DNA of 64,000 nt from Clostridiaceae bacterium (GTDB lineage Bacteria > Bacillota > Clostridia > DSM-8532), in contig JAAYFU010000031.1 of NCBI GenBank assembly GCA_012728095.1, forward strand, positions 20,821-84,820, in the 5' to 3' direction. How positions within the stretch are numbered: the stretch's first letter is position 1; each line of letters begins with the position of its first letter. Both the position numbers and the translations under genes were made by a program. A model generated the notes under the pieces. It saw only the letters and a program-made list of their open reading frames with translations. It was not told where the DNA came from and made no database searches. This document shows, one piece after another, positions 1 to 64,000 of the stretch.

Positions 1-468
1 TTTTTTCCCGCTTCCGCAGGGGCACGGGTCGTTCCTTCCCACCTTTGTTCTGACCGCGCGATGATCCTCGTTATACTGTTTTCTTATAGACGCGCGTTCC
101 TCGGCTGTCAACAAATCGTTCCATTCCTCAAGCCCATACAGCCAATGGGCCTTCGCAGCAAGCATGTTATAGTAGAGCTTATAGAGGATTATTGCTTTGT
201 CGATTTCGCTTTCTTCTGTCAAAGTTTCCAGATCCAGTTTACTGTCAAGACTTGTATTAATACCATCCAGAAACCCCATAAAGGTAACGGTGTCCATATC
301 ATATTCTTTTGCCAGCTCGTCTATCCTTCCTGTCAGGCTGGTGGTTCCTGTTGAGAGAATTTTTTTATAGGCTTGTTTTTCTTTTTCCAGGTAATTTTCA
401 ATAAATTCCTGGTTTTCTTTTGTATATTGATTTTCCAGTTTCTCCTGCCAAACTTTAAATAAACTCAT
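1..468 (-). CDS. SEC-C motif-containing protein, 3' end beyond the window (partial)
   Basis: Minus-strand frame from ATG at 466-468 reads MSLFKVWQEKLENQYTKENQEF... and ends at the window edge in GRNDPCPCGSGKK, a textbook SEC-C zinc motif. Absent from the ORF track because it runs off the edge. Confidence 0.88.
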   Translation of the reverse strand, partial: MSLFKVWQEKLENQYTKENQEFIENYLEKEKQAYKKILSTGTTSLTGRIDELAKEYDMDTVTFMGFLDGINTSLDSKLDLETLTEESEIDKAIILYKLYYNMLAAKAHWLYGLEEWNDLLTAEERASIRKQYNEDHRAVRTKVGRNDPCPCGSGKK

Positions 469-515
469 TGCATTCTCCTCCAATAGTATACACTTTTGCC
501 CCTTAAAATGTCTCA

Positions 516-2210
516 TTACATTTTTTCCGGCGCATCTATTTTTATCAGTTCAAGTATGTTTTTTATCACAATCCTGGTACAATCCACAAGTATAATCCTG
601 GCATTCATCAGTTCCTCGTCCTCGCCCATGACCCGGCAGGCATTATAAAAACTGTGGAAATGCGCCGCAACATCCATAACATAACGCGTTAAGCGGCTTG
701 GCTCCAGGCTTTTGGCCGAAAGAACTATCTCTTCGGGATATTCCGAAAGCTTCCGTATAAGCTCAATCTCTTCTTTTTCTTTCAATAATGTGAGATTTAC
801 AGAATCAACAGGTTTCGGCTCTATTCCTTCTTCCTTAAGTTTTTTAAGAAGGCTGCAAATACGGGCATGGGCATATTGTACATAGAATACGGGATTATCA
901 TTTGACTGTTTGACAGCCAAATCCAAATCGAAATCCAAATGGCTCCCGGCAGTTTTAAGATTAAAGAAGAAACGGGCGGCGTCCCTGCCGACTTCTTCAA
1001 GCAGATCCTCCAGTGAGATGGCTTTCCCTGTTCTTTTTGACATACGTGCCAGCTCACCGTTACGGTAAAGCCTTACCAACTGGAACAGGACAACCTCCAG
1101 CCTGTCCTTGCTAATGCCGAAAGGCTCCATTGCCGCCTTCATTCTTGCAACATGCCCATGATGGTCCGCGCCCCATAAATCTATGGCCCAGTCAAAACCG
1201 CGGGTTATGAATTTATTGTAGTGATAAGCTATATCGGCTGCCATATATGTGGCGACCCCATTGTTCCTTACCAGGACCTCGTCTTTTTCAAGTCCGAGCT
1301 TTTCTCCGTTTAACCAGATTGCCCCGTCTTTTTCCAATGTATAGCCTTTCTCGGTAAGATAATCAATGGCTTTCTTAACCGCTCCGCTTTCATGCAATGA
1401 CTTTTCCGAAAACCAGACATCATAGGTAATTCCGTAAGCTTCCAGGGTTTCACGAATTTTCTTTATGTTTTTTGGAAGGGCATAATCCACCAGTGCTTTT
1501 CGTCTCTCCTCCGGTGATTTATTAAGAAGGATATCCCCGTATTCTTCATAATAGGATTTGGCATGCTCTATTATATCTTCACCGTGATACCCGTCTTCAG
1601 GAAATTCCACCTTATCTTCTCCCAGTACTATTTGAAGATAACGAGCCTCCAGCGATATGCCGAATTTTTCGATCTGGTTGCCGGCATCATTTATATAGAA
1701 CTCTTTTGTAACATCATAACCTGCTTTCTTCAGCACGCTGGCCAGGCAATCTCCCAGGGCGCCGCCCCTGGCATTGCCCATATGAAGAGGTCCGGTGGGA
1801 TTGGCGCTTACATATTCCACGTTTACCTTGATTCCTTTTCCTAAATCTACCTCTCCGTACTTATCCCTTTTTTCCTGGATAATACGCAACGCGTCATAGA
1901 GCCAGTCTTTTTTCAGGTAAAAATTTAAGAATCCCGGTCCTGCGACTTCTGTTCTTTCAATATATGTTCCGGAAAAATCAAACTCGGAGACTAAAAGTTC
2001 AGCTATCTTTCTCGGAGGCATCTTAGCCTGTTTGGAAACCTGCATTGCAATATTTGTAGAGAAGTCTCCAAAGCTTCGTTCACGCGGAATTTCAATAAAT
2101 ATATCCTCAATTTGGATATTGGGCAGACTTCCTTTCTTTTCACACGCAACGAATGCTTCTTTAACAACCTTAAAGATCTGCTCCCGTATTTTGTCAAAGA
2201 TATTGTTCAT
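516..2210 (-). CDS. argS: Arginyl-tRNA synthetase
   Basis: Class I signature (NPTGPLHMGNARGGALGD) and KMSK-like motif (ARMSKRTGKAISLEDLL). Start set at internal MNNIFDK. Confidence 0.97.
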   Translation of the reverse strand: MNNIFDKIREQIFKVVKEAFVACEKKGSLPNIQIEDIFIEIPRERSFGDFSTNIAMQVSKQAKMPPRKIAELLVSEFDFSGTYIERTEVAGPGFLNFYLKKDWLYDALRIIQEKRDKYGEVDLGKGIKVNVEYVSANPTGPLHMGNARGGALGDCLASVLKKAGYDVTKEFYINDAGNQIEKFGISLEARYLQIVLGEDKVEFPEDGYHGEDIIEHAKSYYEEYGDILLNKSPEERRKALVDYALPKNIKKIRETLEAYGITYDVWFSEKSLHESGAVKKAIDYLTEKGYTLEKDGAIWLNGEKLGLEKDEVLVRNNGVATYMAADIAYHYNKFITRGFDWAIDLWGADHHGHVARMKAAMEPFGISKDRLEVVLFQLVRLYRNGELARMSKRTGKAISLEDLLEEVGRDAARFFFNLKTAGSHLDFDLDLAVKQSNDNPVFYVQYAHARICSLLKKLKEEGIEPKPVDSVNLTLLKEKEEIELIRKLSEYPEEIVLSAKSLEPSRLTRYVMDVAAHFHSFYNACRVMGEDEELMNARIILVDCTRIVIKNILELIKIDAPEKM

Positions 2211-2242
2211 TGTCCAAAACCCCATTCCGTTTTCCTGCGTAA

Positions 2243-2671
2243 TTAATTTTTTCGTTCACTGACGCTTACATAAAGCCTGTTTCTTCCGCCATATGAACGA
2301 TTATATTCAAGTATATAATCAACCTTGATGTCACCGCCGGATTCACTTAAGTTGACATCTACATTTTTTGCCGTTATACCCAGCATGACACTTCCGTATT
2401 TAGTATTATAGTCTGAAAGATGAGTTTTACCTTTTTCAAAAAACATCGTAGTATCAACATTACCGTGTCTTGTAAGCGTCACCGAGTTTTTGCTGACCCT
2501 CAGCGTTGTGGTGGTACCGTCAAGACCGGTAATTTCACTCTCTTTATAACTTATAACATAGTCATCGTTTTCCTTATAGAGAATCCCTTCGGTGACAAAG
2601 CACATACTGTCGGATTCTCCGGAAGAATCATCCATTATGCTGTTGACTGTAATTAAAACCTGTTTTTCCAC
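2243..2671 (-). CDS. DUF1934 (YwiB-like) beta-barrel protein
   Basis: 142 aa with the DUF1934-type pattern (TEGILYKENDDYVISYKESEITGLDGTTTTLRV); directly upstream of argS as in many Firmicutes. Confidence 0.8.
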   Translation of the reverse strand: MEKQVLITVNSIMDDSSGESDSMCFVTEGILYKENDDYVISYKESEITGLDGTTTTLRVSKNSVTLTRHGNVDTTMFFEKGKTHLSDYNTKYGSVMLGITAKNVDVNLSESGGDIKVDYILEYNRSYGGRNRLYVSVSERKN

Positions 2672-2673
2672 GT

Positions 2674-3798
2674 TTACTTCCTTTCATATGAGCGTGTTTT
2701 TTGGCGGTAATTTTCAAGTGCCAATTCAATAAGTCTCGTTATCAGCTCCGTATAAGGAATGCCGCTGGCCTCCCACAGCTTTGAGTACATACTGATATCG
2801 GTAAAGCCCGGCATTGTATTTATCTCATTTAATACCACTCTACCCGATTCTTCAACAAAAAAGTCCACTCGTGAAAGCCCTGAGCAGCCTAATGCCTTAA
2901 AAGCTTTAACGGCATACTCTCTTACCTGCTCCATTATACTCGGCTCAATGTCGGCAGGAATTATTGTAACTGATTTGCCGTCGATATATTTGGCATTATA
3001 GTCATAAAACTCATTGCTGGGAAGGATTTCTCCAACCGTTGACGCTATAGGGTTATCATTGCCTAAAACTGCGCATTCCACTTCTCTTCCCTTAATAAAT
3101 TCTTCAATTAGAATTTTGGCGTCATATTCGGCGGCGTATTGAAGAGCTGACATTAGGTCATCAGGTCTTTTTACCTTACTTACACCTACTGATGAACCGG
3201 CATTGGCAGGCTTTACAAAACACGGCCAACCGAACTTTTCAGTAACTTTGCCCAGAATATCTTCAATTTTTTCATTAATTTCGGATCTCATTACTACTAT
3301 ATAATCAGCCTGGGGAATACCGGCATTGGCAAAAACCAATTTGGAAAAAGCTTTATCCATACCGGCGGCTGATGCCAATATATTGCATCCAACATACGGG
3401 ACATCTGCAAGCTGAAGCAGGCCCTGCACCGAACCGTCCTCGCCGTTTGGACCGTGGAGAACGGGAAACACAACATCAACCGTTTCGCCGCTATTATCCT
3501 TGTCATCATAATTAATCAGCGCCCTTAAAGTTGGAACATTTTCGATATAACGGCTTAATAAACCTGCGTTTTTTCTTTCCCGGAGCTGTCTCCGGGCTAT
3601 TTCCTCCCACTGTCCTGAACCTATTAAGCTGATATCTCCTTCATATTTAAGCCATTCGCCTTTTTTTGTTATTCCTATAGTCTGTATTTCAAAACGACTC
3701 CTGTCAATATTCTCAAGAACGCATTGGGCAGATATTCTTGAAACTTCATGTTCCGAGGACTGACCTCCGAACAGAACGGTTATTCTTATTTTACTCAC
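2674..3798 (-). CDS. ddl: D-alanine--D-alanine ligase (GTG start)
   Basis: LFGGQSSEHEVS, HGPNGEDGSVQGLLQL, FVKPANAGSSVGVSKV, NEINTMPGFT. DNA start reads GTGAGTAAAATAAGA behind a GGAGG. Confidence 0.97.
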   Translation of the reverse strand: MSKIRITVLFGGQSSEHEVSRISAQCVLENIDRSRFEIQTIGITKKGEWLKYEGDISLIGSGQWEEIARRQLRERKNAGLLSRYIENVPTLRALINYDDKDNSGETVDVVFPVLHGPNGEDGSVQGLLQLADVPYVGCNILASAAGMDKAFSKLVFANAGIPQADYIVVMRSEINEKIEDILGKVTEKFGWPCFVKPANAGSSVGVSKVKRPDDLMSALQYAAEYDAKILIEEFIKGREVECAVLGNDNPIASTVGEILPSNEFYDYNAKYIDGKSVTIIPADIEPSIMEQVREYAVKAFKALGCSGLSRVDFFVEESGRVVLNEINTMPGFTDISMYSKLWEASGIPYTELITRLIELALENYRQKTRSYERK

Positions 3799-3904
3799 TT
3801 TATAACCTCCACGAATGGTTACAAGGGGAGTATTTATGCTCCCCTAAATATGGTTTTGATTAACACCTTACTTCTTCCAATAAATTATACTTTACCCTCC
3901 TGCA

Positions 3905-4594
3905 TCATTCAAGCGGATCTTCTTCTTCCGGGCTTTCAAGAATTATACTTTCGTCAATGTTCCCTACAGGTGAAAGGCCGTTGTCTTCAGGCAGCACCAA
4001 ACCTACTTCTTTATTTACGACAGCATCGTTCCTAGGAAAGTCGCTGTTTAATGTAACATTGTCTTTAAAATTCTTAGTCGTCTTACCGTTTATCGTGATT
4101 TTAACCCTTTCAATTTCCTTCATTTCGGTAAGAGTGTTGACAATTGAATAAATTGTAAGTTCGGCAAGAGTTTTCCCACCTGGGTGGTTCTCTATAAATT
4201 CTTTGGTAAAGTCAACAGTGGCAATCCTATCGGCAATTGTAACCGGACTTCGTAAAGAAGTACCTTCAGGAATAAGAGGAGTAAGCCCTTCTGCTTTCGG
4301 CCCCTTTATCAGCTCTTTAACCAAAACTGAAGCTAGCGTTTCGGCGCCCTTTTTCGCTTCCTTGATGTCAACATAACGTATCTCCTTTATCAGTTTGGTT
4401 TGCTGCTCATCACCAAAATATAGGATCACCGGCACCTTTTCGTTGAGTACGGCCGCTTCTTCTTCGTCAATGGACAGGCTGCTTGCAGGTGTCAGATCCT
4501 CTTCAATATTTTCTTTACTGGTTTCAGTCGAGCCACAGGAACACATCATAAGTGTCAAAACCATTATAACAGCTATAACTCTGAATTTTTTCAT
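3905..4594 (-). CDS. Lipoprotein with GerMN domain
   Basis: Lipobox MVLTLMMCSCG; GerMN-like core (VKELIKGPKAEGLTPLIPEGTSLRSPVTIADRIATVDFTKEF). Confidence 0.85.
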   Translation of the reverse strand: MKKFRVIAVIMVLTLMMCSCGSTETSKENIEEDLTPASSLSIDEEEAAVLNEKVPVILYFGDEQQTKLIKEIRYVDIKEAKKGAETLASVLVKELIKGPKAEGLTPLIPEGTSLRSPVTIADRIATVDFTKEFIENHPGGKTLAELTIYSIVNTLTEMKEIERVKITINGKTTKNFKDNVTLNSDFPRNDAVVNKEVGLVLPEDNGLSPVGNIDESIILESPEEEDPLE

Positions 4595-4778
4595 AATGCA
4601 CACCTCATGTCTGAATCCATTTTTATGTTTATGAACGGAAATAACCTTTTATTCTCTCAATATTCTATTATTGTTTTTTTACGTTTCTCTTTACAAAACA
4701 AAGCTATTGATGTAATATTATACATAATTTAGCATATTACAACCTTTTTCAACCATTTGTGAAACGGGAGAAATTGCC

Positions 4779-4994
4779 ATGAATAACAGGTTAAACAGGG
4801 AGAAAATCAGAGAACTCATGAATAGCCGTTATATGGGCAACTATAACAGATTCAGCAGGGAACTTGGAGTAGATCCGGCGCATCTATACAGATTCTTAAA
4901 TACAGGCATAGGCGGCGGGAAAAAAATAATTTTCAGTTTAATGAATTACTGTGAAAGAAATAATCTGGATTACAAAAAATTCATTGATTTATAG
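4779..4994 (+). CDS. Small HTH (XRE-like) protein
   Basis: 71 aa; NRFSRELGVDPAHLYRFLNTGIGGGKKII looks like a helix-turn-helix. Confidence 0.6.
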   Translation: MNNRLNREKIRELMNSRYMGNYNRFSRELGVDPAHLYRFLNTGIGGGKKIIFSLMNYCERNNLDYKKFIDL

Positions 4995-5218
4995 CCGTTT
5001 TTATTGCAATTTGCTCCTGACATGTTGCACTAAACAGAAAAAATAATTTAATAATTTTTTGTTGTTTTTATGCTTATATAAAGAATTTTAATTGTTTATA
5101 ATGAACACGTGAAGAGCAAAGGATAAGAAAAACCCATAGCAAATAATGAAGGCAATAACGAAAAAATAAAACGCAGCAATTAACGTAGTTAGATATACCC
5201 CTTTATTATCCCCTTTTA

Positions 5219-5248
5219 TTCGCTCCTTTTGGAGCGGCGCATTTTTTT
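5219..5248 (+). terminator. Intrinsic terminator downstream of the small HTH gene
   Basis: CGCTCC-TTTT-GGAGCG followed by GCGCATTTTTTT. Confidence 0.7.
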
Positions 5249-5277
5249 AATTTATATAGATTCCTCCTTTATTACGG

Positions 5278-5303
5278 AAAAGACGGATTTTCATCCGTCT
5301 TTT
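5278..5303. terminator. Bidirectional terminator at the end of the flavoprotein gene
   Basis: AAAAGACGGATtttcATCCGTCTTTTTTC inverted repeat with T-tract. Confidence 0.75.
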
Positions 5304-6178
5304 TTCGTTTCTCTGACATAATCGATTATTTGTCTTGAAGCAATGGCCCCCTGCCCCACGGCGACCGCAATCTGTTTAAACACTCCTGTACAGTCTCCTG
5401 CGGCAAACAAGCCGGGAATATTGGTCTCCATTTTATCATTTACAATAATGTTTTTTCCCTCCATGGCAATACCCATTTTAAGCGCAAAACTGGAGGATGA
5501 AGCGCTTCCATAGGCTATGAAAAGACCGTCTGTTTTTTCTCTGCTGCCGTCTTCAAAAATTATCTCTTCGATTCTTTCGTTTCCCTGAAATTCCTTGATT
5601 TTTAACGTATTAATCCTGAATTTATCAAGGCTCGTTTTAAGGCTTTCTGAAACCATTAAAGGCATGTTATTTGTATATAAGGTTATATCCTGGGTAAACG
5701 CCGTTAGCTCCTTTGCCTCATGAACAGCGTAATCGGTATATCCCAGGACTCCGACTTTTTTATTGCGGAAGAAAAAACCATCGCATGTGGTACAGTAGCT
5801 TATGCCGTTTCCTTCAAACCGCTTAAGGTTTTTAATGGGCACCGTAACAACCGGAGCCCCTGTTGCAATCAGTACGGTTGTTGCCTCATATTCGCCGTTC
5901 ACTCCGGTTACTTTAAAAATTTCGGTTTTCTCAATATCAACCACTTCATCTTCGATGATTTCGGCTCCAAGCCTGAGAGCCTGGGCCACTCCTGTTTCCA
6001 TCAGTTCTTTTCCGCTGACAGGTTCTGCAAATCCATAGTAATTTTCTATTTTATCAGCCTTTAACAGCATGCTGTCAGATTTCCCGATAACCAATGTCCT
6101 TAAATTAGCTCTGGTGGTATAAATAGCACAAGATATCCCTGCAGGCCCTTTCCCGATAACTATAACATCGTATATCAT
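5291..6178 (-). CDS. Thioredoxin reductase-like FAD protein, likely not NADPH-dependent
   Basis: FAD motif GKGPAGISCAIYTTRA, redox motif CTTCDG, C-terminal FAAGDCTG. The NADPH-binding segment is degenerate (VGVLGYTDYAVHEAKEL). Confidence 0.9.
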   Translation of the reverse strand: MIYDVIVIGKGPAGISCAIYTTRANLRTLVIGKSDSMLLKADKIENYYGFAEPVSGKELMETGVAQALRLGAEIIEDEVVDIEKTEIFKVTGVNGEYEATTVLIATGAPVVTVPIKNLKRFEGNGISYCTTCDGFFFRNKKVGVLGYTDYAVHEAKELTAFTQDITLYTNNMPLMVSESLKTSLDKFRINTLKIKEFQGNERIEEIIFEDGSREKTDGLFIAYGSASSSSFALKMGIAMEGKNIIVNDKMETNIPGLFAAGDCTGVFKQIAVAVGQGAIASRQIIDYVRETKKDG

Positions 6179-6264
6179 CACTTTATCCTCCCTTCTGGTC
6201 TTTACCTAATTATTACCCATTATAACAAAAGAATATTAATATTATTTTAAATCTTCCTCCCACG

Positions 6265-6370
6265 GGCCGCTCATATATTTCAATCATGTAACCGCTCAGC
6301 GGTCTTTCCTCTGAAGAGAATCGGCTTATCTCAATGAGAAACCTTGTGCCCGCATATCAATGTAATCCTG
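6265..6370 (+). repeat. Dispersed ~108-bp repeat (family 3), copy 1
   Basis: ggccgctcatatatttcaatcatg...atcggcttatctcaatgag...tgtaatcctg; about 80% identical by eye to the reverse complement of 52024-52132. Confidence 0.75.
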
Positions 6371-6391
6371 TGCGAAGCGCAGTAACTATAA

Positions 6392-6555
6392 TGTCATTCT
6401 GAACGAGCGAAGCGAAGTGAAGAATCTTTTATTGTTAACACATAAGATCCTTCGCTAACGCTCAGGATGACCGTTTGGTCAGATTCTTCGCTTACGCTCA
6501 GAATGACATGGGAGGTGTTATCCTGAGCGAAGTGTAAGCGGAGCTGAAAGATCTT
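6392..6555. repeat. Dispersed palindromic repeat (family 1, TCATYCTGARCG type), multi-unit copy
   Basis: gtcattctgaacgagcgaagcgaagtgaagaatctt...aagatccttcgctaacgctcaggatgac and further half-units; near-identical arrangement at 35036-35149. Confidence 0.85.
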
Positions 6556-6585
6556 AGTCAATAATTAATTGTCATTTTTGATTTT

Positions 6586-7587
6586 TTACGGACGGCAGTT
6601 GGGACAGGGAAAATATCCTTCGGCGGCTGTTTCGTACGCGTTGGAAAAATAAGCTATACTGTCCCGGTTGAATCCGGGATCCGAAACAACGGTGTTTTGT
6701 AGAAATTCACAATCACTTCTGCAATAATATAAGATCCCCTGGTAAGTATAGCCGGTTAAAGGGGCTCTTCTTATGACTCTTGCTCCCCCGAGGGCATAAT
6801 GCTTATAGTTCTTGCCGGTAAGGACAGGAAAGCCCTGGGCATAAACTATGATACCCTCGTCGGTAAGAGCTCTTTTCCAGTCCGCATCATCTATTGACGG
6901 AAATTCCAGTTTAACCGAGAAGCTTTTCCCCAATGTCCATTGGTTATAATAATCCATATATGCCATGATTTTTTCTTCAACAGAGTTTTTAACTGCCGCT
7001 AAGCGTAGATTCTCAAAGGTCTGTTTATCTTTAAAGTAAGAGATTTCTTCTTCAAATTCGCTGTAATCGCCTTCTCTAAGGGTCTGGTCAGCAATATCAA
7101 AAATATAGATTTTATTCTCAAGAGTATAACGAATGATAAATCTGTCGGATAAAACTTCTCCGATATAGTGCTGCATGGGGAACCATACATGTTTAATCTC
7201 GTTTTGCCCGTTTATGTTTTTATATTCATCGAGGGCATATAATGTAAACCCTTCACTTTCAAGAAAAACCAGGACCGGTATGCAGGCATCCACCCTCGCC
7301 ATTAATGACTGATTGCCCTTCGCGTTAAAGGAATGGTATACAGTGTCAAAAAAAACTTCAGCGGCAAGCTGCTTGGCTTCTGTAAATCTTACGTTACCTG
7401 CATATGTAAGCCCCGTTCCTTTGTTTGACAGGATGAATGCGGCATCGACGGCTGCATTGTCGATTATATTGTCATAGTAATATCTTAATTTATTATCCTG
7501 TATCGCCGTTTCAGTTTCCTGGGCACTTATGAAAATGAAGGGAGAAATGATAATTACAAACATGATTGCGAAACTAGTAAGCTTCAT
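6586..7587 (-). CDS. Secreted protein at the end of the Tad-like operon
   Basis: N-terminal signal-like MKLTSFAIMFVIIISPFIFISAQE; C-terminus ends CPNCRP. Confidence 0.65.
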   Translation of the reverse strand: MKLTSFAIMFVIIISPFIFISAQETETAIQDNKLRYYYDNIIDNAAVDAAFILSNKGTGLTYAGNVRFTEAKQLAAEVFFDTVYHSFNAKGNQSLMARVDACIPVLVFLESEGFTLYALDEYKNINGQNEIKHVWFPMQHYIGEVLSDRFIIRYTLENKIYIFDIADQTLREGDYSEFEEEISYFKDKQTFENLRLAAVKNSVEEKIMAYMDYYNQWTLGKSFSVKLEFPSIDDADWKRALTDEGIIVYAQGFPVLTGKNYKHYALGGARVIRRAPLTGYTYQGILYYCRSDCEFLQNTVVSDPGFNRDSIAYFSNAYETAAEGYFPCPNCRP

Positions 7588-8128
7588 TTCTAACCATTCC
7601 TCCCGCGCGAACAAATATGGCAGGGTAATCAGTATTCCTGAACAGTATCATGTCCCGAACCGCTGTTGCCATTGTTTTACCCTTGTTTTGTACTTCGACA
7701 AAAAAAAGATCTCCCATACTCATATCATAGCGCCGGGATTTATCATGTGCCGGCAGCGTCGGATTATCCGGGTACAGGACACCCAAAATGTCATTTTCAC
7801 CATATTTTATATGGGTTATCTCATATTCGCCGGTGAAGCTTAAATTGCCGTTAATCTGTTTATATATCGGATTAACCGACCTTTTTATATGTGAAAGTCT
7901 GATTGTATAAGTGTTTCCCGTTGAGTTGACACGATTTGTGAATTCCATGTACATATCGGGTGTTATATACCCTGTGTCCCTGCAGGCATCAACGAACCTG
8001 TTACATTCTGCCAGAACGACATTGTAGGCGATATCATCCTGCCTGTCCAGGACAGTCATCAACGGAAAAAGAAACATTAATACAGCGCATAATAAAAACG
8101 CTAACACATTCCAGAAAGCTCTGTCCAT
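7574..8128 (-). CDS. Tad-like pseudopilin/minor component with N-terminal TM
   Basis: MDRAFWNVLAFLLCAVLMFLFPLMTVLDRQDDIAYNVVLAECNRFVDACRDTGYITPDMYMEF; one TM near the N-terminus, in the Tad operon. Confidence 0.6.
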   Translation of the reverse strand: MDRAFWNVLAFLLCAVLMFLFPLMTVLDRQDDIAYNVVLAECNRFVDACRDTGYITPDMYMEFTNRVNSTGNTYTIRLSHIKRSVNPIYKQINGNLSFTGEYEITHIKYGENDILGVLYPDNPTLPAHDKSRRYDMSMGDLFFVEVQNKGKTMATAVRDMILFRNTDYPAIFVRAGGMVRNEAY

Positions 8129-8141
8129 GCCTCCTCCTTTG

Positions 8142-8564
8142 CTATCGCAAGATATATTTGACTTTTATTATTCGTCCCGAATTGTCCTTATCAAACTCAA
8201 TGTCATAGAATAAAGCATGGTTTACATCCGATATTTCAACATTGGCCGCATCTCTTCCGCAAATACATATTTCTGCATTGCTCTGGTACGAGGATTCAAT
8301 TGAATCGGAATACAACCTGAGCACTTCACTGTTTTTCACAAGTCTTTTGGCTTCCAGAAGCTGATGTATTACCTCTGTCCCTTTTATTGGATATTCTCCT
8401 TTTCCTCCGGTTACGGCAACCATCCTGTCATCGTTAATAAGCGCACTGCTTTGGGCAATATAATCCCGGTAATTGTTATAATCAGAAAAGTAAAACGTTA
8501 AAGCCAATCCAAGCAGAACGACTGCCAGATCCAGGTATAATACTCTTTCAATATTACCGCTCAT
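8142..8564 (-). CDS. Small membrane-anchored protein of the Tad-like operon
   Basis: N-terminal TM (VLYLDLAVVLLGLALTFYF) and extracytoplasmic-type remainder; operonic position. Confidence 0.6.
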   Translation of the reverse strand: MSGNIERVLYLDLAVVLLGLALTFYFSDYNNYRDYIAQSSALINDDRMVAVTGGKGEYPIKGTEVIHQLLEAKRLVKNSEVLRLYSDSIESSYQSNAEICICGRDAANVEISDVNHALFYDIEFDKDNSGRIIKVKYILR

Positions 8565-8566
8565 AA

Positions 8567-9145
8567 TCAGTCCTTCTGTGCAAAAATCACGCCACGAATT
8601 TTTAAGTTTGTATCGTATATCAAGTGGGATATAAACTTTCCGGAGGGATTGATATACCTGGATGTAAGGTTGGGATTCTCACAGTCTCTTCTTTCTGCGT
8701 CCATAACAGTTTTGCTGACACTGGTTAGAAGTTCTCCGCTGTTTACCGACAGTATTACGCACCGGTTGTCAATCCGCAGCGTGCCGTTCGTTTTTGATAT
8801 GTACTGGTTATAGTCTGAGATGTTCAGGCCTGTTCCGGCGGAAAGGTCCAGGTTTACAGGATTCCCGCCATTGGATCCCAGGGTTGCCACAAGGATGATA
8901 ACTTCGCCGCTTCTGCCTGAAAAAGTTCCCAGGGCTGACAATACATCATCACCCTTTACTTCCTTTCCGTCATATATTCTGAATTCTTCTTCCGCCATGC
9001 TTTGGGATATTGACCCTATACGGTCATTGGCCAAACTGCTTACTTCTTTCATTCCGCCGAAAATACTCAGCCCTATGGTAACGACTGCAATAAAGAGAAG
9101 AATTGAAACTCCCATCCAAAGCGCTTTAGATAAATTACCTTCCAT
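8567..9145 (-). CDS. Small membrane-anchored protein of the Tad-like operon
   Basis: N-terminal TM (ALWMGVSILLFIAVVTIGLSIFGG); operonic position. Confidence 0.6.
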   Translation of the reverse strand: MEGNLSKALWMGVSILLFIAVVTIGLSIFGGMKEVSSLANDRIGSISQSMAEEEFRIYDGKEVKGDDVLSALGTFSGRSGEVIILVATLGSNGGNPVNLDLSAGTGLNISDYNQYISKTNGTLRIDNRCVILSVNSGELLTSVSKTVMDAERRDCENPNLTSRYINPSGKFISHLIYDTNLKIRGVIFAQKD

Positions 9146-9169
9146 AGCCTTGCCTCCCGTAAATTTTAT

Positions 9170-11203
9170 TTATATTTGCATTATTTGTTTATAAAATGCC
9201 GCAATACTGTTCATTCCGGACACAATCATCGGTATTATCAGGTAAAGAATAATCATCATATATACCGGCAAAAAACCTATCATATTACCCAGGTTTTTCT
9301 TTCTCTCGACTATTCTTTCATTGGTATCTTTTCGGGTTTCGCGATTGAAATTCATTTCGTTTTCCAACTCTTCGAAGGCCTTTGCCACTTCCAAGTCCGA
9401 GCTGGCCAGCTGAAGGTTGTCTATTATAGCCAGTAAAGGCGGAAAACCAACCTCGGCTTTAAGTTCTTCCAACGCTTCATAAGGTCCGGAACTGAAGTTC
9501 AGTATGCATTTTTGCAAGGGTTCTTTAAAATGAACCGAGAAAGCCTCCATCCATTCCAGGATCTCATGAACGTGAACCCTGTTCATATGCATCAGCATAA
9601 GAATAATTGTTTGGAACTGTGTAACTTCATCTTCCATATCAATCCTTCTTGCCTTTGCCATAATAGCAAGGCTGATGACAGGAACCCAATATCCCGCGAT
9701 AAAAAGTAAGATACATACAATTAGCTGCCACCACCAGAATATATTGCGGGAGAGCGTATGGATCTTTTTATTAATTCTTTCATGGGCAGCTGTCAGTTCC
9801 TGTTTGGTTAATTGCCCGTCTTCAATCAGTCTTTCAAGTACCTGGTTCTCGTCCGGGTTTTTACCCAGGCTTAAAATAATCTTCCTGTCAAAATCTGCGA
9901 TATTTTTAAGCCTTTCATATTCCTGGTCCGATAGTTTTCCACCCAGAAAACCGTCAGGCATCTGTGGCAAATACAGGACAGAATACCTTGTGTATGCGTT
10001 TAACCCTAAAAACATGCAAATGCCGGAAATAAACGCGATAAGCCCGATAAGAAGCCTGCGGACATACAGGGTGTATATGTTCAAAGGCGCCATAGCGCTT
10101 TTTATAAGCTCCGTCAAATACTGCCGCTTTTTTGAGTACTGCCGGGGCACCAGTCGGTCCACGACCGGATGAAGCAGTTTTTCATATATCCGTTCTTCAA
10201 ATGATTTTTTAACATATCCGATATTGATATGATCATCAAAACGCTGAAGTTTTCTTAAAATCATATAGCAGACAACTGAAGAAAAAACGACTCCAATACC
10301 CAGGACAATGCCCAACCTGCTGGAATAGAATGATTCCAGAGGCGCGAAGCTGCCTGCCGCCCAGTTTCTCAGGGGTTTTAAGAAAAACAAAGGAAGAAGG
10401 GATATTGTGGTAAGGCTTTTCAAAGCGTACTTTAGCTTTTCCCGCTTGTATAATTCAGCCTTGATTTCGCTGCCCAGATATGCTATGCACCGTACAAAGA
10501 CCGAACTTCCATTGACAACCGTGTCTCCGTATTCCTTGGTAATGAAAACTATACCTGCAAGCATTTTAAAATATTTATTGGGAGCCGTTTCATAATACTT
10601 TTCCAGTTCCGCTTCCACATCCTTGGAAAAAAGAATGTCATTAATCCGCTCGGCCTGGGTATAAACTTCGAAAGTCCCTTTCCGGTTCAGAAGTTCACAA
10701 GCTTCCAGGTTTGCGTCCTCGACCGATTTATGCTCATAATATTTATGTCTGAGAAATTCCAGATATTTAATCTGCTGTTTAAGAAGTCTGTCCTGAAGAT
10801 TGCTTATGTACAAATCTATAATTGTGTCCGCGATAAAAGACAAAAGTATCGCAAATAATATCATGATCAAAAAGTCGCGGGTAAGTATCCAGAAAATGAT
10901 AACAACAGAAACATACGCCGCCGCTGAAAACAAAAGAAGGATAACAGCAGTTTTTCTGATATTTCTTTCATCAGAGACAGTATAGATTTCAAGTCTTTTC
11001 CTGATATTCAGCAGAAGCTTTTTTAATACGGGAATTCTGCTGAATCTGCGGTACAGTAAAATATAAAATGTCGGATATTTTTCCCCTATTTGTCTTAAGT
11101 TTTTATCCAGTTTATTCCGCTTCTTTGCATAAACCAGGTTTGCCATTATCAATAAGAACGCGAGAAAGAAACAGAAAACTCCGATTATGCCATATGTATT
11201 CAA
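9170..11203 (-). CDS. TadB/TadC-like membrane protein (apparent two-module GspF-type protein)
   Basis: 677 aa with two sets of TM segments around cytoplasmic helical regions; C-terminal module resembles TadC (MLMHMNRVHVHEILEWM...NIQL/NERIVERKKNLGNMIGFLPVYMMIILYLIIP). 4-bp overlap with the ATPase gene. Confidence 0.7.
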   Translation of the reverse strand: MNTYGIIGVFCFFLAFLLIMANLVYAKKRNKLDKNLRQIGEKYPTFYILLYRRFSRIPVLKKLLLNIRKRLEIYTVSDERNIRKTAVILLLFSAAAYVSVVIIFWILTRDFLIMILFAILLSFIADTIIDLYISNLQDRLLKQQIKYLEFLRHKYYEHKSVEDANLEACELLNRKGTFEVYTQAERINDILFSKDVEAELEKYYETAPNKYFKMLAGIVFITKEYGDTVVNGSSVFVRCIAYLGSEIKAELYKREKLKYALKSLTTISLLPLFFLKPLRNWAAGSFAPLESFYSSRLGIVLGIGVVFSSVVCYMILRKLQRFDDHINIGYVKKSFEERIYEKLLHPVVDRLVPRQYSKKRQYLTELIKSAMAPLNIYTLYVRRLLIGLIAFISGICMFLGLNAYTRYSVLYLPQMPDGFLGGKLSDQEYERLKNIADFDRKIILSLGKNPDENQVLERLIEDGQLTKQELTAAHERINKKIHTLSRNIFWWWQLIVCILLFIAGYWVPVISLAIMAKARRIDMEDEVTQFQTIILMLMHMNRVHVHEILEWMEAFSVHFKEPLQKCILNFSSGPYEALEELKAEVGFPPLLAIIDNLQLASSDLEVAKAFEELENEMNFNRETRKDTNERIVERKKNLGNMIGFLPVYMMIILYLIIPMIVSGMNSIAAFYKQIMQI

Positions 11204-13074
11204 ACTCTCACCCCGCTTTCCAGGTTGAAATGCAAGTTTAGGAAATCGTCGAATTGCCGTGCATCTTCGGCTGTCATGGCGCGTTTCATCCTCTCTGTCC
11301 TTTCTTTTGAAACAGGGTTGACCACAACATACCGGCCATTTCTGAATTCAATAATATTGCGGCACTCAAATATCCTTTTATCGGTCATCTTCTTATAATA
11401 CTCAGCGGTTGTTTCCATGAAAGAAGCTGTTTTATCAGTTATATTCTTTTCATAAACAAAATTGTCAGGCAGTGGCGTATCCTTTAGTTCAACTATTTCT
11501 GTGATTCGTTCAATATATCTTTTGCCTTCGTAATCTCTTGCAAGATGTATGTCAAAATCAAGGACCGAAACCACCTGCTGTTCGGCTATTTTTTCATTTG
11601 TGAACATTTCGCATTTCAATAATGAATTCCGGAGAGAATAAACCAGATCCCGCGTAGTTTTTGCATGATGGGTAAAAAGAGTAAACAGCGAAGCCACCTG
11701 GGCCATCTGTATCATCCATGCCGCTACCGGATCGGTTGCCACTTCTCCCAGTATGTTCACGCTGCCGTCTGTCTTTTTCTGAATATCAAGTCCCATTTGC
11801 CCCGAAATAGTTTCAGTCTCTCTGAAGGACAGGATATTTCTTCTAGGGTATAAACGTCTTAGATTCAGTTCAAAAGCCATTTCCTGGATACGAAGTGTTA
11901 AGGTGGCATAAATATGTTCAATCATGGCCATAAGCATTGTGGTTTTCCCGCTTCCCTGCTGCCCGGTCACGGCTGTTATCATCCCGCCCTTTACTATGTA
12001 TTTGATCAGGTTTATGGGCAAATTGGCATTCTCATCCTGAATAAGCATTTCCAACGTTACATTTTTAATGTAAAATTTGCGGACAAAAAAAGCCCAGGAT
12101 TCAGAAAACGGCGGCCGTACCACAAGGACACGGCTTCCGTCCTTCATCTCGTTTACCCTGTAGCCTGTAGCCTCTGAAAGCTGGCCTCCCCGATTGTAAC
12201 GGTATATTATCTGGCATACCCTTTTTAGCTCGCTTTCACTTTCAAAGCTTAAAAAATCAAGTTTTATGGATTTGCCTTTATAGAAAATCCATACGCTTTC
12301 ATAGTTTTTCTGGTAACTTGCGGCAATATCCATTTGCTGCCGGAAGTTCGAAAAATCAAAATGGTCCGTGGTTACCCCGGAAACTCCGGCAGATACGCCG
12401 TCAATATTCATATCCCTGATTTCATCTATGACGCCTAACCCTTTATATTGTTCATACACCGCCTGGGTGATAACCTCGAGTTTGTCTTCCTTCGTGAGGA
12501 TAAAACCCATCCTGTCATAAATATGCTCAATCTCCTGCCTGGATATAAAATAACAATATTCTCCATCCTCGTTCTTTTTCAGTTTATCCAGCTCAAACTC
12601 ATCAATTATATACGAAAGCGCATCGGCTCCATGTTTCTTCTTCATCATGTGAAGTAGAATTGCAAACTTATGCTTTGTTGACAGAAGGTATGGATTATTG
12701 AAAGGAATGATTAAATTGAGCTTTTCATCAGGGATATAGGCATGAAGAATATCATAAATTAAAGCCTTGACAAACTGTTTATCCACAATGGAGCCGTGCA
12801 TACATACCTTGAGCGCTTTTTTAAGTTCCGCCCTTTTATTGGCTTGCTTTTTAAACTCCACCTCGTTGAGGCCAAGCTCAAATAAATTAGTTCTTGTTAT
12901 CTCGTTAATGCAATCCCTGACATATTCGATAAGTCCCGGAATTGTGTACTTCTGGGGATCTTCATTTTCGCCTGTCTCCATATGGTACTTTCTTGATACA
13001 AAGAAAAAGTACAGGGATATACCCAGGCCAAGCAGTATTAAAATGAGCATTACCAGGTTTATGGCAAACGGCAA
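11200..13074 (-). CDS. TadA/CpaF-like secretion ATPase with N-terminal TM
   Basis: Walker A TGQQGSGKTTMLMAMIEHI, followed by NILGEVATDPVAAWMIQMAQVASLFTLFTHHAKTTRDLVYSLRNSLL typical of the GspE/TadA family. Confidence 0.85.
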   Translation of the reverse strand: MPFAINLVMLILILLGLGISLYFFFVSRKYHMETGENEDPQKYTIPGLIEYVRDCINEITRTNLFELGLNEVEFKKQANKRAELKKALKVCMHGSIVDKQFVKALIYDILHAYIPDEKLNLIIPFNNPYLLSTKHKFAILLHMMKKKHGADALSYIIDEFELDKLKKNEDGEYCYFISRQEIEHIYDRMGFILTKEDKLEVITQAVYEQYKGLGVIDEIRDMNIDGVSAGVSGVTTDHFDFSNFRQQMDIAASYQKNYESVWIFYKGKSIKLDFLSFESESELKRVCQIIYRYNRGGQLSEATGYRVNEMKDGSRVLVVRPPFSESWAFFVRKFYIKNVTLEMLIQDENANLPINLIKYIVKGGMITAVTGQQGSGKTTMLMAMIEHIYATLTLRIQEMAFELNLRRLYPRRNILSFRETETISGQMGLDIQKKTDGSVNILGEVATDPVAAWMIQMAQVASLFTLFTHHAKTTRDLVYSLRNSLLKCEMFTNEKIAEQQVVSVLDFDIHLARDYEGKRYIERITEIVELKDTPLPDNFVYEKNITDKTASFMETTAEYYKKMTDKRIFECRNIIEFRNGRYVVVNPVSKERTERMKRAMTAEDARQFDDFLNLHFNLESGVRV

Positions 13075-13874
13075 CTTTTATCGCACCCCTCAACAATGTA
13101 CTCACAGAGCCGGTTCAAAGCGCTGAATATCTCTTTTTCTTCGCCGCGTTTTGTATTTCGGTTAAATGCGACATATTCATATACTCTTCCGGTGTTCAAA
13201 GCATCCAATAAATGTGAACTATTGGGAATTTCAAAAACGTAATTTCTCTTTATTCCAAATTTTCTTGCAAGGTTGGCTCCCGTTATGCCACTGTTCTTTT
13301 CATATCGCGCCAAAACAAATGCAGCCTGTTTTTGCCCTAAAAACTCATACTCATTAAAAAGGGCGGCCAGGTCATCCAGTAATAAACTGTTCTGATTTAC
13401 ACAAAACACTATTATGTCCGAATTTTTAAGAAGACTTAAACTGTTGTTTACTTTAATACCGCTGTGAACATCCAGTATTATAAGGTCATAAAACTCTTTC
13501 GCCAGGCCGAGTACGCTTAAGAAAAGCTCCTGGTCTTCCTGCGGCATTATTTGCTTTTTCTCGGATCCCAAAAGCAAGTCCATCCTGTGATTTTTCAGGA
13601 CCGAATATGTATAATCCGCAATCATTTCCGGCTTAAGTCTTCCGTTTTTCACGAGTCTTAACAGCGCATCGATTCCCTGGTTATTCAGTCTTCCGAAACT
13701 GTTACTCTGTTTTGGCTTTTTAAACAAATAACCTTCTATAGCGTTTTTTTCTGTTTGGTTATGAGCAATCAACGTTTTTAAAGCCGTATTCTGTGCTATG
13801 AATGAGGCCACTGCTGCCGTGGTAGTGCTTGTCGCTCCCTGTCCGTGCATGTTTGACCAGAAGGAAACCTGCAT
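13059..13874 (-). CDS. CpaE/MinD-like protein with non-canonical P-loop
   Basis: MQVSFWSNMHGQGATSTTTAAVASFIAQNT at the P-loop position; DLIILDVHSGIKVNNSLSLLKNSDIIVFCVNQN matches MinD-type downstream motifs. Confidence 0.75.
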   Translation of the reverse strand: MQVSFWSNMHGQGATSTTTAAVASFIAQNTALKTLIAHNQTEKNAIEGYLFKKPKQSNSFGRLNNQGIDALLRLVKNGRLKPEMIADYTYSVLKNHRMDLLLGSEKKQIMPQEDQELFLSVLGLAKEFYDLIILDVHSGIKVNNSLSLLKNSDIIVFCVNQNSLLLDDLAALFNEYEFLGQKQAAFVLARYEKNSGITGANLARKFGIKRNYVFEIPNSSHLLDALNTGRVYEYVAFNRNTKRGEEKEIFSALNRLCEYIVEGCDKSCRLP

Positions 13875-13875
13875 C

Positions 13876-14523
13876 CTATTTCATCCTTTCAGCTCTTCTT
13901 AACACTTCTTTTGCCGCTTTTGAATCCAAAGAAAAAATATATTGGATTGTTTTTCTGAGGGAATTTTTGATAGGCAAAGACAGATTCCTTACAACTAATT
14001 TGTTTGAATACTGACTTTCAATCATCACAATACGGTTTTTTTCCTCAAAGTATATTTCATCGGTTCCGGCAATCCTGGTGAAGCTTGGTAAACTATGCTC
14101 CCAGTAGCTGTTTAAAAAATGACTTCCTATTTTGCAGTACTCCATAATATTAAGATAGATAATATAGATATTTAATGACGGGTGCGCCCAGGTGTATTCT
14201 TCGGCTAATTTTATACAGCTTTCAAGCTTGCCCCTGGTTGTTTCGCTAATTGCTATTACCTTAAAATCCTCCGGAATATCCATATATTCTTCCGCATCAA
14301 TAAAATTGCCGTTATTTTCCGAAATCTTTGACAAAGGGTTTTCCCCGTCTTTAAGCAGCACAAAATCAATCCCGCAATATTCATAACTATCGGCGACTTC
14401 ATCAAATGAATATGCCTTTTTTGACAATACGGTTATTTTTGCGTGGCATGACACTATTTTAGCAAGGCATAGTATTAAAAAACGCTTTTCCTCGGTACTC
14501 TCTCCCAGAAACACTACATTCAT
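13876..14523 (-). CDS. Unknown protein, possibly degenerate MinD-like
   Basis: MNVVFLGESTEEKRFLILCLAKIVSCHAKITVLSKKAYSFDE has P-loop NTPase-like strand/helix spacing without a Walker A. Between cpaB-like and cpaE-like genes. Confidence 0.5.
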   Translation of the reverse strand: MNVVFLGESTEEKRFLILCLAKIVSCHAKITVLSKKAYSFDEVADSYEYCGIDFVLLKDGENPLSKISENNGNFIDAEEYMDIPEDFKVIAISETTRGKLESCIKLAEEYTWAHPSLNIYIIYLNIMEYCKIGSHFLNSYWEHSLPSFTRIAGTDEIYFEEKNRIVMIESQYSNKLVVRNLSLPIKNSLRKTIQYIFSLDSKAAKEVLRRAERMK

Positions 14524-14534
14524 ATGAAGCCCTC

Positions 14535-15488
14535 CTAAAGATTATCTTCCACACTCGTTTCGGTTCCCGATTCAAAGGTTTTGCTTTCGGGAATATCATG
14601 GAGAATTTGAACATTATTATCATTGAACACTTTGTTTCTCCCTGAATACTGGTGATCCTCATTTATTCTTTCCTCAAACAGCCGGCGGTTACGGGTCTCC
14701 AGCTCTGTAACGGCTTTATTGATAATATTGGGATTTTCCAGGATCAATTTTTGAACGTCTAAATTCACCGGATAAGTTATAGCCGCCTGATCCTGGATAT
14801 CCGGAGCTATATATGGCACGGCATATAGTATTGTTCCTTCCACGATACTTGCGTCGACAATGGCGCTGGCCATTCTCAGTATCTCTTCTTCGCCGGCATG
14901 AAACCATATTATGTTTCTTTGAGCATTTTCCGATCTTTCCAAATCGGTAACCTGCTTCTTGGAAAGGACAATATAATCCAGCCCGTTTGGAAACATGATC
15001 CTGATGTCTATGAATTCATTTTTCTGAAGTTTTTGCGGAAGGTTTAAAACCGAGTATTCCATTAGTCTCATATCATGGGGATAATCCTGTTTTCCATATA
15101 AAAGTGATTCGGTTATTACCGTATTGGACAGGATATCGCATCTTATCACCTTTCCGACAGCCAGAGAAGGATCGGTTACTGCATCTGCCGGTTTAAGACT
15201 TTCGCTTATCTCAGCCGGAGCAATGTCTTTATCCTGTAAAATATCTCCTGATTTTTTATCTGTCGTGATTTTATATACCAGACTTGTAGGATTATTCTGC
15301 CTGTATTCTTCCAATGCCAATTGCCTGATTTGCAGCTTTTCCTGTTCGGTCAACCGATATGTATTATTACGGTAATATAAATAGCCTGCTGCCAAAACTG
15401 CCAATGAAAGAGAAAGGCCTGCAATAAAACCCAGTAGAATCCTGTAACGCTGTGGCCTTGAAATCACCTTTTTACCTCCTTGTCTCAT
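14535..15488 (-). CDS. CpaB/SAF-domain-like membrane-anchored protein
   Basis: N-terminal TM (ILLGFIAGLSLSLAVLAAGYLYY); SAF-like DILQDKDIAPAEISESLKPADAVTDPSLAVGKVIRCDILSNTVITESLL. ATGA overlap with the kinase stop. Confidence 0.75.
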   Translation of the reverse strand: MRQGGKKVISRPQRYRILLGFIAGLSLSLAVLAAGYLYYRNNTYRLTEQEKLQIRQLALEEYRQNNPTSLVYKITTDKKSGDILQDKDIAPAEISESLKPADAVTDPSLAVGKVIRCDILSNTVITESLLYGKQDYPHDMRLMEYSVLNLPQKLQKNEFIDIRIMFPNGLDYIVLSKKQVTDLERSENAQRNIIWFHAGEEEILRMASAIVDASIVEGTILYAVPYIAPDIQDQAAITYPVNLDVQKLILENPNIINKAVTELETRNRRLFEERINEDHQYSGRNKVFNDNNVQILHDIPESKTFESGTETSVEDNL

Positions 15489-16903
15489 AATTGCCCTGCT
15501 AATTTGCATATTTCATTAAGCACAACCCCTATACGCTTATGATCTTCCGTATTCAGATAAAAAGGATTACTGACGGTTGAATAAAGGACCAGCCTGTTGG
15601 AGCCCAGAAGTTTTTTTAATTTTTGATGTTCATAACTTTGAGAAATATTTGCCGTATAAATCCATTCTTCTTTTGCAAGCGATTCAATTTTTTGGTGGCA
15701 TTCCGAAAAAAGGCTATACTTCCAGGGTACATTCGGACATACTATAATCCTGATATCAGCATGATTAAACTGGATCATTTTTCTTTCGGTATTCAATTGT
15801 CCGAGATCAAGGATTATCGCATCGATGCCTTTTCTGGATACCACTCCGAAATCTGGCGCATTGGGATAGAAAACCAGGTTATTCGCTTCGAACCGGTTTT
15901 CGCTTTGGAGCTTTACCTCTCCCAGCTCATCCAGATACTCTCTCATTCTGTCAAAATCCCCGCTGGAATTGAGTTCAACCAATACAGAACTGACTTTGTT
16001 ACTTGATAAGTATTTTCCTATGGCAAGGCACAGAGACGTTACACCGCTGGCAGGAAGCAAAGAGGCAATTGCTATTACTCCCTTAAAGCTTTTTTCTGCT
16101 TTTCTATTGTAAAAAAACAATCTTTCGGGAATTATCATCCTGCCAAGTTCTTCAATTGCTTCTTCGCAGTTCTGAAACCTTTTGCCGGGATCGGTTTGTG
16201 CAAGTTTCAGGATAAAATGAATATATCTTTGTGCAATACCCGCTTTCTTTAGTACGTCTTTCAATTTCTCAGACCCCTGTTTTACAGGATGGATTCCCGT
16301 AGCAAGATGGAAAATGGTCATCCCCAGACTGTACAAGTCTGTTCTCTGGTCAGTCTGTCCGACTCCATACTGCTCAGGGGCCGCGTAACCTTGGGTTCCT
16401 ATGTAGACTGTATCTTCTGTCTTTTCTTTGGTGTAATACCTGGCGGCTCCAAAGTCAACAAGCCTTAGTTGGCCTATGTCATCCACTATCAGATTTGCAG
16501 GTTTTAAATCTCCGTATATTATGGGAGGATTCCTGCTGTGAAGATATTTTAATACATCCAGCAGATCTCTCGTCCATTTAAGAAGCGTTTTTTCAGGTAT
16601 TTTCCCCTGGTATTCCAAAACCTTAAGTAAATTTGAGCCGGGAATGTAGTCCATTACTATGTAGTAATTATCCTCATCCTCTGTTAAATCGGCTATCCTG
16701 GGCAGCATAGGATGACTGAGATTTTTCAGTATATCTATTTCCTCCATATCAACCGAAAGGCGGGGGCTGTTTTTATACAAAACCTTAATAGCCCAGAAAT
16801 TGTTCAATACTATGTTTTCTGCCAAATATACAGCCGAAGTGCCCCCTTCGCCAAGAAAGTCAATTATTCTGTATTTGTCGGCTATTATTCTATCTTTCAT
16901 CAT
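15485..16903 (-). CDS. Ser/Thr protein kinase fused to a degenerate MinD-like domain
   Basis: Hanks motifs: GEGGTSAVY, WAIKVLY, YGDLKPANLIVDD, LVDFGAAR, GTQGYAAPEQYG. C-terminus: GVIAIASLLPASGVTSLCLAIGKYLSSNKVSSVLVELN...IDAIILDLGQL. Confidence 0.93.
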   Translation of the reverse strand: MMKDRIIADKYRIIDFLGEGGTSAVYLAENIVLNNFWAIKVLYKNSPRLSVDMEEIDILKNLSHPMLPRIADLTEDEDNYYIVMDYIPGSNLLKVLEYQGKIPEKTLLKWTRDLLDVLKYLHSRNPPIIYGDLKPANLIVDDIGQLRLVDFGAARYYTKEKTEDTVYIGTQGYAAPEQYGVGQTDQRTDLYSLGMTIFHLATGIHPVKQGSEKLKDVLKKAGIAQRYIHFILKLAQTDPGKRFQNCEEAIEELGRMIIPERLFFYNRKAEKSFKGVIAIASLLPASGVTSLCLAIGKYLSSNKVSSVLVELNSSGDFDRMREYLDELGEVKLQSENRFEANNLVFYPNAPDFGVVSRKGIDAIILDLGQLNTERKMIQFNHADIRIIVCPNVPWKYSLFSECHQKIESLAKEEWIYTANISQSYEHQKLKKLLGSNRLVLYSTVSNPFYLNTEDHKRIGVVLNEICKLAGQL

Positions 16904-16909
16904 TATAAC

Positions 16910-16952
16910 GACCTCACCTGACAATGAAACTATGTTTTCTACGGGTGAGGTC
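16910..16952 (-). promoter_or_regulatory. 5' UTR hairpin that would sequester the kinase Shine-Dalgarno
   Basis: Minus strand GACCTCACC-N25-GGTGAGGTC-gttata-ATG; perfect 9-bp inverted repeat whose 3' arm contains GGTGAGG. Confidence 0.5.
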
Positions 16953-17131
16953 TTTTAACCGATACATCCGGATAATAAGCCTGACCCGTTACAGATGGGG
17001 AAATTTATATTATCGTTATAAAGCTGCACTTTAATTACCGATGACTGTTAATTATTGTAACATTTTGTTGAATTTAATACAATAGTAAAATTTTATACTG
17101 AATAATATTTTTATTTTGTCAGAAAAACAAA

Positions 17132-17164
17132 ATCAGCCGAAAGACTTTATTCATTCGGCTGATT
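17132..17164 (-). terminator. Intrinsic terminator downstream of hisE
   Basis: Minus strand AATCAGCCGAA...TTCGGCTGATTTTGTTTTTC. Confidence 0.8.
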
Positions 17165-17181
17165 GATAAATGTGTTTAATT

Positions 17182-17469
17182 TTATCTTCGCTTTTTAAGC
17201 TCTTCCATTACATCATTCCATTCAAGCCTCTGATCCACCAAAAGAACCGTAAGGTGATACAAGAGATCGGCTATCTCGTACCGAATTTCATCCGGAGAAC
17301 CGTTCTTGGCTGCGATTATTACCTCTGAGGCCTCTTCTCCTATTTTCTTGCAGATTTTGTCTATACCTTTGTCAAATAAGTAATTCGTATAGGATCCCTC
17401 TTTAGGATTAACCTTTCTGTCAACGACAACATTAAAAATTTCGTCCAAAATACTGAATTTCTCGCTCAT
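17182..17469 (-). CDS. hisE: Phosphoribosyl-ATP pyrophosphatase
   Basis: DEIFNVVVDRKVNPKEGSYTNYLFDKGIDKICKKIGEEASEVIIAAKN...YEIADLLYHLTVLL. Confidence 0.96.
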   Translation of the reverse strand: MSEKFSILDEIFNVVVDRKVNPKEGSYTNYLFDKGIDKICKKIGEEASEVIIAAKNGSPDEIRYEIADLLYHLTVLLVDQRLEWNDVMEELKKRR

Positions 17470-17513
17470 AACATATTCCTTTCCATTGTTAGTCTGAATT
17501 CGTCAAAAGCATC

Positions 17514-17843
17514 TCATTCAATGCTTCTGAAAAAGCAGGTCCTGTTTCCGGTATGACATGCGGCTCCTTCCTGGATTACTTTTGCTAAAAGAGTATCCCC
17601 GTCACAGTCTATGGAAATGGAAACCAAATTCTGAAAATGACCTGATGTTTCTCCCTTCATCCATAGGGTTTTACGACTTCTGCTGTAATAAACCATCCTT
17701 TTCTTTTCGAGTGTCTGCCTTAAAGCTTCTTCGTTCATCCAGGCCAGCATCAGTACCTCTCCTGTATTATAATCCTGGGTAATCACAGGAACCAGGCCTT
17801 TTTCGTTGTATGAAACGGCATTAATAAAGGATTCCTTATCCAT
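17514..17843 (-). CDS. hisI: Phosphoribosyl-AMP cyclohydrolase
   Basis: [69 protein letters not shown]. Confidence 0.97.
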
Positions 17844-17998
17844 AATTCAGCTCCCGGCTTAAGTTTTAAGTATAATCATTTTAATGTTTCTTCAATATTG
17901 TACCATTATATATCAATTCTTTTAAGCTTTAACCCTGAATTTACCCATCAATAAACAAATTGTTTTTTCCGGCATTCAATCCCTGAAATAACGGCATG

Positions 17999-18484
17999 TT
18001 ACACCTCAATGCCTGTATAATTCAATAATATTTCCCTTATATATTCCGGAAAACTGCAAGTATAGATTAAATTAAGAAGACTACTGCTTTGCCTGAGAGA
18101 CATAATTAATTGTCGATTGGTTATAAGGTTTTCCTCAAATGCTGCCGCCAATTCATCCAGGTCAATGATTTCAACCCTCCCGTCCGGCATTACTTTAATA
18201 TCGGTAAGCAAATCATATAAATAATAAGTATCGGCATCTTCGTCAAATTGGACATTAACTATATCACAATACCAATACAGGATTTTATCGTCCTGTCCAA
18301 AAAAAGCGCTTATTTTCCAACCCTTATCCAGAAAAACACATGAAATACCGCTGGTTATATCTTCTCTGGGTTTAATGGGAAGCCACTTTGTAATGAGATG
18401 TTTTTCGTCGCGATATAGTATTTTATCCGATGATAAATCAATAGTCTCAGGAGGAATATATCTGATACGGTATATTTTTGTCAT
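17999..18484 (-). CDS. DUF402 domain protein
   Basis: GWKISAFFGQDDKILYWYCDIVNVQFDEDADTYYLYDLLTDIKVMPDGRVEIIDLDEL matches the DUF402 pattern. Confidence 0.85.
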   Translation of the reverse strand: MTKIYRIRYIPPETIDLSSDKILYRDEKHLITKWLPIKPREDITSGISCVFLDKGWKISAFFGQDDKILYWYCDIVNVQFDEDADTYYLYDLLTDIKVMPDGRVEIIDLDELAAAFEENLITNRQLIMSLRQSSSLLNLIYTCSFPEYIREILLNYTGIEV

Positions 18485-18622
18485 CTATTACACCTCAATG
18501 ACTTTTTATTAATTATACATTAAAATTAACCAAAAACAATATACACTACAATTTTAAGGCTATAATTGGGTAATATGTTATAATCTAAAACAAGAAATTG
18601 TTTAAGGGTGGTTATTCTACAA

Positions 18623-18985
18623 ATGAAAACGGTACCCATGGATTTAAAGGAAAAGGTTAAACCGTCCGCGATTGCCAGGCCTGAAAAGAAATCCTGCAAA
18701 AACTGCATCAAGGGTAAACACATAGGTATCACCAATGATATTCTCTGCCGTGAGAAGGGCATAGTTTCCGAGGATTATTGCTGTTCTTCCCACCAGTATT
18801 TTATACTGGATGATTTTAAAAAACTTGATTTTTATCGTTGCTGTGACTGCGAATTCTTTAAGTTTTATCCTCATGAGTACATAAATACATATGGCGTTTG
18901 CGAAATGTTTTCGGTCAGGAAATGCGATGGCAGTATAAAAAAAGCATGCTCCAGGTTTGTTCGCCGAAAGGAATATATGATATGA
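18623..18985 (+). CDS. Cys-rich small protein, putative metal-binding
   Basis: Two Cys-rich modules (CKNCIKG...CREKG...CC and CCDCEFFKF...GVCEMF...C...C). Confidence 0.65.
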   Translation: MKTVPMDLKEKVKPSAIARPEKKSCKNCIKGKHIGITNDILCREKGIVSEDYCCSSHQYFILDDFKKLDFYRCCDCEFFKFYPHEYINTYGVCEMFSVRKCDGSIKKACSRFVRRKEYMI

Positions 18986-19024
18986 AAAAGAGGCTGTCAC
19001 ATTTTTTGAGACAGCCTCTTTATT
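18985..19024. terminator. Bidirectional terminator between convergent genes
   Basis: AAAAAGAGGCTGTC-acattttttga-GACAGCCTCTTTATTTT. Confidence 0.85.
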
Positions 19025-19040
19025 TTAAGAAGTTATTTTC

Positions 19041-20216
19041 TTATATTCTTGCTACGCCTGATTTTCTTGCGGCTTCTGCCACTGCTTCAGCAACCGCCAT
19101 TCCTACCCTTGGATCAAAAGCCGCAGGAATGATGTAATCCGGACTCAGTTCCTCATCACTGATAAGGCCGGCCAATGCGTATGCCGCGGCTATTTTCATT
19201 TCATCGTTTATATCTCTTGCCCTGACATCAAAAGCTCCCCGGAAAATTCCCGGAAATGCCAGGACATTATTAATCTGATTAGGATAGTCGCTCCTTCCTG
19301 TTGCTACAATCCTGGCCCCTGCCTCTATCGCTTCCTCCGGGAAAATTTCAGGAGTAGGATTTGAACAGGCAAATACAATTGCGTCTTTTGCCATACTCTT
19401 TACCATATCTTTTGTTACAACCTTTGGAGCCGACACACCTATAAACACATCAGCGCCTACCATCAGTTCGGCAAGGGATCCGGCCTTTCTTTCCCTGTTT
19501 GTGACAAGCGAAATCTCTTCCTTTATCGGGTTCATACCTTCTTTGCGGCCTTCATATATAGAACCGTTTCTGTCACAGAGGGTAATATTCTTAAACCCAT
19601 CGCTTAAAAGAAGCTTTGCAATGGAAATTGCAGCCGCGCCGGCGCCGTTAATTACCACTTTCACATTTTCTTTTTTCTTATTGACAATTTTCAGGGCATT
19701 AATAAGACCCGCCAGTGTAACTATGGCAGTTCCGTGCTGGTCGTCATGAAAAATCGGAATATCGCATTTTTCCTTAAGTTTTCTTTCTATCTCAAAACAT
19801 CTGGGAGCGGAGATATCTTCCAGGTTAACCCCGCCAAAGCTGCCGCTTATTAAATATATGGTATTGACAATTTCATCCACATCTTTTGATTTAATGCACA
19901 TGGGAAAAGCATCCACATTACCGAATTTTTTGAACAATACGCATTTTCCCTCCATTACCGGCATACCGGCCTCAGGACCGATATCGCCGAGCCCCAGCAC
20001 AGCCGAACCATCGGTAACGACAAGGCATAAATTATGACGTCTTGTCAGTTCATAGCTTTTGTTGATATCCTTTTGAATTTCAAGACACGGCTGTGCAACA
20101 CCTGGGGTATAAGCAAGTGATAAATTTTCTTTGTTGTCAACGGGAACGGTAGCGATGACCTCAATTTTCCCTTTCCATTCTTTGTGCAGTCTCAATGACT
20201 CTTTTGCATAATCCAT
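19041..20216 (-). CDS. NAD(P)-dependent malic enzyme
   Basis: YTPGVAQPCLEI, VTDGSAVLGLGDIGPEAGMPVMEGK, FHDDQHGTAIVTLAGL, VINGAGAAAISIAKLLL. Confidence 0.95.
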   Translation of the reverse strand: MDYAKESLRLHKEWKGKIEVIATVPVDNKENLSLAYTPGVAQPCLEIQKDINKSYELTRRHNLCLVVTDGSAVLGLGDIGPEAGMPVMEGKCVLFKKFGNVDAFPMCIKSKDVDEIVNTIYLISGSFGGVNLEDISAPRCFEIERKLKEKCDIPIFHDDQHGTAIVTLAGLINALKIVNKKKENVKVVINGAGAAAISIAKLLLSDGFKNITLCDRNGSIYEGRKEGMNPIKEEISLVTNRERKAGSLAELMVGADVFIGVSAPKVVTKDMVKSMAKDAIVFACSNPTPEIFPEEAIEAGARIVATGRSDYPNQINNVLAFPGIFRGAFDVRARDINDEMKIAAAYALAGLISDEELSPDYIIPAAFDPRVGMAVAEAVAEAARKSGVARI

Positions 20217-20462
20217 AAATTCACCTCATATTATGCCAAGCGGAATTAGGTTTATTTTACTAAAATATTATATAATAAACAAGACCACAAAAAAAAACGA
20301 TAAATATATTCCCTTTTCCCCGAAAACCGCCCAGGAGAGAAAATATCCCATAACCAACCAAATAATTACATTAACATCAGGCAAGCCTCTGATTATGTCG
20401 TAACCGTAAAATCCGGTCCGATTTGCCTGAACACTGTCGAATCAGTGTTAATACGATATAAG

Positions 20463-20515
20463 ACAAAAGACGATTCTGTCCCCCATTATCTTCAGAACAG
20501 AACCGTCTTTTTTAT
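20463..20515. terminator. Terminator downstream of rpoC
   Basis: aaaagacgattctgtc...gaacagaaccgtcttttttattt inverted repeat with T-tract. Confidence 0.65.
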
Positions 20516-20540
20516 TTATTTGCCGGTTTAATAGTTTTGA

Positions 20541-23500
20541 TTATTGTGCCGAGGCTTCACCAACAATGTCCACTTCAATATCCCGGTATCTTGCAAGACC
20601 TGTGCCTGCCGGAATAAGCTTGCCGATAATAATATTTTCCTTCAGACCGATTAATGGATCTATTTTGCCTTTTATAGCGGCTTCTGTCAGAACCCTGGTA
20701 GTCTCCTGGAATGATGCGGCCGATAAGAAGGACTCAGTTGCAAGGGACGCCTTGGTAATACCCAGGAGCGCACGCTTGCCAGATGCGGGTCTTAGGCCTT
20801 TTTCCACAGCCTGTTTGTTTTTCTCTTCATATTCGAACATATCAACAAGGCTGCCCGGCAGCATATCGGTATCGCCGGAATCATCAATTTTTACCTTGCG
20901 AAGCATCTGGCGGACAATAACCTCAATATGCTTATCGTTTATATCAACTCCCTGGAGCCTGTAAACCTTCTGAACTTCCTGCAGCAGATATCTTTGTACA
21001 GCCTGGACTCCTTTAATCTTCAAGATATCGTGAGGATTGACCGATCCATCGGTAAGCTCGTCACCGGCTTCTATCTGATCTCCGTCCATAACCTTAATTG
21101 AAGAACCATAAGGAATAAGGTATGTCTTGACTTCACCGGTTTCATTATTGACGACCTCGATTTCCCTCTTCTTCTTGGATTCCTTTATATGAACTATACC
21201 TGCTATTTCAGACACTATTGCCAATCCTTTGGGCTTACGTGCCTCAAAAAGCTCTTCCACACGAGGCAGACCTTGCGTAATGTCTTCACCGGCAACGCCT
21301 CCTGTATGGAAAGTACGCATTGTAAGCTGAGTTCCCGGCTCGCCTATCGACTGAGCGGCGATAAAGCCTACAGCTTCACCGACATTACATTTTTCGCCAT
21401 TTGCCAGGTTAATGCCATAGCATTTGGAGCAAACGCCTATTCTGGAACGGCAGGTTAATACCGAACGGATCCTTATCTTCTTATATCCGGCTTTCTCGAT
21501 CCTTTCAGCAATATCTTCGGTTATAAGCTGATCCTTTCCAATTATAAGCTCTCCGGTATTCGGATCCTTGATATCATCAGCCGAATAACGTCCGGTCATG
21601 CGCTCGACCAGCCCTTCTATTGTTTTTCCGCTGATTATGATAGGCGATATCTCAATACCGTCATCGGTACCGCAATCCTCTTCGCGAACAATAACCTCCT
21701 GGGCGACGTCAACCAGACGACGTGTGAGGTATCCTGAGTCGGCGGTACGCAGAGCCGTATCTGCCAGACCTTTTCTTGCTCCGTGAGTTGATATGAAGTA
21801 TTCCAGAACGTTAAGGCCTTCACGGAAGTTCGATCTGATGGGTATCTCGATTGTCTCACCTGAGGTGTCTGCCATGAGTCCGCGCATACCTCCCAATTGC
21901 CTGATCTGGTTAATATTACCGCGGGCACCCGACTGGGACATCATGTAAACAGGATTGAAACGGTCCAGTGAGGCAATCAAAGCATTCTTAATATCCTCAG
22001 TGGTTTTGTTCCAGGCCGAAATAATGGCTCTTTTACGTTCTTCCTTGTTTAACAGACCATTTTTATAATGCCTTTCAATTTCATCGACTTTTTTATCGGT
22101 TTCTTCCAAATATTTCTGTTTGACTTCGGGTATGGTCATGTCCGTAATACCTATGGTTATAGCACCCTTTGTCGAGTACTTGAATCCAAGGGTTTTAATT
22201 TTATCTAGAACCTCGGCTGTCTTATGAGAACCGTTTACACGGATGCAGCGCTCAATAATCTTACCCAGTTCCTTCTTGCCGACCAGGAAATCTATTTCAA
22301 AACTAAACATGGTTTCCGGATTTGTTCTGTCAACAAATCCAAGGTTCTGGGGAATGGCTTCGTTGAATATGATTTTGCCTACGGTTGTTTCAACAACCTT
22401 GCTTTTCATAACGCCGTCAACTTCTCTTTTCACTTTGACCTTAATACGGGCATGCAGGCTGAGCGCATTACACTGATAAGCCATTACGGCTTCCTCAGGA
22501 CTGCTGAAAGCCTTGCCCTCGCCTATGACGTCGTTGATAACATTTCCGTTCTCGTCATATTCAGCTTTCTTTTCTATGGTAAGGTAGTAACTGCCTAATA
22601 CCATATCCTGGGTAGGAACGGTAACCGGCTTGCCATCCTGGGGCTTCAGCAGGTTGTTGGCTGAAAGCATAAGAATACGGGCTTCAGCCTGGGCTTCGGC
22701 TGACAAGGGCACGTGAACGGCCATCTGGTCCCCGTCAAAGTCAGCATTGTAGGCAGTACAAACCAGGGGATGGAGTTTAATGGCGCGACCTTCTACCAAT
22801 ACAGGTTCAAATGCCTGAATACCGAGCCTGTGCAGTGTAGGAGCACGGTTCAAAAGCACGGGATGGCCTTTTATAACCTCTTCCAAAACGTCCCATACTT
22901 CGGGTTTCACACGTTCAACCATGCGCTTGGCGCTCTTTATATTATGGGCCAGTCCGCCTTCAACAAGCCTCTTCATAACGAAAGGCTTGAAAAGCTCCAA
23001 TGCCATCTCTTTGGGAAGGCCACACTGGTATATTTTAAGTTCAGGACCTACCACGATAACCGAACGTCCTGAGTAGTCAACACGCTTTCCTAAAAGGTTT
23101 TGACGGAAACGACCCTGTTTTCCCTTCAACATGTCCGACAGCGACTTCAACGGACGGTTGCCGGGACCTGTTACGGGACGGCCGCGGCGGCCGTTATCAA
23201 TAAGAGCGTCAACTGCTTCCTGCAGCATACGCTTTTCGTTTCTGACTATTATCTCAGGAGCTCCCAAATCCAGCAATCTCTTAAGACGGTTATTGCGATT
23301 TATAACTCTTCTGTAAAGATCATTTAAGTCAGATGTCGCAAAACGTCCGCCGTCCAGCTGGACCATGGGACGAAGTTCGGGAGGTATAACCGGAATTACA
23401 TCCAGGATCATCCACTCGGGTTTATTTCCTGACTGCCTGAATGCCTCTACCACTTCAAGGCGTTTTATGGCGCGAATTTTCTTTTGTCCGTTGGAGTTCT

Positions 23501-24086
23501 CGATCTCTTCCCTCAGCTCGGCTGCAGTAGCATCAAGATCCATATTCTGCAGGAGCTCTTTTATTGCTTCAGCGCCCATGCCGGCCCTGAAATTGCTTCC
23601 GAACTTTTCAATACTTTCGCGATATTCTTTCTCGTTCAATACCTGTTTATGCGCAAGAGGGGTGCTTCCGGGATCGATAACAACGTACGCGGCAAAATAA
23701 AGCACCTTTTCAAGGGCCCTTGGAGACATGTCCAAAAGAAGGCCCATGCGGCTTGGTATGCCTTTGAAATACCATATATGAGAAACAGGAGCGGCCAGTT
23801 CAATATGACCCATTCGCTCACGACGCACTTTTGAACGGGTAACTTCCACACCGCATCTGTCGCAGATTATTCCCTTATATCTGACACGCTTATACTTACC
23901 GCAATGACACTCCCAGTCTCTGGTAGGACCAAAGATCCTTTCGCAGAATAAACCGTCACGTTCGGGTTTTAAAGTCCTGTAGTTTATGGTTTCAGGCTTT
24001 TTAACCTCTCCTCTTGACCATTCACGGATTTTCTCCGGGGAGGCGAGACCTATTTTTATAGCATCAAAATTGTTTAATTCAAACAT
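20541..24086 (-). CDS. rpoC: RNA polymerase beta' subunit
   Basis: 1181 aa; zinc motif [23 protein letters not shown], catalytic NADFDGDQM. Confidence 0.99.
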
Positions 24087-24100
24087 CGCCCGTCTACCTC

Positions 24101-27100
24101 CTATATTTCATCATCGTCAATAATCTCATCATCGTCATCCAGACCGAGGATTTGACCTACACTGTCCTCGTCAAGTTCCGCATCTTCCGGCAGATCGCCG
24201 AGATCCATCGAATCAAGTTCAAACTCATCGTCAATGATATTCTGTGCTTCCTCATCCTCCAGGTCAATATAGGACATGGTTTCATCTTCACGCCCTTCGA
24301 TATTGACGTCAAGTTCATCCAGTTCATCGTCAACCGATTCTTTAATTTCAATTTCTTCATGCCGGTCGCTGAATACCTTAACGTCCAGGGCAAGGCTCTG
24401 GAGCTCCTTCATAAGAACCTTGAAGGATTCCGGGATTCCGGGTTCAGGAACATTTTCACCCTTTACTATTGCTTCATAGGTTTTAACACGTCCAACCACA
24501 TCGTCAGATTTTACAGTAAGAACTTCCTGGAGGGAATAAGCCGCACCATACGCAGCCAAAGCCCAAACTTCCATCTCGCCGAAACGCTGTCCGCCGAACT
24601 GGGCTTTTCCTCCCAACGGCTGCTGGGTTACCAGTGAATACGGACCTGTTGAACGGGCATGAATCTTATCATCAACCAGGTGAGCCAGTTTAAGATAATA
24701 CATATAACCTACTGCAACACGGTTATCGAAAGGCTCTCCGGTTCTTCCGTCATACAGAATAGTCTTGCCGTCTCTTGGAAGCCCGGCCTTTTCAAGAGTT
24801 TCAAAAATATCCTCTTCTCTTGCTCCGTCAAATACGGGAGACGCGATCTTCCAGCCAAGAACCTTTGCGGCATAACCCAAATGAACTTCCAGCACCTGTC
24901 CGATATTCATACGGGAAGGAACGCCCAGGGGATTCAACACTATCTGCAAAGGCGTGCCGTCAGGCAGGAAAGGCATGTCCTCTATCGGGAGAATCCTGGA
25001 AATAACGCCTTTATTCCCGTGGCGTCCTGCCATTTTGTCTCCCACAGAAATTTTTCTCTTCTGAGCAATATAAACACGCACAAGCATATTTACACCGGGA
25101 GGCAGCTCATCGCCGTTTTCCCTGGTAAATACCTTGACATCCACAACAATACCCGATTCGCCATGAGGAACCCTTAATGAAGTATCCCTCACTTCACGGG
25201 CTTTTTCGCCGAATATGGCCCTCAGCAGCCTTTCTTCGGCAGTAAGCTCGGTTTCTCCCTTAGGCGTAACCTTGCCCACCAGGATATCGCCGGAGCGAAC
25301 CTCCGCTCCTATTCTGATGATTCCGCGTTCGTCCAGATCCTTCAGGGAATCTTCACCGACATTGGGTATATCACGGGTGATTTCTTCGGGACCCAGTTTT
25401 GTGTCACGGGCTTCTGATTCGTATTCCTCTATATGAATCGATGTATAAACATCATCACGTACAAGTTCTTCGGAAATCAGGATAGCGTCCTCGTAGTTAT
25501 AACCTTCCCAGGTCATAAATCCTACAAGAACGTTCTTGCCAAGAGCAAGTTCGCCGTTATCCGTAGACGGACCGTCGGCAATAATATCTCCGGCCTGTAC
25601 TTTATCCCCTTTTCTGACAATAGGCCTCTGGTTAATACAGGTTCCCTGGTTGGAACGCTTATATTTTAACAATTTATAATAATCTTTCTGTCCGTCGTTT
25701 GTTCTGACTATGATTTCACTGGCTGTTACTTTCTCTACAATACCGTCATTTTTCGCTACCACACACACGCCGGAGTCTTTAGCCGCGCGGTATTCTATAC
25801 CCGTACCTACTATGGGAGCCTCAGGCTTAATAAGCGGCACAGCCTGACGCTGCATGTTTGACCCCATCAGCGCACGGTTGGCGTCGTCATTTTCCAGGAA
25901 AGGAATCAATGCGGTGGCGACTGAAACCAACTGCTTCGGAGAAACATCCATATAGTCTATCTTTTCTTTATCAACTTCCAGGATTTGATCCAGATAGCGG
26001 CAGCCTACACGCTTGCTGATAAAGTATCCGTTTTCATCCAAAGGCTCGTTTGCTTCCGCCACCATATAGTTATCCTCTTCATCGGCGGTCATGTATTCGG
26101 TTATGTCGGTTACACGTCCATTAATTACCTTACGGTAAGGCGCTTCAATAAAGCCATATTCATTTACACGCGCATATGTGCTTAAAGAGCCTATAAGACC
26201 GATATTGGGACCTTCAGGAGTCTCTATCGGACACATGCGCCCGTAGTGAGAATGGTGAACGTCACGAACTTCGAAACTTGCCCGGTCACGGGAAAGACCA
26301 CCGGGTCCCAATGCGCTTAAACGACGCTTATGGGTCAACTCTGCCAGGGGGTTTGTCTGGTCCATAAACTGAGATAACTGGCTGGACCCAAAGAACTCTT
26401 TTATAGCAGCAGCCACAGGACGGATATTTATAAGAGCCTGGGGAGTAACCGCATCAATATCCTGTATGGTCATTCGCTCCCTTACGACTCTTTCCATACG
26501 GGCAAGCCCTATACGGAACTGGTTTTGAAGAAGTTCTCCGACAGAACGCAGACGACGGTTGTCTAAATGGTCAATATCATCGATATTGCCTATTCCGTGG
26601 TCAAGATTCAGAATATAATTGACAGTTGCGACTATGTCTTCCTTGGTAATGTTTTTGGGCATTAAAGCATCGTGATTATCCTTAAGAACTGCGATAAGCC
26701 GTGTTTGATCGGCATCTTTGTTCTCTTCCAGGATAGTCATAAGTACGTCATACCGAACCTTCTCATTTATTCCGGCCAATGCAGGATCAAATGGAATATA
26801 GTCTTTAATATCAACTGTCATATTACCTATAACTTTTACAATTTTGCCTTCTACATTGATATGGACGATATTTATGCCGGAATTCTGGATTTTCCATGCC
26901 ATTTCCTCTTTTATTTCCTCACCGGCTTTTACCAGGATTTTATTACTTTTTATATCCTTAATATCCTCAGCAGCTATCTGATTACGGATACGATTTGCCA
27001 ATGCCAACTTTTTATTAAACTTATAACGCCCTACATTAGACAGGTCATACCGTCTGGGATCAAAGAACAAATTGTTTAATAAAGTAGAGGCGCTTTCTTC

Positions 27101-27841
27101 GGTTGGTGGTTCTCCTGGACGTAAGCGTTTGTATACTTCGAACAAACCTTCTTCTCTGCTCTTGGTTCCGTCTTTGGCTATGGTAGCCAGTAACTTGGGC
27201 TCTTCACCCAACAGGCCGATCAGCTCGGCATCGGTCCCATATCCCAATGCGCGCAAAAATTGAGTAATAGGCAGTTTTCTTGTCCTGTCAATCCTTACGT
27301 AAATGACTTCCGATGAATCCGTTTCATACTCAAGCCATGCTCCCCTGTAGGGAATTACTGTATTTGAAAAAAGATTGTTTCCGTGCTTATCCTTCTCTTT
27401 GGAGTAATATACGCCGGGGGAACGAACCAACTGACTTACGATAACACGCTCTGCACCGTTTATAACAAAGGTGCCTGTTTCGGTCATCAGAGGAAAGTCT
27501 CCCATAAAGATTTCCTGCTCTTTAACCTCGCCGGTTTCCTTATTGATAAGGCGAACCTTAACTTTTAAAGGTGCCGAATAGGTTGTGTCTCTTTCTTTGC
27601 ACTCTTCAACCGAATACTTAATATTATCGGTTTCCAGGGTGTAATCGATGAATTCCATTATCAGATTACCGGTGTAATCAGTAATGGGGGATACATCTCT
27701 TAATACCTCTCTTAAGCCCTCTTTTAGAAAATGCTGGTATGAGTTCTTTTGAATCTCAATCAGATTTGGCATATCAAGGACTTCCTTGATGCGGGCAAAA
27801 CTCATTCTTTTCGTTCTGCCCAGTTGAACTTCATGGACCAT
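24101..27841 (-). CDS. rpoB: RNA polymerase beta subunit
   Basis: 1246 aa; [48 protein letters not shown]; acidic C-terminal tail. Confidence 0.99.
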
Positions 27842-28033
27842 TAATAATCACCTCGTATGAACCGCATATTTTGGTGTAAAAGACATAAAAATATAGATGG
27901 GGAAACGAATCCATTCTGGTAAAAATTAATTTTGTCAGGTTATTGACTCGTGTATAAGCTCCAAGGTATCATTCTCCCGATCTATTATTTTAATCTTAAA
28001 GATTATTGACATGTATTGTATCATTCATACAAT

Positions 28034-28075
28034 TGTGCTATTATATTATCAAAATAACAGTACAGATGCACAATA
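28034..28075 (-). promoter_or_regulatory. Putative rpoBC promoter
   Basis: Minus strand TTGTGC-N17-GATAAT about 200 nt upstream of rpoB. Confidence 0.35.
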
Positions 28076-28203
28076 AAAAAGCACATAATACAATACCTGT
28101 ATATATAATAATGCAGTTTTTAATTGTAACATATGGGTTGCCTAAAGTCAACCAATAATATTGGTTTTTTGAAAAACATTTTCATTTTCTTTTATGTTTA
28201 TGT

Positions 28204-28461
28204 TTATTCCACTTTGATTTCAAATCTCTCAAAAAAGACCGGATTTATAAATTGATCAGCATTAAAGGAGGTCCTTCGGTATCTGACGTACTCGCGGGTA
28301 TTTTTTGACAGCCAAATAGGCACCTCAATTTTTAACAGGCTGCAAACCCCGACAAGACTTTTTTCCAATCTGTCCTGGTATGAACCTTCATTGTCGTCAA
28401 CCTCGTAAACCTGTTCCGATAATGTTATTGTCCCTTTTATAAGTTTTCCTACTATACGCAT
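28204..28461 (-). CDS. Conserved-looking small protein of unknown function
   Basis: 85-aa ORF between truA and rpoB, co-oriented, ATG at 28461. Confidence 0.6.
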   Translation of the reverse strand: MRIVGKLIKGTITLSEQVYEVDDNEGSYQDRLEKSLVGVCSLLKIEVPIWLSKNTREYVRYRRTSFNADQFINPVFFERFEIKVE

Positions 28462-28476
28462 ATAATACTCCTTTAA

Positions 28477-29211
28477 TTAATAGAAAACCTCCATTAAATA
28501 CAAACCCTGGGGTGGGGCAGTCATGCCTATTGAATTGCGCTGCTGATTATCTAAGGCCTGTTCAATTATTTCCGGTTCAAAACGTCCTTTCCCTATGTCT
28601 ACCATGGTGCCCACCATGATTCTTACCATGTTGTAAAGAAAACCGTCTCCCTTTATGTCATATATCAAAAATTGCCCATTCTTTTGCCATTGGGAATAAA
28701 AAACAGTCCGGTCAAATGTCTTGGCGTTGTGTCCTGCGGCGCAGAACGCTTTAAAGCATTTATGCCCTATAAAATAACCGGACGCCTTTACCATGGCTTC
28801 AAAATCCAGTCTTTCCGGGACATGCCACGCTTTTTTGGATAATAACGCCGATTTCTGGGGTCTGTTTATTATTACATACCTGTAATGCTTACCCTTGGCC
28901 GAAAACCGTGCATGGAAACCGGCATCTGCTTCTTCGGACGATATTACGGCAACATTGTCGGGAAGATATGCATTCAGGGCCGGAGTAAATTTTTCTGCCG
29001 GAATGGTTGAGTTGGTCACGAAGTTGGCTACCTGTCCGCAGGCGTGTACTCCTGCGTCCGTCCTTCCCGCTCCCACAGGCATAACGTCCTCTCCCGTAAG
29101 CTTTTTTATGGCTTTTGACAGGACTTCCTGTACAGAAAGAGCATTTTTCTGGTACTGCCATCCATGGTAGCCAGAACCGTCATATTCAATCACAAGTTTT
29201 ATGTTTCTCAT
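28477..29211 (-). CDS. truA: tRNA pseudouridine(38-40) synthase
   Basis: YDGSGYHGWQYQ, GAGRTDAGVHACGQVANF, FLYNMVRIMVGTMVDIGKGR. Confidence 0.97.
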   Translation of the reverse strand: MRNIKLVIEYDGSGYHGWQYQKNALSVQEVLSKAIKKLTGEDVMPVGAGRTDAGVHACGQVANFVTNSTIPAEKFTPALNAYLPDNVAVISSEEADAGFHARFSAKGKHYRYVIINRPQKSALLSKKAWHVPERLDFEAMVKASGYFIGHKCFKAFCAAGHNAKTFDRTVFYSQWQKNGQFLIYDIKGDGFLYNMVRIMVGTMVDIGKGRFEPEIIEQALDNQQRNSIGMTAPPQGLYLMEVFY

Positions 29212-29289
29212 GCCTTAACCTCTGTCCAGCAACTGTCACTTATTGCATGTTTTCATCATGAGTGTCTATTGTGATTCCGTAAGACAAAG

Positions 29290-29395
29290 AATCTTTTTAC
29301 GTTGACGTTTAAAGATCCTTCGACTCCGCTGTTCTTCGCTCAGGATGACTTTCCCCTGTCATTCTGAGCGTCAGCGAAAAATCTTTTGGATAGAT
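29290..29395. repeat. Dispersed family 1 repeat copy
   Basis: aaagatccttcgactccgctgttcttcgctcaggatgac...gtcattctgagcgtcagcgaaaaatctttt. Confidence 0.8.
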
Positions 29396-29441
29396 TCTTA
29401 AGCTCAGCTTTGCGATCATCAGGATAATACCAAGGTATATT

Positions 29442-30395
29442 TTATATCCTCTTGGAAATAAGAGCCGCGCCTACAATGCCGGCATCATTTCCCATTTGGG
29501 CGGCAACAATTTGGGTGTTTTTCAAATCTCCGATAAAGAACGTTCTTCCCTTCATCTTTTCCCTCAGCGGGGTCAGAAGGTTCTCTCCTTCTTTTGAAAC
29601 GCCGCCCCCGATTGCAATAACATCAGGCTGGAATATGTTCACTATGTTGGCAAGGCCTTCGGCCAGTATATCAATATATTCGTCAATTACCTCAATAGCG
29701 GTTTCATCGCCCATCCTGGCAGCGTCAAACGCTGTCTTTGCATCTATCTTATCAAGATCACCGCCTACAAGCTCTAAAATCTTCGACGAAGGATTCTTAA
29801 CAACCGCTGCTTTTGTTTGTCTGATAAGGGCGGTAGCGGATGAATAAGCCTCCCAGCAGCCTTTTCTTCCGCAGGTACAGGCTTCTCCGTTCATCTTCAG
29901 GACCATGTGGCCTAATTCAGCAGCAGCACCGTTTGCCCCGATATAAAGCTTATTATTGATTATAATACCCCCGCCTATACCGGTTCCGATGGTAATAAGC
30001 ACCGCATAATCCAAACCTTTAGCGACTCCCGCAACACTTTCGGCAATAGCCGCACAGTTGGCATCATTCTCGACATAGATCGGCACCGGGATAACTTTCC
30101 GGATAGCTTCCCTGATAGCTACATACCTGAAGCCTAAATTGAAGTTTGCAATAATAATGCCGCGTTCCCTGTCCAGCGAGCCGGGACTTCCTATCCCTAC
30201 GCTGTATATGTCATTCTCAGAAAGGTTTTCATCACTCAGTAGTTTTTTTATTAGTAAACATATGTCGTTAACTATTTCTTCGCTTTTCCTGGTTCTGCCG
30301 GTAGGAATGCTGTCCTTTTTAATGATTTTCCCCTCTTCGTCCACTATTCCCCCTTTGATTTGAGTACCTCCAAGGTCTATTCCGATATAATACAT
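29442..30395 (-). CDS. ROK-family glucokinase
   Basis: MYYIGIDLGGTQIKGGIVDEEG; ROK zinc motif ELGHMVLKMNGEACTCGRKGCWEAYSS. Confidence 0.93.
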   Translation of the reverse strand: MYYIGIDLGGTQIKGGIVDEEGKIIKKDSIPTGRTRKSEEIVNDICLLIKKLLSDENLSENDIYSVGIGSPGSLDRERGIIIANFNLGFRYVAIREAIRKVIPVPIYVENDANCAAIAESVAGVAKGLDYAVLITIGTGIGGGIIINNKLYIGANGAAAELGHMVLKMNGEACTCGRKGCWEAYSSATALIRQTKAAVVKNPSSKILELVGGDLDKIDAKTAFDAARMGDETAIEVIDEYIDILAEGLANIVNIFQPDVIAIGGGVSKEGENLLTPLREKMKGRTFFIGDLKNTQIVAAQMGNDAGIVGAALISKRI

Positions 30396-30515
30396 GATAA
30401 CCTCCTTTATTAACAACGGCAGGATCAGCCTTAATTAAATTTAATTAAATTATATGATATAATAAAGCATAGTCAAGTTTGTCATTATTGAATAAATCAA
30501 CGGAAGGCAGTATTT

Positions 30516-31064
30516 ATGATATACGGAAAAAATGTAATACTTCGCACTATATATCCGCACGAGATAGAACATGTTTATGAACTTATTGCCCATATTAATT
30601 CCAAGGGACCGTATTGGCACCTTAATATCCCGTCTGCCCAGGAATTTATTAATGAATATAATCGCACGGGGTTCTGGAGTATAGACGAAGGGCGCATGTT
30701 AATACTCTCCACCCAGGAAGAATACATGGGCGAGATCCTTTATTTCAAAGGTCTGGATTACCAATCCGGATATGAAGTCGGTTATGAGCTTTTTGATCCA
30801 AGATTTGAAGGCAAGGGTTATATGAGTGAGGCACTACTGTTATTCTGCGCCTATCTCTTTTCTATCCGTCCCATTAACCGTATCCAGGTAAACGTCATGG
30901 AAGAAAATATCGGAAGCGCAAGGGTCGCCGAAAAGTGCGGATTTACATACGAAGGCACCATGAGGAAGGCAACCTTTAACCGGGGGAAATATCACAATCT
31001 GCGGCTTTATTCGCTTCTGCGCGAAGAATGTCCAACTTTGCATGAACTGTTAAGAAAGCCTTGA
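30516..31064 (+). CDS. GNAT-family N-acetyltransferase
   Basis: YELFDPRFEGKGYMSEALLLFCAYLF...RIQVNVMEENIGSARVAEKCGFTYEGTMRKA. Confidence 0.93.
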   Translation: MIYGKNVILRTIYPHEIEHVYELIAHINSKGPYWHLNIPSAQEFINEYNRTGFWSIDEGRMLILSTQEEYMGEILYFKGLDYQSGYEVGYELFDPRFEGKGYMSEALLLFCAYLFSIRPINRIQVNVMEENIGSARVAEKCGFTYEGTMRKATFNRGKYHNLRLYSLLREECPTLHELLRKP

Positions 31065-31158
31065 AATAACTACATTTATGGTTAACTGAATTAAATTGAA
31101 ACAAAAGGTTCAAAATATTAGCCGGACTCATTATTCATGTCGGAAGGACTGAATTGCC

Positions 31159-31845
31159 ATGGTCATACAGCTAATAATAAGAACCTTTTTTGTTTATATC
31201 GTAGTTGTAATTACCATGCGTATTATGGGAAAACGGCAGATAGGCCAAATACAGCCGTTTGAATTCGCCATTGCGGTCATGATTTCGGATCTTGCCGCAA
31301 TCCCCCTGGCTGATGAGAGTAAAGATATATATCATGCCCTTGTGCCTATTGCGGTTCTGGTGGTGTGCCAGCTTTCGATTTCTTTTTTATCAATTAAAGG
31401 GGTACGTATAAGAGAAATTATTTGCGGAAAACCGGCGGTTCTTATCCGTGCCGGCAAAATACTGGAAAAAAATATGCGTAAGGAATTGTATACTATTAAC
31501 GACCTGATGGAGCAGTTAAGATTCAATAGTATCCAGAGCGTTGATGATGTTGAGTATGCGATTCTTGAAACTAACGGTCAGTTAAGTGTACTGTTGAAAC
31601 CGAATAAACGGGCATTAACCCCTGAGGATCTCAATATGAATCCTCCGGCAGAGTCTTTCGACTACGACATCATTATTGACGGAAAACTTATAGGCAGAAC
31701 TTTGGAACGCCTTCATATAAAAAGGGAATGGTTGGACAATGCTTTAAAGGAATATGGGATAAATGATTATAAACAGGTCTTTTATGCCTCGGTAGACAAT
31801 AATTTGAAACTGTTTGTTCAAAAAAAAGGAGAATACCTGGAATAA
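31159..31845 (+). CDS. DUF421 (YetF-like) membrane protein
   Basis: TM N-terminus with MRIMGKRQIGQIQPFEFAIAVMISDLAAIPLAD; C-terminal PLLKP-like LLKPNKRALTPEDL. Confidence 0.9.
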   Translation: MVIQLIIRTFFVYIVVVITMRIMGKRQIGQIQPFEFAIAVMISDLAAIPLADESKDIYHALVPIAVLVVCQLSISFLSIKGVRIREIICGKPAVLIRAGKILEKNMRKELYTINDLMEQLRFNSIQSVDDVEYAILETNGQLSVLLKPNKRALTPEDLNMNPPAESFDYDIIIDGKLIGRTLERLHIKREWLDNALKEYGINDYKQVFYASVDNNLKLFVQKKGEYLE

Positions 31846-31857
31846 AAGCCGCATCAT

Positions 31858-32106
31858 TTACCGATTGGATCTTAATAAGCTCTCAACAATTGCTCTCATA
31901 ATCTCTATCTCTATTTTTTTCACATCAATTTTATCGATTATTTTTTTAACACTTTCAGGGTAATCAATCGTAACCTTTGGCGGCTTTCTGTCTACCGGCA
32001 TCACTTCGACAAATTTATATTTGCCGTCGTTATATGAGACCCTTACCATGAAATGGGGATCAAAGCTCTCATTTCTTATTACTTCTGCTCTAATTTCCGT
32101 ATTCAA
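31858..32106 (-). CDS. Small protein of unknown function
   Basis: 82-aa ORF, co-oriented with downstream-strand genes, ATG behind GGAGG-like sequence. Confidence 0.55.
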   Translation of the reverse strand: MNTEIRAEVIRNESFDPHFMVRVSYNDGKYKFVEVMPVDRKPPKVTIDYPESVKKIIDKIDVKKIEIEIMRAIVESLLRSNR

Positions 32107-32212
32107 GGCAATTCCTCCGTTAATAAATTATACTTCCTCAATTATTTTATCGTAATTTTTAACTTAAATACTTACTTAAAATGAATCAATCATCTCTATA
32201 AATGTTCATGTT

Positions 32213-33013
32213 TCAAGGCAATAAACGGCCGCTGAATATTACGCCCAACAGGGCGATTCCCGCTAAACTGACTGAAAGGTCCAGCTTTGAATAGTGAATT
32301 TCCTTAAGCCTTGTTCTCCCTTTCCCTCCGCGATAGCACCTGGATTCCATTGCTTCGGCCAGTTCGTCGGCTCTCTTGAAAGCGCTTACAAATAATGGAA
32401 CCAGTACCGGAATGAAACTTTTTATTCGTGAAAAAATACTGCCTGTATCGAAATCTGCGCCTCGTGACGCCTGGGCTTTCATTATGCGACTGGTTTCGTC
32501 AAGTAATGTGGGTATAAATCTCAGGGCTATTGACATCATCATTGCTATTTCATGGGCAGGAACGCCTATTTTCTCAAAAGGTTTCAATAGTTTTTCTATC
32601 CCGTCGGTCATGGTCATGGGAGTTGTCGTAATGGTCACCAGCGATGCCGTTATCACCAGCATTAAAAGCCTCAGAAACAGTTTTATTGCTGCGAAAATTC
32701 CCTCGTAAGTTACTTTTACCGGTCCAAACGCAAAAATGGGGGTTCCGCCTGTAAAGAATATATTCAATATTGCGGTTAAGGTCAGAATGAATAATAAAGG
32801 TTTGACCCCCTTTACTGACTGTTTTAAGGGAATTCCGCTTATTAACAGGAGCATCAGGGTGAATAATCCCATCATCAAATATTCAGACCATGATTCTATC
32901 AAGAATGTGGCCGCCATCAGCAATATGGTCCAGAATATTTTTGTCCTGGGATCAAGGCGATGAAGTATTGAGTTGCCGGGAATATATTGACCGAGCGTAA
33001 TATTGTTTATCAT
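32213..33013 (-). CDS. ecfT: ECF transporter transmembrane component
   Basis: GQYIPGNSILHRLDPRTKI, ASRGADFDTG, RADELAEAMESRCYRGGKGRTR. Confidence 0.95.
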   Translation of the reverse strand: MINNITLGQYIPGNSILHRLDPRTKIFWTILLMAATFLIESWSEYLMMGLFTLMLLLISGIPLKQSVKGVKPLLFILTLTAILNIFFTGGTPIFAFGPVKVTYEGIFAAIKLFLRLLMLVITASLVTITTTPMTMTDGIEKLLKPFEKIGVPAHEIAMMMSIALRFIPTLLDETSRIMKAQASRGADFDTGSIFSRIKSFIPVLVPLFVSAFKRADELAEAMESRCYRGGKGRTRLKEIHYSKLDLSVSLAGIALLGVIFSGRLLP

Positions 33014-34785
33014 TATGCCTTACCCCCTGCGCCCGAATTTATCATATTTATAATAAACTCCTTTGCCTCATCGACTGTCAATACATTCTGCGGAACATCG
33101 TAACCCGAATTATGGAGTTCCCTGAATAATTCAGTTATTTTAGGTATATCAAGATTATATTTTTTCAATTCTTCGTATCTTGAAAAAACTTTTGCGGTAG
33201 TATCACAAAAAACCAGTCTGCCTTTGTTCATTACTGCTACACGATGGCAGAAAGCCGCAATTTCTTCCATGTTATGAGATATTATTATTATTGTGGTTCC
33301 TTCTTCCCGGTTAAGTCTTGAAAGTAGCCTGAAAACTTCCGAGCTGCCCTGGGGATCCAATCCTGCAGTGGGCTCATCGAGTACCAGTACTTTTGGTTTC
33401 ATTACCAAAACACCGGCAATTGCCACCCTTCGTTTTTGGCCGCCCGAAAGCTCGAAAGGTGATTTTTCAAGAAGTTCAGGAGATATTCCCAGGATATCAA
33501 TAACATGGAAAACTCTTTTCTTTATTTCTTCATCATCTAAACCCAATTTAGTCAGCCCAAAAATTATGTCTTTATATACCGTCTCTTCAAACAGCTGATG
33601 CTCAGGATATTGAAAGATAAGCCCAACTTTTTGTCTGAGTTCCTTAAGATTATTTCCTTCTGCCTTTAGCCCATCAACCTCTACGGAACCTGAAGTAGCT
33701 TTCAATATACCGTTAAAATGCTGAACCAGCGTAGATTTTCCTGAACCGGTCTGTCCTATGATTCCCAGGATTTCTCCTTTGTTTACGGTCAGATTAATAT
33801 CATATAGCGCCTTTTGTTCAAAAGTCGTTCCAGGCATATAAACATGACTTAAATCCCGAACCTTAATTATCGGATTTTCCGGTTTGCATTCTCTTTCGGT
33901 ATGGCACCATGCTGAATCGGAATTATCCCTGTTTTTTCTTTTAATAAAATCTTTCAGGATATCAACCATTTCATTTGCATTTAACGGAAGCTTGTCCATT
34001 CTTACGCCGTTTTTTCTTAAGTCATAGGCAAGAGCGGTTATTTGCGGCACATTAAGTCCTACTTTTCTTATTTGCTCGACATTCTCAAAAATCTGCCTGG
34101 GAGTTCCGGTTAATACAAGTCTGCCGTTCTCCATGACCATAACTATATTTGCCTCTACAGCTTCCTCCATATGGTGCGTAATATGAACTATGGTAATGCC
34201 TTTTTCCCGGTTAAGTTTTTTTAAAACCTCCATTACCTCTTTACGGCCACGGGGATCCAGCATGGATGTTGCTTCATCAAGAACAATGCACTTTGGTTCC
34301 ATTGCAAGTATGCCTGCTATTGCAATTCTTTGTTTCTGTCCTCCTGAAAGCATATGGGGTGAATAACCGCTGTATTCCTCCATGCCGACCATCTTAAGGG
34401 ATTGGTCAACTCTTTTCCTTATCTCTTCGGGTGAAATCCCCAAATTCTCAGGGCCGAAGGCCACATCTTCTTCGACCGTTGTAGCAACAATCTGATTGTC
34501 AGGATTCTGAAAAACCAATCCCAGGGTTTTTCTTACTTCCCATATCAGTTCATCATTGCTGGTATCAATGCCGTCAATAATAACAGTACCTTTTACGGGA
34601 ATCAAAAGCCCGTTCAACAATCTTGCCAGTGTTGATTTCCCGGAACCATTGCGTCCCAGCACAACAACAAACTGACCTTGCCTTATAGACATGGAAATCC
34701 CTTTAACAGCCTGTACGGCAATGTCTCCCTCATTTTGCGCCATATATTCATAATAAACATCATCTGTTTTAATAATCGCACTCAT
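33013..34785 (-). CDS. Fused ECF transporter ATPases (EcfA1-EcfA2 in one ORF)
   Basis: 590 aa with two complete ABC cassettes: GRNGSGKST/LSGGQKQR and GQTGSGKST/LSGGQKRR. Confidence 0.93.
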   Translation of the reverse strand: MSAIIKTDDVYYEYMAQNEGDIAVQAVKGISMSIRQGQFVVVLGRNGSGKSTLARLLNGLLIPVKGTVIIDGIDTSNDELIWEVRKTLGLVFQNPDNQIVATTVEEDVAFGPENLGISPEEIRKRVDQSLKMVGMEEYSGYSPHMLSGGQKQRIAIAGILAMEPKCIVLDEATSMLDPRGRKEVMEVLKKLNREKGITIVHITHHMEEAVEANIVMVMENGRLVLTGTPRQIFENVEQIRKVGLNVPQITALAYDLRKNGVRMDKLPLNANEMVDILKDFIKRKNRDNSDSAWCHTERECKPENPIIKVRDLSHVYMPGTTFEQKALYDINLTVNKGEILGIIGQTGSGKSTLVQHFNGILKATSGSVEVDGLKAEGNNLKELRQKVGLIFQYPEHQLFEETVYKDIIFGLTKLGLDDEEIKKRVFHVIDILGISPELLEKSPFELSGGQKRRVAIAGVLVMKPKVLVLDEPTAGLDPQGSSEVFRLLSRLNREEGTTIIIISHNMEEIAAFCHRVAVMNKGRLVFCDTTAKVFSRYEELKKYNLDIPKITELFRELHNSGYDVPQNVLTVDEAKEFIINMINSGAGGKA

Positions 34786-35035
34786 AATACCATCCTGAAA
34801 GCAACGGGTATTCAGACTTCCTGCTGTTTGATCTCTGGTTTCCAGCTCCCAGTCTCAAATCTCTTGATCGGAAAAACTCCTTCCTCCCGGAGCTGACGAA
34901 AAGATTCTTCGCTTAGTTCAGAATAACAAAAGGCTCCCGGCACTGAGAAAAAGATTCTTTGACGCTCGGAATGACAGAAAGATGTCATCCACAGTGGAAC
35001 ACAACCCTTTATTGTCATCCTGAGCGGGCCCCGGT

Positions 35036-35149
35036 TGTCATCCTGAACGGAACGAAGTGGAGTGAAGGATCTTATATGTTAACACGTAAGATCCTTCGCT
35101 GCGCTCAAGATGACCGTTTGGTCAGATTCTTCGCTGGCGCTCCGAATGT
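35036..35149. repeat. Dispersed family 1 repeat, multi-unit copy
   Basis: catcctgaacggaacgaagtggagtgaaggatcttatatgttaacacgtaagatccttcgctgcgctcaagatgaccgtttggtcagattcttcgct; parallels 6392-6510. Confidence 0.85.
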
Positions 35150-35157
35150 CGAAACGC

Positions 35158-35190
35158 CGCAGCCTCCAACCTCTAACTTCCAACCTCCAT
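35158..35190. repeat. Family 2 repeat copy (CTCCAACCTCTAACTTCC)
   Basis: cgcagcctccaacctctaacttccaacctcc; second copy at 40778-40806. Confidence 0.65.
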
Positions 35191-35196
35191 AAAGCG

Positions 35197-35232
35197 AATA
35201 ATGGAGAACGGCACACTCCGTTCTCCATTATT
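35197..35232 (-). terminator. Long hairpin downstream of rplQ (terminator/3' end)
   Basis: Perfect 15-bp stem AATAATGGAGAACGG-cacact-CCGTTCTCCATTATT; U-tract is weak. Confidence 0.6.
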
Positions 35233-35253
35233 ATAAGCAATCGCTCTTTCGAA

Positions 35254-35781
35254 TTAAACCAATTCAAGTATGACAACTTCGGCACCGTCGCCACGTCTTG
35301 CCCCAAGCCTGTAAATTCGGGTATAACCGCCTTTTCTGTCCTTATACTTTGGAGCAATCTCATCAAATAATTTGTTTGTCAGGCTTATGGTCTTCCCATT
35401 TTCATCCTTTACTCTGTAGACCCAGTTCATGATGAGACGTCTTGCAGCTAATCTTGAGGGACTGTCAACTGTTTTAAGCTCAGTCTTGGTTTCTCTCTCA
35501 ACTACCTCATATTTATTCCCGTTCTTTGAAGTTACGGTCTTTAGAACTTTACGTCCCTTGCTGTCTGTTACCGGAGCGCTGATTGTTACATTTTTTGATG
35601 CTGTAAAATTATCACATTCTTTAACGGCAAGAGAAATTAATTTCTCCGCTATGTTTTTTACTTCCTTTGCTCTGGTTTCGGTTGTCTCAATACGACCGTA
35701 CTGGATCAGAGAGGTTACCAGGCTCTTTAATATCGCCTTACGTTGGTCTGTAGGTCTTCCTAACTTTCTATAAGCAGGCAT
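35254..35781 (-). CDS. rplQ: Ribosomal protein L17 (with internal insertion)
   Basis: [39 protein letters not shown] ... [25 protein letters not shown]. Confidence 0.97.
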
Positions 35782-35808
35782 TACGTTTCCTCCCCTTATG
35801 CATTACTG

Positions 35809-36753
35809 TTAATCATCACTGCTCGCAAGCTTTAAATTCAGAGCTTCAAGCTTTGATACAACTTCTTCAAGTGATTTACGTCCAAGATTCCTGACCTTCA
35901 TCATTTCTTCCTCAGTCTTGCTTATAAGATCGTCAACGGTATTAATACCGGCTCTCTTCAAGCAGTTATAAGAACGAACTGACAGGTCAAGCTCCTCAAT
36001 TGTCATCTCAAGAATCTTGTCTTTTTCGGGTTCTCCCTTTTCGACAAGCACCTCTGTATTCTTAGCCCTATCTGTTAAGTTAATAAATAGATTGAGATGA
36101 TCGCTTAAGATTTTGGCACCTAGACTAATTGCTTCATCGGGTCTTAAAGAACCATCCGTCCATACCTCTATGCTCAGCTTGTCATAATCCGTTACCTGGC
36201 CGACACGTGTGTCTTCCACAGTATAATTAACCTTTTTAACCGGCGTATAAATGGAATCTACCGGTATTACACCTATGGGCTGATTCGGCAGTTTATTCTT
36301 TTCAGCCGGCGCATACCCGCGTCCATGATTAACATTGATTTCCATAAACAATCTCCCGGGACCGCTTAGCGTGGCTATATGCAGATCCGGATTCAATATC
36401 TCAACATCCGCATCGGGTTTAATATCTGCAGCCGTGATTTCACCCTCACCCTCGAAATCAATATACAGTGTTTTGGGATGATCACAGAAGAGTTTCAAAC
36501 GAAGCTCTTTAATGTTGAGGATAATTTCTGTCATATCTTCAATTACACCGGGTATGGTAGTGAACTCATGAAGCACACCGTCAACCTTTATGGATGTAAC
36601 GGCCGCACCTGGCAGTGAGGAAATCAGAATCCTTCTTAAAGAATTACCCAGAGTTATGCCATAACCTCTTTCCAAAGGCTCTATGACAAACTTCCCGTAT
36701 CTGCTGTCCTCACTCTCTATACACTCAATCCTAGGTTTTTCTATTTCGATCAT
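35809..36753 (-). CDS. rpoA: RNA polymerase alpha subunit
   Basis: [25 protein letters not shown]-like N-terminus; [48 protein letters not shown]. Confidence 0.99.
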
Positions 36754-36801
36754 CAGTCAACCCTCCTTGGGTTATTTTAATAAACGGCAAATGGCATTCA
36801 A

Positions 36802-37428
36802 TTACTTGGAGTACAACTCAACAATGAGATGTTCCTGAATATTAAGATCAATATCGTCTCTCTCAGGTAAAGCCACAACCTTACCCTTAAGATTTTCCTG
36901 ATCCACTTCAAGCCATTTGGGAACTACCTTAGCGCCTGTAACGTCAAGAATTTCCTTAAAGCGTGGCGACTTTTTGCTGTTTTCGTTTACTTCAATGGTG
37001 TCACCCACTTTAACAATGTAGGACGGAATATTGACCTTCTTTCCGTTTAACTTAAAATGCCCGTGAGTAACAAGCTGACGTGCTTCGGCCCTGGTTGTTC
37101 CGAATCCCATTCTATATACTACATTATCCAGCCTGGTTTCAAGCAAACGAAGCAGGTTTTCACCTGTAACACCCTTTTTGCGGTTTGCAATTTCAAAATA
37201 TTTTCTAAACTGGCTCTCTAACAAGCCATAAAACCTCTTGGCCTTTTGTTTCTCGCGAAGCTGAATTCCATATTCGGACAACTTCTTTCTCTGGGCGCCA
37301 TGCTGGCCGGGCGCATACGGCCTTCTGGCTATTGCGCATTTATTTGTATAGCATCTTTCTCCCTTTAAGAAAAGCTTTTGCCCTTCCCTCCGGCAGAGTT
37401 TGCACGATGCATCCGTATATCTTGCCAT
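36802..37428 (-). CDS. rpsD: Ribosomal protein S4
   Basis: [27 protein letters not shown]4 domain [27 protein letters not shown]. Confidence 0.98.
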
Positions 37429-37445
37429 CTATCCTTACACCTCCA

Positions 37446-37844
37446 TTAAACTCTTCTTCTCTTAGGCGGTCTGCATCCATTATGAGGAATGGGAGTTACA
37501 TCCTTAATGGAACTAACCTCTAATCCAGCCGCCTGAAGAGCACGGATTGCCGCCTCACGACCGGATCCCGGGCCTTTTACGTAAACCGCTACTGTTTTAA
37601 GACCATGCTCCATAGCAGCCTTTGCAGCTGCCTCAGCAGCCTGCTGAGCAGCGAAAGGAGTACTCTTCTTGGAGCCTCTGAATCCAAGTCCACCGGCGCT
37701 TGCCCATGAAATAGCATTACCCTGGACGTCGGTTAAGGTCACGATGGTATTGTTAAAAGAAGAACGAATGTGGGCTATGCCACGTTCGATATTTTTCTTT
37801 TCTTTTCTTTTTCTGGACCTTCTAACAACTTTAGCTGCTGCCAT
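37446..37844 (-). CDS. rpsK: Ribosomal protein S11
   Basis: [46 protein letters not shown]. Confidence 0.98.
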
Positions 37845-37863
37845 TTATATAACGACCTCCCGA

Positions 37864-38232
37864 TTATTTCTTCTTGTTGGCAATAGTCTTTCTTGGGCCT
37901 TTACGGGTTCTCGCATTGGTCTTTGTTCTCTGACCACGAACCGGCAACCCCATTCTATGCCTAATTCCGCGATAACACCTTATATCTGTAAGGCGTTTTA
38001 TGTTAAGCGCAATCTCTCTCCTGAGATCACCCTCTACTGTGTATCCTTTTTCAATAGTGTCTCGGAGCTTCGCGATCTCATCATCGGTAAGATCACGCAC
38101 ACGTGTATCCGGGTTAATTCCCGTTTTTGCCAATATTTCATTTGAACGGGTCCTTCCTATCCCGAAGATATACGTAAGGCCGATTTCTACTCTTTTATCT
38201 CTTGGCAAGTCAACACCTGCAATACGAGCCAA
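37864..38232 (-). CDS. rpsM: Ribosomal protein S13 (TTG start)
   Basis: [29 protein letters not shown] start reads GGAGGTGTAGTAATTTGGCTCGT. Confidence 0.98.
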
Positions 38233-38433
38233 ATTACTACACCTCCGATTGGTATCTGTCTAACTTTTCAGTATTTTCAGATTCTTTACAATTTTGAACA
38301 TCTATAATAAAAACTCTCCTACTTTTTCATGACAAATATTCATTTGTCATGACCAGCCGCTTTTCAGAGAATTTGTATACCAGATAACATGTATGCAACC
38401 GGCAGGAGCATTAAGCTGCCGGCTGCTATGTTA

Positions 38434-38547
38434 TTAACCTTGTCTTTGTTTATGCTTCGGGTTTTCGCATATAACCATAACCCGTCTTTTTCTGCGGATA
38501 ATCTTGCATTTCTCGCAAATTCTTTTAACTGATGGTTTTACCTTCAT
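38434..38547 (-). CDS. rpmJ: Ribosomal protein L36
   Basis: Minus frame [37 protein letters not shown]; not in the ORF track (37 aa). Confidence 0.96.
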
Positions 38548-38580
38548 GATTGACCCTCCTGTCATCTATGCCTTCCCGAT

Positions 38581-38799
38581 TTACTTGCCTCTCCATGTGA
38601 TACGTCCGCGAGAAAGGTCATACGTTGACATTTCAACTGTCACCTTATCGCCCGGAAGAATACGGATGTAATTCATTCTAAGTTTACCCGATATATGAGC
38701 AAGAATTACATGACCATTCTCGAGCTGAACCTTAAAATTCGCATTTGGAAGGGCTTCCAATACCGAACCTTCAAGTTCAATTACGTCTTCCTTTGACAA
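38581..38799 (-). CDS. infA: Translation initiation factor IF-1
   Basis: [58 protein letters not shown]. Confidence 0.98.
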
Positions 38800-38825
38800 T
38801 CCAATACCCCCTCGCTTACTGTATG

Positions 38826-39137
38826 CTAATCGTTATTTTTAGTCAAATAATTGTTTATAGCTTTCTGAAGATCAGCATTAAGCAACTTCTTCTTCATCTC
38901 AACCAAAGCTTTGATTTCCTCAGCTGTACTGTTAGTTATATTCAGATGTTTGAGCTTCTTTTTCTTAGGGTTTTCAACCCGTCTGTATTCGCCATCCGCA
39001 ATCAAGACATGCTGGTCATCATATATACCTATGATTATAAACAGTCTGCCCTTGTCTCTGCCTGATTTTGACCAGGCATAACGACCTATTACCGTATCCA
39101 AGTATTCTTCCCCTATCCTGATTTTTAATAAAGTCAT
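38826..39137 (-). CDS. KOW-domain (L14e-like) RNA-binding protein
   Basis: [48 protein letters not shown]; between map and infA. Confidence 0.85.
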
Positions 39138-39263
39138 AATAGACGAAAAATGCTTAATCTCACGCTTTGAGGCTTTTTTGCAAAAAAGCCAACAACTGCG
39201 CCAATTATATATTTTATAACAATTTTAAGTCTATTTCAAGATTATTGACTTATTTTCTTGATA

Positions 39264-40031
39264 TTAATATAATCTGGTCAATATTTCCGGACCATTTGGC
39301 GTAATTGCAATTGTATTTTCGTAATGAGCCGATAATTTCCCGTCGGCTGTAACGACAGTCCATTGATCATCCAGGACTTTCACGCGCCATGTACCCATGT
39401 TAATCATCGGTTCTATGGCAAGTGTCATTCCGTTTGACAATCTTACGCCTTTTTCGCGGGTAGCGTAATTAGGAACTTGTGGTTCTTCATGCATTTCCGT
39501 TCCTATACCATGACCCACAAAATCGCGGACGACACTATAACCTTTTCCTTCGGCATATTCCTGGATGGCTGTCGATATATCTTTTATCCTGTTGCCTTCG
39601 ACAGCTTTCTCCATTCCGCGCTTAAATGCCTCCTCGGTATGAAGAATCAAATCTCTGGCTTCCTGAGAAACATTACCAACCGGGAACGTTCTTGCCGCAT
39701 CACCGTGATAACCGCCAAAAACAGCTCCTACATCAATGCTGATAATGTCTCCTTCTTTTAATACCGTATTACCAGGAATTCCGTGTATTACCACATTATT
39801 GACCGACGTGCATATTGAACCTGGAAAATCCATACCGCCGTATGCGTTAGGAAACCCCTTAAAAGACGGTATAGCGCCTTCCCTGGTAATAATTATTTCA
39901 GCCTCTTTGTCAAGTTCAATAGTTGTTATTCCCGGCTCGATCAATTCTGCCATCCGTTTCAGGACTAAAGCCACTATTTCGCCCGCTCGTCTCATTTTAT
40001 CCAACTCGCGTTGAGATTTAATGACAATCAT
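39264..40031 (-). CDS. map: Methionine aminopeptidase type I
   Basis: FPNAYGGMDFPGSICTSVNNVVIHGIPG, DVGAVFGGYHGDAARTF, GHGIGTEMHEEPQVPNY. Confidence 0.97.
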   Translation of the reverse strand: MIVIKSQRELDKMRRAGEIVALVLKRMAELIEPGITTIELDKEAEIIITREGAIPSFKGFPNAYGGMDFPGSICTSVNNVVIHGIPGNTVLKEGDIISIDVGAVFGGYHGDAARTFPVGNVSQEARDLILHTEEAFKRGMEKAVEGNRIKDISTAIQEYAEGKGYSVVRDFVGHGIGTEMHEEPQVPNYATREKGVRLSNGMTLAIEPMINMGTWRVKVLDDQWTVVTADGKLSAHYENTIAITPNGPEILTRLY

Positions 40032-40051
40032 TTCAATCCTCTTATTCCAAT

Positions 40052-40696
40052 CTATTTGTTTTGCAAGCTGTCCAATATCTCCCGCGTGGTAACCTCAATC
40101 GGTTTAGAACCGTCAAAATTCTTAAGCAGACCTTTCTTTTGATAATAATCTACCAACGGGCTGGTTTGTTGATGATAGGTCTTAAGTCTCTCTTTTATAG
40201 TTTCTTCCTTATCGTCATCCCTTATATAAAGAGAATTGTTGCAGACATCACAGATCCCTTCAACCTTCGGCGGATTGTTTTTAATGTGATATGTCCTGCC
40301 GCAGGAACACATCCTTCTTCCGGACAACCTATTTATAATTACGTCGTCATCCACCGTAATGTTTATTACAGCTTCAATTTTCCTGCCGAATTTTTCAAGC
40401 ATCTCGTCAAACATCAGTGCCTGAGGAATTGTTCTTGGAAAGCCGTCCATAATGAATCCAGGCTCGCAGTCTTTTTCATTTAATCTGCTTGCCACAATAT
40501 CGACAGTTACATCGTCCGGAACAAGCTTTCCTGCATCAATATAACTTTTTGCCAGTAAACCGAGGTCTGTTCCGCCTTTGATATGAGCCCTGAAAATATC
40601 TCCTGTTGAGATGTGAGGTATTTTCAAAGTAGCCGACAAAACAGCTGCCTGAGTACCTTTACCTGCGCCCGGCGGACCTAAAAGTATGATTCTCAT
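40052..40696 (-). CDS. adk: Adenylate kinase
   Basis: LLGPPGAGKGTQA, DGFPRTIPQA; zinc-type lid CSCGRTYHIKNNPPKVEGICDVCNNSLYIRDDD. Confidence 0.98.
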   Translation of the reverse strand: MRIILLGPPGAGKGTQAAVLSATLKIPHISTGDIFRAHIKGGTDLGLLAKSYIDAGKLVPDDVTVDIVASRLNEKDCEPGFIMDGFPRTIPQALMFDEMLEKFGRKIEAVINITVDDDVIINRLSGRRMCSCGRTYHIKNNPPKVEGICDVCNNSLYIRDDDKEETIKERLKTYHQQTSPLVDYYQKKGLLKNFDGSKPIEVTTREILDSLQNK

Positions 40697-40745
40697 AATA
40701 TCTTCCTCAATAACCTATATTAATTACAATTTAACCAATTGAATG

Positions 40746-40806
40746 GTTCGCTTACGCTCAGAATGACAAAATACCGCCGTCTCCAACCTCTAACTTCCGA
40801 CCTCTA
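40746..40806. repeat. Composite copy of family 1 half-unit plus family 2 repeat
   Basis: ttcgcttacgctcagaatgacaaaataccgccgtctccaacctctaacttccgacctc; homologous to 35131-35188. Confidence 0.7.
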
Positions 40807-40811
40807 TTTGG

Positions 40812-40854
40812 GGTACAAAAGCGGATGGGACCGAAATCATCCGCTTAAGTACCA
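40812..40854 (-). terminator. Terminator-like hairpin downstream of secY
   Basis: GGTACAAAAGCGGAT...ATCCGCTTAAGTACC, 15-bp stem with two mismatches. Confidence 0.55.
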
Positions 40855-40864
40855 TCAATTTTTA

Positions 40865-42154
40865 TTATTCAAGAAAACCTTTATAATGTCTCATCATCAG
40901 CTGTGCTTCTATTTGTTCAGCCGTTTCAAGAGCTACACCCACCATAATCAGCAGTGAAGTTCCTCCAAACCCTATCGGCACCCCTGTTAAAATCTGCATT
41001 AAGGATGGGAGTACGGTTATTATTGCCAGGAAGAATGCTCCGAACCACGTAATGCGGTTAAGAACCTTGGCGATGTAATCGCTTGTTGGTTTTCCCGGAC
41101 GGATTCCCGGTATAAAACCACCGTTCTTACGTACATTATTGGCAACTTCTATTGGATTAAACGCCATTATGGTATAGAAGAACGTAAAGAATATAACAAG
41201 TAACGCCATTACCACCATATACAACGGATTTGAACTGAAATCTCTCAGGCTGATCAGGAACTTGTTTGTTGTATTCGGTGCTACAAGGCCTATAATTGTC
41301 GGAATGAAAGCCAGGATGGATGAAGCGAAAATAATCGGCATAACTCCGGCCAAATTAACCTTAATCGGTATATGAGTGCTTTGACCACCATACATTTTAC
41401 GCCCTACAACACGCTTTGCATACTGTACCGGTATTCTTCTTTCTGCCTGAGTTACAAAAATTACGAATACCACTACCACAATAAACATCAATACAATTCC
41501 CAGCATTATAAGCACGCCAACTGCAAGACGTCCTTCGCTCGCATATGCCCTGACTATATTATAGAGTGTACTAAACGCTCTCGGGCCTCTGGAAATAATG
41601 TTAACAAAAATAATAAGCGAAATACCATTTCCAATGCCATACTCATTAATCTGTTCACCCAGCCACATTATGAAAGCTGTTCCTGCTGTCAGTGATAAAG
41701 TTATGGTAAGATATGACAACATGCCGTGTCTTGTTATTGCATTTCTAAAACCAATATACATAAAGGTCGCCTGCAGGAAGCCCAATATAACTGCGCCGTA
41801 TCTTACCCATTGAGCCAGCTTCTTTCTTCCTTCTTCGCCTTCTTTCTGCATTCTTTCAAGGGCAGGAATGGCGACTGTCAGGAGTTGAACTATAATAGAG
41901 GCATTAATATACGGTGTTATTGACATTGCGAATATACTGGCATTTTCGAAAGCGCCGCCGCCTATTATGTTCATGAAACCAAAAAGCCCGCCTGCCTGGC
42001 TGGCCATGCCGGCAAGGACACTTTTGTCCATACCGGGGATGGGTACATAAACTCCTAAACGATATACCAACAGCAACAGAAATGTTGCAATTAATTTCTT
42101 CCTTATATCAACAACACGCCAAGCGCTTTTAATAGGGGCGAAGATACTCTCCAT
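40865..42154 (-). CDS. secY: Preprotein translocase subunit SecY
   Basis: VYRLGVYVPIPGMDKSVL, SIFAMSITPYINASIIVQLLT, QLMMRHYKGFLE. Confidence 0.98.
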   Translation of the reverse strand: MESIFAPIKSAWRVVDIRKKLIATFLLLLVYRLGVYVPIPGMDKSVLAGMASQAGGLFGFMNIIGGGAFENASIFAMSITPYINASIIVQLLTVAIPALERMQKEGEEGRKKLAQWVRYGAVILGFLQATFMYIGFRNAITRHGMLSYLTITLSLTAGTAFIMWLGEQINEYGIGNGISLIIFVNIISRGPRAFSTLYNIVRAYASEGRLAVGVLIMLGIVLMFIVVVVFVIFVTQAERRIPVQYAKRVVGRKMYGGQSTHIPIKVNLAGVMPIIFASSILAFIPTIIGLVAPNTTNKFLISLRDFSSNPLYMVVMALLVIFFTFFYTIMAFNPIEVANNVRKNGGFIPGIRPGKPTSDYIAKVLNRITWFGAFFLAIITVLPSLMQILTGVPIGFGGTSLLIMVGVALETAEQIEAQLMMRHYKGFLE

Positions 42155-42155
42155 C

Positions 42156-42605
42156 CTAAATCACCTCAGCCTTTCCTCCTAAAGCTTCTATCTTTTCGGC
42201 AGCTGTCTTTGTGAATCTGGCAGCTTTGACAGTAAGCTTTTTAGTAAGGGTACCGTTCCCAAGAACGACAATTCCGTCATTGACTTTGCTGATAATGCCA
42301 TTTTCTTTTAACAGTTCCGCAGTAACTTCGGTGCCGTTTTCAAAACACTCAAGATCTGAAAGCTTAACTTCCGTATATTTTTTCCTGAACTCGTAGTTAT
42401 TGAAACCTCTCTTTGGTATTCTTCTGAATAGCGGCATCTGCCCGCCTTCAAAACCGGGTCTTACACCACCGCCTGATCTGGCGTTTTGACCTTTGTGGCC
42501 TCTGCCTGCGGTTTTGCCGTTTCCTGAACCGATTCCTCTTCCTTTGCGCTTTGGAGCCTGTTTAGGTGCTCCCGGTTTTAATTCATACAGGTTCACTGGT
42601 TGCAC
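42156..42605 (-). CDS. rplO: Ribosomal protein L15
   Basis: [62 protein letters not shown]. Confidence 0.98.
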
Positions 42606-42610
42606 CTCCT

Positions 42611-42790
42611 TTATATTTCTTCAACTTCAACCAGGTGTGATACTTTATTGATCATACCACGTATCTGGGCGTTGTCTTTCTGTATAACGCTTTGCCCTAT
42701 TTTGCGAAGACCAAGGGCAATTACAGTAGCCTTCTGATCTTCTTTGGATGCTATTGTACTCTTCTTTAGAGTTATTTTCAAATTGCCCAT
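42611..42790 (-). CDS. rpmD: Ribosomal protein L30
   Basis: Minus frame [59 protein letters not shown]; absent from the ORF track. Confidence 0.95.
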
Positions 42791-42802
42791 GAAAGCTACC
42801 TC

Positions 42803-43303
42803 CTATCCTAAGATTTCCTCAACGGTTTTGCCTCTTAGCTTCGCTACCGTTTCTACCGTCTTTAACTGGGAAAGACCGTCTATAGTAGCGCGAACCATAT
42901 TTGTCGGATTATTTGAGCCTAATGATTTCGTATATATATCACTGATTCCGGCAAGCTCCAGGACCGCTCTGACAGGCCCGCCGGCAATAACACCGGTACC
43001 TTCCTTGCCTGGTTTCAGCAATACCTTTCCTGCTCCGAATTCCCCTATTGCCTCATGAGGAATCGTGGTTCCAACCCTTGGAACAAAAATAAGGTTCTTC
43101 TTTGCATCCTCTATTCCTTTACGAATAGCATCCGGAATTTCTGTAGCTTTCCCACTTCCTACTCCTACATGACCGTTTTCATCTCCAACCACAACAAGTG
43201 CGCTGAATCTGAAGTTCCTACCACCTTTAACGACCTTGGTGACACGACCGATATTCACAACCTTTTCTTTAAGGTCCAGAGTGCTTGGATCAATTTTCTG
43301 CAA
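42803..43303 (-). CDS. rpsE: Ribosomal protein S5
   Basis: [51 protein letters not shown]. Confidence 0.98.
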
Positions 43304-43334
43304 TTTGTTCCCCTCCTTTTACTTTAGGATGTGA

Positions 43335-43703
43335 TCAAAACTCAAGCCCGGCTTCTCTGGCGCCGTCTGCGAGTTCCTTTACTCTTCCGTGATAAAGATA
43401 GCCGCCTCTGTCAAAGACAACGTTCTTAATACCCTTTTCGATCGCTTTTGTCGCGATAAGCTTTCCTACCTCTCTTGCGGCTTCTTTATTACCGGTATAA
43501 TTCAGCTTTCCTTTGAGAGCTTCATCCAAAGTGGAAGCTGCAACCAGAGTGGTGCTGCTAACATCATCGATAATCTGGGCATATATATGTTTTGAACTCC
43601 TAAAGACACAAAGGCGAGGTCTTTCCGGGGTACCTTTTATTTTTTTGCGAACTCGCGCATGCTTACGGAGTCTGACCTTATTCTTATCAATAGGCTTAAT
43701 CAT
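43335..43703 (-). CDS. rplR: Ribosomal protein L18
   Basis: [36 protein letters not shown]...[27 protein letters not shown]. Confidence 0.98.
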
Positions 43704-43723
43704 CTGACACTCACTCCTTTCAC

Positions 43724-44272
43724 TTAACCTTTGCCTTTAGCGCCGGCTTTGCCTTCCTTACGGATGACAACCTCATCAGAATATTTGATACCCTTGCCTT
43801 TATACGGTTCGGGTGGACGCTTTTTACGTATTTGTGCGGCAACTTCACCGACAAGCTGTTTATCCGCGCCCTTTACGATAATATTATTTGGAGAGGGCAC
43901 TTCAATTGTTATGCCATTTGGCTCTTCTATTTCAACCGGATGTGAGAATCCAATATTCAGAATAAGCTTTTTGCCTTGCTTCTGCGCTCTGAAACCTACA
44001 CCGGCAATTTCCAGACTTTTTTCAAATCCCTTTGTTACGCCAATTACCATGTTATTGATAAGCGAACGGGTAAGTCCGTGAAGAGCTCTGTTTTCCTTTT
44101 CATCATTAGGACGTTTAACAATTATTGTATTGCCTTCTTTTTCAATAGTCATGTTTTTGTGAAAGCTTGAGCTTAGAGTCCCTTTAGGCCCTTTAACCGT
44201 AATATTATTGCCGTCAAGCTTTACATCCACGCCTGCCGGTATTACAATCGGCATTCTTCCTATACGTGACAT
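43724..44272 (-). CDS. rplF: Ribosomal protein L6
   Basis: [34 protein letters not shown]...[24 protein letters not shown]. Confidence 0.98.
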
Positions 44273-44406
44273 AGTTTTTTAACCTCCAGTCCTTATATTG
44301 TGAGTGTTTAACCGCAAGCGGGACAAACACTTTTTTCAGGAACTATTACATATACTTATTTAAAACCTGCTATTGACATATTAACGTCTATTTTTAAAGC
44401 AGTTTA

Positions 44407-44805
44407 TCACCATACGAATGCAAGAATTTCTCCGCCTATTCCGAGCTTTCTTGCAGCTTTATCAGTCATAACACCCTTGGATGTAGATATAATTGCTATG
44501 CCTAATCCGCCAAGAACCTTCGGAATATCGTCCTTCTGAGCATAAACTCTCAAACCGGGCTTGCTGATTCTTTTAATCCCGGTAATAACACTCTTCTTGT
44601 TATCCGTGTACTTGAGCGTTATCCTGATAATTCCCTGTTTTTTGTCGTCTATTTCAATAAAATCCTTGATATAACCCTCGTCAAGCAAAATCTTCGCAAT
44701 CTGCTTCTTAAGGTTTGATGCCGGAATATCCACAGTCTGATGTTTTGAATTTGCGGCATTCCTTATCCTAGTAAGCATATCTGCAATTACGTCCGTTGCA
44801 TGCAT
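44407..44805 (-). CDS. rpsH: Ribosomal protein S8
   Basis: [44 protein letters not shown]; start set at MHATDV. Confidence 0.97.
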
Positions 44806-44830
44806 TATTACAGACCTCCTTTCGCTCCTC

Positions 44831-45016
44831 TTACCAGCTTGCCTTTTTAACACCTGGTATTTGGCCTTTATATGCTAAGTCTCTGAAGCAAAGACGGCAA
44901 ATGCCGAACTTCCTCATATATGCGTGAGGTCTGCCGCAGAGCTTGCAGCGATTATAATACCTGGTGGAAAACTTCGGCTTTCTTTGCTGCTTTATAATCA
45001 TGGACTTTTTAGCCAT
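44831..45016 (-). CDS. rpsZ: Ribosomal protein S14 type Z
   Basis: [61 protein letters not shown] with CxxC...CxxC. Confidence 0.98.
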
Positions 45017-45030
45017 ATCAATTACCTCCT

Positions 45031-45573
45031 TTAGCTCCTTCTGAACGGCATCCCGAGAAGTGTCAGCAATTCCTTTGCTTCTTCATCGGTCTTGGCTGTT
45101 GTAACAAATGTGATATCCATTCCATGGATCCTGTCAACCTTATCGTAGTCAATTTCCGGGAATATCAATTGTTCCTTTATACCCAGTGTAAAGTTGCCTC
45201 TGCCGTCAAAGGAATCGGGATTAACTCCTCTAAAGTCCCTAACTCTGGGAAGAGCTATATTAAATAATTTGTCAACAAACTCATACATGCGGTTACCGCG
45301 AAGTGTGGCCTTGCATCCTATGCTCATTCCTTCACGAACCTTAAATGCCGCAACTGATTTCTTCGCTTTTGTGACAACCGCTTTTTGCCCTGTAATCGCT
45401 GCTATCTCGTTTGCTGCTGTTTCAATGGCTTTGGGATTGTCCTTTACTTCTCCCACGCCCATATTGATTACTACTTTAACGAGCTTAGGAATCTGCATGG
45501 GTGATTTATAGTTAAACTTGCTCTGTAGAGCCGGCGCAACTTCATTTTTATACTTGTCAAGCAATCTTGGCAT
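45031..45573 (-). CDS. rplE: Ribosomal protein L5
   Basis: [42 protein letters not shown]. Confidence 0.98.
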
Positions 45574-45595
45574 GTCTCGTCAACCTCCTTAAGGA

Positions 45596-45943
45596 TTACT
45601 CCTTACCTTTCCCGATTATGTCTATAACTGCATCGCATTTCTTACAGACTCGGGCTTTTGAACCGTTATCCAGGATTCTCTTACCGACTTTGGTAGGCCT
45701 TCCGCAATGTTTACAAATCAACATTACCTTAGCAGCATAAATCGGTGCTTCCTGATGGATAATTCCGCCTTCGTTTAACCCCTTGCTAGGATTTGGCTTA
45801 ACATGCTTTGAAATAATATTCACGCCCTCTACAAGAACCTTGCCCTCAGACGGTAGAACAGAAAGTACTTTCCCTTTCTTTCCGCCGTCCTTGCCATTCA
45901 AGACGTAAACCATATCACCTTTTTTGACGTGTACTTTGGCCAT
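45596..45943 (-). CDS. rplX: Ribosomal protein L24
   Basis: [49 protein letters not shown]. Confidence 0.98.
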
Positions 45944-45961
45944 TTTGTCAAGCCTCCTTCC

Positions 45962-46330
45962 TTACAATACTTCCGGAGCCAAAGAGATGATCTTCATGTA
46001 ATTCTTGTCTCTTAATTCTCTCGCTACCGGACCAAAAATACGGGTTCCTCTCGGGCTTCCGTCCTCTTTCAGAATCACAGCCGCATTCTCGTCAAAACGG
46101 ATGGTTGAACCATCAGGTCTTTTTAATCCTTTCACACTTCTAACTATTACGGCTCTAACAACTTCGCCCTTTTTAACAACACCGCCGGGTGTTGCATTTT
46201 TAACCGAACAAACAATTACATCGCCGATATTGGCATATTTTCTTTTACTGCCACCCAGGACCTTAATACAATACAATTCCTTGGCGCCAGTGTTATCAGC
46301 AGATTTTAACCTGGTTTCTGCCTGAATCAT
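45962..46330 (-). CDS. rplN: Ribosomal protein L14
   Basis: [44 protein letters not shown]. Confidence 0.98.
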
Positions 46331-46345
46331 ATCCCAACGCCTCCT

Positions 46346-46612
46346 TTACTTCGCCTTCTCTATGATCTTGACCAGTCTCCATCTCTTTTCCTTACTTAAA
46401 GGTCTGGTTTCCATAACTAGTACACGATCGCCTATTTTGCATTCATTATTCTCATCGTGAGCTTTGAGTTTATAAGTCCTTTTTATGATCTTTTTAACCA
46501 AAGGATGTTTAACACTGTTTTCTACAGCCACTACAATAGTTTTATCCATTTTATCGCTTACGACTTTACCAATCCTGGTTTTTCTGTTACCTCTGTCTGC
46601 CACGCGGAACAA
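46346..46612 (-). CDS. rpsQ: Ribosomal protein S17
   Basis: [64 protein letters not shown]. Confidence 0.98.
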
Positions 46613-46644
46613 ACCTCCTTCCGGGTAAAACGGCTATAAGCCTC

Positions 46645-46857
46645 TTACTTTCTATTAATTCCAAGTTCCATTTCACGAATTATTGTTTTAACTCTTGCAA
46701 TATTTTTCTTACATTCCTTAAGTTTCATCGGATTCTCAAGCTGACTTGTAGCATGCTGGAATCTAAGTTTAAACAACTCGGCTTTCAGTTCATTGAGCTC
46801 CTGGTCAAGCTCTTCGCGTGTCTTTTCCCTAAGTGCTTTCAATTCAGACGCCTTCAT
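46645..46857 (-). CDS. rpmC: Ribosomal protein L29
   Basis: [46 protein letters not shown]. Confidence 0.98.
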
Positions 46858-47281
46858 TCTCTACACCTACCTCTTCCCCACGTGCAATTATTCTGCACTT
46901 CACGGGCAATTTGTGGGATGCAAGCCTCAATGCTTCTCTTGCTTGTTCCTCGGGTACCCCCGCGATTTCGAAGAGAACGCGTCCGGGCTTAACTACCGCT
47001 ACCCAGTACTCAGGAGAACCTTTACCGGAACCCATACGAGTCTCAGCGGGTTTCTTTGTAACCGGTTTATCCGGGAAAATCTTTATCCAGACATTTCCGC
47101 CCCTTCTTACAAAACGGGTCATAGCTATACGGGCGGCTTCAATCTGATTGCTGGTAATCCATGCCGGAGCCAGCGCCTGCAAACCAAATTCGCCATCCGA
47201 TACAACGTTACCACGCGTTGCTTTACCGGTCATACGACCTCTTTGAACTTTTCTATATTTAACCCTCTTCGGCATTAACAT
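46844..47281 (-). CDS. rplP: Ribosomal protein L16
   Basis: [56 protein letters not shown]; start set at MLMPKR. Confidence 0.98.
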
Positions 47282-47282
47282 A

Positions 47283-47948
47283 TTACTTGTCTCCTCCTTC
47301 CTTTTTCTCCTTCTTTTTGGCGGGAAGGACTTCACCCTTATAAATCCAGACTTTAACGCCTATTTTACCATATGTGGTGTTTGCTTCAGCAAAACCATAG
47401 TCAATATCGGCGCGTAGTGTCTGGAGAGGAATCGTACCCTCTGCATAATGCTCAGTTCTAGCTATTTCCGCTCCGCCAAGTCTTCCTGATACCATGGTTT
47501 TAATACCCTTGGCACCAGCCTTCATAGTCCTTGACATTGCCTGTTTCATAGCACGGCGGAAAGAAACACGTTTCTCCAGCTGAGCGGCGATATTCTCTGC
47601 AACCAGTTGTGCAACCAAATCAGGGTTTTTAATTTCCGTGATATTAAGAAGCACACTCTTACCGGTCATTTTCTCCAGCTCTGCCCGAAGAGCTTCAATT
47701 CCTGCTCCCTGCTTTCCTATCACAATACCAGGCTTAGCGGTATGAATATTAATCTTGATCTTGTTTGCTGCACGTTCAATTTCAATCCTTGCAATACCTG
47801 CTATATAAAGCTTGTTTTTAATATACCTACGCAGCTTTACATCCTCAATCAGAAAACTGCTGAAGTCCTTGGAGCTGGCATACCATTTTGTATCCCAGTC
47901 TTTGATAATTCCTATTCTAAGTCCATGCGGATTTACTTTTTGGCCCAT
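47283..47948 (-). CDS. rpsC: Ribosomal protein S3
   Basis: [24 protein letters not shown]...[17 protein letters not shown]. Confidence 0.98.
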
Positions 47949-47959
47949 TTTACAACCTC

Positions 47960-48439
47960 CTATTTAGCCCTTTCCTTAAGTACCAGCGTTATATGACTGG
48001 TCCTTTTTCTTATACGAAATGCCCTGCCTTGCGCTCTTGGCATTATTCTCTTAAGGGTTGGCCCCTCTTCAGCATATACCTCAGATATATAGAGGTTGTC
48101 TCTGTTGAGCTGATTGTTGTTAACCGCGTTCGCTTCTGCTGATTTCAGCAGTTTGTAAAGAATCTCGGATGCGTTTCTCGGCATGTATTTCAATATGCCG
48201 TAAGCCTCGTCAATATCTTTATTTCTGATTAAATCAATAACCAGTTTCGCTTTTCTGGATGAAACCCTTGCATATCTTACTACTGCTCTTCCTTCATCCT
48301 TACCGATTCCCAGGATCTTACGCTCTTTCTTGGTAAGAATCGGAAGCCTGTCTGCCTTCCTGCGGGTCTTTCCATATTGTTCAAGAAGCTCCTCCTTCTT
48401 TTCAAGGAGCTCATCTTTTGACATTACTTTCCTGCCCAA
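47960..48439 (-). CDS. rplV: Ribosomal protein L22 with N-terminal extension
   Basis: [25 protein letters not shown]...[31 protein letters not shown]. Confidence 0.95.
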
Positions 48440-48468
48440 GTCATTTCCTCCTTCCGAATAAGAGTCTC

Positions 48469-48753
48469 TTAACCCTTGAGTTTACTGGTCTTTTCTCCCT
48501 TGTTGTGCCCCCTGTAAGTACGGGTGGGAGCAAACTCACCCAGCTTGTGACCAACCATTTCTTCAGTTATAAATACCGGAACATGTTTACGTCCGTCATG
48601 AACAGCAATGGTATGCCCAACCATCTGCGGGAAGATGGTGGAGGCACGTGACCAAGTTTTCAAAACCTTTTTCTCGTTTTTTTCGTTCATTTCTTCAATT
48701 CTTTTCAAGAGTTTTTGATCAACGTAGGGTCCCTTTTTAAGTGATCTGCTCAC
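48469..48753 (-). CDS. rpsS: Ribosomal protein S19
   Basis: [19 protein letters not shown]...[51 protein letters not shown]-type sequence. Confidence 0.98.
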
Positions 48754-48776
48754 GTTTCCAACCTCCTTCTTCCATC

Positions 48777-49613
48777 TTACTTACGTCTCTTTACAATGAG
48801 ACTGTTGCTTGGTTTATTCTTCTTGCGGGTTTTGTAACCAAGCGTAGGTTTTCCCCACGGGGTAACCGGACTTGGCATACCAATAGGAGATTTACCTTCA
48901 CCGCCGCCATGAGGATGATCACAGGGATTCATAACAACTCCACGAACGGTCGGTCTTATTCCCATCCAGCGTTTTCTGCCGGCTTTTCCTATAGAAATGT
49001 TTTCATGCTCAATATTGCTGACCTGGCCAATTGTAGCCTTGCAGCGAATATCAATCTTCCTGACTTCGCCTGATGGCAGTCTTACCTGTGCATATCCGCC
49101 CTCTTTAGCCATTAATTGGGCTTCATTTCCGGCTGACCTTACCAGTTGGCCACCCTTGCCGGGTTTCAACTCAATATTATGAATTACGGTACCCACAGGA
49201 ATATACTCCAAAGGGATCGCATTGCCGACCTTAATATCAGCATTTTCTCCTGAATAAACAGTATCTCCTACTTTAAGACCATTCGGCGCCAGAATGTATC
49301 GCTTTTCGCCGTCTGCGTAAACAAGAAGAGCTATACGAGCGGTTCTGTTAGGATCATACTCAATTGCGGAAACCTTTGCCGGGATTCCGTCCTTATCACG
49401 TTTAAAGTCGATAATTCTATATTTTTGTTTTGCGCCGCCGCCATGGTGACGAACGGTAATCCTTCCATAGGAGTTTCTTCCTCCACTTTTTTTCAGCGGA
49501 GCCAGAAGGCTCTTCTCCGGCGCCTTCTTAGTAATCTCCTCAAATGTAGATACAGTCATGAATCTTCTTGCAGGAGATGTTGGATTATACTTTTTAATTG
49601 CCATTTCTTCCAC
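48777..49613 (-). CDS. rplB: Ribosomal protein L2
   Basis: [21 protein letters not shown]...[39 protein letters not shown]. Confidence 0.98.
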
Positions 49614-49690
49614 TCCTTTAATATATGCCGGTATATCGTTCTCAGGCTGACTGTGAGGCCTATATTTCCGATATATCGGTTATTAATGCA

Positions 49691-50044
49691 TTATTGTGCT
49701 ACTCCGAATTCATCAATAGAAGTCTTGTACTTCTTCGAAGTTGTAACAATCTTTCCGCCTTTTGTCGCATATGATATAGGCTTAGGATCCGTGTCGATTT
49801 TAACGATAGCTTTTTTGAAAGACGCGGTCTTACCTACATGAACTCCCTGTCTTTTTTCTTTACCTTCATAAATAACAGTGTTAACTGACAAAACCTTAAC
49901 TCCAAAAAGCTTTTCAACAGCCTGTTTAACTTGGGTTTTGGTAGCCTTCTTGTCAACTATGAAGGTGTACTTGCCTTCTGCAACTTCAGCATTTGTTTTC
50001 TCGGTAATGTACGGCCGAATGAGAATATCCTCTGAGAACTTCAT
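49691..50044 (-). CDS. rplW: Ribosomal protein L23
   Basis: DILIRPYITEKTNAEVAEGKYTFIVDKKATKTQVKQAVEKLFGVKVLSVNT. Confidence 0.98.
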   Translation of the reverse strand: MKFSEDILIRPYITEKTNAEVAEGKYTFIVDKKATKTQVKQAVEKLFGVKVLSVNTVIYEGKEKRQGVHVGKTASFKKAIVKIDTDPKPISYATKGGKIVTTSKKYKTSIDEFGVAQ

Positions 50045-50667
50045 TATGCGTACACCTCCTCAATCCTGGATACGGCGTCCTTTGTTACGATAAACTTTTT
50101 ATACTTTAAAATATCGTAAGTGTTGATGCTGTTTGCCGTGGTTGTTTTTACTCCCTCAATATTCCTTGCGGATAAAACTACGTTTCTGTCAACTTCGGGA
50201 AGTACTATTAAAGCTGTGGAATCAACCTTGAGATTATTAAGGACATTAACCATTTCCTTGGTTTTAATGGCTTCGAGCTTAAGATCATCCAGTACTATCA
50301 TATCGTTATCAACAACCTTGCTGGTAAGAGCGCTCTTAAGAGCAAGTCTCTTAACCTTCTTAGGCAGTGTGTATTTGTAGCTTCTGGGTTTTGGACCTAA
50401 AGCAACGCCGCCGCCTGTCCATTGCGGATTGCGGATACTTCCATGGCGCGCACGGCCTGTGCCTTTTTGTCTCCATGGCTTTTTCCCGCCGCCTCTAACC
50501 TCTGCTTTGGTCTTTGTTGATTGCGTTCCCTGCCTTGCATTAGCGAGATAATTCACTACCGCGCTGTGCATTGCAACTGTATTTATTTCTACCGCAAAGA
50601 TATCATCACTTAAATCTATATCGCCGACCTTCTGGCCGCTTATATTGTAAACATCTACTTTTGGCAT
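50044..50667 (-). CDS. rplD: Ribosomal protein L4
   Basis: [24 protein letters not shown]...[43 protein letters not shown]. Confidence 0.98.
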
Positions 50668-50697
50668 CTCGTTCTCCTCCTTCCGAATAAGTCCTCT

Positions 50698-51333
50698 TTA
50701 TTTCGCCTTGACCGAATTCTTAATCACAAGGAGGCCGCCTTTTGGTCCGGGAACTGCGCCTTTTACAAGGAGCAGACCTCTCTCGGCGTCAACTCTGACT
50801 ACAGCGAGATTCTGAACCGTTACCTTTTCAGCACCCATGCGACCGGGCATCTTCTTGCCTTTAAAAATACGGCTCGGGTCTAAGTTGGCGCCCATTGAAC
50901 CAATACCCCTGTGATATCCGGAACCGTGTGACATACGACCGCGAGCGGTACGGAATCTTTTTACGGTGCCCTGGAAACCTTTACCTTTCGAAATACCGGA
51001 AACATCAACCCTGTCACCAGCTTCAAACATTTCTTCAACCTTAAATACTTTTCCTACTTCGTATGCGGAGATATCATCCACCTTAAATTCTCTCAAAACT
51101 CTCTTGGGAGAAACACCGGCTTTTTCGAACTGGCCCTTCATAGGCTTGTTGACCTTCTTTTCGGAAATGTCTTCAAACCCGAATTTTACTGCATTGTATC
51201 CGTCAACTTCCACGGTTTTTTTCTGTATAACCGTTATGGGACCTGCAAGTATAACAGTTACCGGGACCATTACACCGTCTTCGGTAAAGACTTGTGTCAT
51301 GCCTATCTTTCTTCCAATCATACATTTCTTCAT
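50698..51333 (-). CDS. rplC: Ribosomal protein L3
   Basis: [24 protein letters not shown]...[16 protein letters not shown]-type sequence. Confidence 0.98.
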
Positions 51334-51392
51334 GTCTTATATTACCTCCTGTCATTGGTTCGGTTTTACCCGAACTTAACATTCTTTTTCTT

Positions 51393-51704
51393 TTACAGCT
51401 TAATTTCAATGTCCACACCGGCCGGTAGATCCAGTCTCATAAGAGCGTCTACTGTTTTCGGTGTAGGCATAAGAATATCAATGAGCCTTTTGTGAGTTTT
51501 AATCTCGAACTGCTCACGAGAATCCTTATACTTGTGAGGAGCTCTCAATATCGTAATTACTTCCCTTTTTGTCGGGAGCGGAACCGGCCCGGAAACCTTG
51601 GCACCAGTTCTCTTTGCTGTCTCGACAATTTTTTCAGCTGACTGATCAATAATCTGATGATCAAAAGCTTTCAGTCTTATTCTGATCTTCTGTTTGTTCG
51701 CCAT
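51393..51704 (-). CDS. rpsJ: Ribosomal protein S10
   Basis: [49 protein letters not shown]; start set at MANKQK. Confidence 0.98.
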
Positions 51705-51784
51705 ACACAATCCTCCTTGAGTTACAATTTGTTGGCGCAACAAGCTTTTCATGTACCACACTGCCGGGTGTTTCATACTTTCCC

Positions 51785-51817
51785 ATATAAAAAGCCCAAA
51801 GGTTATACACCTGGGCT
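51785..51817 (-). terminator. Intrinsic terminator-like hairpin in the rpsJ leader (candidate attenuator)
   Basis: Minus strand AGCCCAGGTgtataACCttTGGGCTTTTTATATGGG, located 80 nt upstream of rpsJ and downstream of a promoter. Confidence 0.6.
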
Positions 51818-51965
51818 ACATTACAAACACGCCAAAAGTTCTGCATGTATGATGTACAATGACTTGTCGCCCGGTTTCTTGGAATCGGACATTCTCCACT
51901 GCAGTTCCCAGTCTATTTCACCTGCCATCTGCAGCTTCATCGTATGCCATGTCACAGCAAGTGAT

Positions 51966-51994
51966 ATTATATATCAACCTGTAAATGAATGCAA
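51966..51994 (-). promoter_or_regulatory. S10 operon promoter
   Basis: Minus strand TTGCAT-N17-TATAAT. Confidence 0.75.
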
Positions 51995-52023
51995 GCACTT
52001 TTTTATAAAGTTTTTCATAAATT

Positions 52024-52132
52024 CAGCATTACATAAATAAGGCGGGTCCATGGTTTATCATTGAGATAAGCCGATCTGCTTCGGAGGAATGAACAATAAG
52101 CGGTAACATTATTGAAATGTATGAGCGACCTG
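52024..52132 (-). repeat. Dispersed ~109-bp repeat (family 3), copy 2, inverted relative to copy 1
   Basis: Reverse complement caggtcgctcatacatttcaataatgttaccgct...gatcggcttatctcaatgataaacc...atgtaatgctg aligns to 6263-6370. Confidence 0.75.
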
Positions 52133-52267
52133 TGAGAGAAGACCTCTCAACCGGGACATGACGGAGCGCAAACGGAGGAATGTCAAAAAACGGCGATATT
52201 GATCTTTTATACATACGTGCTTAAAGGCGTTTGAAATGAGAATCGCGCATCCGCCCAATTACTGAAA

Positions 52268-52308
52268 TAAGATCCTTCGACTATGCTGCGCTTCGCTCAG
52301 GATGACAT
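52268..52308. repeat. Dispersed family 1 repeat copy
   Basis: aagatccttcgactatgctgcgcttcgctcaggatgacataag. Confidence 0.8.
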
Positions 52309-52358
52309 AAGGGGGATGCGCCTGCTCAGGATTACATAATAGGCAGGTGCAAGGTTTC

Positions 52359-54758
52359 TCACAAATATTTCGCCGTGGTTTCGGCAAAATAATGCAACTT
52401 TTTGTATACCCTGTCATTTACCGTTCCCGGCGGGTATGTGCCGTCCGGCAGCTTTTCCCCGGCAGGAACCCCGGTTAATAGCTCTATACCTTCATCCACC
52501 GTCTTGATGGGATATATGTGAAAAAGTCCTTTTTCGACTGCTTCCACTACCTCATCCGATAATACCAGGTTTTTTATATTCTGATAAGGAATTATTACAC
52601 CCTGTTTCCCGGTAAGTCCGTTGATTTTGCATATTTCAAAGAATCCTTCAATTTTAAAAGTGGTCCCGCCAATAGGCTGGATGTCACCCATTTGATTAAC
52701 CGATCCGGTTACGGCAAGGCCCTGGTATACCGGCAGCTCGGATAAGCTGGAGAGGATGGCGAATAATTCGGCGGAGGATGCGCTGTCTCCCTCTATCCCG
52801 CTGTAAAGCTGTTCAAAACATATGCTTGCCGCAAGAGACAGCGGTTTTTCCTGTGCATACTTCTTGCCTATATAGCCGCTAAGTATAAGCACACCCTTGG
52901 AATGTGTAGTTCCGCCGGTCTCCGCTTCGCGTTCTATATCCAATATTCCGGTTTTACCCATGTAGGTGGCTGCAGTAATACGGCTGGGTTTGCCAAAAGT
53001 GTAATCCCCTAAATTGACAACCGCAAGACCGTTAATTTGTCCCACTTTATAACCATCGGTATCAATCAGCAAAGTCCCCTCACGGATGAGTTCCAACAGT
53101 TCTTTATGGTATTTATTGGAACGCTTTTTCTTTTCCGCGATGGCTTTCTTTACATGTCGTTCGGAAACAATCGGGCTTCCTTCTATATTCGCCCATGTCC
53201 CCGCTTCCCCCAGGATATTTACTATTTCGGAGAAACGTGTGGTAAGCTTGTTTTGATCCTGCACAATCCATGAGCTGTAATTGACAACCTCCGCCACTCC
53301 CGTTCTGTCAAAATGCTTAACGCCTTCCTTTCTGCAAAAGGCTCCTATGTATTGAGCAAGGCGCTGGACATTTTCATCGTTCCAATCCATGTGATCATCA
53401 AAATCGGCTTTTATTTTAAAAAACTTCTTAAAATCCCTGTCATAATTATAAAGAATATGATAAATCTCAGGGCTCCCCACAAAAATTATCTTCACATTGA
53501 CGGGTATAGGTTCGGGCTTTAAAGCCGATACGGCCACAAGTCCCATTTGTTCTTTTATGTTCTCTATTACTATCTGTCTTGTTTTTAAAGTTCGTTTAAT
53601 AGCTTCGAATGCCTGGGGATTGGATATTACATCATTAATCTGGAGGATCAGGAAGCCTCCGTTGGCCTGGTGAAAAAGCCCGGGTTTTATCAAAGTGTAA
53701 TCAGTAATCATGGTTCCCAGTTCATTTTCGTATTCACATCGACCCATCAAATTGTAATAAGTGGGGTTGTAGTCAACTATTACAGGCGCTCCGCGGAGAC
53801 GGCTGTTATCAACGAGGAGATTCACCTTGTACCGTGAATAGGGATTGTCTTCTCCACCCTTTTTCATCAGGAATTGTGTCACTATGTTTTGCTGTTCGTC
53901 TGAATAACGGGGGCCTGCAAGTTCTTCTATATTCATGAGTATATCTTCCCTGACAGCGTCTAAATAAGATATGATTAAAGGATATTCATTGTACTTGTTC
54001 TTCAGATCTTCAATATGTATGCCTACCGCATAAAGTGCAATTTGATGTTCCCATTCCTGTATGGCATTCTCTGCGTCCATCTCCAATTCCCTTATTTTCC
54101 TGATTGTCTCGGCAGTTTCTTTCTGAAGAGCTTCAGATGATTTAGACAACTCGATTTTTGTCTCTTCGTCCAGTGCTCTGAAATCTTCCTCGCTTAATGG
54201 TTCACCGTCAATAATCGGCATAAAATATACGCCGGAATTGGCAAGCTTTACCCTGAATCCGCGTTCTGACGCCTGATTGCTAAGTTTTAAAACCAACTCG
54301 TCTTTTTTATCACGGAATACTTTTATAATCCTTGAACGTTCTTCTTCATATTCTTCTCCGTCAAAGGCTTTGGATATTTCCTGCTCTATGACTTTTACAA
54401 AATCCTCCATATCCTTCTTAAATTCCTTGCCCATGCCGGCAGGGAGGTTTATTGCCTTTGGCCTGTTGGAATCTTCAAAATTATATACATAACACCAATC
54501 GTCAGGGGTTGGCATGTATCTGGCCTGACGTTGAGCACATTCCAGCGCATAACGAGTTTTGCCCACCCCAGGCTCGCCCGCCATATACAGATTATATCCG
54601 TCATACTGGATGCTAAGTCCGAATTCTGTGGCTTCTACAGCCCTTTGCTGTCCGATGAGACCTCTGGACGGGGTTAGAAAAGAGGTGTCCTGAAAATTAA
54701 AAACTGAAGGGTCGCATTTTCTCCTTAATTGGTTTGCGCTGAGCGGTGCTACCGGCAT
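52359..54758 (-). CDS. Lon-related AAA ATP-dependent protease (AAA_32/LonB-like)
   Basis: Walker A MAGEPGVGKTRYALE; Lon catalytic region GIEGDSASSAELFAILSSLSELPVYQGLAVTGSVNQMGDIQPIGGTTFKIEGFFE. Confidence 0.93.
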   Translation of the reverse strand: MPVAPLSANQLRRKCDPSVFNFQDTSFLTPSRGLIGQQRAVEATEFGLSIQYDGYNLYMAGEPGVGKTRYALECAQRQARYMPTPDDWCYVYNFEDSNRPKAINLPAGMGKEFKKDMEDFVKVIEQEISKAFDGEEYEEERSRIIKVFRDKKDELVLKLSNQASERGFRVKLANSGVYFMPIIDGEPLSEEDFRALDEETKIELSKSSEALQKETAETIRKIRELEMDAENAIQEWEHQIALYAVGIHIEDLKNKYNEYPLIISYLDAVREDILMNIEELAGPRYSDEQQNIVTQFLMKKGGEDNPYSRYKVNLLVDNSRLRGAPVIVDYNPTYYNLMGRCEYENELGTMITDYTLIKPGLFHQANGGFLILQINDVISNPQAFEAIKRTLKTRQIVIENIKEQMGLVAVSALKPEPIPVNVKIIFVGSPEIYHILYNYDRDFKKFFKIKADFDDHMDWNDENVQRLAQYIGAFCRKEGVKHFDRTGVAEVVNYSSWIVQDQNKLTTRFSEIVNILGEAGTWANIEGSPIVSERHVKKAIAEKKKRSNKYHKELLELIREGTLLIDTDGYKVGQINGLAVVNLGDYTFGKPSRITAATYMGKTGILDIEREAETGGTTHSKGVLILSGYIGKKYAQEKPLSLAASICFEQLYSGIEGDSASSAELFAILSSLSELPVYQGLAVTGSVNQMGDIQPIGGTTFKIEGFFEICKINGLTGKQGVIIPYQNIKNLVLSDEVVEAVEKGLFHIYPIKTVDEGIELLTGVPAGEKLPDGTYPPGTVNDRVYKKLHYFAETTAKYL

Positions 54759-54887
54759 AAAAAAACACCCCCTGTTTTTATTAATATCATTTTATCTACC
54801 ACAATGATAAAATATGAAACAGCGAGGGTGTTAACTACTGTTAAATTCTAAATGGTTTTCAGATTAAGTTTTGCCTTTGGCCGGCGC

Positions 54888-56492
54888 TTATTTTAAATAT
54901 TTCACCGCCGCCCTTTCTATCTCAAGACCCTGGGTATATCTCTTCATGAATTCATCAAATCCCTTTACATCTGTAGGATCCGGTTCCACAGTCGCTCCGG
55001 ACTTTCCTTCGAAAATCTTGTTCAGGAAATCAGCCAGGGATTCTCCTTCCGCTTTGTTCGCCATATATGAAGCAAGCAAAGCTATACCCCAGGCGCCGCC
55101 CTCACCGGCGGTCTCCAAAACAGAAACCGGCACCGTTGTTGCGGCAGCCATAATCTTCAGACCAACGTCCCTTGTCTTGAAAAAGCCTCCGTGTCCACGG
55201 ATAACATCGACTTTTACATTTTCTTTTTCAAAAAGGATATTAAGGCCTGTTCTCAACGCGCCCAACGCAGTAAAAAGATTTACGCGCATGAAATTGGCCA
55301 GGTTAAAATTAGAATTGGATGAACGGACAAACAACGGGCGACCTTCCTCGAAGTTGGTTATATGTTCTCCTGAAATATACCCGTATGACAACAGACCGCC
55401 GCAGTCGGGATCTCCCTTTAATGCCATTCCCAACAGGGTGTCATACAATTTCGGCTTTGGAATTTCCATGCCCAATGCCTTGCAGGCTTCACCAAAGAGA
55501 GCAATCCATGCATCGTAATCGGATGTGCAGTTATTGGAATGAACCATGGCAACCAGGTTACCATCGGGAGTGGTTACAAGGTCTATTTCCGAATATGCTT
55601 TTGATAATTCCTTTTCCAAAACAATCATGGCGAAGACCGATGTACCTGCGGATACGTTTCCTGTTCTGACAGCAATACTGTTGGTCGCCACCATTCCGGT
55701 TCCTGCATCTCCTTCAGGCGGACAGAAAGGAATACCGGGTTTCAAATTTCCTGATGTATCCAGAAGTTTTGCCCCCTCGGGTGTCAGTGTCCCGGCTTGT
55801 TGTCCGGCAAGCAGAACTCCGGGAAGAACGTCTTCAAGTTTCCATGGATAATTCTTATGACTGATCAGCTGGTTGAACATATCTATCATTTTTTTGTCAT
55901 AATTCTTTGTTTTAAGGTCAATGGGGAACATGCCGGAAGCCTCGCCGACGCCTAAAACCTTCTGACCGGTTAGTTTCCAGTGGATATACCCTGCCAGGGT
56001 GGTCATAAAGGTTATTTGCGGAACATGCTCCTCATCATTGAGTATGGCCTGATATAGATGGGCAATGCTCCATCTTTGCGGAATCGGGTAATTAAACAAA
56101 TATGTTAATTTCTCAGAAGCTTCCCCGGTTATATTATTTCGCCATGTACGGAACGGTGTCAAAAGTTTATCATTTTTGTCGAATACCATATAACCGTGCA
56201 TCATTGCACTTATACCGATAGAACCCACTGTCTCAATTACGGTATCGTACTTCTCTTTCACATTTTCAGCCAAACTTCTGTAACTGCCCTGCAAACCTTC
56301 CCATATTTCCTCAATGCTGTAGGTCCAGATGTTGTTGATATAACTGTTTTCCCAATCATAGCTGCCCGATGCAATAGGGTAATAATCTTCACCGATTAAT
56401 ACGGTTTTTATCCTGGTGGATCCCAGCTCAATACCTATTGCTGTTTTTCCGCTTTTAATCATACTTTTAATCTTTTCAACACTGTAACTCAT
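54888..56492 (-). CDS. FGGY-family carbohydrate kinase (xylulokinase-like)
   Basis: [90 protein letters not shown]. Confidence 0.88.
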
Positions 56493-56589
56493 ACATCGAT
56501 CCCCAATCCCTTTATATTTTTTGATTATTATGGTAATTATGCTTTCGTTATCTAAAATATAAACTATTTTTTATATTAAATCAAATCAT

Positions 56590-57039
56590 TTATAGCTTCA
56601 GCCACATGATCAGGGCATCCTCATTATTGTCGGAATAGTACCCGCGGCGAACTCCGGATGATACAAAACCCAGGCTTTCATACAAAGAAATCGCAGCTGA
56701 ATTGCTTACCCTTACCTCAAGAGTCACGGCAATTATCCCCAGTTCCTTTGCTTTTTCCAGCAAGGTGTTAACGAGCATCCTTCCGTATCCTCTGCGCCTG
56801 TGGTCGCAGTGTACGGCTATGTTTGTTATGTGAGCCTCGTCAATAATTTTCCAGAAACCCGCATAACCTGCAATTTCCCCGTCCACCTCGATTACATAAT
56901 AATACGCGTTTGAGTTATATAACTCGTCCTCGAACATACACCTGGTCCAGGGACTTTTAAAACAGCTCTTTTCAACTTCCAAAACTTCATCCAGGTCCCT
57001 GAGCTCCATCAAGCGGATTAAAGGTTTTCCCGAACTCAT
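56590..57039 (-). CDS. rimI: Ribosomal-protein-alanine N-acetyltransferase
   Basis: EVEKSCFKSPWTRCMFEDEL...ITNIAVHCDHRRRGYGRMLVNTLLEKAKELG...EVRVSNSAAISLYESLGF. Confidence 0.95.
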   Translation of the reverse strand: MSSGKPLIRLMELRDLDEVLEVEKSCFKSPWTRCMFEDELYNSNAYYYVIEVDGEIAGYAGFWKIIDEAHITNIAVHCDHRRRGYGRMLVNTLLEKAKELGIIAVTLEVRVSNSAAISLYESLGFVSSGVRRGYYSDNNEDALIMWLKL

Positions 57040-57055
57040 AAAAATACCTCAAAAT

Positions 57056-57757
57056 TTATTTCTTTTGACTGTTCTTCAACCTTTCAGCCTGCGATTTTCT
57101 AAGATAGAAGGGTTCCAGCTCATATGCAGTTATTACATTATTACTATGAAAAGCTTCTTCAGCCAGAAGCGCAGTTGCGGACGCCCTGGGGAATGTCATG
57201 GCAAGCTGAGGGCAAAATATTTTATTGCCGAAGATTTCCTTCAGCATCGGTAAATGTATGTCCGCCGCATCTCCAAGAATCATAATGTCTTTGTTAAATT
57301 CTCCTGCCTTATCTATCCATTCTTTGATTGTGATACCTGAATCCTGACCTAGTTTCTCCATTTTTCCGTTCAATTTTTGGTAAAAAGCAGTAAAAACCTG
57401 ATTATTTCTGGCATCCAGCATTGGAGAAATAATACCGTTAAAGTCGGGCATGGAATATGCGAGAGCGTCCAGGGTAGGTACTCCGTAAGCGGGTTTTTTC
57501 AGGGAATATGCAAGTCCTTTTATTGTAACGACACCTATTCGCAATCCGGTAAAAGATCCGGGACCAATAGAAGCAGCGAAAAGATCCACGTCTTTCATAT
57601 CTCTGTCCAGCATTGAAAGAGTGGTTTTTATCATGGGAAGTATTTTTTGCGAATGGGTCTTGCCATGCTTTGTTGAAACCTCGGCTACGACCTTTCCGTC
57701 CTCAACTGCTGCGCATGAGGCGGTAAGGCCTGATGTGTCAACTGCAAGAGTAAGCAT
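57056..57757 (-). CDS. tsaB: tRNA t6A biosynthesis protein TsaB
   Basis: LAVDTSGLTASCAAVEDGKV...HSQKILPMI...ASIGPGSFTGLRIGVVTIKGLAYSL. Confidence 0.96.
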   Translation of the reverse strand: MLTLAVDTSGLTASCAAVEDGKVVAEVSTKHGKTHSQKILPMIKTTLSMLDRDMKDVDLFAASIGPGSFTGLRIGVVTIKGLAYSLKKPAYGVPTLDALAYSMPDFNGIISPMLDARNNQVFTAFYQKLNGKMEKLGQDSGITIKEWIDKAGEFNKDIMILGDAADIHLPMLKEIFGNKIFCPQLAMTFPRASATALLAEEAFHSNNVITAYELEPFYLRKSQAERLKNSQKK

Positions 57758-58197
57758 TACAATATCTCCTTTTCAATAGTGATAATACGGCTGTCATAGT
57801 CCCTTTCATCCCGCTCTAACCTGATAACAATTGTGTTTTCGGGCAGGATATCCGAGATTCTGTCTCCCCATTCAACTATGCAGATCGCATCGTCGGTGAA
57901 GTATTCCTCCCAGCCTATTTCCAAGAGCTCTTCGGAATCACCGACCCGGTATACATCAAAGTGGTGCAGTATACATCTGCCCTCATAGGAATTTACCAAT
58001 GTGAAAGTAGGGCTTGTTATCGGATTACCGATACCCAGACCAGCGGCAATTCCTTTTGTCAAAACCGTTTTTCCGGTCCCTAAATCGCCTTCGAGGCTTA
58101 TGGTATCACCGGCTTTTAATTCCCTGGAAATCCTGTATCCCAGCTCGAAGGTTTCTTTTTCGGAATGAGTCGTGAATTTTCGTATTTCCCTTGGCAT
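57757..58197 (-). CDS. tsaE: tRNA t6A biosynthesis ATPase TsaE
   Basis: SLEGDLGTGKTVLTKGIAAGLGIGNPITSPTFTLVNSYEG...HFDVYRV...VEWGDRI. Confidence 0.97.
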   Translation of the reverse strand: MPREIRKFTTHSEKETFELGYRISRELKAGDTISLEGDLGTGKTVLTKGIAAGLGIGNPITSPTFTLVNSYEGRCILHHFDVYRVGDSEELLEIGWEEYFTDDAICIVEWGDRISDILPENTIVIRLERDERDYDSRIITIEKEIL

Positions 58198-58203
58198 TCT
58201 TTT

Positions 58204-59385
58204 TTATCCTTCTTGGTTTTCATATACTTTTTGACCGTTGATAAAGGTCATTTTTACCTTGCTTGAATAATCTAAAGGATTCCCCGTATATAATACCATG
58301 TCCGCATCCTTGCCAATTTCCAGGCTGCCTATTCGATTATCAAGCCTCACACTTTTTGCGGCGTTAATTGTAATTGCCTTCAGCGCATCCTCAGGCGCCA
58401 TGCCTTCCCTGACCGCCAGCGATGCGCATAACATCAGATGCTGTATCGACACGCAAGGATGATCTGTCATTATCGCTACATCAATACCTGCCCTTGATAA
58501 AATCCCCGGAGCTTTCATGGTTTGATTCTTCAGCTCGATTTTTGACCTGTCTGTAAGAATAGGTCCAACTATGATATTATAACCGCTTTCTTTTAATATA
58601 TCTGCCACAAGCCAGCCCTCGGTACAGTGATCCAGCGTCATATCCAAATTAAATTCCTTCGCGATCCTTATGGCTGTAAATATATCATCAGTCCGGTGGA
58701 CATGCGCCTTAACGGGCAATTCTCCTTTTATAACAGGAATAAGGGATTCCAGTTTAATATCATATTCAGGCTTGTCATTTTCCTCTTTATCTTCCTGGTA
58801 TTTTTCAAGAGCTTCCAAATAATCCCTGGCTTTATACAATTGCTCTCTTAAAAGCGCAGCTGTAGCCATACGGGTAGTAGGAAGCTGATGCTTCTCATGG
58901 TACACTGTCTTTGGATTTTCTCCAAAAGCAATTTTCATGGCGCAAGGCGCCTTTATTACCATTTCGTCCACAGACCGGCCGTAAGTCTTTAACGCGGCAA
59001 ACTGACCGCCGATAACATTGGAACTGCCGGGTCCTGTAACTACTGTGGTTACACCGTTCTGGCGCGCCTCCTCAAACTCCCTGTCCCCATGATAAATACC
59101 GTCTATAGCCCTTAACTGAGGGGTAACGGGGTCAGTCATTTCATTGACATCATCCCCTTCAAAACCTGTTGAATCCTCAACCAAACCTATATGGCAATGA
59201 CTGTCGATCAGGCCCGGCATAAGAACCATTCCTGCCGCGTCAATAACCGTATCTGCACTTGTGGTGACAGGAATATCGGTCATATCGCCTATACCTGATA
59301 TTTTCCCACCTTTTACCGATATAAATCCGTTTTCGTAATTCTTATCCGCCATGGTAAGAATCTTGGCATTTTTTATATATAGCAT
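58204..59385 (-). CDS. Amidohydrolase family protein
   Basis: VLMPGLIDSHCHIGLVEDSTGFEGDDVNEMTDP...DVAIMTDHPCVSIQHL; start set at MLYIKNAK. Confidence 0.92.
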   Translation of the reverse strand: MLYIKNAKILTMADKNYENGFISVKGGKISGIGDMTDIPVTTSADTVIDAAGMVLMPGLIDSHCHIGLVEDSTGFEGDDVNEMTDPVTPQLRAIDGIYHGDREFEEARQNGVTTVVTGPGSSNVIGGQFAALKTYGRSVDEMVIKAPCAMKIAFGENPKTVYHEKHQLPTTRMATAALLREQLYKARDYLEALEKYQEDKEENDKPEYDIKLESLIPVIKGELPVKAHVHRTDDIFTAIRIAKEFNLDMTLDHCTEGWLVADILKESGYNIIVGPILTDRSKIELKNQTMKAPGILSRAGIDVAIMTDHPCVSIQHLMLCASLAVREGMAPEDALKAITINAAKSVRLDNRIGSLEIGKDADMVLYTGNPLDYSSKVKMTFINGQKVYENQEG

Positions 59386-59429
59386 ACTTCCTCCAAAAAA
59401 TAAGATGATATTACTCGTATTAAGAAATA

Positions 59430-59452
59430 AAAAAACAGGTAAAGAACCTGCT
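59430..59452 (-). terminator. Intrinsic terminator between lon and the amidohydrolase gene
   Basis: Minus strand AGCAGGT-tcttt-ACCTGTTTTTTTATTTC. Confidence 0.7.
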
Positions 59453-59502
59453 CTCAATTATATCATGATTCTTGAGACAACAACAATCATCATGTACATA
59501 TC

Positions 59503-59541
59503 AAGAAAGGCTGCCTTTGGGAGAGCAAGGCAACCTTTCTT
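59503..59541 (-). terminator. Strong hairpin downstream of lon
   Basis: AAGAAAGGcTGCCTTtgggagagcAAGGCAaCCTTTCTT; no strong U-tract on the minus strand. Confidence 0.5.
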
Positions 59542-59565
59542 AAACTTTGGCTGTTATTATTATGT

Positions 59566-61986
59566 CTAATTCTCAAGTGATACGGCGGCTTCTTCAACCG
59601 CTGGATTTAAGATAACATTGTTATTGGTTCTGGCGGGCTTCTTTCCCTCCGGCTTCTTGACAAGGGCGTATCTGATTACCTCATTCATGTGGGAAACGGG
59701 TATCAAACGTACTTCTTTCCTTACGCTTTCGGGAATATCTTCAATGTTTTTCTTGTTTTCATAAGGTATAAGAACAGTATCCACTCCTGCCCTGTGAGCA
59801 GCCAGTACCTTCTCTTTCAGCCCTCCTATCGCCAGAACCCTGCCCCGCAGCGTGATTTCCCCTGTCATTGCCACGCTCTTTCTCGCGGGTATTCCTGTAA
59901 GCGCTGATATCATAGCAGTAGCAATGGTTATGCCTGCCGACGGTCCATCTTTCGGAATAGCTCCCTCGGGTACGTGAATATGGATATCATACTTCTTGTG
60001 AAAATCTGTATCTATACCATATTCACCGGCAACAGAGCGGATATAGCTCCTTGCTATTCGGGCTGATTCTTTCATTACGTCCCCCAATTGCCCTGTAAGT
60101 TCCAATTGGCCTTCCCCAGGCATTATGTTAACCTCTATCGGCATGGTGTCGCCTCCCACTGGGGTCCATGCAAGGCCCCTTACAATGCCTATCTCATCTT
60201 TTTCAGCAGCTTTATCATATGTGAAAATCCTAGCTCCCAAATAATTCTTAATCGTATTCTTTGTTATCCTGACTGAAGTCTTCTCTCCCGATACTATCTT
60301 TGTAATAGCCTTTCTTATAACGGTGGCAATCTGCCTTTCAAGATTTCTTACGCCGGCTTCCTTGGTGTAATAAACTATAATCTCTCTGAGAGCGGATTGG
60401 TCAAAACTTACAACCTTTTTGCTGACACCGTGCATTTCCAACTGCTTAGGCACAAGATACCTGGAAGCAATATTTAATTTTTCTTCCTCCGTGTAACCTG
60501 ATATATCTATAACTTCCATTCTGTCCAATAAAGGCCTGGGTATGGCATCCTTATAGTTTGCCGTGGTTATAAACATGACATCCGACAAATCAAAGGGCAC
60601 TTCCAGGTAGTGATCCCTGAATTCTTTGTTCTGCTCCGTATCCAAAACCTCAAGCATTGCCGAAGCCGGATCGCCCCTGAAGTCACTTGACATTTTATCT
60701 ATTTCATCAAGCAGAATAAGAGGGTTAGAGCTTCCTGCCTGCCTAATCGCATTTATTATCCTTCCGGGCATAGATCCCACATAAGTTCTCCTGTGTCCCC
60801 TGATTTCGGCCTCATCCTTAACTCCGCCCAATGACATCCTTACATAGCTTCTGTTTAAAGCCTCGGCTATAGATTTGGCAATGGATGTCTTACCTACACC
60901 GGGAGGCCCGGCTAAACAAAGGATTGGTCCGTGAAGCCCGTTTTTCATTTTTCTGACTGCTAAATATTCCAATATTCTTTCTTTTACTTTTTCAAGACCA
61001 TAATGATCCCTGTCAAGTATTTCAGAAGCATATTTAATATCCAGCCTCTCTTCGGTCTTTTTCCCCCATGGCATATCCAGCAAAATATCCAGATAGGTGC
61101 GTATTACGCCGCTCTCGGCTGAAGATGAGTGCATACGCTCCAGCCTGCCCAATTCCTTTAATGCCTTTTCTCTGACATCTTCACTGAAATTGGCCTTTTC
61201 AATTCTTTCCCTGTATTCATCAATCTCCGTTGTCGTATCGGTCGATACGCCAAGTTCCTTCTGTATGGCTTTTATTTGTTCGCGGAGATAATACTCTTTC
61301 TGGCTTTTGTCAATTTGCTGGCGAACCTTAAATGTGATGCTTTTTTCCAACTCGAGAATTTCATTCTCTTTTGCTAGGATATCCAATAGCTTTTCCAGGC
61401 GCCTTTTCGGAGACAATTCCTCCAGTATCATCTGTTTCAGTTCAGTTGATATTCCCATATTTGATGCAATAATATCGGGAAGGCGTGTCAAATCATTTAT
61501 ATTGGTAATTGAAAATGTTGCATCAGGTGATACCTTGCCAGACAGTTTCGCATACTGCTCAAAATGTTCAATCACTTGCCTTGAAAGAGCCTGTATTTCA
61601 GGTCTGCCACTCTGGAGAGCCTTTGACTTTACAGGCTTAACTTCAACTTTATAAAAAGGCTCGCTGGTTAAAAAATTAGTTACTTTCGCTCTTTGTATAC
61701 CTTCAACCAATACCCTAATCGTATCTCCCGGCAGTCTCAGCAATTGCTTTATTTGGGCGATCGTGCCGAAAGTATAGATCTCATCAAATTCCGGGTCTTC
61801 TATGTTAGGATCCTTTTGAGCTGTCAAAAATATAATCTGATCCTTTAACATTGCCTCTTCAATTGACTTAATCGATTTCAGTCTTCCTACATCAAAATGG
61901 AGGATCATATTAGGGAAAACCACTATACCCCTGAGCGGAAGCATAGGCATACTGTAGGTTATGTCATTCTTATTCTGCTTTGGCAT
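59566..61986 (-). CDS. lon: ATP-dependent protease Lon (LonA type)
   Basis: [44 protein letters not shown]; protease site [22 protein letters not shown]; start set at MPKQNKND. Confidence 0.98.
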
Positions 61987-62384
61987 GTATATCACCCTTT
62001 CATATTCTAAGGCCTTAGCATAAACGGCAAATAATATTATAATGTCGGTTTTTATGGATTTCAAATGTTACTTTTACCAATATATTTTTATTTGTCGTAT
62101 TTTAAGTATAAATTTACAAATTGTGGCTGTTAAATACAGAATACTGAAGTGAAAAAAAGAGATTTACTATTGTTATAACATACCACAATCTGGATGTGTA
62201 TAACTAAACTTATTCAGTTTAATTTGATTAACCTTAACTTAAGACAGAACCAGTATTTTTGACAGTGCTTAATCAACAATAAAATAAATAATTTCACAGG
62301 AAATGCATTTGGAATGAAAAACTATGAAAGATTTCGCATACGGATATTTCATGCCATGGCTTTAATCTGTATATAAAGAAAAAC

Positions 62385-62413
62385 CGGCAGACAACCTGAA
62401 CGATTATCTGCCG
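62385..62413 (-). terminator. Intrinsic terminator downstream of tuf
   Basis: Minus strand CGGCAGA...TCTGCCGGTTTTTCTTTAT. Confidence 0.85.
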
Positions 62414-62470
62414 ATATCATAAAGCTATTACATTTTTCTTTGTTCTGCTCCTACAATTGATGCAGGACTA

Positions 62471-63676
62471 TTATTCCAAAATCTCTACAACAGCGCCTGA
62501 ACCAACGGTTCTGCCGCCTTCACGGATAGCAAGTCTGAGACCCTTTTCAAGAGCGATAGGAGTAATTAGCTCTATTTCCATTGTAACGTGGTCACCAGGC
62601 ATGCACATTTCAACGCCTTCAGGAAGTTTGATGTTTCCTGTAACGTCGGTGGTTCTGAAATAGAACTGGGGTCTGTATCCTGAGAAGAATGGCTTGGAAC
62701 GGCCACCTTCAGCGGCTGTCAGAACGTAAACCTGTGCGGTAAACTTTGTATGAGGTGTAATTGAACCGGGTTTAGCAAGAACCTGACCTCTTTCGATTTC
62801 GGTTCTCTGAATACCACGGAGAAGCGCACCGATGTTATCGCCTGCAACAGCCTGATCAAGGATCTTACGGAACATTTCAACACCGGTTACAACTGTCTTC
62901 TTGGATTCGTCTGTCAAACCAACGATTTCAACTTCGTCGCCGACTTTAAGGGTTCCTCTCTCTACTCTACCGGTAGCAACGGTTCCACGACCAGTGATGG
63001 TGAAAACGTCCTCGACCGGCATTAAGAAAGGAAGATCAGTAGCACGTGTCGGTGTTGGAATGTATTCGTCTACGGCTTTCATAAGCTCATGAATACAAGC
63101 ATATTCAGGAGCATTCGGATCATTGGAGCTGCACTCGAGAGCATTCAATGCAGAACCTCTGATAATGGGTATTTCATCTCCAGGGAATTCGTACTCGTTA
63201 AGCAACTCTCTGAGCTCCATTTCTACCAACTCAATCAGTTCTTCGTCGTCAACCATATCGCATTTATTGAGGAAAACAACGATACTTGGAACGCCAACCT
63301 GACGAGAAAGGAGAATATGTTCGCGGGTTTGAGGCATAGGACCGTCAGCAGCCGAAACAACGAGAATAGCTCCATCCATCTGAGCTGCACCAGTGATCAT
63401 GTTTTTAACATAGTCGGCGTGACCAGGGCAGTCAACATGAGCATAGTGCCGGTTAGCTGTCTCATACTCAACATGTGATGTATTGATGGTAATGCCTCTT
63501 TCTTTTTCCTCAGGAGCAGAGTCAATTTGCGCATAGTCCTTAACCTGAATGTTAGGATTGCTTAGAGCAAGAACCTTGGTGATAGCAGCGGTAAGAGTAG
63601 TCTTACCATGGTCAACGTGACCGATTGTACCAATGTTTACATGTGGCTTTGTACGTTCAAATTTAGCCTTTGCCAT
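62471..63676 (-). CDS. tuf: Elongation factor Tu
   Basis: [32 protein letters not shown]; full-length 401 aa. Confidence 0.99.
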
Positions 63677-63766
63677 TTGGAATAAACCTCCTTCATTTGA
63701 ATCCCTGATGATTCAAAATTATATAATTATTAATTAGTAAAATCAATAGTTTCAATAGTTTCAGTA

Positions 63767-64000
63767 TTATGCCCCGGGAGTTCTTCCCTCAGCCATTTGT
63801 TCCTGTATGTTCTTAGGAACAGGTTCATAATGGGATGGCTGCATCGTGTATACCGCGCGGCCTTGCGTACGGGAACGCAGGTCAGTAGCATATCCGAACA
63901 TCTCGGAAAGAGGAACAAACGCATGAATATTTTGTGCCCCTGCAATAGTCTCCATACCTTCAATCTTGGCCCGACGGGAGTTAAGATCCCCTATAACATC
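63767..64000 (-). CDS. fusA: Elongation factor G, C-terminal part (5' end beyond the window)
   Basis: Minus frame [77 protein letters not shown]-stop. Confidence 0.97.

Follow-up and report, generated by a model that had tools for sequence, protein, structure and literature searches.

Processing by a prepilin peptidase is regarded as a defining step of type IV filaments. The operon described here lies in a window of 64,000 nucleotides (the whole stretch of DNA that was analysed) from a Clostridiaceae bacterium, and it encodes a Tad-like machine whose candidate subunits are not conventional prepilins.

The closest described relatives of this system are the Kil system of Myxococcus (PMC8460266, PMC12075869) and the Tad systems of monoderm bacteria (PMC6668835), both of which have processed prepilins. 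Monoderm Tad systems are known without a secretin (PMC6668835). Kil was first reported with a peptidase gene that is dispensable for killing (PMC8460266, PMC12075869). A further comparison is offered by conjugative plasmids with type IV pili, TP114 among them, where the filament genes share a plasmid with transfer genes (PMC9045228).

Compared with the Tad/Flp (type IVc) pilus, the window operon has homologues of TadA, CpaB and CpaE and a TadB/C-like protein, and its genome lacks a secretin, as do monoderm Tad systems (PMC6668835). Unlike that pilus, it has no Flp, TadE/F or TadV. Its pilin-like proteins are leaderless and carry a beta domain, its TadB-like half and a more weakly matching TadC-like half are joined in a single chain, and its ATPase belongs to a distinct clade. 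It also has three CpaE-like domains with degenerate P-loops, one of them fused to a kinase. With Kil it shares a Tad-like motor and platform and several pilin-like proteins in the place of minor pilins. However, the Kil system includes a major pilin (KilP), a secretin and minor pilins with prepilin-processing sites, and its subunits are not leaderless (PMC8460266, PMC12075869). TP114-type pili have the major pilin PilS (PMC9045228), whereas no such pilin is found in the window system. The operon is a Tad-like machine in its working, yet it falls outside the Tad pili when judged by Flp, TadE or the leader. We lean towards reading it as a Tad-derived motor whose leaderless pilin-like subunits are built into a short filament or pseudopilus.

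Organization of the operon

The operon consists of ten co-directional open reading frames on the minus strand, from 16903 to 6586. A check of the window's open reading frames recovered all ten, and each of the nine junctions is an overlap or a gap of at most 24 bases, in agreement with the tight packing reported by the first-pass annotation. The start it gave for g1, the ATG at 16903, is retained as the best one; for g10 the best start is the ATG at 7587, preceded by the ribosome-binding site GGGAGG. In both genes the longest open reading frame begins earlier. The genes and domains are as follows.

g1, 15485..16903, minus strand: Hanks-type Ser/Thr kinase domain and CpaE/MinD-like domain with a degenerate P-loop
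g1 kinase domain, about 16873-16175, minus strand: Pkinase, 1.9e-45
g1 CpaE/MinD-like domain, about 16099-15488, minus strand: CpaE profile, P=97%, E=1.1e-10
g2, 14535..15509, minus strand: SAF-domain membrane protein, CpaB/RcpC homologue; SAF, 3.2e-6; CpaB profile, P=97.6%, E=2.7e-12
g3, 13876..14523, minus strand: CpaE/MinD-like protein lacking a functional Walker A motif; CpaE profile, P=87%, E=3.9e-6
g4, 13059..13874, minus strand: CpaE/TadZ-like protein whose Walker A motif (HGQGATST) lacks the lysine; CpaE profile, P=96.7%, E=3.4e-10
g5, 11200..13074, minus strand: motor ATPase of the TadA/CpaF type, extended in its N-terminal region; TadA profile, P=99%, E=2.3e-19
g6, 9170..11203, minus strand: TadB-TadC-like platform protein, two halves in a single chain
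g7, 8567..9145, minus strand: leaderless pilin-like protein, candidate main subunit
g8, 8142..8564, minus strand: weakly conserved, leaderless and pilin-like, a paralogue of g7; g7 against g8, P=99%, E=1.9e-18
g9, 7574..8128, minus strand: leaderless protein with a single transmembrane segment, conserved across families
g10, 6586..7587, minus strand: leaderless protein with a single transmembrane segment, a large part outside the cytoplasm and, at the C-terminus, an Ada-like Cys module

Orthologues of g5 with 50-85% identity occur in nearly all of 32 relatives within the same order. The 91 loci compared keep a single order of g2 to g10, so that the neighbourhood is conserved in the Clostridia and Bacillota-wide. 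For both reasons the arrangement is not due to chance. Promoter and terminator scans of the operon gave no excess over shuffled sequence; it is the packing and the conserved order that suggest co-transcription of g1 to g10.

Searches of the ten proteins with Pfam and NCBIfam detect the kinase, the SAF domain, a weak TadA match (2e-9), a very weak AAA_31 match and nothing else. The genes are mostly annotated as hypothetical, and no description of the operon was found in the literature, mainly open-access publications. The system is under-described, as the first-pass annotation had proposed.

Motor, platform and accessory proteins

Orthologues gathered from relatives were set against Tad proteins of the same family with HHalign. 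The Tad-like character first seen by motif is borne out by these profiles: g2 corresponds to CpaB, g4 to CpaE, g5 to TadA and the N-terminal half of g6 to TadB (TadB/C profile, P=96%, E=1.9e-9). The C-terminal half of g6 matches the TadB/C profile weakly (P=42%, E=2.7e-4).

The g5 protein also matches CpaF structures (E=4.7e-13). Since its catalytic motifs GxGKTT, GEV and HHAK are invariant in 13 diverse g5 sequences, the motor looks active. In a phylogenetic tree, g5 and its relatives are split from canonical TadA with 100/100 support. A genome of another family of the order (G032, locus L038) has separate TadB- and TadC-like genes adjoining a canonical Tad locus; its g5 forms a long branch whose position in the tree is unsure.

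Upstream of the motor genes, g2 is a candidate alignment-ring protein. The third gene had been listed as of unknown function, a label that can be replaced: g3 adds a third CpaE/MinD-like protein to the set, its P-loop degenerate, and is related by HHalign to the C-terminal domain of g1 (E=7.6e-9). The Walker A lysine is largely lost from the CpaE-like proteins of the system, and one g3 relative (L093) retains an intact P-loop, GTSGVGKT.

A probable kinase in place of a receiver

The operon was initially described as headed by a signalling kinase. A kinase is indeed present in g1, with its catalytic motifs, and the arginine that forms the RD pair in g1 relatives is a glycine in the window protein. 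However, the kinase is fused to a CpaE-like domain of about 200 C-terminal residues, and g1-type proteins occur in only 26 of the 91 loci, about a third.

An explanation for this fusion is suggested by plasmid copies of the operon. The first gene of ten plasmid loci encodes the same CpaE-like C-terminal domain as g1. Where the N-terminus of these proteins could be examined, it matched RcsB receivers over the full length (E=0.007) among solved structures; for a second subgroup the same comparison returned nothing decisive. A canonical CpaE of this genome consists of a receiver and a MinD-like domain. Because the plasmid copies join a receiver-like domain to the same CpaE-like domain, on the simplest reading g1 looks like a TadZ/CpaE in which the receiver has been replaced by a Hanks-type kinase. 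Like TadZ/CpaE it is laid out as an input domain followed by a CpaE-like domain, but the input domain of the window protein is a Ser/Thr kinase. This does not fit a stand-alone signaller, and the kinase is optional within the system, not its hallmark.

Candidate subunits without a leader

Each of g7 to g10 opens with a membrane helix. Of the three small proteins listed earlier with single transmembrane segments, two, g7 and g8, can now be described as leaderless paralogues that are pilin-like in architecture. An AlphaFold2 model of g7 (pLDDT 82.8) consists of a helix of 57 residues (2-58), with low confidence at residues 30-50, followed by a beta-rich domain. Broadly, this modelled arrangement is that of a type IV pilin or pseudopilin. 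The model of g10 (pLDDT 82.7) has a helix at residues 2-57 and an alpha/beta domain. Foldseek comparison of the g7 and g10 models with solved structures, pilins included, gave no significant match; the g10 hit to 1u8b has a probability of 0.99 but E=0.24. Residues 286-332 of g10 give a sub-threshold Ada-type match (E=0.02). HHalign found no significant match of g7 to g10 to Flp, TadE or TadG profiles.

The absence of a leader was examined in 407 homologues of g7 to g10. A basic residue (K/R) followed by [GA]xxxxE, the prepilin signature, occurs in none of them but in 9 of 9 Flp/TadE controls, and for this reason g7 to g10 are, by their sequences, not conventional prepilins. The bare [GA]xxxxE pattern occurs once in the 407. 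The hydrophobic segment begins 0-11 residues after the chosen start. Most of these starts have a site resembling a ribosome-binding site close upstream (185 of 187 for g7, by a loose criterion of four bases); the ATG of g7 itself follows GGGAGG.

Within the locus, g7 and g9 are strongly conserved. Some Clostridia carry three to six g7-like copies per locus, with shared N-termini such as MENASKALIMAAGVLIA. Among the relatives of g9 are proteins as long as 1262 amino acids (L096, L097, L098), in which the g9-like region is the N-terminal domain. These long forms suggest surface exposure and, together with the varied lengths of g10, fit a surface-exposed tip or adhesin.

The main rival to a filament is a secretion device like the type II system, in which g7 to g10 would make up a static complex, or a pseudopilus anchored in the membrane, for protein export, and no surface pilus would ever be made. 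The presence of several pilin-like proteins with beta domains and of no dominant small pilin would suit such a device, as would the secreted S-layer or stalk-domain proteins and DUF5704 proteins that follow the operon on plasmids. No conserved gene for a secreted substrate lies beside the window operon or those of close relatives, however, and the large size and membrane anchors of several g9 and g10 homologues agree better with surface display. We consider this explanation unlikely, while giving it more weight than the other alternatives discussed below.

Flp and the prepilin peptidase elsewhere in the genome

Neither Flp, TadE nor a prepilin peptidase is encoded within g1 to g10, in line with the initial report of a locus without Flp or TadV. 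It had been reasoned that a Flp pilin and a peptidase elsewhere, with one-to-one homology to a characterised Tad system, would make the operon ordinary. Both exist in the genome. Contig C70 holds two Tad loci: one is canonical, with a Flp pilin (1e-10) and TadE (1e-15), and the other has TadE, DUF5702 and DUF6382 proteins. The single A24 prepilin peptidase is isolated on contig C65. The one Flp belongs to the C70 locus, which has its own TadA, TadB, TadC, CpaB and CpaE, and no one-to-one homology to a characterised system was found. By sequence, the window operon represents a further Tad-related lineage, the third in this genome and deeply separate. No secretin (PF00263) was detected in the genome, as expected in a monoderm.

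The operon might thus be an ordinary Tad pilus that borrows the Flp of C70 and the peptidase of C65. The occurrence of both in the genome favours such borrowing, but the Flp locus has those Tad components of its own, and g7 and g9 are strongly conserved within the window-type locus. Moreover, relatives retain the operon where no Flp was detected (G026, a single contig, and G369, G028 and G147), so that the system does not appear to borrow Flp in general. Borrowing is very improbable.

An A24 peptidase occurs in most genomes with the system, and its presence cannot show that it is needed, since other type IV systems coexist with it in most of the genomes checked. One genome (G347) is an exception in having a TadV-like gene beside its operon. 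The PF01478 profile found no match in 6 of 37 genomes; a protein query then recovered A24 fragments or a homologue in two of these (G010, G147). No A24 peptidase was found in the drafts G028, G029, G030 and G025 after both searches, which is suggestive of independence. Absence was rejected as proof, given the two recoveries, the draft state of the remaining genomes and the other T2SSE-family motors in three of them (G029, G030, G025). As the subunits have no prepilin leader, A24 processing is probably not needed.

Distribution and plasmid copies

Within the class, a profile of g9 has hits in 35 of 391 genomes, spread over six families. When g5 was searched against 84,980 species genomes, at least 556 relatives were obtained; among the best 80 are Paenibacillus, Cohnella, Tumebacillus, Thermoclostridium caenicola and many Clostridia metagenome-assembled genomes. 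Thermoclostridium belongs to the same family as the window, and T. caenicola shares the same g5 with another genome (G027). A phylum-wide count gave at least 5 of 399 genomes, a low estimate because three candidates were scored per genome.

The same operon is found on large plasmids of Paenibacillus, Thermobacillus, Cohnella, Lysinibacillus, Alkalihalophilus, Sporosarcina and Butyrivibrio. There, too, its genes mostly bear the label "hypothetical protein", and "ABC transporter permease" is an occasional name for g7.

Complete copies on plasmids raise the question of an apparatus for DNA transfer or uptake, serving mating on plasmids and DNA handling in the chromosomal copy. Genes for a VirD4/TraG-like coupling protein and for replication-relaxation proteins lie close to several plasmid copies, and in Paenibacillus validus a relaxase lies downstream, which suggests a mating role in those settings. 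A replacement conjugation pore was ruled out, as a VirB4-type ATPase is also carried by at least 4 of the 14 plasmids with the system. Among g1 to g10 there is neither a VirB4-type ATPase nor a coupling protein. The window copy occupies a conserved chromosomal site adjoining hisI/hisE-like genes, and no transfer genes are seen in its vicinity. A DNA apparatus is accordingly improbable; on plasmids the role is perhaps cell-cell adhesion, by analogy with the type IV pilus of TP114 (PMC9045228).

Proposed mechanism

The favoured reading remains a Tad-derived motor that builds a short filament or pseudopilus. It draws on the homologies of g2, g4, g5 and g6, the intact motor motifs, the separate g5 clade, the conserved gene order, the paralogy of g7 and g8, the extra g7-like copies, the g7 model, the missing leaders, the long forms of g9 and the carriers in which no Flp was detected. 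The homologies, order, motifs, missing leaders and degenerate P-loops were computed directly.

In this mechanism, a g5 hexamer would burn ATP beneath the g6 platform and so drive subunits out of the membrane, into which they would have been inserted without a prepilin leader. The pilin-like g7 and g8 would assemble into a short filament or pseudopilus that crosses the Gram-positive wall and is aligned by a ring of g2. Probably g9 and g10 prime or cap it as minor or capping subunits. The CpaE-like g4, g3 and C-terminal half of g1 may recruit or position the motor, and the kinase half of g1 may couple assembly to a signal. The part of Glu5 in mature pilins is perhaps taken by an acidic residue at position 2 or 3. 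The assembled structure would serve for surface attachment or for secretion of a substrate.

Several points count against this mechanism. A long N-terminal helix does not by itself prove a pilin, and neither solved pilins nor Flp, TadE or TadG were matched. The uncertain stretch of the g7 helix, the A24 peptidase in most carriers and the TadV-like gene of G347 also weigh on that side.

A stronger form of the proposal is a type IV filament without prepilin processing, with leaderless pilins that enter the membrane directly and are polymerised by the motor, an acidic residue for Glu5 and, in some lineages, a kinase-TadZ switch. Such a system would form its own branch of the superfamily, on Bacillota chromosomes and plasmids. 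This form is put forward tentatively, as possible more than probable.

Significance

If the reading is correct, a widespread lineage of Tad motors has leaderless subunits, which would mean that prepilin processing can be lost. Such a lineage would be a direct test of the leader's purpose. The "hypothetical" and misnamed genes of many Paenibacillus, Cohnella, Clostridia and large plasmids would become one recognisable system, and g1 would offer a natural swap of a kinase for a receiver in a motor-positioning protein.

Neighbourhoods of the operon

Besides the Tad-derived operon (g1-g10), the source genome carries two Tad loci on contig C70 (L032, 362-6325; L033, 3-10462). One of these is canonical and includes a Flp pilin, and the other encodes TadE together with DUF5702 and DUF6382 proteins. 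In several relatives (L034/L035, L036, and L037), the operon and the second Tad locus lie a few kilobases apart, flanking the rpsB-tsf-pyrH-frr cluster. Among the loci seen, a peptidase occurs at the operon in a single case, that of genome G347, where the stretch immediately downstream of g10 encodes a TadV-like peptidase along with a DUF6382-like protein (L093, 7023-9049).

The operon is also found on plasmids. Many of these carry S-layer or stalk-domain proteins and DUF5704 proteins after it, and at five plasmid loci (L212, L213, L218, L219, and L222) VirD4/TraG-like coupling and replication-relaxation proteins are encoded nearby.

Ends of g9 and g10

Both genes encode leaderless single-TM proteins.

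Window 7574-7610: conserved g9 end GGMVRNE, overlapping both the start of g10 and its ribosome-binding site
Window 6586-6730: Ada-like four-cysteine module at the extracytoplasmic C-terminus of g10 (sub-threshold sequence match, E=0.005-0.02)
L096, 10775-14563: 1262-residue protein with a g9-type N-terminus

Because of the overlap with g10, constraint on the DNA may partly explain the conservation of GGMVRNE. Since most relatives elsewhere have fewer cysteines in the Ada-like module, it may alternate between a zinc site and a disulfide. The 1262-residue L096 protein contains no Pfam domain and is a possible giant tip adhesin.

Follow-up and report, generated by a model that had tools for sequence, protein, structure and literature searches.

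The window, a stretch of 64,000 nucleotides from a Clostridiaceae genome, encodes a protein, here called KinZ, in which a Hanks-type Ser/Thr kinase is fused to a MinD/TadZ-like domain without the Walker A lysine. By its gene content, the locus headed by KinZ is a Tad-like pilus operon, and the arrangement is conserved across Bacillota; an earlier note on this DNA had missed both points. We give a probability of roughly 0.5 to the reading that KinZ acts as a TadZ/CpaE-like hub in a divergent pilus machine of Tad type. In this hub, an active kinase would replace the usual N-terminal atypical receiver domain and gate assembly or siting of the pilus by phosphorylation.

The KinZ frame is open throughout on the minus strand, from an ATG at 16903 to a stop at 15485, and the ATG is preceded by AGGTGAGG (16919-16912), which we read as a ribosome-binding site. 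A strong intrinsic terminator separates KinZ from the upstream gene, named hisE by eye from its sequence. Therefore, KinZ is the first gene of the operon and very likely heads its own transcription unit. The strings quoted for this gene in the earlier note (WAIK, DLKPxN, DFG, GVIAIASLLPASGVTSLCLAIG and IDAIILDLGQL) were all found in 15485-16903, with DLKPAN as the form of DLKPxN, and APE is also present. The window protein and 26 relatives, with 76 to 29% identity to it, make up a set of 27 family proteins that can be aligned over the whole length of the fused ORF. This conservation in 26 relatives excludes chance or a frameshift artefact as the source of the fusion. The dN/dS ratio against the nearest relative was about 0.12 for the kinase and about 0.20 for the C-terminal domain; both halves are under purifying selection.

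The Pfam Pkinase model matched KinZ residues 11-243 (E = 1.8e-45), and the best Foldseek matches of the full-length model were S. aureus Stk1 and PknB. The glycine-rich loop, K40, E55, D132, K134, N137, D150-G152 and E177 are all present. All 27 family proteins share Lys40, Glu55, Asp132, Lys134, Asn137, Asp150, Gly152 and Glu177 without exception, and likewise D164-T165 and T170 of the activation segment. The intact VAIK-type lysine, DLKPxN loop and DFG motif pointed out earlier are thus borne out by the Pfam match and the alignment; with the alpha-C glutamate, the catalytic aspartate and APE, KinZ has the features of membership in the Hanks kinases. Since the full set of catalytic residues is kept, the kinase is probably active. 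The YGD reported in place of HRD is indeed present in the window protein, but it is not a trait of this kinase family, because all 26 relatives have YRD and the GGA codon at residue 131 is one base from AGA. Such a private single-base change excludes YGD as the mark of a pseudokinase family. The change might be a sequencing or assembly error; otherwise the window KinZ would be a non-RD kinase, and loss of the arginine may alter its regulation. An arginine before the catalytic aspartate is common, not universal, among Hanks-type kinases.

Full-length Foldseek searches were swamped by kinases, and the C-terminal domain was therefore modelled separately. AlphaFold gave a confident model of the domain alone (pLDDT 91.7, pTM 0.90). 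The best 50 PDB matches listed by Foldseek were all of the SIMIBI class, including BcsQ, ParA, FlhG, MinD, FleN, HypB and SRP54, in agreement with the MinD/CpaE-like fold proposed in the earlier note; no unrelated fold appeared among them. Normalised by query length, the TM-scores lay between 0.49 and 0.68, a moderate range of the kind to be expected of a divergent domain that is compact. As a single sequence, the domain had no match in Pfam and no useful match in the PDB. A profile of the 27 family sequences gave weak P-loop matches to SRP54, Soj and MinD, and a profile built from a wider set of 21 sequences, among them proteins of Paenibacillus and of other clostridia, matched Soj with E = 7e-6. 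In the wider-profile alignment, vIavaGtepgvGvThtAia lies over RIALANQKGGVGKTTTAIN of Soj, and the residue that faces the Walker A lysine is V; in the window protein this position is V288 (16040-16042). The lysine is missing in every one of the 27 family proteins (V in 19, A in 5, L in 2 and T in 1), is replaced in 21 of 21 sequences of the wide set and is also missing in four Paenibacillus proteins. The loss is therefore old and is not a quirk of the window genome, and the observation of a Walker A position without its lysine holds for the family as a whole. The strand IDAIILDLGQL, likened earlier to the MinD switch, has D366 and G368 invariant in the 27 family members.

Of the roles proposed earlier for the domain, that of a polar localiser is not established, and neither is that of a pseudo-ATPase, because a known TadZ is also lysine-less and is described as ATP-binding. 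The Eubacterium rectale TadZ structure 3fkq, the nearest functional analogue with a solved structure, reads GGVGTST in the alignment, with the Walker A lysine absent. A passage of PMC6668835 describes TadZ as an early hub whose atypical Walker A still binds ATP, with low ATPase activity, and a passage of PMC13170226 describes it as binding ATP for dimerisation. Therefore, the missing lysine in KinZ does not prove a loss of nucleotide binding. On this precedent, the MinD-like domain could still be a nucleotide switch that binds ATP without the lysine and controls the kinase by its state or dimerisation, and would then be an input domain and no pseudo-ATPase. The loop residues G19 and T21 and the switch D98 (numbering of alignments A2 and A5) are invariant, as expected if the phosphate-binding loop and the Mg ligand were kept. 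However, V, A, L or T stands in place of the Walker A lysine, and in the branch of the window protein the signature lysine is absent as well; we regard such a switch as somewhat unlikely.

Downstream of KinZ, the ten-gene operon encodes, in order, CpaB, a degenerate MinD-like protein (Deg215), a TadZ-like protein, TadA, a TadB/C-like protein and four pilin-like proteins (Table 1). The nine genes after KinZ run to 6586 with small overlaps or gaps of at most about 40 bases; the CpaB-like gene shares 25 bases with the end of the KinZ gene, stop codon included. The earlier note had rightly placed KinZ in an operon with another MinD-like protein, but there are two such further genes, not one. Several family models matched under their cut-offs: CpaB model TIGR03177 with the CpaB-like protein (E = 0.0017), PF13614 with the 271-aa TadZ-like protein (E = 0.00095) and TIGR03819 with the TadA-like protein (E = 2.2e-9). 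From its match to the PDB structure of CpaF, TadA of this operon is judged to be homologous to CpaF. The 677-aa TadB/C-like protein had no meaningful match in Pfam or NCBIfam and is conserved in position. The pilin-like proteins are named from their position, length and hydrophobic segments, no family model having matched them meaningfully.

Table 1 Features of the KinZ operon and of the KinZ protein (positions in the window).
Feature	Position	Strand	Evidence or remark
Intrinsic terminator between hisE and KinZ	17123..17164	minus	Fold -17.1 kcal/mol, z = -5.45, then T-rich tail
KinZ, Hanks-type Ser/Thr kinase + lysine-less MinD/TadZ-like domain, 472 aa	15485..16903	minus	
Kinase domain, residues 1-260	16124..16903	minus	Pfam PF00069, family alignment, Foldseek
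Residue 131, G where HRD/YRD has arginine	16511..16513	minus	GGA vs AGR; private to window genome
Linker joining the KinZ domains, residues 259-271, flexible	16091..16129	minus	pLDDT <50
MinD/ParA-like C-terminal domain, residues 272-472	15488..16090	minus	AlphaFold, Foldseek, profile match to Soj
Degenerate deviant Walker A, LPASGVT, residues 283-289	16037..16057	minus	Family alignment and profile alignment to Soj
Switch-like strand IDAIILDLGQL	15794..15826	minus	D366, G368 invariant in 27 family members
CpaB/RcpC-like protein, SAF domain, 324 aa	14535..15509	minus	PF08666 E = 3.2e-6; conserved beside KinZ
Deg215, small degenerate MinD-like protein	13876..14523	minus	Sequence alignment
TadZ-like MinD-family protein, 271 aa, without receiver domain	13059..13874	minus	HGQGATST, lysine replaced
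TadA/CpaF-like motor ATPase, 624 aa	11200..13074	minus	Intact GQQGSGKTT and GEVA; PDB CpaF 8rkd E = 1.4e-12
Fused TadB/TadC-like membrane platform (probable), 677 aa	9170..11203	minus	Position, length, hydrophobicity only
Pilin-like protein 1, 192 aa, N-terminal hydrophobic segment	8567..9145	minus	Position and sequence only
Pilin-like protein 2, 140 aa	8142..8564	minus	Position and sequence
Pilin-like protein 3, 184 aa	7574..8128	minus	Position and sequence
Pilin-like protein 4, up to 342 aa, last gene of the operon	6586..7614	minus	Position and sequence

Deg215 keeps a lysine at Walker A spacing (GxxxxxK) in seven aligned sequences, with GFCKS/T in other genera, and both of its MinD-like partners, the KinZ C-terminal domain and the 271-aa TadZ-like protein, have lost theirs. 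Deg215 is thus a possible lysine-bearing partner for the two. Relatives of the TadZ-like protein from another clostridial family, f58 (loci L233 and L234), read TGKT. As the window copy is lysine-less, the TadZ-like protein has probably lost its Walker A lysine more than once, judging from these sequences.

With 140 to 342 aa, the pilin-like proteins are large, and none of the products of the KinZ operon was recognised as a small Flp pilin. These features would suit a pseudopilus-type machine for secretion or DNA uptake, built from Tad parts without a surface pilus, in which KinZ gates secretion. They recall the divergent tad loci of clostridia for which Imam et al. (PMC3244431) describe a lack of recognisable signal peptides of prepilins. 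TadA and the CpaB-like and MinD-like parts, however, are typical of Tad loci. A prepilin peptidase gene is also present elsewhere in the window genome, on another contig, and adjoins the KinZ operon in one genome only, G347, from another clostridial family. We consider a pseudopilus unlikely and retain the reading of a Tad-type pilus machine.

The KinZ C-terminal domain was found in 29 of 32 family genomes, and in all 24 of good quality. The family includes Thermoclostridium caenicola, and the order of the KinZ operon is kept in Thermoclostridium relatives. The order KinZ-CpaB-Deg215-TadZ-TadA-TadBC-pilins is common to the family and four Paenibacillus, which belong to another class; the window KinZ matched that of P. 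amylolyticus at 33% over 457 aa (E = 1e-73). In G347, a kinase-MinD-like fusion heads a similar Tad-type operon. The small MinD-like neighbour there, positional counterpart of Deg215, has a canonical GTSGVGKT. In Herbivorax (locus L130), the MinD-like domain fused to a kinase is a different one, also lysine-less (GSGVTSS), and the fusion lies before a Tad operon of more usual make-up.

Kinase-free core operons, with CpaB as the first gene, occur in clostridial families f39, f48 and f58. No kinase was seen with the core operon of f64 either, an absence that is less sure as the contig ends near CpaB. The existence of the core operon without a kinase in other Clostridia indicates that the kinase fusion is an add-on. 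It also accords with KinZ being a general signalling kinase whose main targets lie outside the pilus, with the MinD-like domain a mere anchor to the membrane or pole and the operon a matter of co-expression. Basic or aromatic C-terminal tails (e.g. KKKSFFFKKRN), found in Paenibacillus and some family members, would suit membrane binding. The window's own branch, however, has no basic tail, which excludes a membrane-binding tail of this kind as a general feature of KinZ, and KinZ is kept first in the same operon across two classes. A general kinase is therefore quite improbable, and we favour a role of KinZ at the pilus machine.

In the kinase tree, which was poorly resolved, the starred branches require the KinZ label to change at least twice. 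The kinase of G347 clusters there with that of Herbivorax, which bears the different MinD-like domain (100/96). These two results suggest that repeated fusion or domain exchange is the likely origin. A single origin is disfavoured by the tree, poorly resolved as it is, with its two or more changes. A phage origin was rejected, since a scan of viral contigs gave no relative.

The KinZ C-terminal domain also forms the second half of two-part proteins that are TadZ-like, near genes that by eye are apparently of mobile elements. In genome G265 (L106 6094-8216), a kinase with the loop HLDLQPKN is fused to a lysine-less MinD-like domain (GAGATH). A second, free-standing domain copy (SVGVTH) follows the fusion, and there is no Tad operon in the vicinity. 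Another locus (L111 2091-6644) encodes a protein that combines a receiver-like part, a MinD-like domain of GVTH type and a hydrophobic C-terminus. Several small WXG-like proteins come before it, a hint that the KinZ C-terminal type of domain also serves type VII secretion loci. No description of such a kinase-MinD-like fusion was found in the PMC literature searched, which covered papers under CC licences; this is weak evidence of absence.

On contig C70, the window genome carries another Tad locus, of canonical appearance (L247 9754-11244 and L248 1-4462). Its two-domain TadZ matches 3fkq (E = 2.8e-20) and is also without the Walker A lysine, and the locus ends in a DUF6382-FHA protein. With the Pkinase model, two Ser/Thr kinases were found in the window genome, KinZ and one of 670 aa, which we read as PrkC from its size and PP2C neighbour. 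The genome also has one PP2C and one FHA protein, the latter being that of the C70 locus, outside the KinZ operon. Since there are only two Ser/Thr kinases, KinZ is one of two candidate writers for the FHA reader, and we put forward its role as writer as a hypothesis. DUF6382 occurs in 31 of the 32 genomes of the family, and in G347 a DUF6382-FHA gene adjoins the KinZ operon. Tad loci of Maledivibacter and Desulfosporosinus (L126 and L136) have neighbours of DUF6382-FHA, PP2C and Ser/Thr kinase type, confirmed by Pfam for L126; these gene sets point to a wider association of Tad pili with a phospho-signalling module.

The hub reading starts from the modelled fold, the residue losses, the kinase motifs, the operon and its conservation, and adds docking, substrates and gating as proposals. 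The lysine-less MinD-like domain would be a module for docking and dimerisation, and any nucleotide in it would be bound weakly or in a structural role. This domain and the two other MinD-like proteins encoded in the operon would jointly keep the kinase on the cytoplasmic side of the TadA motor. Caulobacter CpaE dimers have been modelled around the CpaF motor (PMC13170226), a precedent from which we infer, by analogy, that the KinZ C-terminal domain may dock at the motor and bring the kinase there. The kinase would then phosphorylate parts of the machine, with TadA, the TadZ-like protein, Deg215 and the cytoplasmic end of CpaB as candidates, or alternatively a phospho-reader, and this phosphorylation would gate pilus assembly or siting. 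The core operon presumably works without KinZ in several clostridial families, so KinZ would be no universal hub. More tentatively, with odds somewhat below even, these systems may represent a recurrent and previously unrecognised design of Bacillota, in which the TadZ hub was rebuilt more than once as a kinase joined to a lysine-less MinD-like domain, with varied partners and a DUF6382-FHA phospho-reader, and on-site Ser/Thr phosphorylation switches pilus assembly. A kinase in the hub would be a direct physical link from eukaryote-type Ser/Thr signalling to a pilus motor, in organisms in which little is known of Tad regulation. The kinase would moreover give the lysine-less MinD-like domain a built-in readout, which makes the function of such a domain tractable.

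KinZ resembles the TadZ hub in genetic context and predicted fold. Like TadZ/CpaE (3fkq), it has a MinD/ParA-like SIMIBI domain with a lysine-less Walker A and is encoded with CpaB, TadA and probable TadB/C (the latter by position only), but it has an N-terminal Ser/Thr kinase and no atypical receiver domain. The CpaE-type NCBIfam model TIGR03815 matched five of the 27 family members (best E = 0.00024), not including the window protein, and the C-terminal domain is so distant that 3fkq was not among the 60 best matches listed for its wide profile (A5), in contrast to the TadZ of the C70 locus. As the receiver domain is absent and the sequence match at family level failed, KinZ was not filed as TadZ. 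TadZ is already lysine-less; the new part is therefore the kinase fusion and not the loss of the lysine, and the novelty lies in this fusion and its conservation. With MinD, ParA, BcsQ and FlhG, the C-terminal domain has the fold and the P-loop position in common, whereas the window KinZ has lost both the Walker A and the signature lysine. With the Hanks-type kinases of Bacillota (PrkC, PknB and Stk1), KinZ shares a complete kinase fold and motifs; unlike them, its kinase is fused to a MinD-like domain, and the window copy is without the RD arginine. Pfam reported no PASTA match in KinZ. A parallel in gene company is offered by the T7SSc to T7SSf variants of type VII secretion (PMC11217815), in which a kinase, DUF6382-FHA and PP2C stand beside a secretion-type machine as they do at Tad loci, and for which a TadZ-like receiver domain has been reported in TsfV (PMC11217815). 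In those T7SS loci the kinase is a membrane protein, whereas in KinZ it is fused to a MinD-like domain within a Tad-type operon.
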